From contig JAEINR010000055.1 in assembly GCA_016342325.1 (NCBI GenBank), positions 1 through 42,566 of the forward strand: a stretch of DNA of 42,566 nt, read 5' to 3'. Source of the stretch: Desulfobacterium sp. Its GTDB lineage: Bacteria; Desulfobacterota; Desulfobacteria; Desulfobacterales; Desulfobacteraceae. The translations under genes were made by a program, and so were the position numbers. Of the stretch, positions 1 through 42,566 are shown piece by piece (the first letter of the stretch is position 1; every line of letters starts with the position of its first letter). Under the pieces are notes generated by a model. That model had not been told where the DNA came from. It worked only from the letters and a program-made list of their open reading frames with translations, and made no database searches.

Positions 1-128
1 GTTCGTGTCCCGTAGTTTTTTGATTTGAAGAACAATCAGATTTTACAGCATGAATGACTAAGCCGAACATTTACCGGTACGATTTATGCGACTATAATTC
101 TAACCGATCAATCAGGGAGGCAAAACAA

Positions 129-428
129 ATGAGATGGCTTGAAATGATAAAACTTCGGACCTCCGGACAAAAACTTGATGACCTTGTCGATGAATTTATC
201 AGACCATTAACGAAAGATACCGGTGAGGCAGGCCTTTTAGCCATACAGGTATACTACCATGCAACATTTGATACTGATCTTAGCATCCATATCCACTGGG
301 ATACAACCCATGAATCGGTACAAAAGACCCGGCTGGGTTCATGTATTGTTAACACCCTTGAGAATTTTGGGCTGATATACCACACCCTATGGATAGGAGA
401 GGTAGACAATTCAAAATCAACGATATAA
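129..428 (+). CDS. small hypothetical protein ahead of RND efflux genes
   Basis: I do not recognise this protein of about 99 residues. The frame is open from 54, but the ATG at 129 has a good Shine-Dalgarno (GGGAGG at 115-120, 8 bases upstream) while the ATG at 54 has none, so I chose 129. The product is soluble-looking and has no signal peptide or membrane segment. It has a His/Trp-containing stretch (IHIHWDT) in the middle and ends close to the next gene, whose AAGGAG site lies in the 12-base gap. Close spacing suggests co-transcription with the efflux adaptor and permease, so a role linked to efflux is possible but not shown. Confidence 0.6.
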   Translation: MRWLEMIKLRTSGQKLDDLVDEFIRPLTKDTGEAGLLAIQVYYHATFDTDLSIHIHWDTTHESVQKTRLGSCIVNTLENFGLIYHTLWIGEVDNSKSTI

Positions 429-440
429 GGAGCGGCAAAT

Positions 441-1511
441 ATGAAAAAGCCCAGACAAACACTTGTAAAAACTACGGTTTTATGTGTAGCAGCCATGCTC
501 ACGGTATCTTGTTTGTCTTCATGTAAACAATCTGATGCCCGTGGAAAGCAAATATCATTAAAACCGGTAAAAGTGACTACCGGAAAAGTCACAATGATAT
601 CAGAGAATATTTCCATTCTGGTGAGCTGTTTTCTTGAAGCTGAAAAGACCTCCCCCATAAGCTTTCAGGTTCCTGGAAAAATAGTAAAAATAAACTTTGA
701 CCTGGGAGATCATGTAACGGAAAATCAGGTTGTTGCTGAAGTTGAAAAAGACGATTATCAAAGCCGCCTTGAGATTGCACAGGCACAGTTCATGGAAGCC
801 GAGGACGCATTCAACAGACTGAAGATTTTATTTGAAGAGGGTGTAATACCCGAAAAAACCTTTATCGAGATATCCTCGGGTCTGGCCCAGGCCAGGGCAG
901 GAATGAACATCGCCCAAAAACAACTGAGGGATACAAGACTCAGGGCCCCCTTTGCCGGTGTGATCGGAATGAAGAAGATTGAAACAGGTCAGATGATTTC
1001 CACTGGACTACCTGTCTTTAGCATTGTAAAGAATGACAGAATTTATGCCTGTTCGTCAATCCCTGAATCTGAAATCGCACATTTAAAAACCGGTCAAAAA
1101 GCCATGGTCGTCGTCCCTTCCCTGGGAGACAGGTTTTTTTGCGGCACGGTCGAGCGTATCGGCCCGGTAGCTGCCCCCAAAACAAGAACCTACAGAGTGA
1201 AAATCCTTTTGGATAATCCCGGGTTTATCCTGCGTCCCGGTATGATCGCAAACGTATCCATTGAAACAGACAGGAAAATGGAGATACTGACAATCCCAAG
1301 TCGTGCAGTTGTGCGCGATTCCGATAATCTGACCTATGTCTTCCTTGCGGATAAAAAAACGTCCAGGGCATTTCGTAAAAGGGTTTTCCCAGGATCCGTC
1401 CACCGGAGTGAAATTAGGATCAAAAAAGGCTTATCAGCCGGGGATCTCCTGGTTCTGTCAGGCCAGCACAAGCTGACCGACGGAAGTGATATAAGAATCA
1501 TTGAGAATTGA
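441..1511 (+). CDS. RND efflux periplasmic adaptor (membrane fusion) lipoprotein
   Basis: This is a membrane-fusion protein that links an inner-membrane RND pump to an outer-membrane channel. The N-terminus is a lipoprotein signal: basic KKPRQ, a hydrophobic stretch, then lipobox LSSC with the acylated Cys near residue 28. A biotinyl-lipoyl-like half-motif follows (FQVPGKIVKINFDLGDHV), then an alpha-helical hairpin (about 100-160) and the second lipoyl half (RLRAPFAGVIGMKK). Beta-barrel and membrane-proximal domains complete the protein. Its 356 residues are normal for the family. The start has AAGGAG 8 bases upstream. The permease gene follows directly. The substrate cannot be read from the sequence, and no outer-membrane channel gene is present in the window. 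Confidence 0.9.
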   Translation: MKKPRQTLVKTTVLCVAAMLTVSCLSSCKQSDARGKQISLKPVKVTTGKVTMISENISILVSCFLEAEKTSPISFQVPGKIVKINFDLGDHVTENQVVAEVEKDDYQSRLEIAQAQFMEAEDAFNRLKILFEEGVIPEKTFIEISSGLAQARAGMNIAQKQLRDTRLRAPFAGVIGMKKIETGQMISTGLPVFSIVKNDRIYACSSIPESEIAHLKTGQKAMVVVPSLGDRFFCGTVERIGPVAAPKTRTYRVKILLDNPGFILRPGMIANVSIETDRKMEILTIPSRAVVRDSDNLTYVFLADKKTSRAFRKRVFPGSVHRSEIRIKKGLSAGDLLVLSGQHKLTDGSDIRIIEN

Positions 1512-1547
1512 TAACCCAAGGCCATTGGAATGAATAAAGGTAAACCA

Positions 1548-4500
1548 ATGAATATTGTAGAAGCTGCAATGAAACATTGTCAGATTACCCTGATCCTGAC
1601 CTTAATGTTAGTCCTTGTGGGCGTTTATTCCCTCACCCATATGGCAAGGAGGGAAGATCCGAAAATGACCATCCGTCAGGGGCTTATAATCATGCCGTAC
1701 CCCGGTGCCAAAGCCGCACAGGTGGAGGAACAGGTCACCAAAAAAATTGAACGGTACCTGTTCCGCTATGATGAAATAAAAAAGGATGAAACCTTTTCCT
1801 CCACATCGGACGGACTCTGCGTAATAACCATTGAACTCCAGGGATGGATAAAGAACAAGGATAAATTCTGGTCCAAGGTACGCCACGGCCTTTATGAGCT
1901 TAAGAACATTGAACTGCCGGAAGGGGTCCTCGGCCCGATTATCAACAGTGATTTCGGGGATACCATTGCACTGCTCATCTCGGTTGAATCGGACAGGCAT
2001 GCCTATGTTGAGCTGGAAGATTATATAGAAATAATAGAGGATGAGTTACGTCCTTTGCCCGAAGTCTCAAAGCTGAAACGGTATGGTTCACAAAAAGAGC
2101 AGATCTATGTCACAAGTAATTCCCACAAGCTTTCCCAGTTCGCCATAAGTCTGCCCCAGATGATTGGCGCCATGAAATCACAGAATACCATCAGCTATTC
2201 CGGTGAAATAAAGTCGGTAAGTTCCGAAGCTCCCATTCATACAAAGGATCAATATACTTCAGAAGAACAGATCCGGACCCAGCAGGTGTATGTATCGCCC
2301 CAGGGTGAGGTCGTTCGTGTGAAGGACCTTGCAAACGTAGAAAGACGATATGAAGAGCCTGACTCTTTTATCCGGGTGAATGGCCATAAGGTGCTCATGC
2401 TCTCTGTGGAGATGCAGGCAGGGTACAATATTGTCGATTTCGGTAAAAAGGTCAGTGAAAAACTTGAGCTTGCGGCAAAAAGAATTCCATCCGATGTCAA
2501 GGTCAAGAAAATCGTTGATCAGCCTTCGGTGGTTTATGAAAGTATTCATCATTTTCTAAAGGAATTCATGATCGCCATTGCTGCTGTTATTACCGTCACC
2601 ATGTTTCTTCTGCCCCTTCGCATGGCGGCAGTTGCAGCCCTTGCCATTCCCATAACGGTACTTATCACTTTTGCCTTCCTGGATGTGCTGAATATAGAAC
2701 TGCAGCAAATGACTTTAGCCGGTCTCATTGTCGTTCTCGGTATGGTTGTGGATAATGCAATTGTAATTGTGGACGATTATGTTGATAAACTCGATCATGG
2801 GGTGACCAGATGGGAGGCCGGATGGAAAAGTGCGACAGAACTCTTTATCCCCGTACTGACCGCAACCATTGCCATTATTTGCGCCTTTGTGCCCGTGAAT
2901 CTCATTTTATCAGGAAACGCAGGGGAATTTCTTTTTACCCTGCCCATTGCCGTGACGGTTGCGCTTATTGTTTCTTTATTTGTCGCAATTTTCCTCACAC
3001 CGCTTCTGTGTTATTTTTTTATAAAAACCGGGTTGGATTCAATAAAAACCGGGAAGCTTCAAAAGGAAAAACGAATCTCATTCCTTGATATCCTCCAGGG
3101 TGCATATGATTATGTTCTGGGCAGAGCATTTAAGACCCCGAAACTGACCGTGTTTGTCGGCGTTCTTGCCGTGGTCGCCGCAGGTTGTATGATGGGCCGG
3201 TTGGAGGTTAGGATGTTTCCCCTTATCGAAAGAAACCAGTTCTGCCTTGAACTTTATATGAGCCAGGGCACTAACCTTGAAGCAACAGATCGTGCCGTGG
3301 AAAAGATCGAGGATCTCTTGAAACATGACAAAAGGATAAGCGATATATCAAGCTTTATCGGCTGTTCCTCTCCAAGGTTCTATCTGACATACGCCCCAAA
3401 GGCACCAGATAAGAATTATGCCCAGATTCTGATTAACACGGTTTCAAGTACGGCAACCCAGGAACTTGTTGATGAACTGTTAACGGAACTTGACGGGTTC
3501 ATACCTGACGGGGATATTCTTATAAAACAACTTCAACAGGGGCCTCCGGTGGATGCGCCCATTGAAGTAAGGGTCGTGGGAAATGATATGAATAAAATTA
3601 AAAAAATCGGTGCCCTGGTAAAACAGATCCTTAAAAACACACAAGGGACCAATTTTGTCCGGACCACCTTTCGGGAAGATTATTACGGGATATCCGTGCA
3701 GGTGGACGAGGAAGTTGCAAACAGGATGGGATTTTCCAGCAAAGATATCGCACAGATGCTTGCAGTCAGCTTTAAAGGGCTTCCCATCTCAATCCTGTGG
3801 GAAGGGGATAACCCCATTAAAATAATCTTAAGGCATGAAGAAAAATACAGAAAAGACTTTGATGATATTTCAAACATCTATATAACCTCATCGGTAACGG
3901 GGGCAAGGGTGCCTCTGAGACAGATCGCAAAGATTGTCCCTGAATGGCAGACGGGTAAAATCATAAGAAGAAACGGTATCCGCACGATTACCGTGCGCAG
4001 TGAAACCCAGATGGGAAGGATGCCCAATGACATCCTGAATGAAATAAAGCCGAAGATAAAAGCCCTTATGGAAAGGTTTCCCGATGGTATATCAATAAAT
4101 TACGGGGGTGAGTTTGAAGATCAGGTTGATATCATGGAAGAATTCACCGTAGCGCTCGTGACAAGCCTTGTCTGCATTTTCCTTGTTCTCCTTTTCCAGT
4201 TCAAGAAGATGAAAAAAGTTTTTATCGTGCTGTTTACAATACCCATCAGCTGGTTTGGTGCGATCCTCGGGCTCTATCTCACAAACAATCCCTTCTCCTT
4301 TACAGGTTTCCTGGGTGTGATCAGCCTGAGCGGCCTTGTGGTAAGAAACGGCATCATTCTCATGGATTATGCCGATCAACTCTTCGCAAATGGAGATGAT
4401 AAAACAACGGATATTCTCAAGATTGCAATGGAGGCAGGGAAACGGCGTATGCGGCCTGTTTTTTTAACATCCGTCGCCGCAGCCGCAGGTGTCGTTCCCA

Positions 4501-4637
4501 TGATTCTAAGCGGTTCCCCCCTGTGGGCACCCATGGGAAGCGTACTTGCCGTCGGGCTCATCTTCGGCATGATTCTTACACTCCTGATCGTACCTGTGAT
4601 GTACTATCTCTCAATGAAACCGGGGAACACAAGATAG
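1548..4637 (+). CDS. RND efflux permease (HAE1/AcrB-type)
   Basis: This is a large proton-driven inner-membrane RND transporter. It has an N-terminal membrane segment (residues about 10-30), a first periplasmic loop, a block of membrane segments including GMVVDNAIVIVDDY in TM4, a second periplasmic loop and a C-terminal block ending in IFGMILTLLIVPVMYY. TM4 carries Asp-Asn where AcrB has the proton-relay pair Asp-Asp, so one of the two acidic residues is replaced. About 1029 residues is full length. I chose the ATG at 1548 because AAAGG lies 7 bases upstream; an in-frame ATG at 1530 is the alternative. It forms an operon with the lipoprotein adaptor. Base composition is AT-richer than the rest of the window. 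Confidence 0.92.
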   Translation: MNIVEAAMKHCQITLILTLMLVLVGVYSLTHMARREDPKMTIRQGLIIMPYPGAKAAQVEEQVTKKIERYLFRYDEIKKDETFSSTSDGLCVITIELQGWIKNKDKFWSKVRHGLYELKNIELPEGVLGPIINSDFGDTIALLISVESDRHAYVELEDYIEIIEDELRPLPEVSKLKRYGSQKEQIYVTSNSHKLSQFAISLPQMIGAMKSQNTISYSGEIKSVSSEAPIHTKDQYTSEEQIRTQQVYVSPQGEVVRVKDLANVERRYEEPDSFIRVNGHKVLMLSVEMQAGYNIVDFGKKVSEKLELAAKRIPSDVKVKKIVDQPSVVYESIHHFLKEFMIAIAAVITVTMFLLPLRMAAVAALAIPITVLITFAFLDVLNIELQQMTLAGLIVVLGMVVDNAIVIVDDYVDKLDHGVTRWEAGWKSATELFIPVLTATIAIICAFVPVNLILSGNAGEFLFTLPIAVTVALIVSLFVAIFLTPLLCYFFIKTGLDSIKTGKLQKEKRISFLDILQGAYDYVLGRAFKTPKLTVFVGVLAVVAAGCMMGRLEVRMFPLIERNQFCLELYMSQGTNLEATDRAVEKIEDLLKHDKRISDISSFIGCSSPRFYLTYAPKAPDKNYAQILINTVSSTATQELVDELLTELDGFIPDGDILIKQLQQGPPVDAPIEVRVVGNDMNKIKKIGALVKQILKNTQGTNFVRTTFREDYYGISVQVDEEVANRMGFSSKDIAQMLAVSFKGLPISILWEGDNPIKIILRHEEKYRKDFDDISNIYITSSVTGARVPLRQIAKIVPEWQTGKIIRRNGIRTITVRSETQMGRMPNDILNEIKPKIKALMERFPDGISINYGGEFEDQVDIMEEFTVALVTSLVCIFLVLLFQFKKMKKVFIVLFTIPISWFGAILGLYLTNNPFSFTGFLGVISLSGLVVRNGIILMDYADQLFANGDDKTTDILKIAMEAGKRRMRPVFLTSVAAAAGVVPMILSGSPLWAPMGSVLAVGLIFGMILTLLIVPVMYYLSMKPGNTR

Positions 4638-4740
4638 GAACTTGCTTTTTGTCAACAAAAGTATAAAAAAACCCAAACGCTGAAATATGCACTAAGCCCG
4701 GAATCTGGGATGTGAACTTTCGGTTTACAGCACAACACTA

Positions 4741-6105
4741 TTAAATCTTTAACTTGTCGATCTTGTACCGCAGGGTGCCCCGGGGGATGCCCAGCAGCTG
4801 GGCGGCTTTGGTGGTGTTGCCCCGGCTCTTTTTCAACGCCTTTCGGATCAGGCGTAAAGTAACCTCCTCCACCACGGATTCAATGTCATAGATCTCTTCC
4901 GGGATTTCCACAAAGGCGGCGGATTCTCCCGGGGAATCCTCGATTTCCGGGGGCAGATGGGACCGGTTCAATGCCGTGTCGTTGTGCATGATGCAGACCC
5001 GTTCAAACACATTTTTCATCTCCCGGACATTGCCCGGCCATGCGTATTCCTGGAGCTTTTGCCGGGCCTCATCGGTGATGGCGGTGAAGCTTTTATGAAA
5101 TTGCTTTGAGAACTTGTTTAAAAACAGGGTGGCAAAGGCCGGAATATCCTCCGACCGTTCCCGCAGGGGGGGAATGTGGATGGGAAAGACGCTGAGCCGG
5201 TAATAGAGGTCCCCCCGGAATTGTTTTTCCGCAATGGCCTTTTTCAGATCGATGTTGGTGGCGGCAATGATCTTGACATTGGTTTTAATGTCCCGGTTGC
5301 CGCCGATCCTGCGAAAGCACCTGCGCTCCAGCACCCCCAGGAGTTTGGCCTGGAGCTGGATGGGCATCTCACCGATTTCGTCCAGGAAGACAGTGCCGCC
5401 CTCGGCCATCTCAAACAGCCCCTTGTTTTTTTTCACGGCATCGGTGAAGGCCCCCTTTTCATGGCCGAACAGTTCACTCTCCAGGAGTTTCTCCGGCAGG
5501 GTGGCACAATTGATGATCACCATGGGCATGTCCCGCCGGGGGCTGGCATGGTGGATGGTCTGGGCCACCACCTCCTTGCCCGTACCGCTCTCTCCTGTGA
5601 TCAGGACATTGGCGCTTTCGTGGCGGGCCACCTCCCGGGCCTGGTCAATGATGGTCTGCATCTGGGGACTTTGGGCCACCACATCCATCTGGTCCGGCAG
5701 GTTCAGGCTTTTTTTGAGGATGCCCACCTGCTGCTTGAGCTGGCTGGTTTCCATGGCAAGCCGCAGGATCAGTTTGATGGCATCGGCCTTAAAGGGTTTT
5801 TTAATGTAGTCATAGGCCCCGAGTTTCAAGGCTTTGACCGCCGACTCAATGGAGGCATACCCGGTGATGACGATGACCAGCAGATCCGGCTCCAGCTCCT
5901 TGGCCTGCTGCAACACCTCGATGCCGGTCATGTCCGGCAGGTTCAGGTCCAGAAGCACGATGTCGATATCGTTATTCGCGATAAAATCAAGGCACTCCCG
6001 GCCACAGGCCACGGTGGAGACATCATAGGTCTCTTCGGTCAATATCCGGTGCAAATTTTCCCGGATGATCTCTTCATCATCCACAACAAGAATTTTTTTA
6101 TTCAT
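4741..6105 (-). CDS. sigma-54-dependent response regulator, NtrC family
   Basis: This transcriptional activator has three domains. The receiver (1-120) has acidic pocket D9/D10, phospho-acceptor D53 in LLDLNLPD, T81 and K103. The AAA+ domain has Walker A GESGTGKE (about 171-178), an FGHEKGAFTDA loop and Walker B GGTVFLDEIG. A Fis-type helix-turn-helix sits at the C-terminus (NTTKAAQLLGIPRGTLRYKI). The sigma-54 contact loop reads GAFTDA instead of GAFTGA, a Gly-to-Asp change in the fifth position. The gene lies 27 bases downstream of its sensor kinase on the same strand. Its likely target is the divergent DASS transporter, which has a -24/-12 promoter at 9421-9436. The 454-residue length is typical. 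Confidence 0.93.
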   Translation of the reverse strand: MNKKILVVDDEEIIRENLHRILTEETYDVSTVACGRECLDFIANNDIDIVLLDLNLPDMTGIEVLQQAKELEPDLLVIVITGYASIESAVKALKLGAYDYIKKPFKADAIKLILRLAMETSQLKQQVGILKKSLNLPDQMDVVAQSPQMQTIIDQAREVARHESANVLITGESGTGKEVVAQTIHHASPRRDMPMVIINCATLPEKLLESELFGHEKGAFTDAVKKNKGLFEMAEGGTVFLDEIGEMPIQLQAKLLGVLERRCFRRIGGNRDIKTNVKIIAATNIDLKKAIAEKQFRGDLYYRLSVFPIHIPPLRERSEDIPAFATLFLNKFSKQFHKSFTAITDEARQKLQEYAWPGNVREMKNVFERVCIMHNDTALNRSHLPPEIEDSPGESAAFVEIPEEIYDIESVVEEVTLRLIRKALKKSRGNTTKAAQLLGIPRGTLRYKIDKLKI

Positions 6106-6132
6106 ATCCCAAGACCGTAAAGTTCATAAATA

Positions 6133-9111
6133 TTAAAGTACCGGCAGGTGGATCTTAAAACAGCAGCCCCTGCCCGGTTCGGTTTCCACCACGATTTTTC
6201 CGTCATGCTCCTCCACAATGGTATGGGTGATGGAGAGGCCAAGGCCGAACCCATCCGGGTTGCGGCTGAAAAACGGATCGAAAATATTATCCAGGTCGTC
6301 CGGGGCAATGCCCGGTCCGTTGTCCCGGATGGAGAGCACCACAAATCGGGCCACAAGTTGGGTGGTGATGGTGATTTCTCCCCCCTGTTCCAGGACGTTC
6401 AAGGCATTGAGCACGATGTTCAGAATCGCCTGGCGGATCCGCTCCCGGTCGATGTTCACCCGGGGAAGATCCTCTGCCGTGTCTTTGTGCAGGGCCACCC
6501 CATGCTTTTTACACTGTTTGGTGACAAAAAACAGGGTGTCGTCAATCACCTTGTTGAGATCCTCCATCTTCGGACTGTGGCCGGGCTTGGATGCAAAGTC
6601 CAGGAGTCTGTTCACAATATTTTCAAGCTTTTCGATCTCCTCCAGGGATTTCTGGATAAGCTGCCGGTCACCGTTCCGGTTGGGGATCCGATCATGGAGA
6701 TCATCCAGCACCAGGGTGATGCCCGTGAGGGGGTTTCGGATCTCATGGGCGATACCGGCGGCCAGAATGCCCAAAGAAACCAGCTTGTCCGACCGGCTGA
6801 TATGTTTTTCCATGTTCTTTCTCCGGGTCATATCCCTGAAGATCACCAGGGTGGAGGGCTGGGAATTGTTCGGCCCGCCCGTGATGGTGGAAATGGAGGT
6901 TTCCAGAAAAATATGCTGGTTGCCCGGCAGGGTCAGGTCCACTGGCGCCCCGCTGATCTCCCCCTCGGGCCGATCCGCCCGGATCAAATCCATGAGGGCG
7001 GGAAAGGGCAAAAGCAGCTCGTCAATGTTGGATCGCCGCATCTCTTCCCAGGAACAATTGAAAAAATTCAAGGCCCTGGGATTGGCCGAAAGCATGGCAC
7101 CTGACCTGTCAAACACGATCAGCCCGCTGAGCATGTTGGAAAAAATGCTCTCAATGAACTCCCGGCGCTTAACAGCTTCCTCCATGAGCCGGGCCCGCTC
7201 AATGGCCATGCCAGCTTCATTGGCAACAATGTTCAGTGTTTTGGTTCTCTTTTCGGAGATCTTGCGCTTGCCCTGGATCACATCCACGCCCAGCACCCCA
7301 GTCAGTCTGCCGTCAATGGTGATGGGGGCCAGGGCAATGGCGTTCTCTCCGATGACACGGGTGATTCTGTCATGGAGGGTATCTAAAATCATGTCATGGG
7401 AGAAGCGTGGGGGCTGGGCCCCGTCCATGGAAGTGTCCCCGGAAGGGGCGTCAACAGGTTCCAGGGCAATGGCATGTATCTTTTTTTCACCCCCGGGATC
7501 AAACCCTGTGGCCTTTACAAGTGTCAGGCGGCCATGGTCCCCATGGGGGATGAAAAGCATGGCCCGCTTAAATCCGATGCCCTCCACGCAGGTGTTCAAT
7601 ATCACCTCATAGACCTTTTCCCGGTCAAAGGCAAAGGTGAGCATCTGGCCTGCGGAGTGGATGCTCTTCAAAATATCCACATGTTTTTCAAGGTCATCCA
7701 GGGACTTGACCAAATGGTCTTCGTGCTGCTTGAGCTTATGGCTCATGATGGAGAACTCCCGTCCCAGGATTCCCAGCTCATCCCCCCGGGTGATGGAAAT
7801 GTCCACATCATAGTGTCCCCTGCTGATCTCGCTTATTTTTTCGATGAGCATGCGTATGGGCCGGGTAAAGCTCCGGGCAAGGACCACGGCAATACCGGCC
7901 ACGGCAATGCCGGTGATAAAGATCAACAGGAAATAGCTGCCTGCGGTTTTACCCAGCATGAAGTGGATCTCATCAAAGGTGCGGTTCACGGTCCGGTGGA
8001 ACGCTTCGGTCTGTGCCCCTAAAGTAACACCGCCGAAACAGCCGGTTTTCCGGTACTCCCCATGGTTGAATTTAATGGGTGCATAGGCAAGCACCCTGGA
8101 GATCCCGCCCACACTTGCGGTCTGGCGGACACCGGCCCGGCCCGCGATCACCTCCCGTGCTATGTAGGGGTAATTCTCGTGTACAAAGGGGACATGGAGA
8201 AGGTTAAAAGGCTGTTTCCCCGCCTTGATCAGGGCTGGGTCATATTGGTTCGAGGCCGGATCAACCATCCTGCCGTCCCGGTCACTGCCCCGGATGTCCC
8301 AGGGCTTGGGATGGGTGACCATCCACCCTTCATCATCAAACATAAAGGCATAGTTACCGCTGGCATAACTCGGAACAACAACCTTATCGTCCCTGAAGGG
8401 CAGCACATGCTGGGTAAACTCCATGAGGTGCCGGTGGTCCAGGGCCAGGGAAACAACCCCCAGGAGGCGGCCCTTGTGATACACCTTTTTTGCGAATCGA
8501 ATGATGCCCCGGTAGGGCCAGCCGCCAGGGGCATTTCCCAGGGGTTTCTCCACATGGAAACCGATCAAATGGGAGACGTAGACCGCCGGGTCCGCCATGG
8601 CCATGGCTTCCGTAAAATAGTTCTCCCGGCCAAAGCTGCCTTGGAATTGTCCGGAAACATCCCTGCCGTCGGCCATGACTCCCCCTTGCCGAATGAGGAT
8701 CTTTTCCCGGCCCTGGGGGTCGGCAAAGGTGACTTCGCTGTACAGGGGGATGGTTTTTTTTATCCCCTCCTGGGAAGCATACAGGGGCGCGCCCATCCAG
8801 ATTTCCCGGTGGTGTATCCCGGCGAAATCCATGTAGATCTTTAAATCAACGGGCAGGGTTGCGAGCATGTTCAGGTCGTCCATGCTTGCGGAAAGCAGCT
8901 GCTCCACCTGGTCGGCAATGGCCTGGGCCCGGGCCCCAAGCAGGGACATGGAATTTTGGGTCAATGCATTTCTGCTGCTGTCAACAAGGAGTGTAACGGT
9001 GCGGTTCATGCGTATCCAGGTGTAAACGCTTAAGCCCACCAGGGGCAGCAGGGAGAGGAGCAGAAAACCGGATAGGAATTTTTTCAATATTCCAAATTTC
9101 ATGTGATGCAT
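6133..9111 (-). CDS. membrane sensor histidine kinase (Cache-HAMP-GAF-PAS-HisKA-HATPase)
   Basis: This 992-residue kinase has TM1 at about 12-32, a large periplasmic sensor domain (about 35-390, double-Cache-like) and TM2 at about 393-412. HAMP (about 413-465), GAF (about 480-645) and PAS (about 650-765) follow. The HisKA box GIAHEIRNPL has phospho-acceptor H789, and the ATPase domain has its N box near N902, DNGPGI and GFGLGLSI. Cache sensors usually bind small ligands such as carboxylates outside the membrane, which fits the divergent transporter gene. The kinase gene comes first and the NtrC-type regulator follows after 27 bases. The start is uncertain: ATGs at 9111 and 9102 are in frame and neither has a strong ribosome-binding site. 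Confidence 0.92.
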   Translation of the reverse strand: MHHMKFGILKKFLSGFLLLSLLPLVGLSVYTWIRMNRTVTLLVDSSRNALTQNSMSLLGARAQAIADQVEQLLSASMDDLNMLATLPVDLKIYMDFAGIHHREIWMGAPLYASQEGIKKTIPLYSEVTFADPQGREKILIRQGGVMADGRDVSGQFQGSFGRENYFTEAMAMADPAVYVSHLIGFHVEKPLGNAPGGWPYRGIIRFAKKVYHKGRLLGVVSLALDHRHLMEFTQHVLPFRDDKVVVPSYASGNYAFMFDDEGWMVTHPKPWDIRGSDRDGRMVDPASNQYDPALIKAGKQPFNLLHVPFVHENYPYIAREVIAGRAGVRQTASVGGISRVLAYAPIKFNHGEYRKTGCFGGVTLGAQTEAFHRTVNRTFDEIHFMLGKTAGSYFLLIFITGIAVAGIAVVLARSFTRPIRMLIEKISEISRGHYDVDISITRGDELGILGREFSIMSHKLKQHEDHLVKSLDDLEKHVDILKSIHSAGQMLTFAFDREKVYEVILNTCVEGIGFKRAMLFIPHGDHGRLTLVKATGFDPGGEKKIHAIALEPVDAPSGDTSMDGAQPPRFSHDMILDTLHDRITRVIGENAIALAPITIDGRLTGVLGVDVIQGKRKISEKRTKTLNIVANEAGMAIERARLMEEAVKRREFIESIFSNMLSGLIVFDRSGAMLSANPRALNFFNCSWEEMRRSNIDELLLPFPALMDLIRADRPEGEISGAPVDLTLPGNQHIFLETSISTITGGPNNSQPSTLVIFRDMTRRKNMEKHISRSDKLVSLGILAAGIAHEIRNPLTGITLVLDDLHDRIPNRNGDRQLIQKSLEEIEKLENIVNRLLDFASKPGHSPKMEDLNKVIDDTLFFVTKQCKKHGVALHKDTAEDLPRVNIDRERIRQAILNIVLNALNVLEQGGEITITTQLVARFVVLSIRDNGPGIAPDDLDNIFDPFFSRNPDGFGLGLSITHTIVEEHDGKIVVETEPGRGCCFKIHLPVL

Positions 9112-9258
9112 CTATTCAGTCCCGTGTGTTATTCAAAAAACCGTAATACCCATCAATTTACCATGGATGGCAGTCAACCCGCTACAAGCGGTGTTTACAT
9201 TAATATGTTTGCCAGCCGGGCACAAACCTTTTCACCACCCGGCCTGAAAAAAAGGCGG

Positions 9259-9283
9259 AAATTCGCCGAAGGGCGGTGAATTT
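9259..9283. promoter_or_regulatory. possible activator-binding dyad upstream of the sigma-54 promoter
   Basis: AAATTCGCC at 9259-9267 is followed after a short gap by GGCGGTGAATTT at 9272-9283, an imperfect inverted repeat. It lies about 140 bases upstream of the -24/-12 element, the usual distance for an NtrC-type upstream activating site. That it is the binding site of the adjacent regulator is inference. A second dyad, CCCCCCAC (9367-9374) with GTGGGGGG (9399-9406), lies closer to the promoter. Confidence 0.3.
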
Positions 9284-9420
9284 TAGTCCGCACCCCCTTC
9301 CAAGCCCCCCCTCCCTTTACGGGTTCAAGGAATTTCCTTTCCCGGAACGCCCCTTAAAATAAGGCTCCCCCCACCAGGAACCCAGGGACCAGATCTCCGT
9401 GGGGGGGTGTTTCACTCTTC

Positions 9421-9436
9421 TGGCATATAACTTGCC
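9421..9436 (+). promoter_or_regulatory. sigma-54 (-24/-12) promoter of the DASS transporter
   Basis: TGGCATATAACTTGCC matches the RpoN consensus TGGCAYR-N4-TTGCW in all but the last base. GG and GC are separated by exactly 10 bases. It lies 61 bases upstream of the chosen start codon at 9498 and is divergent from the genes for an NtrC-family activator and its kinase. This makes local two-component control of the transporter very likely. Confidence 0.8.
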
Positions 9437-9497
9437 TACTAAGGAAAACACAAAAACAAGTAAACCCATAAGCAAATTACCCAATGGAGGCGTATTA

Positions 9498-11042
9498 ATG
9501 GCATCTGAAGTGAACATGAACAAGAGGTCCAAACTGCAAACAACAGGTCTCGTGCTGGGCCCTGTGCTCTTTGCCCTGGTGTGGATGATGAACCTTGACC
9601 CGGAACATCCCGAGGTTACGCGCATGGCGGCAGTGGCCGTTCTCATGGCCGTGATGTGGGTGACCGAAGCCATCCCCCTTGCGGCCACGTCACTGTTTCC
9701 CATCATCCTGTACCCCCTGCTGGGCATCATGAAGGGCAAAACCGCGGCCGGGGTCTATTTCAACAGCACCATATTTCTGTTCATGGGCGGATTCCTCATC
9801 GCCCTGGCCATGGAGAAATGGAACCTTCACAAACGCATTGCCCTGTTCACCGTGAAAACCATCGGCGGCGGCCCGTCCCGCATCATATTCGGGTTCATGC
9901 TGGCATCAGCCTTTCTTTCCATGTGGATCTCCAACACCGCCACCGCCGTGATGATGCTCCCCATCGGCCTGTCCATCATTCTCAAGATGGAGGAACAATT
10001 TGGTGAGGATACCACCAAAACCTTTGCCATCCCCCTGCTGCTGGGGATTGCCTATGCCGCGTCCATGGGCGGTGCCGCCACCCTGGTGGGCACCCCGCCC
10101 AACCTTGTGCTGAGCCGAACCTTTGAGCAGCTCTTCCCGGCCGCACCCCCTATCTCCTTCGGCACCTGGATGCTCATGGCCCTGCCCTTGACAATCGTCA
10201 TGATCGCCATCATCTGGTTCCTGCTGACCCAGGTATTTTACCGAACCCCGGCCCATGTAACAATCGACCCCACCGTGGTGGAAAAGGAATACAAGGCCCT
10301 TGGCCCCATCTCCCCTGAGGAGAAAAAAGTACTCATGGTGTTTGCCTTGACCGCCTTTTTATGGATCTTCAGGAAAAACCTGAACCTGGGATTTGCCGTT
10401 GTACCGGGCTGGGCATCAATGCTGCCGTTTCCCGGCCTGGTGGATGACGGTACCGTGGCCATTGCCATGTCCATGATCCTGTTTTTCCTGCCGGTCACCC
10501 GCAAAGAAAGCACCTCCGCCACGATCCTGGACAGCGAAGTGTTTACCAAACTGCCCTGGGGGATCATCCTTCTTTTCGGTGGCGGGTTTGCCCTGGCCAA
10601 GGGATTTCAGCTCTCCGGGCTGTCGGTGTTCATCGGTGGCAAGCTGCAGATACTGGAAGGGACGAGCCCGGTGGTCATGATCACAAGCATCTGCACCACC
10701 CTCACCTTTTTAACGGAGCTGACATCCAACACCGCCACCACCCAGATGATTCTTCCCATTCTTTCATCCATGGCCGTGGCCATGAAGATAAATCCCCTGA
10801 TGCTGCTGATTCCGGCGACACTCTCCGCCTCCTGCGCATTCATGATGCCCATTGCCACGCCGCCCAATGCCATTGTTTTCAGCAGCGGCAGGATCCGGAT
10901 GTTCGACATGGTCAAGGCGGGTATTTTGATCAATTTCATCGGTATCCTGGTGATCACAGGGGTTTTCTTTGCCATTGGCACCATGGTTTTCGCCATTGAA
11001 CCCAACATCATTCCCCAGTGGGCCATGGTGGCAACAAAATAA
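9498..11042 (+). CDS. DASS/SLC13-family sodium:carboxylate (or sulfate) symporter
   Basis: This inner-membrane transporter of the divalent anion:Na+ symporter family has about 514 residues and about 11 hydrophobic segments. The two family signature SNT motifs are present: WISNTATAVMMLPIG in the first half and ELTSNTATTQMILPI in the second. These form the sodium and carboxylate site. Segments such as TEAIPLAATSLFPIIL are also typical. The start is the ATG at 9498, preceded by GGAGG with 7 bases of spacing. The frame is open upstream to 9399, but that part overlaps the promoter. Substrate is probably a C4-dicarboxylate, citrate-like acid or sulfate; the sequence does not decide. It is expected to be induced through the divergent kinase/regulator pair and RpoN. 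Confidence 0.92.
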   Translation: MASEVNMNKRSKLQTTGLVLGPVLFALVWMMNLDPEHPEVTRMAAVAVLMAVMWVTEAIPLAATSLFPIILYPLLGIMKGKTAAGVYFNSTIFLFMGGFLIALAMEKWNLHKRIALFTVKTIGGGPSRIIFGFMLASAFLSMWISNTATAVMMLPIGLSIILKMEEQFGEDTTKTFAIPLLLGIAYAASMGGAATLVGTPPNLVLSRTFEQLFPAAPPISFGTWMLMALPLTIVMIAIIWFLLTQVFYRTPAHVTIDPTVVEKEYKALGPISPEEKKVLMVFALTAFLWIFRKNLNLGFAVVPGWASMLPFPGLVDDGTVAIAMSMILFFLPVTRKESTSATILDSEVFTKLPWGIILLFGGGFALAKGFQLSGLSVFIGGKLQILEGTSPVVMITSICTTLTFLTELTSNTATTQMILPILSSMAVAMKINPLMLLIPATLSASCAFMMPIATPPNAIVFSSGRIRMFDMVKAGILINFIGILVITGVFFAIGTMVFAIEPNIIPQWAMVATK

Positions 11043-11056
11043 CAAAAGAAACCAAC

Positions 11057-11086
11057 GGGAGATCCAACCCTTGGGAAGGATCTCCC
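11057..11086. terminator. hairpin between convergent genes
   Basis: GGGAGATCC (11057-11065) and GGATCTCCC (11078-11086) form a perfect 9-bp stem, 14 bases after the transporter stop and 6 bases before the end of the convergent radical SAM gene. There is no long T-tract on either side, so it may act as a bidirectional, partly Rho-assisted terminator. Confidence 0.65.
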
Positions 11087-11092
11087 GGCCAT

Positions 11093-12502
11093 TTAGAAAT
11101 ATTCCATGAGTCCCGGCCTGAACGCCTCATAGGCCGATACCTCCGCCATGGAACCAGGGTCACCCGGAATCCCCGGGTCATTGACAAACCGATCAAAAAA
11201 CGCCGGGATCATGCCCGAAGCAACAGGGATATCCCGCTCCGCGGCCCGCCGTTCGATCACCACCTTTTTTCCAGGGTTAAGTTCAACCTCCTTAAACGGA
11301 TGGCGATAGGAGAGGGTTGGCCGAAGGGCCGTGTTAAAGTAACTTACTGCTAGCCCCAGGCCGTTAAAATCCATGTGTTCCCACAGACTGCTGCCAAAGA
11401 GCAGGCGATCCCCCTTCCCCGGCACCTGCCACCGGCCGGGATCGCACCCGGCTGAAACCAGCCGGTCATTCATGGCGCCGATGGCTTCAGCCGGGCCCGT
11501 CAGGGCCATGGAACGAATATACCCGGTTTCCGTGACATCTTCGTACCCCTTTTTAACCATCAGGGCGTTTCGCCGGCGGGTCCCCGCCCCCTGGAACTGG
11601 TGGCGGTAGGTGAAGGAACAATAGTTGACCGCCAGGGGAATCTTCTCATCAAGGGTGTACTTCATCACCTCAAGGGCGGTCAACTCGGTTTCAAGCACCG
11701 TGACCCCGGGGCCATGGAGAAAGGTGTAGTTCCGAGCCATGAACTTCTCCCTGTTGAACGAGGTGCACCGGAGCTGGTGAAGATTCAGGTGATCCACCCC
11801 CATGTTGCCAAGCGCGTAAACCACCTGTTTCAGCCGTTCAAGGTCCTCGGGAACGGCCGGGATCTCCACCGTGACCCGGGGAATGGTGCCCACGGCCATC
11901 CGGACCTTGTCCAGGTTGTACCGATCCGCCCCGATGTCAAAGCGAATTTCATCCAGCCCCTCGTCCCCAAGGGCCTTGAGCTTATCCTCGGTAATCAGGA
12001 GGCCGTTGGTGTACATCCAGATATAAAAAGGCGTTGTCTGACGATGTCTCAAGGTCTTTAAAAACGTCAGCACCCGGTCAAAGGTCAGGGTGGGCTCCCC
12101 CCCGCTGAAGCTGACCCCACGGATATTAAAGGCATTGAGGTAATCCACATAATCGTCCGGATTATCAAAATCAAGGCTGCCCGTGCCGGGAACGGATTTA
12201 TCCTTTTGGGACGAAGGACAGTAGAAACAGTTTGCATTACACAGGTTGTTGACAAACAAACAGGACCAGAGGCCCTGGCCGCAAAGCTGACAGCCGGGAG
12301 AAAGATTCCCGGTAAACGGTTTCGTGTTGGCGAACCCCCATCCCTTGTCACTGCCCTGGGAGGAAAAAATAGACTCAAGGAGCCGATCCCGCCGAAGGGC
12401 GGCATCCATCGCCGCCGGGTCGGTGACCCAGGCCATGGCGTCATAGGCATCCCCACATTCCCGGCGATTCATTTCTGCGAAAACCAACGGATCAAACTTC
12501 AT
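11093..12502 (-). CDS. radical SAM protein of unknown function
   Basis: This is a radical S-adenosylmethionine enzyme. The iron-sulfur motif CxxxCxxC is C88-NAN-C92-FY-C95, and the SAM-binding SGGEP motif follows (GVSFSGGEPTLTF). Upstream lie three more cysteines (C71-QL-C74 and C81) that could hold a second cluster or stabilise the fold. I chose the ATG at 12502 because GGGAG lies just upstream; the frame is open to 12565. The 469-residue protein has no recognised C-terminal family motif, so the reaction is unknown. It is followed by the convergent DASS gene and preceded, 220 bases away on the same strand, by the MTHFR-like gene. Nothing in the gap looks like a promoter or terminator. Confidence 0.8.
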   Translation of the reverse strand: MKFDPLVFAEMNRRECGDAYDAMAWVTDPAAMDAALRRDRLLESIFSSQGSDKGWGFANTKPFTGNLSPGCQLCGQGLWSCLFVNNLCNANCFYCPSSQKDKSVPGTGSLDFDNPDDYVDYLNAFNIRGVSFSGGEPTLTFDRVLTFLKTLRHRQTTPFYIWMYTNGLLITEDKLKALGDEGLDEIRFDIGADRYNLDKVRMAVGTIPRVTVEIPAVPEDLERLKQVVYALGNMGVDHLNLHQLRCTSFNREKFMARNYTFLHGPGVTVLETELTALEVMKYTLDEKIPLAVNYCSFTYRHQFQGAGTRRRNALMVKKGYEDVTETGYIRSMALTGPAEAIGAMNDRLVSAGCDPGRWQVPGKGDRLLFGSSLWEHMDFNGLGLAVSYFNTALRPTLSYRHPFKEVELNPGKKVVIERRAAERDIPVASGMIPAFFDRFVNDPGIPGDPGSMAEVSAYEAFRPGLMEYF

Positions 12503-12722
12503 ACCACTCCCAATTGTAAGATTGTTAAACCAACCGATACGTATCTCAAAGAAGACGACCTGCAACCGCAGTCATGCGGCATGGACACAAGATCCCATCA
12601 GCTACCAGTTCCAGGGGTAAAACGCAATCTGATTCCATCGCAAAGGAAAATGCCTTCTGAAATATACTTGGGATTGGATATAAGAACAGGGGATGAACGG
12701 CCATTTGCACACCCCCGGGTCT

Positions 12723-13547
12723 CTACCCGATGATATCGTGGAGCACCTCATAATGATCAAACGGCGGCATGATACAGGCACCGGCAAAGGTCTCCCGGGC
12801 AAAGGTCAACATTTCCCGGGCATTGGCCGCCCCCTCTGCCACCGTGTCGGCCGCAGCCGCCATCTGTGAGCGGACCGTTTCCGGAACCGCAATGCCGGCC
12901 ACCCTGTCATGGAGGAACCGGGCGTGCTTGAGCGTTCTTAAGGGGAGGATTCCCAGGATAACCGGAACGCCCATATCCCGGGTGGCCCGGGCAATGCGCT
13001 CGGCCGATTCCCGGTCATAGACCGGCTGGGTAACCACAAACCCGGCACCAGCGTCGATCTTGCGTTTCAGTCGCTCAACCGCCACATCAAACCCGTCCAC
13101 CTCCGGGTGACTGTCAAACACAGCACCGGTATCCATGCCGGACTGCACACCCATGGAGATGATTTCAAACACGTTGAGATCCCCCACGGTGGAGGTCGTT
13201 TTTCTGTCCCCAAGGGCGACCATGTCACCCGTGGCAGCCATCACAGTGTCGATGCCCAAGGCCCTGGCCCCCCATAAAAGTCCCTGGAGACCCAGGCGGT
13301 TATGATCCCGGGTCGTGCAGTGGAGCACTGCGGGCTTCCCGGTCCGGGCCTGGATCAGGGAGCAGAGGGCCATGGCTGACATGCACGGCTTTGCCACAGG
13401 ATTGGTTGCAACGCTGAACCCATCAAACGCCAGCCCTTCCAGCGCCCCCAGCCGGGTTAGCAGGGGATCGGGATCAAACCCTGCCGGCGGAACCACCTCC
13501 ACGGTAGTTACAAACCTGTTGCTTGTTGTCATGAAACATTCTTTCAT
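12723..13547 (-). CDS. methylenetetrahydrofolate reductase-like protein
   Basis: This is a TIM-barrel flavoprotein of the MetF/MTHFR family that would interconvert 5,10-methylene-THF and 5-methyl-THF. The N-terminal TTVEVVPPAGF holds the equivalent of the catalytic Glu (E in VEVVPP). TTRDHNRLGLQGLLWGARALG and AATGDM are typical of the flavin/folate site, and GAGFVVTQPVYD matches the family TQ motif. At 274 residues it is a short, catalytic-domain-only form. The start at 13547 has GAGGAGG about 7 bases upstream. No MetV-like or methyltransferase gene is adjacent, so whether it serves methionine synthesis or C1 (Wood-Ljungdahl) flow is open. Confidence 0.85.
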   Translation of the reverse strand: MKECFMTTSNRFVTTVEVVPPAGFDPDPLLTRLGALEGLAFDGFSVATNPVAKPCMSAMALCSLIQARTGKPAVLHCTTRDHNRLGLQGLLWGARALGIDTVMAATGDMVALGDRKTTSTVGDLNVFEIISMGVQSGMDTGAVFDSHPEVDGFDVAVERLKRKIDAGAGFVVTQPVYDRESAERIARATRDMGVPVILGILPLRTLKHARFLHDRVAGIAVPETVRSQMAAAADTVAEGAANAREMLTFARETFAGACIMPPFDHYEVLHDIIG

Positions 13548-13598
13548 CCTGCATCCTCCTCACTTTGCCCTGGCCACCATGATTCACAGCCACGGACA

Positions 13599-13748
13599 GT
13601 TAACAACGCTTCAGTCCTTGTTTCCGACAAATACTTATGCTAACGATAAACATGTTAACAGAATTTTCCCCCATAGGTTCCCAAGGCCGATGAAACGACC
13701 GATTGCCAAGGGGCAAAAGGAATGAACAGCCAAGCAGAGGTGTTAACA
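13599..13748. repeat. three GTTAACA copies before the desaturase
   Basis: GTTAACA occurs at 13599-13605, 13654-13660 and 13742-13748, the last abutting the start codon of the desaturase gene. Each includes the palindrome GTTAAC. They could be operator copies, but the motif is short and chance is possible. No convincing -35/-10 pair is visible in this 200-base divergent region. Confidence 0.25.
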
Positions 13749-14779
13749 TGGTTGAGTATGACACAAACAAGACCGACAACACCGGAGAAAAAAAAACCCG
13801 TGGCCCGGTCTGGCCCGATTGGTATCCAACACTGGCAAGGTTCCGGTATTCGGACAGACGAAAAGCAAGCTGGCAGTTGATAAACACCTTACTCCCCTAC
13901 GCCGGCCTGTGGTACCTGATGATCCGGTCGATACAACTGGGCTATTCCTACCCCCTGACCCTGATTCTCTCCCTGCCTGCCGCCGGGTTGCTGGTCCGGA
14001 TCTTCATTCTGTTCCACGACTGTGTACATGGTTCGTTGTTCATGTCAAGGCGGGTGAACACATTCTTCGGCTATCTCCTGGGGGTATTGGTGTTCACCTC
14101 TTTTGAAGACTGGCGATTCACTCACCTTCGCCACCACACAACCTACGCGAATCTCGATGCCCGGGGATTCGGGGACATCTGGACCATGACCCGCTCGGAA
14201 TATGAGACCGCATCAAAAAAAGACCGATTGCTTTACAGAATATACCGCACCCCCCTGGTGCTGATCGGCCTGGGGGCCTTGTTCATTTTTCTGTTCAGCA
14301 ACCGGCTGCCGACCCTGAAAGTGAGGCGGAGGGAAAAAATGGGCGTGCTTTTCACCAACCTGCTCATCCTTGCCATGATTATGGGTGCGGTCCGGGTGAT
14401 GGGATGGCAAACCTACCTAATGATCCAATTGCCGGTGTTGTGGCTTGCAGGGGCAGGGGGAATATGGCTGTTTTACGTGCAGCATCAGTTTCCGGGGGGA
14501 TACTGGGCACGCAAGGAAGAGTGGGAGCCGTTACGCGCCGCCATGGAAGGCAGCTCATTTTATAAATTGCCGGCCCTGCTGGGTTGGTTATCAAGCAACA
14601 TCGGTTACCACCATATCCACCACCTGAACCCCAGAATTCCCAATTACAAGCTTAAGCAGTGCTACGATGCCATTCCGGCACTGCAAGCCAAACCACCCCT
14701 CTCCCCCATGAAAAGTCTTGGGTGTGTTCGACTGAAAATATGGGATGAGAATCGGCAAAAGATGATACCCTTCCCCTAA
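13748..14779 (+). CDS. membrane fatty acid desaturase
   Basis: This is an integral-membrane di-iron desaturase that would place a double bond into acyl chains using O2. The three histidine boxes are present: HDCVH (H90-H94), HLRHH (126-130) and HHIHH near the C-terminus (GYHHIHHLNPRIPNY). Hydrophobic segments lie at about 48-85, 105-118 and 165-225. The start at 13748 has GAGGTG 5 bases upstream; the upstream in-frame ATG at 13703 lacks a site. It has 343 residues. The enzyme class needs oxygen, which is unexpected in a presumed anaerobe. No electron-donor gene (ferredoxin or cytochrome b5) is adjacent. The 153-base gap to creD holds nothing I recognise. Confidence 0.88.
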   Translation: MVEYDTNKTDNTGEKKTRGPVWPDWYPTLARFRYSDRRKASWQLINTLLPYAGLWYLMIRSIQLGYSYPLTLILSLPAAGLLVRIFILFHDCVHGSLFMSRRVNTFFGYLLGVLVFTSFEDWRFTHLRHHTTYANLDARGFGDIWTMTRSEYETASKKDRLLYRIYRTPLVLIGLGALFIFLFSNRLPTLKVRRREKMGVLFTNLLILAMIMGAVRVMGWQTYLMIQLPVLWLAGAGGIWLFYVQHQFPGGYWARKEEWEPLRAAMEGSSFYKLPALLGWLSSNIGYHHIHHLNPRIPNYKLKQCYDAIPALQAKPPLSPMKSLGCVRLKIWDENRQKMIPFP

Positions 14780-14932
14780 CTTGGATGTGCCGGAACATCT
14801 TGCCATCCGGGGAGCGCCCCTGGTATAGATAGGTCAGCTGACCCGGACAAGCCGGAAGCAAAGGAACACGAAAGCCAGAGAAAAACACCGAGGAACACGA
14901 TCACAACATCAGCCGGGAGTAGAACACAACAA

Positions 14933-16267
14933 ATGACCACCCAAGAGACGATAAAGAAAACAGGCAGTTTTATTCGCAACTCCGCAACCATAAAAATTTT
15001 AGCCATGGGCGTGCTGGTCCTGGTGCTGATCATTCCAACCGCAATGATCTCTTCCCTGATGCGGGAAAGGGAGTCAAGGAAAGACTCGGTGGTTCAGGAG
15101 ATCAATCAGAAATGGGGAAACAGTCAAACCATTACAGGCCCTTTTCTGACCGTTCCATTCAAGTCGTTCTACAAAGACGAGAAAGACAAGGTAAAATTCA
15201 ATATTCGATATTTTCATGTTTTACCCAAACACATCGATATTACAGGCCAGATAGACCCGACAATCCGGTATCGAAGTCTTTATGAAGCGGTCCTGTACAA
15301 CACCCGGATCCATATGACCGGCAGCTTTACCCTGCCCTTGCTCAACCAGTACAACATCGATCCTGAAAATGTACTTTGGGAAAAAGCCGTATTTTCCATT
15401 GGGATCACAGACATGCGGGGCATCCGGGACAATATCCCCATCAAATTCAACGAAAACGCGTATACGGCAGGCCCGGGCTTGAAAACAACGGACATAGCGT
15501 CATCCGGGGTGCAGAGTGTCGTCCCCCTCTCCCCGACTCAAAAAGACAGCACGTTTTCCCTGGCACTGAACCTGAACGGCAGTGAACAGATTCGCTTCAT
15601 CCCGGTGGGGGAAACAACCCGTGTCAATCTTGAATCCACCTGGCCATCACCCAGCTTCAACGGTGCCTTCCTCCCGGTCAAAAGGCAGGTGAGTGATAAC
15701 GGATTTTCAGCCGCCTGGAACATTCTACACCTGAACAGAAATTTTCCTCAATTCTGGGTGGGGAATCAATATATGGTGGAAGATTCTTCCTTTGGCCTGA
15801 GACTCCTGATCACAGCCGACATCTATCAAAAATCCATTCGGATATCGAAATATGCGTTGATGTTTATTGTTTTCACATTTTCCGCTTTTTTCTTTTCAGA
15901 GGTGATCAACAGAAAAAGAGTGCATCCGATTCAGTATCTCTTAATCGGGCTTGCCATTATTTTATTTTACGTGTTACTCCTCTCCCTGTCCGAACATTTA
16001 AATTTCAATGTTGCCTATATTTTGTCGGCACTGGCCATCACCACCATCATCACCGGTTACGCCAAGGGGATTTTAAAAAGCACTTATTTTGCATTAACGG
16101 TGTTCGGCATATTGGTCATCCTGTACGCCTACCTGTATATTGTCCTTCAACTTGAAGATTACGCCCTGATCATGGGGAGTATTGGATTATTCATTGTATT
16201 GACCACGGTCATGTATATAACACGGAAAGTAGACTGGTATTCCCTGGACAAAGATCAAAACCAATAA
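14933..16267 (+). CDS. creD: CreD-family inner-membrane protein
   Basis: This is a CreD homologue, an inner-membrane protein linked in enterobacteria to the CreBC response and colicin/beta-lactam tolerance; its biochemical role is not established. The layout is typical: one N-terminal membrane segment (about 20-40, ILAMGVLVLVLIIPTAMI), a large extracytoplasmic domain (about 45-295), then six or so C-terminal membrane segments (about 300-430). At 444 residues it has normal length. No creB/creC genes are nearby. It heads a close run with the arsenite exporter (24-base gap) and the globin-diguanylate cyclase (13-base gap), so it is likely co-transcribed with them. The ribosome-binding site is weak. 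Confidence 0.85.
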   Translation: MTTQETIKKTGSFIRNSATIKILAMGVLVLVLIIPTAMISSLMRERESRKDSVVQEINQKWGNSQTITGPFLTVPFKSFYKDEKDKVKFNIRYFHVLPKHIDITGQIDPTIRYRSLYEAVLYNTRIHMTGSFTLPLLNQYNIDPENVLWEKAVFSIGITDMRGIRDNIPIKFNENAYTAGPGLKTTDIASSGVQSVVPLSPTQKDSTFSLALNLNGSEQIRFIPVGETTRVNLESTWPSPSFNGAFLPVKRQVSDNGFSAAWNILHLNRNFPQFWVGNQYMVEDSSFGLRLLITADIYQKSIRISKYALMFIVFTFSAFFFSEVINRKRVHPIQYLLIGLAIILFYVLLLSLSEHLNFNVAYILSALAITTIITGYAKGILKSTYFALTVFGILVILYAYLYIVLQLEDYALIMGSIGLFIVLTTVMYITRKVDWYSLDKDQNQ

Positions 16268-16291
16268 TGATTCAATGGGGGAGGAAAACAG

Positions 16292-17476
16292 ATGGCAGGC
16301 AAAACCGATCCGTCCAAAGAGCGGCAAATCACCAACATCTTTGAGAAATATCTAACCGTATGGGTGGGGTTATGCATCATCGGCGGTATTCTCCTGGGTA
16401 AAATAGCGCCAAATCTTGCCAAAACCCTGGACACCCTGTCCATCTCGGTCAACGGTGCGCCCGTGGTTTCCATCCCCATCGCCGTTTGCCTGTTTTTCAT
16501 GATGTACCCGATCATGGTGAAAATCGATTTCACCCAGGCCATCAAGGCCGGTAAAAGCGGCAAGCCTGTCTTTTTGACCCTTTTCATCAACTGGGCGATC
16601 AAGCCGTTTACCATGTACGGCATTTCACTGCTGTTCCTGGGCGTCCTTTTCAACAAGCTGATTGGCCCGGAGGCCACGGATCTGGTAAAGATGCCCTTTG
16701 GATTGGACCTGCCGGTGGGTAGTGTGCACGGCGCCGGGACCGTGGTGTTGTCAGAAGGGATTAAGCTGCTTGAGATCCCCCTGTGGCGCAGTTACCTGGC
16801 GGGCTGTATTCTTTTGGGAATCGCACCCTGCACGGCCATGGTCCTGGTGTGGGGATATCTGTCCCGGGGAAACGACGGCCTGACCCTGGCCATGGTGGCC
16901 ATCAACTCGTTGACCATGCTGTTGCTCTACGGCATCCTGGGCGGTTTCCTTCTCGGGGTCGGCCGGCTGCCCGTACCCTGGCAGGCCCTGCTGCTCTCTG
17001 TCTCCATCTATGTTGTTTTACCCCTTGGGGCCGGATTTATCTCCCGGAAATGGATCATTGCATCAAAGGGGGAAAAATGGTTTAAGGAAAAATTTCTCCA
17101 TGTGCTTACCCCGGTGACCATCATTGCCCTCCTGACCACCCTTGTGCTCCTGTTCAGTTTCAAGGGCGAAGTGATCCTGAACAACCCGTTGACCATTGTC
17201 TGGATCGCCATTCCCCTGTTTCTGCAAACCGTTTTTATTTTTGGGCTGGGGTATGGTGGGGCCAAGCTCATGAACCTCTCCTATGAAGACGCAGCCCCGG
17301 CCGCCATGATCGGGGCCTCCAACCATTTTGAGGTGGCCATCGCCACCTCTACCATGCTGTTTGGACTCTCGTCGGGTGCCGCCCTTGCCACGGTTGTGGG
17401 GGTGCTCATTGAAGTGCCGGTGATGTTGATGCTGGTCAAGTTTTGCCTTGGCACACAGGGCTTTTTTAAAAAATAG
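16292..17476 (+). CDS. Acr3-type arsenite efflux transporter
   Basis: This is an Acr3 (BART superfamily) exporter of arsenite. It has ten hydrophobic segments and the conserved Cys in [12 protein letters not shown] (C180), essential in characterised Acr3 proteins. [23 protein letters not shown] and [19 protein letters not shown] are further family motifs. It has 394 residues. There is an extra stretch of roughly 30-35 residues between two membrane segments just before the Cys-containing helix (about 131-165, with a [10 protein letters not shown] sequence) compared with the short loop I expect. No arsR or arsC gene is adjacent. It lies in tandem between creD and a GGDEF gene. Confidence 0.85.
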
Positions 17477-17489
17477 GGAGAACGGTTGA

Positions 17490-18581
17490 ATGAAAACCAC
17501 GGATCAGACCTTGCTGGAGCAACTAAAAATTACCCCCCGGGAAATCCGGCGGCGAAAAGAATACCTGGACTTCACCCAACAGGATGTCAAACAGCTTGAA
17601 TCCATTCGGGAGTTAATCGTTGATGAAATTGATGACATTGTAGAGCTGTTTTATAAAAAGATCCTCCCCTTTGATGAAATGGACCGGGTGATCGGCGATG
17701 CCGAAACCCTTACCCGGCTGAAAAATTATCAGCGCCAGTACATCCTCAGCCTTTTTGGCGGACAGTATGATGAAGAGTATGTCCATTCCAGATTACGGGT
17801 GGGGGTGGTCCATAAGCGAATCGGCCTGGACCCCAAATATTATATATCGGCGGTCCACAACCTGAAGAGCATCCTGCGGGAACTCATTTCAAAACAGAGC
17901 AACCGTGATTGCGCATCCTGTACAAAAAAGCAGTCGGCCATTGAAAAAATTTTAATGTTTGACCTCTCCTTAACGGTTGACACCTACATCAGCAGCCTGA
18001 TCGCCGAGACCCGGCGCAGCCGGGATGAACTGGAGAACTACGCCGAATCCCTTGAAGAAACCGTGGCCCAAAGGACCCAATCCCTCAAAGAACTGGCCCG
18101 CCATGACGGCTTGACCGGTTTGATCAACCAGCATACCTTTTATGAAGAACTGAAACGAGAGTTGTCCCGGGCCAGCAGATTAAACCGTTCCACCGTGCTC
18201 ATTTACTTTGACCTGGACGGGTTTAAGAACCTGAATGATACCCAAGGACACAAGGCAGGAGATGCAGTGCTTGTGGCCGTGGCAGCCGCCATGGAAAAAG
18301 TGACCCGGGAGAATGAAGTGGCCGCCCGGTACGGGGGGGATGAATTCTGCATTATTTTATCGGCCCGGAGCCTGAATGACGGAAAGATTGTATCTGAACG
18401 ATTGTGTGATGAAATTAAAAAATCCATCCCGGAAACGTCGGTCACCTGTAGCATCGGGATTGCCATCTCAACCCCTGAGAAAAGCCTGGATGCCAACGCC
18501 CTGGTCAAAACCGCAGACAAGGCCATGTATGCGGCCAAAAAAGAAGCCGGGTTCAGCATCCGCATCGCCGACCAGGCGTAA
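17490..18581 (+). CDS. globin-coupled diguanylate cyclase
   Basis: This cytoplasmic haem-sensor enzyme makes cyclic di-GMP. An N-terminal protoglobin domain (about 10-165) carries the probable proximal haem ligand H108 in RVGVVHKRIGLDPKYY. A linker and coiled coil (about 170-205) follow, then a GGDEF domain with an intact active site YGGDEF (282-286). The inhibitory I-site position, five residues before GGDEF, reads RENE rather than RxxD, so product inhibition may be weakened. A CASC pair (C141, C144) sits between the globin helices and could be redox-active or bind metal. The start has GGGAG 8 bases upstream. By analogy with DosC/HemDGC-type proteins it should respond to O2, NO or CO. Confidence 0.9.
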   Translation: MKTTDQTLLEQLKITPREIRRRKEYLDFTQQDVKQLESIRELIVDEIDDIVELFYKKILPFDEMDRVIGDAETLTRLKNYQRQYILSLFGGQYDEEYVHSRLRVGVVHKRIGLDPKYYISAVHNLKSILRELISKQSNRDCASCTKKQSAIEKILMFDLSLTVDTYISSLIAETRRSRDELENYAESLEETVAQRTQSLKELARHDGLTGLINQHTFYEELKRELSRASRLNRSTVLIYFDLDGFKNLNDTQGHKAGDAVLVAVAAAMEKVTRENEVAARYGGDEFCIILSARSLNDGKIVSERLCDEIKKSIPETSVTCSIGIAISTPEKSLDANALVKTADKAMYAAKKEAGFSIRIADQA

Positions 18582-18617
18582 GATCCTTGCCCCGGTGCCG
18601 GTTCTCTGGGGGAGCAG

Positions 18618-18638
18618 CCGGAGGGGGTCTCCCCCCGG
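18618..18638. terminator. GC-rich hairpin between convergent genes
   Basis: A GGGGG run (18623-18627) and a CCCCCC run (18631-18636), with flanking CCGG/CCGG, can form a very GC-rich short hairpin in the 85-base gap between the convergent cyclase and aroB genes. No clear T-tract follows on the plus strand. Termination is a guess from location. Confidence 0.35.
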
Positions 18639-18666
18639 CCCCCATCAGCGCGTCAGGGAAAATTGA

Positions 18667-19698
18667 TCAAAAAAGATCCAGCTCCGCCATGTACCCTTCA
18701 AGGTCCACCAGGGGAATGGCCTCCACCACGGCCTGGCCCAGTCCCTTGAGCAACACAAAGTGGATCACCTCCCCTTCCCTTTTTTTGTCCCGGCGCAGGG
18801 CATCCACCACCTGCTTGGGGGAGAGGGAAAACCGGGTGGGAAGGTTGACATTTTTCAAAAGGGTCTCAATGCGATGGGCCTCTTCCGGACGCAAATACCC
18901 TTTCTTGACGGACAGGGCCGACGCCGCCACCATGCCGGCGGCCACGGCCTCACCATGGGGAACCTGGAGGATCTTCTCAAAAGCATGGCCAAAGGTGTGC
19001 CCGAAATTAAGCTTCCTGCGCTCCCCCTGCTCCCGTTCATCCCGGTTGACAATGGTGGATTTGATCACCACGGAATCATGCACCAGGCGCTCGATGGCTT
19101 CGGGGTCCAGTGCCAGGGCACGGTCATAGGAGGCTTCAAGGAACTCAAACATGGCCGGGTCCTCGATGCAGGCATGCTTGATGATCTCGGCCAGTCCGCA
19201 AAGGACCTCGCTCCGGGAAAGGGACTGCAGCAATGCCATGTCGCAGATCACAAATTCAGGCTGGTTAAACACCCCCACCATATTTTTATAGCCGGAGAAA
19301 TTCACCCCGTTTTTACCGCCCACACTGGCATCCACCTGGGCCAGCAGGGTGGAGGAAACAAACCCGAACCGAACCCCGCGAAGAAAGGTGGAGGCAACAA
19401 ACCCTGTAATATCGCAGACAATGCCCCCGCCAATGCCCACAATGAACCAGGAACGGTCCACCTCCAGCGCCACCAACTGCTGATAGATGGCCTGGACCGT
19501 TTCCAGGGTCTTTATCCCCTCTCCTGTGCCGATCTCAATGACCGGACAGGGGGGAAACTGATCCTGGTAAAGGGAACGCACATGGGCGTCTGTGATGATG
19601 ATCGTGTTTTCAGGAATATAGGTGGACAGGTTTCCCAGCCGTTCCCCAATGGCAAGGGTGGAACGGCCGGTACTGCCCTGGATATCAAGAATTTTCAT
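18667..19698 (-). CDS. aroB: 3-dehydroquinate synthase
   Basis: This is the second enzyme of the shikimate pathway, converting DAHP to 3-dehydroquinate with NAD and a divalent metal. The protein has the NAD-binding GIGGGIVCDITGFVAS, the DASVGGKNGVNF and YKNMVGVF motifs, and the metal-ligand block KLNFGHTFGHAFE. The 343 residues are full length. The start at 19698 has GGGAG 7 bases upstream. It lies 63 bases downstream of the DAHP synthase gene on the same strand, so the first two shikimate steps form one transcription unit. Both therefore sit under the attenuator upstream of the DAHP synthase gene. Confidence 0.95.
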   Translation of the reverse strand: MKILDIQGSTGRSTLAIGERLGNLSTYIPENTIIITDAHVRSLYQDQFPPCPVIEIGTGEGIKTLETVQAIYQQLVALEVDRSWFIVGIGGGIVCDITGFVASTFLRGVRFGFVSSTLLAQVDASVGGKNGVNFSGYKNMVGVFNQPEFVICDMALLQSLSRSEVLCGLAEIIKHACIEDPAMFEFLEASYDRALALDPEAIERLVHDSVVIKSTIVNRDEREQGERRKLNFGHTFGHAFEKILQVPHGEAVAAGMVAASALSVKKGYLRPEEAHRIETLLKNVNLPTRFSLSPKQVVDALRRDKKREGEVIHFVLLKGLGQAVVEAIPLVDLEGYMAELDLF

Positions 19699-19761
19699 AA
19701 AAAATCTCCCAAAGATTTTTTTTAGGCCGGGTCATATCCGGCCTCAAAAGAATACTATTTT

Positions 19762-20820
19762 TCAGGCCTGAACGTTTCCGGCCTTGAACTGGTCATGGGC
19801 CAACAGGATAAGCTGCTCCGTGGTTTCCCATGAGATGCACTCATCCGTGATGGAAACCCCGTACTTCAACTGTGACGGATCAACGTTGCAGGCCTGGCTG
19901 CCCTCGTTGAGATTGCTCTCGAGCATCATGCCCACCAGAGAATCATTGCCGTTGAGCCGCTGGTTCAGAACATCCTGCCACACCATGGCCTGGCCCTGGA
20001 ATTTTTTCCGTGAGTTGGCGTGGGAGCAGTCCACCACAATGGCCTGGGGCAGATCCCTTGACTTGAGCTGGGCCATGGCCTCCCCAACGCTCACGCAATC
20101 GTAATTGGGCCTGACCCCTCCCCTGAGCACGATGTGGGCCCCGGAATTGCCCTTGGTCTTGATGATGCTGGATCGGCCGTCGGGATCAATGCCCAGAAAA
20201 CTCTGGGGGGATCCGGCCGCCACCATGGCATTACAGGCATTGGCAAGGCCGCCGTCCGTGCAATTCTTAAATCCCACCGGCATGGAAAGCCCCGAGGCCA
20301 TGGCCCTGTGGGTCTGGGATTCCGTGGTTCTGGCCCCGATGGCGGCCCAGGAGACAAGACCTGCGATGTACTGGGGGGTGATGGGATCCAGCATCTCGGT
20401 TGCCGTGGGCACGCCCATGGCGGTGATATCCAAAAGCAGCTTCCGGGCCCTTTTCAGCCCAGCCGACATATCGCAGGAACCGTCCATGCAGGGATCATTG
20501 ATCAGCCCCTTCCATCCCACCGTTGTCCTGGGTTTTTCAAAGTAGACCCGCATGACAAGATAGAGGTGATCTTCCACCCGGCGGCTGAGATCCCTGAGCC
20601 CCTCGGCAAACTCCAGGGCGGCCTGGTCGTCATGGATGGAGCAAGGGCCGGTGACCACCAGCATTCGCTTGTCCTCCTTGCGCAAAATCTTCTCAATGGT
20701 TGCCCGGCTGGATTCCACCGTGGAAATATCCCTTTCCGTCATGGGCAGCTCCTGTTTCAAGGCGTTGGGGGAAATCAGGGGCTCAAAGGATGCCACATTT
20801 ACATCATAGGTCTGTTTCAT
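19762..20820 (-). CDS. 3-deoxy-7-phosphoheptulonate (DAHP) synthase, type I (AroF/G/H class)
   Basis: This enzyme condenses phosphoenolpyruvate and erythrose 4-phosphate in the first step of aromatic amino acid synthesis. Characteristic motifs include VVTGPCSIHD with the metal-binding Cys, MRVYFEKPRTTVGWKGLINDP, GARTTESQTHR, KGNSGAHIVLRGG and VDCSHANSRK. Its 352 residues match the E. coli AroF/G/H class, and the N-terminal extension typical of feedback-inhibited forms is present. The effector amino acid cannot be assigned safely. The start has AGGAG 8 bases upstream. Transcription is likely controlled by a leader peptide and tandem terminators at 20852-21023. aroB follows. Confidence 0.95.
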   Translation of the reverse strand: MKQTYDVNVASFEPLISPNALKQELPMTERDISTVESSRATIEKILRKEDKRMLVVTGPCSIHDDQAALEFAEGLRDLSRRVEDHLYLVMRVYFEKPRTTVGWKGLINDPCMDGSCDMSAGLKRARKLLLDITAMGVPTATEMLDPITPQYIAGLVSWAAIGARTTESQTHRAMASGLSMPVGFKNCTDGGLANACNAMVAAGSPQSFLGIDPDGRSSIIKTKGNSGAHIVLRGGVRPNYDCVSVGEAMAQLKSRDLPQAIVVDCSHANSRKKFQGQAMVWQDVLNQRLNGNDSLVGMMLESNLNEGSQACNVDPSQLKYGVSITDECISWETTEQLILLAHDQFKAGNVQA

Positions 20821-20851
20821 GGTCGGGTCTCCTAATAGATAAATTAAATTT

Positions 20852-20884
20852 AAAAAAGCCGGGGAGCAGGAGCTTCTCCACGGC
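20852..20884 (-). terminator. second terminator in the DAHP synthase leader
   Basis: Read on the minus strand, GCCGTGGAG (20884-20876) and CTCCCCGGC (20866-20858) form a stem with one mismatch and a 9-base loop, followed by six T residues (20857-20852). It lies between the first attenuator hairpin and the DAHP synthase start. Its 5' arm is complementary to the 3' arm of the first hairpin. Confidence 0.6.
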
Positions 20885-20892
20885 CTTTAAAT

Positions 20893-20925
20893 AAAAAAAG
20901 CCGTGGGAAGATTGCCCACGGCTTT
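20893..20925 (-). terminator. attenuator hairpin of the DAHP synthase operon
   Basis: On the minus strand AAAGCCGTGGG (20925-20915) and CCCACGGCTTT (20907-20897) form a perfect 11-bp stem with a 7-base loop, followed by a T run (to 20893). It lies 26 bases after the stop codon of the aromatic leader peptide. This is a textbook intrinsic terminator placed before, not after, an operon. Confidence 0.85.
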
Positions 20926-20951
20926 GATCGCTTTATTCTGTTAAGAAGAGT

Positions 20952-21023
20952 TCAGCTCACCCCGGGCGGACGTATGGCGTAATAATAATACCAATAATAT
21001 ACGTCTGCAAAAAATCGGGACAT
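20952..21023 (-). CDS. aromatic leader peptide (Phe/Tyr/Trp codons) of the DAHP synthase operon
   Basis: This 23-residue open frame begins MSRFFADV, continues YYWYYYY and ends AIRPPGVS. It therefore contains two Phe, six Tyr and one Trp codon, nine aromatic residues within 12 positions (residues 4-15). AGAGGA lies 8 bases upstream of the ATG at 21023. It precedes an intrinsic terminator and the DAHP synthase and aroB genes. By the established logic of trp/phe/his attenuation, a ribosome stalling for lack of charged tRNA-Tyr (or Phe/Trp) would change leader RNA folding and allow read-through. The peptide itself is probably unimportant. Confidence 0.88.
   Translation of the reverse strand: MSRFFADVYYWYYYYAIRPPGVS
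20969..21005 (-). promoter_or_regulatory. 1:2 pause/anti-antiterminator hairpin of the aromatic leader
   Basis: GACGTAT (minus strand, 21005-20999) and ATACGTC (20975-20969) are perfect complements that bracket the tyrosine codon run of the leader peptide. A ribosome stalled on the Tyr codons would cover the first arm and free the second. The freed segment GCCATACG can pair partly with CGTGGGC in the 5' arm of the terminator. The role is inferred from the classical attenuator scheme. Confidence 0.6.
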
Positions 21024-21063
21024 GCAAGAGATCCTCTTTAAAGTGTGATTCGTTTCATCATTT

Positions 21064-21092
21064 CCCCTACCGCACCCATTTGAAGATGTCAA
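21064..21092 (-). promoter_or_regulatory. candidate sigma-70 promoter of the aromatic leader
   Basis: TTGACA on the minus strand (21092-21087) is a perfect -35 box 64 bases upstream of the leader ATG. With 17-base spacing the -10 would be TAGGGG (21069-21064), which is poor. The -35 is convincing and the -10 is not. Confidence 0.35.
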
Positions 21093-21189
21093 GTTTTTAT
21101 TTACCCTTTCAAATCCGACACCTGCCCCCCACATGGCCCATCCACAGTGTTTTTGGGCCCTGGCTGCCGGAAACCGCCAAAAGAAGCCA

Positions 21190-21219
21190 TTGAAATTACA
21201 GATGCTTCTATGGTATATT
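21190..21219 (+). promoter_or_regulatory. candidate sigma-70 promoter for the membrane/dynamin-like/ASKHA operon
   Basis: TTGAAA (21190-21195) and TATATT (21214-21219) are separated by 18 bases and lie 67 bases upstream of the start at 21287. It is divergent from the aromatic leader promoter region. The match is fair to both boxes. Confidence 0.4.
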
Positions 21220-21286
21220 TCAAATTTTTGTTTATAAAGCAGTACGAATCGGCACATACCCCAAAGGGACAGAGGAGAAAAAGTGT

Positions 21287-23158
21287 ATGGGGCGTTTTGA
21301 TGACTTTGAGCTCACCATCAAAAAAATCCGTGAATTTCCATTGACCTATGAGACACTCCTGCCAAGGGAGTGCAGTTTTTTCCAGGATGTGAGGCGCTAT
21401 CAAAGCGTCACCTCCCACCTGGAGATCAAGGTCATCAACGTTGACGGTCTCATAAGCCTGGAACCGGACATGGAACATGTTCCCATGTCAAAGCTGACCT
21501 CCGCCGAAAAAAAGGAGTTCATCGACTACCTGAAACTCCGGGTAACCCGGGGAGACAACATCGGCTCTTCCTGGGCCTTTTTCCGGTCCCAGGGAAAAAA
21601 AAAGGGGGTCATCGCCTATGGTGCCAACATCGTGCACCGGGATTCAACAGCGGGCCAGGATCGAGCCAGACGGCTGTTAACCCTCCTCCAGGGAAGTAAA
21701 ATCCGAAACCACAGCCTGAAACGACTGGGAGCGGCCCTGGCAGTCACCTTTCTTGTGGCGGGCGCGGCCTTTGGCATCTACAAATATGTGTATGTGGCAA
21801 AACAGTTCCCCTTTAAAAGCCTGGCCGCCACCATGGATTCGCCTGAAATGGCATTTTATGAGATGATGTTTCCCCAGGTATACCAATGGAAAACCGATGA
21901 GCGGCCATTTACCAAAAAAATCGCCGACGACCTGCTGCGGCCCGAGTATATCTCCGACCTTCTGGCATCCATGGACAGGGATTTTTACCAGGGGGATCAG
22001 GCCAAGGATAACAACCGGAGTTACCGGCTTGCCCTGTTCGTCTATTTTAATTACAACACCGACGTGGCCAAGGCCATGGAACGCCATCAGGTAAAACTCC
22101 AGGGCACCGAGTTTCTTCGCCTGGCCCGGATCTATTCCACTAAAGAATCAGGGTACTCGAGCAATATCTTCTACTTCAAAGTGGGGGATCTGGATCTCAA
22201 GCGGGGTGAAATCTCAAAGTTCCTGACCAAGAACATGATCTCCTACCGGGACTACACCAAACTCCGGGACGACAATGAATTTTCCGAACTTCTCCAAAAG
22301 GACGGCATCAGTTTCAAGATGAAAAGTTTTCTTCAGGATGTGTACACCTTTACCCCCCTGCGCATCGACCAGCCCCTGGAAAACATCGACTGGTATCTTC
22401 TGACCCAGAAGGACAAAGCCGGCAATCTGGACTTTGCCGCCTTTTTCCAGCGGGACAAGGCCACCCTGGTGCCAAGGCGCCTGGGAGATCTTCTGCTCAA
22501 CACGCCAACGCCCCAGGATGTCACCTGGTTCGGCATCAACACGTCCCAGGCCACACGGCTAAATCTGTCGAACGACTCCCTGACCTATTTCACCAAGACC
22601 ATGGGCCAGGCACAGAAACTGGACGTGATCAAGGCGAAAATCACCGAGCTTGGGCTGACCCCCACAGACCATCTTCTGCCCGTCACCGTGCACAGGGAAC
22701 TGCTCATGGGAGATTCCAAGGGGAAATACGGCATCCAGTGTTACGATCCGGTCACAAGCCTGGTCCTCTCCAACCTGATCACCAAATCCTCATTTAAACA
22801 GGACAACAACCTGTCCTTGAAGCGTGACCCCATCCAGGTGAACACCACCCTGGTCCAGCTCTCCAAGGACGATAGTTTTTCCAACCAGTCCATCAACATC
22901 ACACCGGGCAAAACCGGCATCATCAAACTGTTTGAACCGGCGGACAGCTTTAAAGCCAGATTCAGTGATGGACGGTCCGCCACCTTTGAAAAGGCCACGG
23001 TCAACCTATTTAATCCCTTTTCCTTCATGGTGTCCAAAGACAGCATCACCTTCAACTTTAAGCACGACATCACGGACATGGAACTGGATCTCGGGGCCAC
23101 CCGGCTGAAAATTATTAAATCCGAAGACGGAAACCACCAGATCCTAGAGATCAATTAA
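21287..23158 (+). CDS. single-span membrane protein of unknown function, first gene of a three-gene operon
   Basis: I do not recognise this 623-residue protein. It has an N-terminal cytoplasmic domain (1-145), one membrane segment (about 147-167, LGAALAVTFLVAGAAFGIYKY) with basic residues before it (KIRNHSLKR), and a large C-terminal domain (170-623) predicted to be outside the cytoplasm. There is no signal peptide. The C-terminal part looks alpha-helical up to about 400, then richer in beta strands. GAGGAG lies 9 bases upstream of the start. The next two genes encode a degenerate dynamin-like protein and an Hsp70/actin-like ATPase, so it may be the membrane anchor of that assembly. The set recalls SrfA/SrfB/SrfC-like operons, but I cannot confirm homology. 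Confidence 0.75.
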   Translation: MGRFDDFELTIKKIREFPLTYETLLPRECSFFQDVRRYQSVTSHLEIKVINVDGLISLEPDMEHVPMSKLTSAEKKEFIDYLKLRVTRGDNIGSSWAFFRSQGKKKGVIAYGANIVHRDSTAGQDRARRLLTLLQGSKIRNHSLKRLGAALAVTFLVAGAAFGIYKYVYVAKQFPFKSLAATMDSPEMAFYEMMFPQVYQWKTDERPFTKKIADDLLRPEYISDLLASMDRDFYQGDQAKDNNRSYRLALFVYFNYNTDVAKAMERHQVKLQGTEFLRLARIYSTKESGYSSNIFYFKVGDLDLKRGEISKFLTKNMISYRDYTKLRDDNEFSELLQKDGISFKMKSFLQDVYTFTPLRIDQPLENIDWYLLTQKDKAGNLDFAAFFQRDKATLVPRRLGDLLLNTPTPQDVTWFGINTSQATRLNLSNDSLTYFTKTMGQAQKLDVIKAKITELGLTPTDHLLPVTVHRELLMGDSKGKYGIQCYDPVTSLVLSNLITKSSFKQDNNLSLKRDPIQVNTTLVQLSKDDSFSNQSINITPGKTGIIKLFEPADSFKARFSDGRSATFEKATVNLFNPFSFMVSKDSITFNFKHDITDMELDLGATRLKIIKSEDGNHQILEIN

Positions 23159-23190
23159 GGCACAAGGAACCAAGGAGTATAAACCTTAAC

Positions 23191-24693
23191 ATGAATGCCA
23201 ATCAAGATCGTCTGATGCAGCTGCATCAGGAGATTGAATCCATTGTTGATAAACTCACCACCGTACCGGAAAGCCACGGGGACAAGGCCGAAAAGGCCAT
23301 TGACCTGTGCCGGGACTGCCTCCACGGGGTCCCCTCGGTGGATACCCCGGTGTACGTGCATATCACGGGCACAGATAAATCCTTTAAGACAAGCTACCTC
23401 CTGGATCTCTTTGATAATGATGAACTGAGACAAATCTTTTCCGTTAAAATGCGCACCACCTCGGAAAACACGGCCGTCCCCTGCCTGGTGGAGCCCTCCT
23501 CCCGGGTGGACGCCGTCACCGTCAGCCAGGTATCCATCTCCTCGGGGGCAATCATGCGAGAAGAGCTGACCCAGAAAGAGTTCAACCGACTCTATGACCT
23601 CTCCAACGGAGCCAAGCCGGACGACTATCTCCTCCGGGTGGAAATCCCGGCCCATGCAACCCCCATGACCCTGCCGGTGATCGAGTATCCGGGCATCAAG
23701 GAGGGCGCCGATGCCATGGACAAACAAAAGGAGCTTCACCAACTCTTCCAGCAGAACATGCTGGACACCCTGGTGAAATACCCGGGCATCCTTGTGACCT
23801 GTTTCCAGCACAAGATCGCCATTCCCCCGGGCCATCCCCTGGATGCCATCCTGAAGAAATACGGCAACGTGCTCAAGACCAACCGCTCCAGCCACAAACT
23901 GCCGTTGGTGGTCTCCATGCAGGGGGACAGCGCCATTGCCAGCTATTGCGGCAACACCAATGTGGAGCAGGATATCCAGAGCGATTTCCAGAGCTACAGG
24001 ACCTTTGAGACCGTGATCCAGCTGGTCAACCCCTGTAACCTCAATTATCCGGTCAACTTTGTTGCCCCCGGCCCCCACGTGGATACCTGGATACGCAACA
24101 TCTCGAGATACCGGGACATTGATGAGGTAAAAGAGCAGGTCCTCCTGGACGGCGGCATCTCCTGGTCCAGGCGAATGCTCAAGGAGCTGTGCACCTCCTC
24201 CTATATCCGGGAAGCCCTGGACAACCTGTTCCTGAGACCCTGGATCATGGAGGCCACCGAGATCCATGCCCAGGCCCTGGACTGCTACCAGGAGATCATG
24301 AACTATGATGAAATGGCCGAGATCAAGGAACGCATGCGCCAGGCCATCCTCAATGAGTCCTACCGGTCCCTGCGGCAGCTCTTTGCGTCGGAACTGGCCT
24401 ATTCCCAGGAAGGGATTATCCACAACCACGAAGAGTTCTGGGTCACCATCTTCTCCACTTACCTGGAGCAGTTCCTAAGGGATCTTGACCGCAGCAAGGC
24501 CATTGCCACGGTCATGTGGAACACCCTGTTTCAACGGATTGACCCGGAGAATAAAGGGTTCCTCAACACCCGGGAAACGGATCTACCCTACATCATCATG
24601 AACATGGCCGAACTGTACGTCCCCAATGCATTGCTGAGGGGGGATTATGCCCTTATGGAAAGGGAGATGGAGGAGACCACCCATGCTGTTTAA
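23191..24693 (+). CDS. degenerate dynamin-like / P-loop protein (SrfC-like architecture)
   Basis: This 500-residue cytoplasmic protein has an N-terminal GTPase-like fold and a helical C-terminal half. After strand PVYVHITG the P-loop reads GTDKSFKT (60-67), with Phe where the Walker A Gly should be but Lys and Thr kept. A switch-I-like SENTAVPCLVEP (91-102) follows. The switch II motif is EYPG (165-168) instead of DxPG, and LPLVVSMQGD could stand for the base-specificity strand. The C-terminal 300 residues are helical, as in dynamin stalks. The gene overlaps the next one by 11 bases, indicating translational coupling. The assignment to a dynamin-like family is from motif order only; GTP hydrolysis is uncertain. 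Confidence 0.65.
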   Translation: MNANQDRLMQLHQEIESIVDKLTTVPESHGDKAEKAIDLCRDCLHGVPSVDTPVYVHITGTDKSFKTSYLLDLFDNDELRQIFSVKMRTTSENTAVPCLVEPSSRVDAVTVSQVSISSGAIMREELTQKEFNRLYDLSNGAKPDDYLLRVEIPAHATPMTLPVIEYPGIKEGADAMDKQKELHQLFQQNMLDTLVKYPGILVTCFQHKIAIPPGHPLDAILKKYGNVLKTNRSSHKLPLVVSMQGDSAIASYCGNTNVEQDIQSDFQSYRTFETVIQLVNPCNLNYPVNFVAPGPHVDTWIRNISRYRDIDEVKEQVLLDGGISWSRRMLKELCTSSYIREALDNLFLRPWIMEATEIHAQALDCYQEIMNYDEMAEIKERMRQAILNESYRSLRQLFASELAYSQEGIIHNHEEFWVTIFSTYLEQFLRDLDRSKAIATVMWNTLFQRIDPENKGFLNTRETDLPYIIMNMAELYVPNALLRGDYALMEREMEETTHAV

Positions 24694-26434
24694 TTTTTTC
24701 AAACGAAAAAAACCATCCATTGACAAGTTCAACCTGGAACTTGAAGATGATGACAAGCTCTACTATGAGACCATTGCCGGCAGGACCCCCCGGGATCCCA
24801 ACAACCATGAGGAGTACATCCTGTTCGTGGACTTCGGCTCCTACCGCACCTCGGTGCTCTGCTGGCCCTGCAGCTTTGGCAGGGACAAGATCACCGACTC
24901 CTGGCAATACGTGGTCAACTGCAACAACGGCGATCAGGGTGGCTTTCCCTCGGCATTCATCAATCCACCCTCCGGGGATGACCGGGATTTTGCCTTTGTT
25001 TCCAACATGGGCGAAGCGTCCGTAAGTTCCAGCCAAATCGTCAAAAGTGCCAAATACGTGTTTGCCAGCAAGTTTGCCGCATACAAGGGCAACGTGCCCC
25101 AGTTCAAGCTCTATATTAAGAAGGTGCTGGAGGAAAGCTTCAAATTCATCACCGAGCCCAAGGAGGGCAGGCCCTGGAACGGACCCGCCATCCCCACCAT
25201 CACCGAGATCAGGGTCACGGTGCCGGATCTCTTCATCGAGAACCTGAGGAACGGATACCGGGAAAACATCTTTTCCGTGTGCATGGACCTTGCCAACCAC
25301 AACAAGTGGGGCCAGGTGTTTCCCGACAACCTGAGGCACCTGCGGAAAACCTTTGTCAACATCTCGGCCGATGAAAACGGGGCCTGTGAGCTCTATTTTC
25401 TCAACCTGATCAAGCTCATGCCCTTTTGGGAGCTGTCCAATCACAAGGACAGGGTCCCGGATCTCAAAGAGGTGGACTTCCTTTTTTCCCACAACCGGGC
25501 CAGAAACCAGGAGAAAAAGAAGCTGAACTTTGTCGTCTGCCACATCGATATCGGGGGACTGACCACCGACGCCAGCATTCTTCTGCTCAACACTTACCAG
25601 GATCCGGCCATCGGCATCACCACGGCCCTGAAACGAAAAGAATCGTTTTCGGAAAAAAAGGCCGGGGAATATTTTGCCCAACGGTATGCCGAGACACGAC
25701 TGCCCGAGGAAGATGCCCTGTGGTGGGAATCCCAACGGTTCATGGACAAGGAGTTTTCACGATTCCTGGAGCTCTTGTTCGGCAAGCAGGCAGCGCTTCT
25801 CACAGAATGGCGAAAGGAAAAGGAACTGGACGGCATCTATTTTCTCATCTCAGGCCGGCCCACCAAGGCTGAACTTGTGAGAAAAACCATCCAGCGGCAC
25901 ATCCTCAAGGAGTTCAACAAAGAGGAGCTGATCCTGCTGCCGGAACACTGCCTGTTCATGGCCGACTACTACCATGTGGGCAAGAACCAGGAAGGGGAGC
26001 GGTATGCCAAGAAGATCGACCACTTTGAAAAGCTCATCACCCTGCTAGGCAATGTCTACACCCTGTACGACGGGTATGAGATCGATTTTGAAGATCATAA
26101 ATACTATATCTCCCTGGATGTCGACACAAGGAGCACCAGCCAAATGGAAGTGATGCCGGGCAAACTCTACAACATGGAAGAGTTTGAGAACTACCAGAAA
26201 GCAGCCCAGCGAAACAATGTCAACCACCTGGCCTTTACACGGATTGCGGCAGGGGAAAACGCCACACGGTTTCTCACGGTGAAAAAGATCGCCCGGCAGA
26301 CCGCCTATCCCAGCATCAAGGTGGCGGAAACCCAAGACTGCGACGACCAGGCCTGGATCATGCCGTCCCTGGTGATCACCAACCTTGAGCAGAACGAGCA
26401 GTCCTTTGACCTTGCCTGGGACGCCCACGAGTAA
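24683..26434 (+). CDS. Hsp70/actin-fold (ASKHA) ATPase-like protein, SrfB-like
   Basis: This 583-residue protein has the three ASKHA nucleotide motifs. Phosphate-1 is VDFGSYRTSV (49-58), phosphate-2 is HIDIGGLTTDAS (288-298) and the adenosine motif is LISGRPTKAELV (388-399). The first motif has Ser-Tyr-Arg-Thr in place of the usual Gly-Thr core, and the second has Leu for Gly. There is no C-terminal Hsp70 substrate domain. The start at 24683 has GGAGGAG about 8 bases upstream and overlaps the end of the dynamin-like gene by 11 bases. A basic N-terminus (FFKRKKP) could touch membrane. Partners are the membrane protein and P-loop protein of the operon. SrfB-like proteins are the closest family I can name; function is unknown. 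Confidence 0.7.
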   Translation: MLFNFFKRKKPSIDKFNLELEDDDKLYYETIAGRTPRDPNNHEEYILFVDFGSYRTSVLCWPCSFGRDKITDSWQYVVNCNNGDQGGFPSAFINPPSGDDRDFAFVSNMGEASVSSSQIVKSAKYVFASKFAAYKGNVPQFKLYIKKVLEESFKFITEPKEGRPWNGPAIPTITEIRVTVPDLFIENLRNGYRENIFSVCMDLANHNKWGQVFPDNLRHLRKTFVNISADENGACELYFLNLIKLMPFWELSNHKDRVPDLKEVDFLFSHNRARNQEKKKLNFVVCHIDIGGLTTDASILLLNTYQDPAIGITTALKRKESFSEKKAGEYFAQRYAETRLPEEDALWWESQRFMDKEFSRFLELLFGKQAALLTEWRKEKELDGIYFLISGRPTKAELVRKTIQRHILKEFNKEELILLPEHCLFMADYYHVGKNQEGERYAKKIDHFEKLITLLGNVYTLYDGYEIDFEDHKYYISLDVDTRSTSQMEVMPGKLYNMEEFENYQKAAQRNNVNHLAFTRIAAGENATRFLTVKKIARQTAYPSIKVAETQDCDDQAWIMPSLVITNLEQNEQSFDLAWDAHE

Positions 26435-26462
26435 AAGGGACGCTGGTAATAGAAGCAGCTTT

Positions 26463-26501
26463 ATGGTCTGGGGGGGGAAGCCAAAACCCTCCCCGGACCA
26501 T
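26463..26501. terminator. bidirectional hairpin between convergent genes
   Basis: ATGGTCTGGGG (26463-26473) and CCCCGGACCAT (26491-26501) form an 11-bp stem with one G-T pair, in the 107-base gap between the convergent ASKHA and repeat-protein genes. No long T-run follows; position supports a terminator. Confidence 0.6.
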
Positions 26502-26541
26502 GAACGCTAAAAAAGAGTCTTTTCCCAGGGCGACCATGGGC

Positions 26542-28014
26542 TCATACGTAGGCCTGGACAAAAGCGCCCAGGGACTTTCCTGTTTTAGCGGCAGAGTTGA
26601 CCCCCTCGATAAACGCCTCGCCCCCCATCTCAATAAGCGTTTCCGCCATACCGATGAGTCGTTCCAGGTTATGGCCTGCGTCCGAGGCCAGCATCAGGAA
26701 GTTGTTCCGGGCTAAAGCGATCCGCTTCTCTCCCGGTTTCCCTCCCAGTGTCTCCCCTAAATCTTTGGTAAAGGTCATGAGGTCGCTGAGCGCCTTGGGC
26801 TCGGCCGTGGCGCTTGCTTCCAGGAGATATTCCCGGTCGCTTCCGTTCAGCTCCCGGGTTAAACCGACCAGGTTTGAAAAGGTACCGGCAGGGGATGTTG
26901 CTGCGGCGGTGTTGGCTCCCTGGATATAGTTTTTCAGGGTGTTCCCCACTAGATCACGGCCCGCAACCAGGAACGCTTTTTGTTCCCCCTGGGTGACAGC
27001 GTTGATCACCTCCATCAGTTCACCTGTGGTTTCGGCTGCGCCAGAGACCATTTTAAGAAAATACGATTCTTCGTCCACACCCATATTTTCGACCCGGGAA
27101 AGGAATTCCCCGGAATCAAAGTCTGCGTGGGAGGCGGTCCGGGAAGGCGTTGCTCTGTCTTCCCCGGCCGGTGGTGGGTCCGTGTCCGTGTCCATGGCTC
27201 TTTCTCCGGCACCATCCACAATGGAAATGAAATCATCCAGGGAGTCCCCGGAATCATGGGTATTGATATAGGCCAGGATTTTGCTGCCGATCCGCTCGGA
27301 AACGTTCTGGATCGTTGAGATCAAGATCATGACATTCTGGGTACTCCGGGCAGCGGCAGACAGAAAGCCGGACAGCTCTTTCCCCCCAGGGGGCCCGGAA
27401 TCTTCCAGGCGCCTGTTAACCTCCTTGACCAGCATTGACAGATCTTTCCCGGCCATGGCCGCAGCCGACAGATAGTTGTCCAGTTCCTCACCCAAGAGGT
27501 TTGAGGCCGTATCGATCATGCGTTCAAGATCTTGGGAAGGGTTCTGGCTGACGGTCTGAAAATTATGCCCCCCCTTTTTTGACAGCTTTTTCGACAGGGC
27601 CAGGAACTCCTTGCGTTGCCTGCCGGTAAGGTGTCGGGTGGTGTCGATGAATTTTCCAACACGGTCTCCGGTCTTCACCACGGATAGAAGAAAGTCTGAC
27701 CGCTCCTGATTATTGAGTTGTGAAACCACCCCGGCCAATGTCTGCTCCAACACCCCAAGGGTTATGGCCAATTCACTGAGGTCCGCCCGCTCCCTCGCTT
27801 TGCCCACCCTCTCAAATGCCGACGACAACAGACTCTGGGTGTCCTCTTCCGAACCCTTCATCCCGGCATCTGCCGGCGCCAGGGCTTGGGAAGCGGATTC
27901 CCCCTGGATAACAGGGGAACTGTCCTGGAATTTAGCACCACAGATTTCAGCCGAACGGGCGGACAAGGGGTTGGAGGAGAAAGTGTTTCCTGATGCCAGA
28001 TGAATGGACCCCAT
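26542..28014 (-). CDS. helical-repeat protein of unknown function
   Basis: I do not recognise this 490-residue protein. It has no signal peptide, membrane segment or cysteine-rich motif. After a low-complexity N-terminus (1-75) it consists of about nine degenerate helical units, most with the form charged-x-[FY]L-x3-7-[AS]-[AG], then a helix ending in aliphatic residues. Examples begin SDFLLSVVKTGDRVG (106), DNYLSAAAMAGKDLS (179), SGFLSAAARSTQNVM (215), ESYFLKMVSGAAETT (316), REYLLEASATAEPKA (394), NNFLMLASDAGHNLE (437) and EAFIEGVNSAAKTGK (466). A Pro/Asp-rich spacer (about 272-298) splits the array. GAGGAG precedes the start. It converges on the ASKHA operon; a functional link is not shown. 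Confidence 0.75.
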   Translation of the reverse strand: MGSIHLASGNTFSSNPLSARSAEICGAKFQDSSPVIQGESASQALAPADAGMKGSEEDTQSLLSSAFERVGKARERADLSELAITLGVLEQTLAGVVSQLNNQERSDFLLSVVKTGDRVGKFIDTTRHLTGRQRKEFLALSKKLSKKGGHNFQTVSQNPSQDLERMIDTASNLLGEELDNYLSAAAMAGKDLSMLVKEVNRRLEDSGPPGGKELSGFLSAAARSTQNVMILISTIQNVSERIGSKILAYINTHDSGDSLDDFISIVDGAGERAMDTDTDPPPAGEDRATPSRTASHADFDSGEFLSRVENMGVDEESYFLKMVSGAAETTGELMEVINAVTQGEQKAFLVAGRDLVGNTLKNYIQGANTAAATSPAGTFSNLVGLTRELNGSDREYLLEASATAEPKALSDLMTFTKDLGETLGGKPGEKRIALARNNFLMLASDAGHNLERLIGMAETLIEMGGEAFIEGVNSAAKTGKSLGAFVQAYV

Positions 28015-28184
28015 ACCGGTGTCTCCTCTTTGGTGGTGAAGTTAAGAGCATATGATTATATAACCAATAGAGCATCGGAAACGGGGAGTCATAACTTTAG
28101 CGAAAAGAGGAACAATAGTGGCCCCCAAATAACCTTGTTTATCTAAAAAAATCACATCAACTCGCCCCCTACTCGTTTTTTTTG

Positions 28185-28214
28185 TTGACACGAGACCCGT
28201 TTAAACGATATACA
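28185..28214 (+). promoter_or_regulatory. sigma-70 promoter of tRNA-Leu
   Basis: TTGACA (28185-28190), 18 bases, TATACA (28209-28214), about 60 bases before the mature tRNA 5' end. The perfect -35 and good -10 make this the likely promoter. The rest of the gap 28015-28184 carries only a possible TATAAT (28055-28060, minus strand) for the repeat-protein gene. Confidence 0.6.
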
Positions 28215-28273
28215 TCCCAAATCGAACGCGGGCTTTCGAGGATGAAAGCAGCTCTCGACGAACAAATTAAAAT

Positions 28274-28358
28274 GCCGAAGTGGTGGAATTGGTAGACACG
28301 CACGCTTGAGGGGCGTGTGGGGCGACCCGTGGGAGTTCAAATCTCCCCTTCGGCACCA
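28274..28358 (+). tRNA. tRNA-Leu (anticodon GAG)
   Basis: Acceptor stem GCCGAAG pairs with CTTCGGC, followed by the discriminator A and an encoded CCA. The anticodon arm is CACGC-TTGAGGG-GCGTG with anticodon GAG, reading CUC/CUU. There is a long variable arm, as in class II tRNAs, and a T arm GGGAG-TTCAAAT-CTCCC. The gene is complete and has its own promoter and terminator. Confidence 0.97.
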
Positions 28359-28366
28359 TATATAGG

Positions 28367-28405
28367 AAAGCCGTTGAGAGAATTAAAGCTCTCAACGGCT
28401 TTTTT
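28367..28405 (+). terminator. intrinsic terminator after tRNA-Leu
   Basis: AAAGCCGTTGAGAG (28367-28380) and CTCTCAACGGCTTT (28389-28402) form a perfect 14-bp stem with an 8-base loop, followed by a run of T. It begins 8 bases after the tRNA CCA end. Confidence 0.95.
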
Positions 28406-28630
28406 GCGTTTATCCCCATGAACACCCCTTGCACAGGAATTCCTGCCATCCCCGGCCCTTCCACCCAGTATCCTTCCCCCCACAAGAACAGACAAATGCA
28501 TTTTCGAGCACTCCCGGTTCGCAGGATTTTGTCTTTCATCAATATGTTGAGACCTGGCAATGGACCACCCCCTAACAAACTTCCCCACAACCTGTTGAAA
28601 TCACAACCAGTACCCCCCATCCATGGCCTT

Positions 28631-28646
28631 CGGCATGCTTATTGCT
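28631..28646 (+). promoter_or_regulatory. candidate sigma-54 promoter of the acyl-CoA cluster
   Basis: CGGCATGCTTATTGCT fits TGGCAYR-N4-TTGCW with a single mismatch (first base), and the GG and GC are 10 bases apart. It lies in the 379-base gap between the tRNA terminator and the BKACE start (28785), pointing into the catabolic cluster. No cognate enhancer-binding protein gene is next to it. The remainder of the gap shows no other feature I can support. Confidence 0.55.
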
Positions 28647-28784
28647 CTTTGTAGAACCCAAGAAATAACGCGAAATATCCGAACACGTTTGCCTGTCACC
28701 GGTTTTTCAACCGGGTGCCTTTCCACCCAAAACGGCAAACAACGGACTCCATGTCAATTCAACCAAGGTGAAGGAGATGAAGAG

Positions 28785-29639
28785 ATGGCTGAAAAAGTAA
28801 TCATCACAGCGGCGCTTTCCGGCGCAGGAACCTTTAAGAACAATAATCCTGCGGTTCCCTATACCCCCGAAGAGTTTGCCGAAGAGGCAGCCAGGTGCTA
28901 CGAGGCCGGCGCTGCCATGGTCCACGTCCACGCCCGCCAGGAAGACGGCATGCCCACCCATGATGTGGGATTGATCAAGGCGACCCATGATGCCATCAAG
29001 GAGCGGACCCCGGGATTGATCGTGAACCTGAGTTCAGCTGTGGGCATGGGCAAGACCCCGGAGCAGCGGCTCACCCAGATCATTGAAATCAAACCGGAGA
29101 TGGCCTCCCTGAACACCAACACCATGAATTTCGGCATGCTGGATCGCAAAACCGGGCAAATTTTCGTGGACTATGTATTTGAGAACACCTTCACCATGCT
29201 CCAGGATTTCGGAAAGGCCATGGAGGAAAACGGGGTCAAGCCCGAGATAGAGGTCTATGACATGGGCGGGCTGGACAACACGCTTCTCATCGGCAAACAG
29301 GGCATTTTCTCCGGCCCCTTAAATTATAATTTTGTATGGGGGGTGGCCGGTGGCCAGGCCTTCAGGCCCGATGCCTTCATGGCCCTTTACCATGCCCTGC
29401 CGGAAAACAGCAACTTCACCACCTGTGGCGTGGGCACCGAGGAATTTCCCTGTATCATGCAGTCCTGCATGCTTGGCGGCCACATGCGGGTCGGCCTTGA
29501 AGACAATGTCCGAATGCCCAATGGGGAACTTGCCAAGGGCAGTTACGAACTTGTGGCGTGTGCCGTGACCGTGGCAAACCTCCTGGGCCGGCCCATTGCC
29601 ACCCCGGCCGAGGCCCGGGAAATCATGGGGCTCCTGTAA
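28785..29639 (+). CDS. beta-keto acid cleavage enzyme (BKACE, DUF849)
   Basis: This Zn-dependent enzyme belongs to the 3-keto-5-aminohexanoate cleavage (Kce) family. It exchanges the acyl part of a beta-keto acid with acetyl-CoA to give acetoacetate and a new acyl-CoA. The metal motif is VHVHAR (H47, H49), and the C-terminal GGHMRVGLEDN holds the third ligand and CoA contacts. ITAALSGAGTFK at the N-terminus and NLSSAVG are also typical. The start at 28785 has AAGGAG 8 bases upstream; earlier in-frame ATGs lack sites. It has 284 residues. It is the first gene after a sigma-54-like promoter and heads an acyl-CoA gene cluster, so a role in degrading a keto acid intermediate is plausible. The substrate cannot be told. 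Confidence 0.9.
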   Translation: MAEKVIITAALSGAGTFKNNNPAVPYTPEEFAEEAARCYEAGAAMVHVHARQEDGMPTHDVGLIKATHDAIKERTPGLIVNLSSAVGMGKTPEQRLTQIIEIKPEMASLNTNTMNFGMLDRKTGQIFVDYVFENTFTMLQDFGKAMEENGVKPEIEVYDMGGLDNTLLIGKQGIFSGPLNYNFVWGVAGGQAFRPDAFMALYHALPENSNFTTCGVGTEEFPCIMQSCMLGGHMRVGLEDNVRMPNGELAKGSYELVACAVTVANLLGRPIATPAEAREIMGLL

Positions 29640-29736
29640 TACGGCATTGCCCCCCTTGTCCTGATTTTCACGGTTTTTTGGCAAGAAAATCACAACCCTT
29701 TTTCGGTTCTGGCGTGTCCAGGTTAGGAGAAAATCC

Positions 29737-30378
29737 ATGCATTTAAAAGGCGGTCTGCATATCCACACCACCTGCTCCGATGGTGAGCTCACCATCCGGG
29801 AAGTGGTGGGGGTCTATGAACGACTGGGGTTTGATTTCATCGCCCTCACCGATCATGATTTCCTCATGCGACCGGACTGCTATGCAGACCTGGCCGAAAT
29901 CAAGACCGATATGATCCTCTTTGCCGGGGTTGAAAAAACCGTGTTTGAAAAGGGCTATCTCCACATCAACCATATCTGCGGTGACCGGGAAGAACTTCAT
30001 ATTTTCAACCACCCATCGGAACTGGACCTGCCCTTTGACAAGGTCCGGGACCGCATCCTTAAGGTGTCTCAAACCCTTCCCCTGGATGCCGTGGAAATAA
30101 CATCCAAAGGATTTCGCTGCCCCGAGTATGAGGTGGCATCGATCCCTTTTCCCAAGATCGCCACTGATGATTCCCATACCCGGCTGGGATGCGGCAGGGC
30201 CTGGATTGAAATGGACGCCCCCCGGGACAGGGACAGTATCCTGAGGACCGTAAAAGCAGGCGATTTCTGGAATTGTTATGTCCGGAACAAAGAAATATTC
30301 CCAGGGAAAAGCATCCCCGACCCCGGACAAGCCAAAAGCAAAAGCATGAAAAAAGCCGTAAAAAAATCTGACACATAG
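29737..30378 (+). CDS. PHP-domain metal-dependent phosphoesterase
   Basis: This 213-residue PHP-family hydrolase has motif I HIHTTCSDG (H8, H10, D15), motif II ALTDHD, an internal FAGVEKT and the late TDDSH motif that supplies metal ligands. Members act on phosphoesters or nucleotides; no substrate can be inferred here. The C-terminus is lysine-rich (KSKSMKKAVKK). AGGAG lies 8 bases upstream of the start. The gene lies between BKACE (97 bases upstream) and the first thiolase-fold gene (11 bases downstream), so it is probably co-transcribed. Confidence 0.85.
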   Translation: MHLKGGLHIHTTCSDGELTIREVVGVYERLGFDFIALTDHDFLMRPDCYADLAEIKTDMILFAGVEKTVFEKGYLHINHICGDREELHIFNHPSELDLPFDKVRDRILKVSQTLPLDAVEITSKGFRCPEYEVASIPFPKIATDDSHTRLGCGRAWIEMDAPRDRDSILRTVKAGDFWNCYVRNKEIFPGKSIPDPGQAKSKSMKKAVKKSDT

Positions 30379-30389
30379 GAGGAACTTGT

Positions 30390-31538
30390 ATGGCTAGAAA
30401 AGTAGGCATTTGCGCCGTTGCCCAGACAACCTTTCAACGGAATAAATGGGACCAGCGGTTCCAGAACATGGGCTTGGAAGTCCTGGAATCCCTTCGGGAG
30501 CAGACCGGCGTTGATTTTTCCGAAAAAAAAGGCATCGGCATGAGCATCTCCTGCTCCGACGACGTGTTCGACGCCCGAACCATCTCGGACAACGGACTCA
30601 CCGATCTTTTGGGCGGCCATTTCGGCTGCGAAGAAAAGGTCGCCCAGGAGGGAATCCAGGCCCTCTACTACGGCCTTGCCGCCATCCAGTCCGGCCATGT
30701 GGATGTGGTGCTTCTCCTGGGCCATTGCAAGGAATCCCAGGGCCAGAGCCGGAACATGGTCGGCCATCTGGCATTTGATCCCTTTTACACCCGGCCCGTG
30801 GGATTGGATTATTGCGTCAGTGCAGGCCTCCAGGCCCAGGCCTATGGCAAGCGATCCGGGATCACCGACGAACACCTGGCAAGGATCGTTGTCCGGGCCA
30901 GGGAAAAAGCGGCAAAGAATCCCCATCAACCCGACACGGAAAGGGTGACCATGGAAGAGGTGCTGGCATCAAAATTCCTGGCCGACCCCATCCGTGAGCT
31001 CCATGCCTATCCCGTATCCGACGGCAGCGTGGGCATGATCCTGGCCGCTGAAGAGCGGGTCCATGAGTTCACCGACACCCCCGTGTGGATCACGGGGGTG
31101 GGCAACAGCATGGACAATTTTTTCCTTGGCGACCGGGACCTTGCCGCAAATACAGCCCTGAAAGCCGCAGCCAAACGGGCCTATGACCGGGCCGGCATCA
31201 TTGATCCCCAATCCGCCTTTGACCTGGTGGAACTCTCGGACCAGTACGCCTACCAGCTGCCCATGTGGATGGAAGGGCTGGGGCTCTGCAACGAAGCCGG
31301 GGGAGCCAAATGGGTGGAGGAGCAAGGGTTTGACACGGACCAGGTGAACCTCTCCGGCGGCATGCTCGGGGGCAACCCCCTGCTGCTGGGTGGATTTGTC
31401 CGGGCGGCGGAGGCAGCCCTCCAGCTCAAGGGAGAGGCCGGCACCCGCCAGGTGGACAAGGCAAAAACCGCACTTGCCCATGGCGTCATGGGACCCGCAG
31501 GCCAGTTTCATTCTGTGGTCACACTTGAAAGGGATTAG
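30390..31538 (+). CDS. thiolase-fold protein, type A, module 1 (catalytic Cys and His replaced)
   Basis: This 382-residue member of the thiolase superfamily resembles the SCP-x/Ltp2-type branch. Aligning on IQSGHVDVVLLLGHCKE, the nucleophilic Cys of CxxG falls on A85 (AQEG). The His of the C-terminal GHP motif is N329 in NLSGGMLGGNP. The late Cys region reads AHGVMGPAGQFH. So normal thiolase chemistry looks impossible in this chain. AGGAGG precedes the start and the next thiolase-fold gene begins 13 bases after the stop. The partner genes are a type B thiolase-fold protein and DUF35 proteins. A structural role in a heteromeric complex, or retro-aldol chemistry as in Ltp2-ChsH2, is an inference. 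Confidence 0.85.
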   Translation: MARKVGICAVAQTTFQRNKWDQRFQNMGLEVLESLREQTGVDFSEKKGIGMSISCSDDVFDARTISDNGLTDLLGGHFGCEEKVAQEGIQALYYGLAAIQSGHVDVVLLLGHCKESQGQSRNMVGHLAFDPFYTRPVGLDYCVSAGLQAQAYGKRSGITDEHLARIVVRAREKAAKNPHQPDTERVTMEEVLASKFLADPIRELHAYPVSDGSVGMILAAEERVHEFTDTPVWITGVGNSMDNFFLGDRDLAANTALKAAAKRAYDRAGIIDPQSAFDLVELSDQYAYQLPMWMEGLGLCNEAGGAKWVEEQGFDTDQVNLSGGMLGGNPLLLGGFVRAAEAALQLKGEAGTRQVDKAKTALAHGVMGPAGQFHSVVTLERD

Positions 31539-31551
31539 AGGGGGAAGAAAC

Positions 31552-32736
31552 ATGAAGAAAAACAGAAACGTGGGCGTGATCGGAGTGGGACAGTCTGTTT
31601 TTTCAAGCCACAGGGAAGAGGTCAACCAGCCTGAAATGATCCATGAGGCGGTCCTGGAAGCCCTTGACCAGGCGGGCATGACCATGGATGACATCGGTTG
31701 TGTCCTCCATGGCAATATGGAATTGTTTGAGATGGTGCACCAGCCCGACCTCTGGCACACCCTGGGCACCGGCGCCTTTGGCAAAGAAACCCTCAGGGTA
31801 ACCACCGGGGGAACCACCGGGGCGACCCTGGTGTGCGCAGCCGATGCCCTGGTGGCGTCCGGCCTCCATGACGTGGTCATGGCCATCGGGTTTGAGAAAC
31901 TCCAGGAGGGACACACCACAGGCGGCATCACCAACATGGCCGATCCCCTCTGGACCCGGAAACTCCAGACAGGCGCCTTGACCGGCATGACCGCCACCCA
32001 GCTCATGGAAGAGTTCGGGGAGGAGCGGGCCAAACGGGCCTCCATGCTGTACAGGATCACCATGGACCACCACGCCATGAAGAATAAAAAGGCCCACCGC
32101 CGCCTGGGACTTGAATTTGACCAGGCCGAGGATCTGGCAAAGAATTCCCCCCCCCTGGTGGGGGAGCTGCGCATGATTCACATGTGCTCCCAGAGCGACG
32201 GCACCTGTGTCATGATCTTCGCCTCCGAGGAAAAGGCCAGACAGCACTGCAAACAACCGGCCTGGATCAAGGATCACATCACCGTGCACCGGGAGGAGAA
32301 TTTTGCCGTCTTCGGAGACGCCCCCGTGGTCACCACCCACCGATATGCGGCAGAAAAGCTGTTTGAGAGAAACAATATCACCGATCCCCGAAAGGAGATC
32401 GACATGATGGAGATGTACGACCCCTCTTCCTGGTGGGGCCTGGACTGGCTCAGGGAGTTTCTCCTCCTGGAAGGAGACGAGCATCTGGAGATGGTCGAAA
32501 ACGGCGAAATCGCCATGGACGGCGCCTTTCCCATCAACCCTTCCGGCGGAGTGATCGCCTCCAATCCCATTGGTGCCACGGCCATGGTTCGAGTGGCCGA
32601 GGCCGCCATGCAGATCATGGGGACCGCAGGGGATCATCAGGTGCCAAGACAGGTTAACACGGCCCTGGCGTCAGGCTTTGGCGGCACCATGTGGACGGTC
32701 CTGACCCTTTTGACCCGGGATCTGCCCGGAGTGTGA
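31552..32736 (+). CDS. thiolase-fold protein, type B, module 1 (catalytic Cys and His replaced)
   Basis: This is a second, clearly different thiolase-superfamily chain of 394 residues. The nucleophile position is G87 (VTTGGTTG), and the GHP His is N338 in NPSGGVIASNPIGAT. The segment where SCP-2-type thiolases have a conserved HD reads EMYDPSSWW (Y289). The start at 31552 has GAGGGGG-type sequence upstream; the frame is open earlier but overlaps the preceding gene. It most likely forms a heteromer with type A and the DUF35 proteins encoded next. Tyrosines in a repurposed active site are known for the aldolase Ltp2, so Y289 is a candidate catalytic residue, by inference only. Confidence 0.85.
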   Translation: MKKNRNVGVIGVGQSVFSSHREEVNQPEMIHEAVLEALDQAGMTMDDIGCVLHGNMELFEMVHQPDLWHTLGTGAFGKETLRVTTGGTTGATLVCAADALVASGLHDVVMAIGFEKLQEGHTTGGITNMADPLWTRKLQTGALTGMTATQLMEEFGEERAKRASMLYRITMDHHAMKNKKAHRRLGLEFDQAEDLAKNSPPLVGELRMIHMCSQSDGTCVMIFASEEKARQHCKQPAWIKDHITVHREENFAVFGDAPVVTTHRYAAEKLFERNNITDPRKEIDMMEMYDPSSWWGLDWLREFLLLEGDEHLEMVENGEIAMDGAFPINPSGGVIASNPIGATAMVRVAEAAMQIMGTAGDHQVPRQVNTALASGFGGTMWTVLTLLTRDLPGV

Positions 32737-32803
32737 TGGGACACAACACTCCAATTATTTATAGACGTTTGCGTTACCAGTCAAAGTAAGGAATGGGCGC
32801 TAA

Positions 32804-32818
32804 TCATATGCGAGGAGC
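32804..32818 (+). promoter_or_regulatory. recurrent 15-bp motif, copy 1
   Basis: TCATATGCGAGGAGC, 24 bases before the SCP2-DUF35 start codon. The same 15 bases occur at 36168-36182, and with one change at 41477-41491, each in a gap in front of a gene group of this cluster. It could be an operator. The ATG inside also opens a short frame that ends in ATGA overlapping the next start. Confidence 0.45.
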
Positions 32819-32842
32819 AAAAATTCAGACAGGAGATATTTC

Positions 32843-34003
32843 ATGACGGAAAAAACCACGGCAGGCCTGGTGGCCGATATCTTCGCCACCATGGAGTCCC
32901 GGGTGATCCCCGAGGGCGTTGACGGCATCACGGCCAATTACGGCTATATCATCACCGGACCCGGGGGCGGACAATGGACCGTTTGTGTGGCAGACGGCAG
33001 GGTGACGGTGGTGGAGGACCTGGTGACACCCGACGTCACCACCACCTGCGCCAATGACGATTGGATCGCCATCACCCTGGGGAAACTGGACGGCATGACC
33101 GCATTTTCCTCCGGCAAGCTCAAGGTCACGGGGGACATGGGGCTATTGGTTGCCGCCGCCGGTTTCTTTGAAAAGTACCAGCCCCCCCTGGCCGAGATCA
33201 CGGTGGCCGACATCTTTGCCACCATGGAATCCCGGGTCAATCCGGACGGGGTGCAAGGCATCACCGCCAACTGCGGTTACCGCATTACCGGAGACAACGG
33301 GGGCGAATGGACCGTGTGCGTGGCCGACGGCAAGGTAACGGTGCTGGCGGGCATAAAGGATCCCGACGTCACCACCACCTGCGCAGATACGGACTGGATC
33401 GCCATCACCCTGGGAAAGCTGGACGGCATGACCGCATTTTCCTCAGGCAAACTCAAGGTTACGGGCAACCTGGATATTCTGTCCACGGCCGCCCGGTTCT
33501 TCAAAAAATACAGCCCCCCGTCGGCAGGTCCGGAGGAGGCCCCGGAGGAGCTCATCGTTCTCAAGCAGGTGCTGTCCATTCCCCAGACCTTTGCCACCGG
33601 TCCGGTGATGGGCCATTTTCTCAATGCCTTGAAGGAAAAAAGAATCCTGGCCAACCAGTGCCCGGAATGCCAACGCCTGCAGATCCCACCCAGGGAGGTG
33701 TGCGCCGAGTGCGTGGTCCGGTGTAAGGAGTTCGTTCAGATCGGACCGGAAGGGATCATCTCCACCCCGGATGTGGCCTATTACGCCAGCCCGGATCCCC
33801 TCACCGGGGAGACAAGGGAGACCCCCTACTGCTCCTGCCATTTCCTGCTGGACGGATGCAAGGACCATGAAACCATGTGGCATGAGCTCAAGGCCAGTGA
33901 CATTCCAAGGGCCGAAAGGGGGGTGCGGGTAAGACCGGTCTGGAACGATACCCTCACCGGCAGCGTAACCGACATCAAATACTTTGAAATCATCGATGAT
34001 TGA
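32843..34003 (+). CDS. SCP2-SCP2-DUF35 fusion protein
   Basis: This 386-residue protein has two near-identical SCP2-type sterol/lipid-carrier domains (about 10-115 and 121-226) followed by a DUF35 part: a rubredoxin-like zinc ribbon C273-x2-C276-x10-C287-x2-C290 and an OB fold (to 386). The C-terminal half matches the stand-alone DUF35 protein at 40434-40973 (shared motifs SPDPLTGE-RETPY and DIKYFEI). SCP2 domains bind acyl-CoA or sterol-like ligands, and DUF35 proteins partner thiolase-fold enzymes. The fusion suggests that a bulky lipid-like substrate is handed to the thiolase-fold pair. An AGGAG site precedes the start. A 106-base gap with motif copy 1 separates it from the type B gene. 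Confidence 0.85.
   Translation: MTEKTTAGLVADIFATMESRVIPEGVDGITANYGYIITGPGGGQWTVCVADGRVTVVEDLVTPDVTTTCANDDWIAITLGKLDGMTAFSSGKLKVTGDMGLLVAAAGFFEKYQPPLAEITVADIFATMESRVNPDGVQGITANCGYRITGDNGGEWTVCVADGKVTVLAGIKDPDVTTTCADTDWIAITLGKLDGMTAFSSGKLKVTGNLDILSTAARFFKKYSPPSAGPEEAPEELIVLKQVLSIPQTFATGPVMGHFLNALKEKRILANQCPECQRLQIPPREVCAECVVRCKEFVQIGPEGIISTPDVAYYASPDPLTGETRETPYCSCHFLLDGCKDHETMWHELKASDIPRAERGVRVRPVWNDTLTGSVTDIKYFEIIDD
32870..33520 (+). repeat. tandem duplication of an SCP2 domain (333-bp period)
   Basis: Residues 10-115 and 121-226 of the fusion protein are offset by exactly 111 residues. They share long identical runs such as VADIFATMESRV and DWIAITLGKLDGMTAFSSGK. DNA similarity is also high, pointing to a recent duplication or ongoing gene conversion. 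Confidence 0.9.
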
Positions 34004-34030
34004 TGGACCATGAGGAAAAGGGGATACACC

Positions 34031-34939
34031 ATGACAACAGAGACCAAGGATTGCTTTACCATCGATGGGAAACTGGCCCTGCCCTATCAGTATTTCGCAG
34101 GTTCCACCGGAAGCCGTTTCATCATCTCCCTCAGGGAGGAGAAAAAGATAAAGGGGCTGAAATGCAAGAAATGCAACAAGGTGTTTGTGCCGCCCAGATC
34201 CACCTGTGAGGTCTGTTTCGAGGATATTTCAGACAACTGGGTTGAGTTGCCCAACACCGGTACGGTAACCGGGTTTACCATCGTCCGGTACGAAGAGCCC
34301 CACCAGCCTTTGAAACCGCCCTATATCACGGCCCTTGTCAAACTGGACGGCGCAGACACGCCCTTTGCCCACATTGTAAAGGGAGTGGCCCTGTCCCAAA
34401 TGAAGACGGGCCTCAGGGTGGAGGCGGTCTTTGCCAAAAAAACCACGGCCACCATCATGGATATCGACCATTTCAGGCCCAAGGCCGAAAAACCCGGATT
34501 TGAACAGGGGTACACCTATGACCAGCTTGAGGAGGGCATGTCCGCCTCTTTTACCAAGACCATCAGTGAAACCGATGTCTACCTGTTTGCCGGGATATCC
34601 GGGGATTTCAACCCCATGCACCTGAATGAGGAGTTTGCAAAGGCCACGCCTTTCGGCACCCGCATCGCCCATGGTGCCCTTCCCCAGAGCTTCATTGCCC
34701 CGGTGCTGGGCATGAAACTGCCCGGTCTCGGCACCATCGCCCTGGAGGTCACAACGCGGTTCAAGGCCCCCACCTATTTCGGGGACACCATCACCGCCAC
34801 CGGTGAGATCATCGAGAAACTGCCGGAAAAACGCTGGGTGCGCATGGCATTAACCTTTACCAACCAGCACAATAAACGGGTGGCAGAGGGGTCGGCCCTG
34901 GTGATGCCGCCGGTGCCCATGAAATCTTCAATTACTTAA
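34031..34939 (+). CDS. DUF35-MaoC hydratase fusion (ChsH2-like)
   Basis: Residues 1-150 are a DUF35 protein with zinc ligands C45, C48, C59 and C62 plus an OB fold. Residues about 160-302 are a MaoC-type hotdog hydratase with the motif FAGISGDFNPMH (catalytic D192 and H197) and RIAHGALPQS. The fusion would hydrate an enoyl-CoA and dock the thiolase-fold partner. This is the same combination as in mycobacterial ChsH2, though there the domain order is reversed. The start at 34031 has AAGGGG 7 bases upstream. The N-terminal part is paralogous to the stand-alone protein at 40986-41456. It lies 27 bases after the SCP2-DUF35 gene. Confidence 0.88.
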   Translation: MTTETKDCFTIDGKLALPYQYFAGSTGSRFIISLREEKKIKGLKCKKCNKVFVPPRSTCEVCFEDISDNWVELPNTGTVTGFTIVRYEEPHQPLKPPYITALVKLDGADTPFAHIVKGVALSQMKTGLRVEAVFAKKTTATIMDIDHFRPKAEKPGFEQGYTYDQLEEGMSASFTKTISETDVYLFAGISGDFNPMHLNEEFAKATPFGTRIAHGALPQSFIAPVLGMKLPGLGTIALEVTTRFKAPTYFGDTITATGEIIEKLPEKRWVRMALTFTNQHNKRVAEGSALVMPPVPMKSSIT

Positions 34940-34950
34940 TTATTAAGTCA

Positions 34951-36126
34951 ATGGTGAAACAGATGGCAGACGGGTTCAAGACAACATCCACGTACCAGGA
35001 GTATTTTTCAAAATCCCACCACAGGGTGAGGAAGGCGATCCGGGAGTTTATCACCAAGGAGGTCAAGCCCTTTATCAATGACTGGGAAGAAGCTGGGGAA
35101 TTTCCAATCGGCCTGTACAAAAAAGCGGCCGAGGTCGGGATCCTCGGCATGGGCTTCCCCGAAGAGCTGGGGGGCACCCCCGGGGATATCTTTTTCCATG
35201 TGGCCACCACCGAAGAGTTGATGCGGTCGGGCTCGGGCGGCCTGACCAGCGGTCTTGGGTCCCTGAACATCGCATTGCCGCCCATTGTGACCTTTGGCAC
35301 CGACGCACAAAAGAAGAAATTTGTCGAGCCTGTGCTGGCAGGGGAAAGAATCGCCGCCCTGGGCATCACCGAGCCCGGCGGCGGGTCGGACGTGGCCAAT
35401 TTGACCACCACGGCCGAGCTTGACGGAGACCATTACCGGGTCAACGGCAGCAAGACCTTCATCACCAGTGCCACCCGGGCGGACCAACTCACCTGCGCCG
35501 TGCGAACCGGCCCCGAAGGTGCCCACGGCATCAGCCTGCTGGTCATCGAGCGGGACACCCCCGGCTATTCAGTGTCCGGCAAACTCAAGAAAACCGGGTG
35601 GTGGGCGTCGGACACGGCCGAGATCTTTCTGGACAATTGCATGGTGCCCCGGGAAAACCTCATCGGCGAAGAAAACCAGGGTTTTTTCGCCATCCTGGCC
35701 AACTTCCAGCAAGAGCGCCTGGCCATTGCCATCATGGCCAACATGACGGCAAGGATGGCCCTGGAGGAAGCCGTGAACTATGCAAAGGAGCGCAAGGCCT
35801 TTGGGAAGAAGCTCAACGGGTTCCAGGTCACCCGGCACAAGCTTGTGGACATGGCCACCCTGGTGGAGGTGAGCACCGAGTTCACCTACCGGGTGGCCTC
35901 AAAGATCGGTGCCGGTGTGGACCAGCTCAAGGAGGTCTCCATGGCCAAGAATTTCGCCTGCACAGTGAGCGACAAGGTGACCTACGATGCCGTCCAGATC
36001 TTCGGCGGGTACGGATTCATGCGGGAAACCCTGGTGGAACGGCTTTACCGGGACAACCGCATTCTCTCCATCGGCGGCGGCACCACGGAGATCATGAAGG
36101 AGATCATCTCCTCCTTTGTTGTGTAA
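34951..36126 (+). CDS. acyl-CoA dehydrogenase
   Basis: This FAD-dependent enzyme makes enoyl-CoA from acyl-CoA. ALGITEPGGGSDVANLTTTA and FITSATRADQ are the FAD/substrate motifs, and QIFGGYGFMRETLVERLYRDNRI is the C-terminal signature. The usual C-terminal catalytic Glu position reads SIGGGTTEIM, so it is absent. The alternative base, used by long-chain and isovaleryl-CoA dehydrogenases, is present as the Glu in NFQQERLAIA. It has 391 residues. The start is uncertain: the ATG at 34951 has no site, and the ATG at 34963 has a weak GGTG. It probably provides the substrate for the MaoC hydratase upstream. Confidence 0.92.
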   Translation: MVKQMADGFKTTSTYQEYFSKSHHRVRKAIREFITKEVKPFINDWEEAGEFPIGLYKKAAEVGILGMGFPEELGGTPGDIFFHVATTEELMRSGSGGLTSGLGSLNIALPPIVTFGTDAQKKKFVEPVLAGERIAALGITEPGGGSDVANLTTTAELDGDHYRVNGSKTFITSATRADQLTCAVRTGPEGAHGISLLVIERDTPGYSVSGKLKKTGWWASDTAEIFLDNCMVPRENLIGEENQGFFAILANFQQERLAIAIMANMTARMALEEAVNYAKERKAFGKKLNGFQVTRHKLVDMATLVEVSTEFTYRVASKIGAGVDQLKEVSMAKNFACTVSDKVTYDAVQIFGGYGFMRETLVERLYRDNRILSIGGGTTEIMKEIISSFVV

Positions 36127-36167
36127 ACCAGGGACCTTCGCAATCCCATGGATACCTGCTGCTCCAT

Positions 36168-36182
36168 TCATATGCGAGGAGC
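36168..36182 (+). promoter_or_regulatory. recurrent 15-bp motif, copy 2
   Basis: TCATATGCGAGGAGC, 22 bases before the acyl-CoA synthetase start. In this copy the surroundings form a partial palindrome: GCTCC (36161-36165), CATATG in the centre and GGAGC (36178-36182). This suggests a dimeric regulator site. Confidence 0.45.
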
Positions 36183-36204
36183 GATAAAACCATCAGGGGG
36201 TTTT

Positions 36205-38076
36205 ATGGAACAGACAATCAATGACGTTTTCAAGAACCGGGCTGAAAGATACGAAAACAGGACCGCTGTTGAGAAAAAGAACAACGGTGCCTGGGATTCG
36301 GTAAGCTGGCGGCAATACTATGAATCGGCGCGGTCTGTTGGGCTTGCCCTCCACGCCCTCGGGATAACAAAGGGAGACCGGGTGGCCATCCTGTCCGAGA
36401 ACCGTCTGGAATGGCTGTTCACGGACATGGGAAGCCTGGGGGCAGGTGCCGTGGTGGTGCCCATCTATACCACCCTCACCAGCGATGAAGTGGGGTATGT
36501 GCTGGACAACGCCGGTGCCAAGGCCATCGTGGTGGAAGACAGGTCCCAGCGGGACAAGGTGCTGGCCTGCCTTAAAGACCTGCCGAACCTGGAACAGATC
36601 ATTGTCATGGACAACGGGGAAGCCGGGGATGGCGGAGAAACCATGGACAGGGTGATGGGGTTTCAAGATCTTTGCGAGCTGGGCCGGCAGAAACAGGCCG
36701 CATCTCCGGATCTTTTCCAAGGGCTCAGCCAGGCGGTTGAACCCGGGGACCTTGCCACCATCGTCTACACCTCAGGCACCACCGGGGTGCCCAAGGGCGC
36801 CATGATCACCCATAAAAACATCATGGCCGTGATGCACAGCCTGTCAAGCGTCAAGCCCCAATATTGCTATGACACCGACCAGGTGGTGCCCTTTTTACCC
36901 CTGTCCCATGTGTATGAGCGCATGACCGACCATTTTTTCGGCATGTATACCGGGGTGACCGCCTCCTTTGCCGAGAGCATCCTGGAGTTTGCAAGGGATG
37001 TCAAGGAGAAGCGGCCCCACGTGATCCAGGCCGTGCCCCGGGTGTGTGAGAAGGTCTACCAGAAGATCCTGGAGCAGGTGGACCAGGCGCCCCCCTGGAA
37101 GCAGAAGATCTTCAAATGGGGCCACCGGATCGGCATTGAGATCAGCGGCCTCAGGGAGCAGAAGAAAAGCATCTCCCCCCTTCTTCACCTCAAGTACAAG
37201 CTGGCCTATTTCCTGGTGTTCAAAAAGCTGGCCCAGGCCCTGGGCGGCCGGGTGCGCTGGATGACGGCATCCGGGGCACCCACCTCCCGGGAGATCATCC
37301 TCTTCTTCAACGCCGCCGGCATCACCGTGGTGGAGGGGTACGGCATGACGGAATGCTGCGCCCCGGCCACCATGAGCCGCCTGGATGACTACCGCATCGG
37401 TACGGTGGGCCAGCCCATTCCCGGGGTGGATATCAAGCTTGCGGATGACGGTGAGATTTTAATCAAGGGGGATAATCTCTTTACCGGGTATTGGAAGATG
37501 GAGAAGGCCACCGCCGAAGCCTTCACCCAAGACGGCTATCTCATGAGCGGTGATATCGGCGAATTCGAAGACGGATTCCTGAAGATCACCGACAGGAAAA
37601 AAGACCTGATCATCACCTCCGGGGGAAAGAATATCGCCCCCCAGAAGATCGAGGGGTTGTTCAAGTTCGATCCCCTGTTCGAGCATGTCATCGTCATCGG
37701 GGAGCGCCGAAAATTCCTGACCGCCCTGTTGAACATCAACCTGGAGCAGGCCGCCCTGGTCGCAAAAAAGCAGGGGATTCCCTTTGACCAGCCCCAGAAG
37801 CTCCTGGAAGACCACCGGTTCTTAGATGTAGTGGCCGAGCATATGGCGGAGCGAAATACCCACCTTGCCCGGTATGAAACCATCAAACGATACCGGATTA
37901 TCCGGCACCCGTTTTCCCCGGAGGGCGGGGAACTCACCGTATCCCTGAAGCTGAAACGAAACGTGATCCTGGAACGACACGCAGAACTGATCGATTCCAT
38001 GTACGCCGATCTAAACCGAGGCGGCGCAAAAACACTTGCCCCCAGATACACCGAAACTGAGGAGGAAAACCCATGA
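36205..38076 (+). CDS. long-chain acyl-CoA synthetase (AMP-forming)
   Basis: This enzyme activates a carboxylic acid to its CoA thioester with ATP. It has the AMP-binding motif TIVYTSGTTGVPKG (about 185-198), VEGYGMTE, the TGYW...DGYLMSGDIGEF block and the ITDRKKDLIITSGGKNIAPQKIE hinge and catalytic region. At 623 residues it matches bacterial FadD/ACSL-type proteins with the long-chain N-terminal domain. The start at 36205 has GGGGG just upstream; an upstream in-frame ATG exists within motif copy 2. Its stop overlaps the start of the next thiolase-fold gene (ATGA, 4 bases), showing translational coupling between activation and downstream chemistry. Confidence 0.93.
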   Translation: MEQTINDVFKNRAERYENRTAVEKKNNGAWDSVSWRQYYESARSVGLALHALGITKGDRVAILSENRLEWLFTDMGSLGAGAVVVPIYTTLTSDEVGYVLDNAGAKAIVVEDRSQRDKVLACLKDLPNLEQIIVMDNGEAGDGGETMDRVMGFQDLCELGRQKQAASPDLFQGLSQAVEPGDLATIVYTSGTTGVPKGAMITHKNIMAVMHSLSSVKPQYCYDTDQVVPFLPLSHVYERMTDHFFGMYTGVTASFAESILEFARDVKEKRPHVIQAVPRVCEKVYQKILEQVDQAPPWKQKIFKWGHRIGIEISGLREQKKSISPLLHLKYKLAYFLVFKKLAQALGGRVRWMTASGAPTSREIILFFNAAGITVVEGYGMTECCAPATMSRLDDYRIGTVGQPIPGVDIKLADDGEILIKGDNLFTGYWKMEKATAEAFTQDGYLMSGDIGEFEDGFLKITDRKKDLIITSGGKNIAPQKIEGLFKFDPLFEHVIVIGERRKFLTALLNINLEQAALVAKKQGIPFDQPQKLLEDHRFLDVVAEHMAERNTHLARYETIKRYRIIRHPFSPEGGELTVSLKLKRNVILERHAELIDSMYADLNRGGAKTLAPRYTETEEENP

Positions 38077-39218
38077 CCCGCAATGTTTCAATCTGTGCCA
38101 TGGCACAGATCAAGAACCAGCCTGCCATCTGGCAGCACCGGTTCCAGGGGATGTTGATGGAGTGCTTTGAATCCATCATGGAACAAACCCAGGTGACCTT
38201 TGACATGGACACTGGGCTACGCAACGTGGTGACCTGCTCCGACGATGTGTTTGATGCCAGGACCATCTCGGATGCGGCCGTCACCGACGTGGTGGGGGCC
38301 CACTTCCGGGGGGAGGAAAAGGTGGCCCAGGACGGCATCAGCGCATTGGGCTACGCCATGGCCTGCATCCTCTCCGGCCACGATGACCTCATCCTAGTCA
38401 TGGGCCATTGCAAGGAGTCCCAGAGCGAAAGCCGCAACATGTGCACCAATCTATCCTTTGACCCCTTTTATTCCCGCCCCCTGGGGCTTGACTATCTCAA
38501 TGCCGCGGCGTTCCAGGCCAGGGCCTACATGGAAGAAACCGGCCTCACCGACGCGCACCTGGCCGACATCGTGGTCCGGTCCCGGCAGAACGGCGCCCAC
38601 ACCCGCCATGCCCGGGAAAACGAGCAGGTCACTGCCAAGGAGGTGATGGCGTCTCCCCTGGTGGCCGATCCCATCCGGCAGATGCACCACTATCCGGTAA
38701 CGGACTGGGCCGTGGGATTTCTCCTCTGTTGCGAAGAAAGGGCCCATGAATTCACGGACAACCCGGTCCGGCTCACCGGGTTTGGGAGCTGCATGGACAG
38801 CTATTTCCTGGGGGACCGGGACCTTACCGCCCATTTTGCCCTTAAAAAAGCCTGTGCCAGGGCTTACACCATGGCCGGCATCACCGATCCTGAAAAAGAA
38901 CTGGACCTGGTGGAGTTGAACGACGCCTGCGCCTATCAGCTGCCCCTCTGGGCCGAAGGGATCGGGATCACGGGCAAGGCCCGGGGACCTAAATGGATGG
39001 AAGCCGGCGGCATGGACAAGCACCATGTCAACCTTTCCGGCGGCATGCTCAACGGTAACCCCCTCATGCTGGGGGGGCTTGCCAGGGCCGCCTATGGCTT
39101 TACCCAGCTGCAAGGGACAGCCGGCATCAATCAGGTGACAGGCCTCCAAAGGGCCCTTGCCCATGGGACAACCGGGGCGGCAGGCCAGCACCACGCCGTA
39201 TTAATCCTTGAGAAATAG
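38073..39218 (+). CDS. thiolase-fold protein, type A, module 2 (catalytic Cys and His replaced)
   Basis: Paralogue of the protein at 30390-31538, 381 residues. Shared blocks include TCSDDVFDARTISD, EEKVAQDG and VMGHCKESQSESRN. As in its paralogue, the nucleophile position is Ala (A85, AQDG) and the GHP His is Asn (NLSGGMLNGNP). Cys80 of the first copy is Gly here, so that Cys cannot be a conserved nucleophile. The gene overlaps the acyl-CoA synthetase stop by 4 bases and is followed after 11 bases by the type B paralogue. It presumably forms a heteromer with that chain and the two small DUF35 proteins downstream. Confidence 0.85.
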   Translation: MTRNVSICAMAQIKNQPAIWQHRFQGMLMECFESIMEQTQVTFDMDTGLRNVVTCSDDVFDARTISDAAVTDVVGAHFRGEEKVAQDGISALGYAMACILSGHDDLILVMGHCKESQSESRNMCTNLSFDPFYSRPLGLDYLNAAAFQARAYMEETGLTDAHLADIVVRSRQNGAHTRHARENEQVTAKEVMASPLVADPIRQMHHYPVTDWAVGFLLCCEERAHEFTDNPVRLTGFGSCMDSYFLGDRDLTAHFALKKACARAYTMAGITDPEKELDLVELNDACAYQLPLWAEGIGITGKARGPKWMEAGGMDKHHVNLSGGMLNGNPLMLGGLARAAYGFTQLQGTAGINQVTGLQRALAHGTTGAAGQHHAVLILEK

Positions 39219-39229
39219 AGGGGGGAATC

Positions 39230-40423
39230 ATGGGTTTTAAAAAAAAGAACAGACATGTGGGCATCGTCGGAATCGGGGAGACCAAGTTTTCCAGCCACAG
39301 GGAGGATGTGAACCAGCCGGAGATGATCCACGAGGCCGTAAAGGATGCCCTGGAAGATGCCGGGCTGACCATGGATGATATCGATTGCGTGGTCCATGGC
39401 AACATGGAGCTGTTTGAGATGGTGCACCAGCCCGACCTGTGGCACACCCTTGGCACCGGCGCCCGGGGCAAGGACGCCTTCAGGCTCACCACAGGGGGCA
39501 CCACCGGCGGCACCCTGGTGGGGGCGGCGGACAATCTCGTGGCGGCGGGCATGTACGACACGGTGCTGGCCATTGGATTTGAAAAGCTCCAGGAGGGACA
39601 CACCACCGGGGGCATCACCAACATGGCCGATCCCCTGTGGGCCAGAAAGTTGCAGTCCGGTGCCCTGACCGATTCCGCAGCGGTCAAGGCCATCGCAGAG
39701 TTCGGGCCGGACAGGGCAAAAAAGGCGGCCATGCTCTACCGGATCATCATGGACAAGCATGCCTGCCTCAATCCCAACTCCCACCGGGCCTTTGGCCTGG
39801 ACTGGGACCAGATGGCGGATCTCATGGAGAACTCCCCTCCCCTGATCGGAGATCTACGGCTGATTCACATGTGTTCCCAGTCCGACGGGGCCTGCGCCAT
39901 GATCCTCTCCTCCGAGGAAAAGGCAAAACAGCAGTGTGACCATCCCGTGTGGATACGGGACCACATCACGATTCACCGGGAGGAGACCCTGAATCTGTGC
40001 GTCAATCATTATCCCAACGAAACCACCCATCGGTTTGCCGCCCGGCACCTGTATGAGCGCAACGGAATCACAGACCCCCTGGACTATTTCGACGTGTTTG
40101 AGATGTACGATCCCTCGGCATGGTGGGGGGCGGACTGGATCCGGGATTTCTTTCTCCTGGAAGGGGATGCCCATTACCGCCTCATCGAAGAAAAGGAGAT
40201 CATGCGGGGCGGCAAAATGCCCATCAATCCCTCGGGCGGCGTCCTGGCGGCCAATCCCATCGGCGCCACCGCCATGGTCCGGGTGGCGGAAGCGGCCAAG
40301 CAGGTGAGGGGCAATGCCGGCCCCCATCAGATTCCGGGGACGGTGAACCATGCCATTGCCTCCTCCTTCGGGGGGACCATGTGGACCATACTGATAATGC
40401 TGGAAAAAGAATTAAACTGGTAG
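39230..40423 (+). CDS. thiolase-fold protein, type B, module 2 (catalytic Cys and His replaced)
   Basis: Paralogue of 31552-32736, 397 residues, with long identical blocks (EDVNQPEMIHEAV, HGNMELFEMVHQPDLWHTL, GFEKLQEGHTTGGITNMADPLW). The nucleophile site is Gly (G90 in TTGGTTGG), the GHP site is Asn (NPSGGVLAANPIGAT), and EMYDPSAWWG keeps the tyrosine. These changes are thus conserved between modules and are not decay. GAGGGGG lies upstream of the start. The DUF35 gene follows after 10 bases. Confidence 0.85.
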   Translation: MGFKKKNRHVGIVGIGETKFSSHREDVNQPEMIHEAVKDALEDAGLTMDDIDCVVHGNMELFEMVHQPDLWHTLGTGARGKDAFRLTTGGTTGGTLVGAADNLVAAGMYDTVLAIGFEKLQEGHTTGGITNMADPLWARKLQSGALTDSAAVKAIAEFGPDRAKKAAMLYRIIMDKHACLNPNSHRAFGLDWDQMADLMENSPPLIGDLRLIHMCSQSDGACAMILSSEEKAKQQCDHPVWIRDHITIHREETLNLCVNHYPNETTHRFAARHLYERNGITDPLDYFDVFEMYDPSAWWGADWIRDFFLLEGDAHYRLIEEKEIMRGGKMPINPSGGVLAANPIGATAMVRVAEAAKQVRGNAGPHQIPGTVNHAIASSFGGTMWTILIMLEKELNW

Positions 40424-40433
40424 GGAGCGGATT

Positions 40434-40973
40434 ATGGAAAAAGAAATGAACGTCACGGACAATGATAATTTCGACACCATGGCGGACCAGGAGCTGATTG
40501 TCCTCAGGAAAACCATCTCCGTGGATCAGAAGTTTGCCACGGGCCCTGTCATGGGGAAATTTTTAACCGCCCTTAAGGATAAACGAATCCTGGCCATCCA
40601 ATGCCCGGAATGCGGCAGACTCCAGTCGCCGCCCAGGGAGATGTGCGCCATCTGCCGGGTGCGAAACCGGGAATGGGTGGAGATCGGTCCCAGGGGAGAG
40701 ATGCGAATGATGGAGTATTGCTACTATTCCAGCCCCGACCCCTTAACCGGTGAGAGCCGGGAGACCCCCTACGGCGCCATCGGCATCCTCCTGGATGGGT
40801 GCCAAAAGGAGGAGGTGTTCTGGCATCTGTTGCGGCCGGAGCACCTGGAGATGGTGGAGATGGGCATCGTCATGGGAGACCGGGTAACCCGGGGCACCCG
40901 CCTGAGACCCGTATGGGCCCAAGAGCGATCCGGCAGCATAGACGATATCAAATATTTCGAAATCGATGAATAG
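40434..40973 (+). CDS. DUF35 zinc-ribbon/OB-fold protein (long type), module 2
   Basis: This 179-residue DUF35 protein has a zinc ribbon C57-PE-C60 ... C71-AI-C74 and an OB fold ending in DIKYFEIDE. It matches the C-terminal third of the SCP2-SCP2-DUF35 fusion at 32843-34003 but lacks SCP2 domains. DUF35 proteins are accessory subunits of thiolase-fold enzymes (BbsA with BbsB; ChsH2 with Ltp2). AGGGAG precedes the start. Its place after the A and B genes mirrors module 1. Confidence 0.88.
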   Translation: MEKEMNVTDNDNFDTMADQELIVLRKTISVDQKFATGPVMGKFLTALKDKRILAIQCPECGRLQSPPREMCAICRVRNREWVEIGPRGEMRMMEYCYYSSPDPLTGESRETPYGAIGILLDGCQKEEVFWHLLRPEHLEMVEMGIVMGDRVTRGTRLRPVWAQERSGSIDDIKYFEIDE

Positions 40974-40985
40974 GCAAGGTGATCC

Positions 40986-41456
40986 ATGAAAAACAGCGAA
41001 GAAAGCGACAGCTACATCATCCACGGCAAACTGGCCCTGCCCTATACCTATTTTGCAGGCCGGACCGGCAGCACATTTCTGACAACCCTCCGGGATCAGC
41101 GGATCATCATGGGGGTCAAGTGCACCGCCTGCAACCGGGTCTTTGTTCCCCCCAGGCAGACCTGCGAACGCTGCATGGCGGATATCCGCAGCCAATGGGT
41201 AACGGTAGAAAGCCAAGGAAAGGTGGTCAATCACACGGTGATCCGCTACCAGGACAAGCACCTGCCCCGGAAGCCACCCTTTGTCCTGGCCATGATTCTC
41301 CTCAACGGGGCAGACACCCCCATGACCCATATCCTGGAAGGGGTGAACCCGGACCGGGTGGTAAAGGGGATGGAAGTTGCGGCGGTCTTTTCCCCGGCCA
41401 CCACCAACACCCTGCTGGACATCGACCACTTTGAGCCGGTTGCCGAACCCCCCTGA
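40986..41456 (+). CDS. DUF35 zinc-ribbon/OB-fold protein (short type), module 2
   Basis: This 156-residue DUF35 protein has cysteines C46-x2-C49-x10-C60-x2-C63 and an OB fold (KVVNHTVIRYQDKHLP). It is paralogous to the N-terminal half of the DUF35-MaoC fusion at 34031-34939: both start with GKLALPY-YFAG-TGS. Here no MaoC domain is attached; a separate MaoC gene begins further downstream at 42375. The gene lies 12 bases after the long-type DUF35 gene. Confidence 0.88.
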   Translation: MKNSEESDSYIIHGKLALPYTYFAGRTGSTFLTTLRDQRIIMGVKCTACNRVFVPPRQTCERCMADIRSQWVTVESQGKVVNHTVIRYQDKHLPRKPPFVLAMILLNGADTPMTHILEGVNPDRVVKGMEVAAVFSPATTNTLLDIDHFEPVAEPP

Positions 41457-41476
41457 CCAGGGCAAGTGGAATCAGT

Positions 41477-41491
41477 TCATATGCGAGAAGC
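41477..41491 (+). promoter_or_regulatory. recurrent 15-bp motif, copy 3
   Basis: TCATATGCGAGAAGC, one base different from copies 1 and 2, lies 48 bases before the enoyl-CoA hydratase start. The ATG within it opens a 20-codon frame that ends in TGA overlapping the hydratase ATG (ATGA). Confidence 0.4.
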
Positions 41492-41539
41492 GCTAACCGA
41501 CCCAACCCCCAGGGCAGGGTCCCACCATGGAGAAAAGAG

Positions 41540-42343
41540 ATGACCATCATCTATGAAAAAAAAGACCAGATCGCCTATATCACCCTGAACCGGCCCCAGG
41601 CCCACAATGCCCTGGATCCCGAAACCATTGTCCGGCTAATCAATGCATGGGAAGACTTCCGGGACGACGATGAAATGCGCTGCGCCATCGTCACCGGCAG
41701 CGGCGACAAGACCTTTTGTGCCGGTGCCGACCTGAATACCCTGATCCCCTTGTTCACCGGAGCAAAGACCCCGGAGAGCGACGCTGAAAAAAGGGTCCAG
41801 GCCGATCCCATGATTGCCCAGAAGGCCCTGCTCCGGGATCTTGATATTTTCAAGCCCATCATCGCCGGCATCAACGGCCAGGCCATTGCCGGCGGCCTTG
41901 AGTTGCTCTACTCCACGGACATCCGCATCGCTGCGGAAGGGGCAAGGTTCGGTCTCCAGGAGGTGAAGTGGGGCATCTTTCCCATGGGGGGATCCACTGT
42001 GAAACTGCCCCGGCAGATTCCCCATGCCCGTGCCATGGAGCTCCTGCTCACAGGAGAACTGATAGATGCCGAGGAAGCGCTCGCTTTGGGGCTGATCAAC
42101 CGGGTGGTGCCCCGGGACCAGGTCCTTGAAGAATGCGAACGCCTGGCCCGGATCATCGTGAAGAACGGGCCCCTGGCGGTCACGGCGGTAAAAAAGGCGG
42201 TACTGTCCAATATCGGGCTCAGCCTGGCCGAGGGCCTGGCCCGGGAGGTGGAGCTGGCCGTTCCGGTGTTCATGAGCCAGGACGCCCAGGAAGGCCCCAG
42301 GGCGTTTAAGGAGAAACGGACACCCCGGTTCCAGGGAAAATAA
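41540..42343 (+). CDS. enoyl-CoA hydratase/isomerase (crotonase family)
   Basis: This 267-residue crotonase-fold enzyme probably hydrates an enoyl-CoA. Oxyanion-hole motifs are FCAGADLNTL and INGQAIAGGLELL. Both catalytic glutamates of classical hydratases are present with the normal 20-residue spacing: E121 (GGLE) and E141 (GLQE). A GAGAAAAGAG stretch precedes the start. It follows module 2, and a MaoC-type gene comes next. Confidence 0.92.
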   Translation: MTIIYEKKDQIAYITLNRPQAHNALDPETIVRLINAWEDFRDDDEMRCAIVTGSGDKTFCAGADLNTLIPLFTGAKTPESDAEKRVQADPMIAQKALLRDLDIFKPIIAGINGQAIAGGLELLYSTDIRIAAEGARFGLQEVKWGIFPMGGSTVKLPRQIPHARAMELLLTGELIDAEEALALGLINRVVPRDQVLEECERLARIIVKNGPLAVTAVKKAVLSNIGLSLAEGLAREVELAVPVFMSQDAQEGPRAFKEKRTPRFQGK

Positions 42344-42374
42344 ATAACGACCCCAAGAGGACAAAAGAGGAATC

Positions 42375-42500
42375 ATGCAAATTCTGCCGTTAAAAGGGAT
42401 GAAGGAAAATTTAGGCAAGGAGATCGGTGTGTCCGACTGGTTCCCCATCGACCAGGAGCGAATCAACCAGTTTGCCCATTGCACCCAGGATAACGAATAA
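42375..42500 (+). pseudogene. 5' fragment of a MaoC-family hydratase gene, interrupted
   Basis: An ATG at 42375 with AGAGG just upstream opens a frame of 41 codons. It matches the start of MaoC/NodN-like hydratases: a short N-terminal strand, KENLGKEIGVSDWF, then ERINQFAHCTQDNE followed by TAA. In the family the next residues carry the catalytic His (as in DxxxxH) and about 110 further residues follow. After the stop codon the sequence no longer resembles the family in any frame. So the gene is interrupted by foreign sequence or rearranged at about 42495-42500, unless the assembly is wrong there. Confidence 0.65.
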
Positions 42501-42536
42501 GGATAGATCGTGTGAGGAACGAACCACGATCTTATC
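42501..42536. other. strong hairpin at the break in the MaoC gene, window edge
   Basis: GGATAGATCGTG (42501-42512) pairs with CACGATC-T-TATCC (42525-42536), 12 bp with one bulged T and a 12-base loop. It directly follows the premature stop of the MaoC fragment. It may be the end of a mobile element or the 5' structure of an inserted intron, but only 66 bases are visible and I cannot name it. Confidence 0.45.
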
Positions 42537-42566
42537 CGGTTGTTGGACAAGCCCGGTGTTTTAACA

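Follow-up and report, generated by a model that had tools for sequence, protein, structure and literature searches.

The window, the whole 42,566-nucleotide stretch of Desulfobacterium sp. DNA analysed here, carries a type I-alpha DAHP synthase gene on its minus strand (aroFGH, 19762–20820; TIGR00034, 459.5 bits, cut-off 173.2), followed on the same strand by the 3-dehydroquinate synthase gene aroB (18667–19698; TIGR01357, 334.1 bits, cut-off 305). The linkage of the two genes is local: among 69 loci with sufficient room, 18 have aroB no more than 600 nt downstream of the DAHP synthase. Upstream of the pair is a 23-codon leader ORF (20952–21023, on the minus strand like every feature of the locus described below) that encodes MSRFFADVYYWYYYYAIRPPGVS, as judged from its translation and from relatives. 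Codons 4–15 comprise two Phe, six Tyr, and one Trp: the two Phe codons (codons 4 and 5, 21009–21014) stand upstream of YYWYYYY (codons 9–15, 20979–20999), which translation and relatives mark as the control codons. The 131 nt between the leader ORF and the DAHP synthase gene contain an intrinsic terminator, T1, called at 20897–20925 with an 11-bp stem and a U-tract at 20893–20899. A hairpin scan also detected a terminator-like hairpin, T2, at about 20854–20888 (U-tract 20852–20857), and a ribosome site stands between T2 and the DAHP synthase gene. Elsewhere in the window, Rfam places a tRNA gene at 28274–28355 on the plus strand.

Upstream of the leader ORF, the SD-like hexamer AGAGGA (21032–21037) is a candidate ribosome-binding site, 8 nt before the ATG. 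Around it, AAGAGGATCTCTT at 21026–21038 is self-complementary and could hide the ribosome site; this feature was not seen in the sister species locus L003. An earlier note on this DNA had described the aromatic leader frame, its AGAGGA site, an intrinsic terminator, and the DAHP synthase–aroB pair, all of which we recovered. It had also named a perfect TTGACA box, and the match is exact (21087–21092, a candidate −35 box), but the hexamer 17 nt beyond it, TAGGGG, is a weak −10 and a promoter scan of the window made no call. By raw counts, 70 of 80 relatives have TTGAC 10–140 nt 5′ of the leader, and 53 have the full TTGACA. A promoter-like pair matching at least 10 of 12 letters was found in 25 of the 80 relatives versus 20 of 400 shuffles.

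The leader and its control codons in relatives

We collected upstream regions of related DAHP synthase genes from two sources. A family sample gave a gene match in 77 of 86 genomes, with 30 loci among the matches listed, and the best 80 loci were taken from a named genome collection, in which 366 encoded a relative. Regions were merged when the last 220 nt of the extract (160 nt upstream plus 60 nt of the gene) were identical, and L077 was dropped because its upstream DNA was missing, which left 89 distinct upstream regions with the window counted in. Of the 89, 82 contain a short ORF in which 10 codons include 5 or more aromatics, although 132 of 890 dinucleotide shuffles and 12 of 89 antisense strands also reached this cut. 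TAT and TTT are common in AT-rich DNA, and the shuffles that reach five aromatics could suggest an AT-rich spacer that encodes Tyr codons by chance. At the stricter cut, however, at least 7 F/Y/W in 10 codons were found in 73 of 89 regions and in only 3 of 890 shuffles and 1 of 89 antisense strands. With the conserved helices described below, these counts leave a chance origin with practically negligible probability.

A terminator-like hairpin lies 8–49 nt past the leader stop in all 82 relatives with a leader (raw count). Both the aromatic codons and the terminator are thus conserved among DAHP synthase relatives, which was the check that the earlier note had called for. The upstream DNA was also read in 40 further family genomes, some of which supply the same genes as collection loci, and all 40 passed the looser cut of 5 aromatics in 10. 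Within the family, the leader is present in 69 of the 70 genomes read, and 7 of the 77 matched genomes fall outside this count. Typical leaders of relatives are YFYFWYYFYTGLPVLR, YYYFRTYYYRLLPVLF, and FFFWFYFSRDKDRFARG. The cultured relatives Desulfosarcina widdelii and Desulfocicer vacuolatum (loci L039 and L087) also have the leader. The leader was absent at 7 of the 89 loci (L006, L033, L050, L053, L076, L079, and L107), and L048 was scored as leader-bearing with poor 2:3 pairing (−4.5). At L006 (G077:C62), where the DAHP synthase has no adjacent leader, the covariance model introduced below has a match some 5.7 kb further upstream, on the contig and strand of the gene, which may mark where a longer operon begins.

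The 82 leader cores together contain 334 Tyr, 266 Phe, and 44 Trp codons, and in 48 cores Tyr is commoner than Phe. The dominance of Tyr put forward in the earlier note holds for the window's species but does not extend to its relatives, as 80 of the 82 cores mix Phe and Tyr and 43 add Trp. The window has one of only two cores that lack an internal Phe, and its two Phe codons stand just upstream. Judged from these sequences, Tyr dominance is a quirk or local drift, in the window's species, of what appears to be a pooled Phe/Tyr sensor. Such control codons would pool amino acids. In theory, such control becomes less sensitive as the share of regulatory codons falls (PMC1183508), a cost that pooling would carry. 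As to a Trp-specific role of the central codon, the interior NGG codons of the cores are TGG in 40 cases, AGG in 10, GGG in 8, and CGG in 3. The central GG may be structural, since AGG, GGG, and CGG also occur there, yet TGG is over-represented.

Competing helices and tandem terminators

The earlier note had proposed that a GACGTAT/ATACGTC pair brackets the Tyr codons as a 1:2 hairpin. This pair is present in the minimum free energy fold of the window (−44.8 kcal/mol, z −3.47), and none of 200 shuffles folded as low. Arm 1 (GACGTAT, 20999–21005) is lengthened in the fold by CCCG further upstream. Arm 2 (20959–20975), delimited by the fold, by duplex energies, and by pairing in relatives, has two parts: ATACGTC (20969–20975) is the partner of arm 1 in the fold, and GCCCGGGGT (20959–20967) is, by duplex energy, the partner of arm 3. 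Arm 3, GCCGTGGGC (20914–20922), is assigned from the 2:3 duplex energy and forms the 5′ side of T1, so T1 is helix 3:4. The 2:3 antiterminator and the second tandem hairpin were absent from the earlier note. In the window, the 1:2 and 2:3 duplexes are each worth −16.0 kcal/mol. Averaged over 82 loci, 1:2 reached −19.2 kcal/mol versus −12.1 with one partner shuffled, and 2:3 reached −19.6 kcal/mol versus −11.4 after shuffling.

We then examined the pairing in alignment A1, which holds 32 of the 82 leaders, hand-picked and with FFFWFYFSRDKDRF-type leaders excluded. Standard pairs filled 82.5% of the alignment cells for helix 1:2, 85.2% for 2:3, and 92.8% for 3:4, whereas only 28–59% were standard when the partner was slid by 1–3 columns. 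Changes on both sides were found at four pairs in each helix. Compared with shuffles that ignore relatedness among the sequences, the number of double-changed pairs was equalled by 7, 57, and 67 of 500 (1:2, 2:3, and 3:4, respectively), the number of cells with both-side changes by 0, 18, and 0, and the covariation score by 0, 1, and 0. Helix 2:3 is the least clearly above this control (18 and 46 of 500 on two measures). By these comparisons, the three predicted helices are conserved, and the 1:2 pairing noted earlier is among them. The window itself has a 1:2 register shifted by four (GACGTAT/ATACGTC instead of CAGGCAG/CTGCCTG), and despite this its arm 2 keeps the GCCCGGGGT:GCCGTGGGC option with arm 3.

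The pairing also bears on two other ways of controlling such a leader. Many leaders end in a similar C-terminal tail (GLPVLR, GLPGVR), as might be expected if a TnaC-like nascent peptide arrested the ribosome on binding an aromatic ligand. Among 160 distinct leaders, however, the RNA motif of arm 2 is read in different frames in 67, 13, and 10 (the other 70 do not have the motif in its strict form), and the tails that result are unrelated (GLPGVR, DRFARG, and VCPSLR). Use of the motif in all three frames argues that the RNA and not the peptide tail is under selection, and the aromatic core interchanges Phe and Tyr freely. No conserved peptide at an arrest site was found among these leaders, and we give peptide arrest only a slim chance. 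Competing helices and a terminator before a biosynthetic gene would likewise fit a terminator controlled by a protein or ligand (TRAP- or T-box-like, or a riboswitch) with an incidental short ORF. Against this, 82 of 89 regions keep the aromatic ORF, which in the window overlaps arm 1, and no Rfam family reached its gathering score in the leader region; control of this kind is very improbable.

At equilibrium, the best fold of the window has 3:4 (−24.6), and 2:3 gives −17.4 before arm 4 exists. When each helix is forced, 3:4 reaches −42.4 kcal/mol versus −40.1 for 2:3. Once arm 4 has been made, 3:4 thus beats 2:3 at equilibrium, and antitermination would therefore have to be kinetic.

A T2 hairpin at −10 kcal/mol or better follows T1 in 36 of the 82 I-alpha leaders, mostly by 7–11 nt. 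Arm 5 (20878–20888) resembles arm 3 and can therefore pair with arm 4, an alternative supported by the 4:5 duplex energy: in the window, 4:5 is worth −17.6 to −18.6 kcal/mol, stronger than 5:6 (T2 itself) at −15.1. Among 34 I-alpha cases chosen by a T2 at −12 or better, 4:5 averaged −18.0 versus −9.0 kcal/mol when shuffled and −16.3 when arms were exchanged among loci (Wilcoxon p 0.005 for this last comparison). A scan of 205 regions gave 80 tandem pairs (42 I-alpha, 16 ADH synthase, 21 I-beta, and 1 dehydroquinate synthase II). Their own 4:5 averaged −17.4 kcal/mol versus −13.9 when swapped, and none of 5,000 permutations was as low, with the proviso that the set holds close relatives and near-identical genes and that its pairs are not independent.

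These data can be read in two ways. In an otherwise plain attenuator, T2 might be a back-up terminator or a processing stem that is uncoupled from the 2:3 decision. More than half of the I-alpha leaders have a weak T2 or none and presumably function all the same, similar arms could arise if a terminator was duplicated, 5:6 is more stable than 4:5 in many relatives, and the near-identical genes among the tandem pairs weaken the swap comparison. A separate strong terminator, on the other hand, would keep the operon shut off despite antitermination at T1. Arms 4 and 5 of one locus also match better than arms swapped within gene classes (−17.4 versus −15.1 kcal/mol), and with 2:3 forced in the window the rest folds as 4:5, without 5:6. 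We are evenly divided on an uncoupled T2. A six-arm cascade that couples T2 to the 2:3 decision likewise has about even odds. The predicted full-length minimum of the window nests 4:5 inside a 3:6 helix, and this nest could itself terminate.

Related leaders before other aromatic genes

The genome encodes three types of DAHP synthase, namely I-alpha (in the window), I-beta (L112), and type II (L114), as well as an ADH synthase. The I-beta gene (G000:C120; L112 2497–2850, minus strand) is preceded by a Trp leader of its own, MNYYQTEIVFFAACQFSAAGKWWRSWTPRDARTLFSV, that contains KWWRSW and is accompanied by two hairpins with U-tracts. At least 3 Trp in 8 codons were found in 22 of 50 I-beta upstream regions of the family, versus 3 of 1,000 shuffles and 0 of 50 antisense strands. 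The earlier note had placed the DAHP synthase of the window at the common entry step, which overstated its position, given the three DAHP synthase types and the ADH synthase, with leaders of their own before I-beta and ADH synthase. We also considered an ORF before the type II gene, MDTPIFIWLWFFITGLKRHQYVVS, and took it as a chance occurrence; no like ORF was found at the other 24 type II loci and no conserved leader was seen in the 25. A few of the other type II loci have 4–6 aromatics in 10 codons in mutually unlike ORFs.

We built a covariance model (R1) from the I-alpha leaders alone and searched with it blind to genes. Besides the window, its second strong match in this genome is at C77:7048–7213 (E 2.8e-18). 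The site (L236 1420–1760, minus strand) has a Phe/Tyr leader, MNTLNADTFYFYFRYYYFNTGLPVVH, and tandem hairpins, a build like that in the window, followed by an ADH synthase gene (TIGR01949, 338.5 bits, cut-off 299.45). The second ORF is a partial 3-dehydroquinate synthase II-like gene, cut by the locus edge, that scores 252 bits, below the cut-off of 392. ADH synthase with a dehydroquinate synthase II-like enzyme is an archaeal-type entry. The ADH synthase query matched 16 of 86 family genomes, of which 12, at 28–34% identity, were presumed to be other aldolases; all four genomes with at least 66% identity have a model match about 60 nt upstream of the gene.

Two further matches of R1 in the same genome are weak and were not accepted as aromatic leaders. 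The one on C68 is found on both strands, and no ORF there reaches 5 aromatics in 10 codons. The one on C63 has a branched-chain-rich ORF before ilvD, and R1 therefore also catches other attenuators. The short ORF at that site (L262, G000:C63:55341–55492) is MIRNLIINLLLSVDVVEVIIITFRGKG, and from its sequence it looks like a branched-chain attenuator.

Across the phylum, R1 had matches at E ≤ 0.01 in 204 of 395 genomes. We read individually all 90 sites down to E 8.1e-7 (rough E-values), excluding that of the window. Of these best matches, 75 lie before aromatic genes of the common pathway, which belong to several unrelated kinds: ADH synthase (30), I-beta DAHP synthase (23), I-alpha DAHP synthase (11), shikimate kinase and/or chorismate synthase (10), and dehydroquinate synthase II (1). 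Another two precede an ADP-forming acyl-CoA ligase, two run off contigs, and 11 had no BLAST placement. Nine of these 11 were scanned, and indolepyruvate oxidoreductase, an aminotransferase, and ilvD were among the downstream genes; the rest of the nine gave one weak match to an amino-acid transporter, two weak matches to a metallo-beta-lactamase fold, and three without any match. At 84 of the 90 sites there is an ORF that reaches 5 aromatics in 10 codons, a cut that is sometimes passed by chance.

Single sites of this set were also noted. At L320, a short ORF with WWWW precedes the indolepyruvate ferredoxin oxidoreductase alpha subunit. Tyr-rich leaders precede the ADP-forming acyl-CoA ligase at L248 and L255, the latter with eight consecutive Tyr, and the ligase perhaps serves aryl-acid salvage. 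Those at L278 and L286 are also Tyr-rich and precede the proteins with weak metallo-beta-lactamase-fold matches.

Proposed mechanism and known systems

The window thus has a short leader ORF in which codons for products of the pathway are clustered, control codons at arm 1, an arm 2 that can switch to arm 3, and a 3:4 helix that is, by sequence, an intrinsic terminator before the structural gene. We are confident that transcription attenuation by this element is ribosome-mediated and of the trp/phe/his type, with a leader that would be translated, would respond to aminoacyl-tRNA, and would control termination. A ribosome would trail RNA polymerase into the leader. With ample charged Tyr and Phe tRNA (here also Trp), it would pass the aromatic codons, reach the stop, and mask arm 2, and 3:4 would form and end transcription at T1, or further on at T2. 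A shortage of any one of these tRNAs would stall the ribosome in the aromatic stretch on arm 1, leaving arm 2 free to form the 2:3 antiterminator instead of T1. Arm 4 might then pair with arm 5 and prevent T2, the least certain step. With both terminators disarmed, DAHP synthase and aroB would be transcribed.

The E. coli trp, pheA, and pheST attenuators have control codons over arm 1, a 2:3 antiterminator, and a 3:4 terminator, and each senses one amino acid and has one terminator. The window shares this mechanism and differs in its several amino acids and tandem terminators. The his-operon leader has six alternating arms, of which only the last hairpin is known as a terminator; the window shares its chain of arms, but here 3:4 and 5:6 both end in U-tracts. 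A C. glutamicum aroR-aroF attenuator was reportedly described by Neshat et al in 2014, and Camakaris is said to have raised the E. coli aroF-tyrA attenuation hypothesis in 1980.

According to the accessible portions of two papers, Corynebacterium glutamicum aroR-aroF has a Phe-Tyr-Phe leader that mediates ribosome-dependent attenuation of a DAHP synthase operon and responds to limitation of Phe, not Tyr (PMC11802643, PMC4046766). The likeness, as far as these portions go, is a Phe/Tyr leader before a DAHP synthase operon under ribosome-mediated attenuation, with three control codons in a row there and typically seven to ten here. The earlier note had called the design unusual; the pooled codons are indeed among the new features, whereas a Phe/Tyr leader has this precedent. 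An Acholeplasma aroF motif, uORFC-13-1, is predicted to comprise a leader containing one or more Phe codons and a terminator, both upstream of DAHP synthase; the excerpted account gives 24 representatives from one genus and environmental DNA, at aroF only (PMC8632094). Tyr-tRNA sensing before DAHP synthase has likewise been proposed for E. coli aroF-tyrA, and RNA motifs are predicted for Shewanella aroF and aroH, but in the part of the source available these are a hypothesis and a table entry, with no leader of the window's kind (PMC2659441). For Phe or Tyr operons of Actinobacteria, the corresponding part of another survey reports no such elements (PMC1262725). In the accessible text of a 2004 paper on regulation in delta-proteobacteria, the terms 'aromatic' and 'leader peptide' do not occur (PMC545781). 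Our search of the open-licence literature found no report of an attenuated DAHP synthase in this phylum, and no paper on tandem terminators with leader-peptide attenuation or on leader-peptide attenuation for aromatic amino acids in Desulfovibrio. The kind of element is already known, and what is new is that it stands before unrelated entry genes, with pooled codons and terminators in tandem.

Taken further, these observations could describe a phylum-wide regulon in which one RNA design with pooled aromatic codons stands before unrelated enzymes (I-alpha, I-beta, ADH synthase, and shikimate kinase–chorismate synthase). In many members it would form a six-arm cascade in which one stalled ribosome disarms two tandem terminators, as 2:3 frees arm 4 and 4:5 spoils 5:6. 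The isozymes in the window's family would split the sensing, with Phe/Tyr(/Trp) for I-alpha and ADH synthase and Trp for I-beta. We hold this full picture tentatively, at somewhat less than an even chance. Control of aromatic entry in E. coli relies instead on repressors and isozyme feedback. If the picture is true, many members of the phylum, sulfate reducers and their kin, would gate entry into the aromatic pathway through the speed of translation at mixed Phe/Tyr/Trp codons. The leaders would then be natural multi-amino-acid 'OR' sensors with a tandem-terminator cascade, and their sequence signature would flag aromatic-pathway genes in unannotated genomes.
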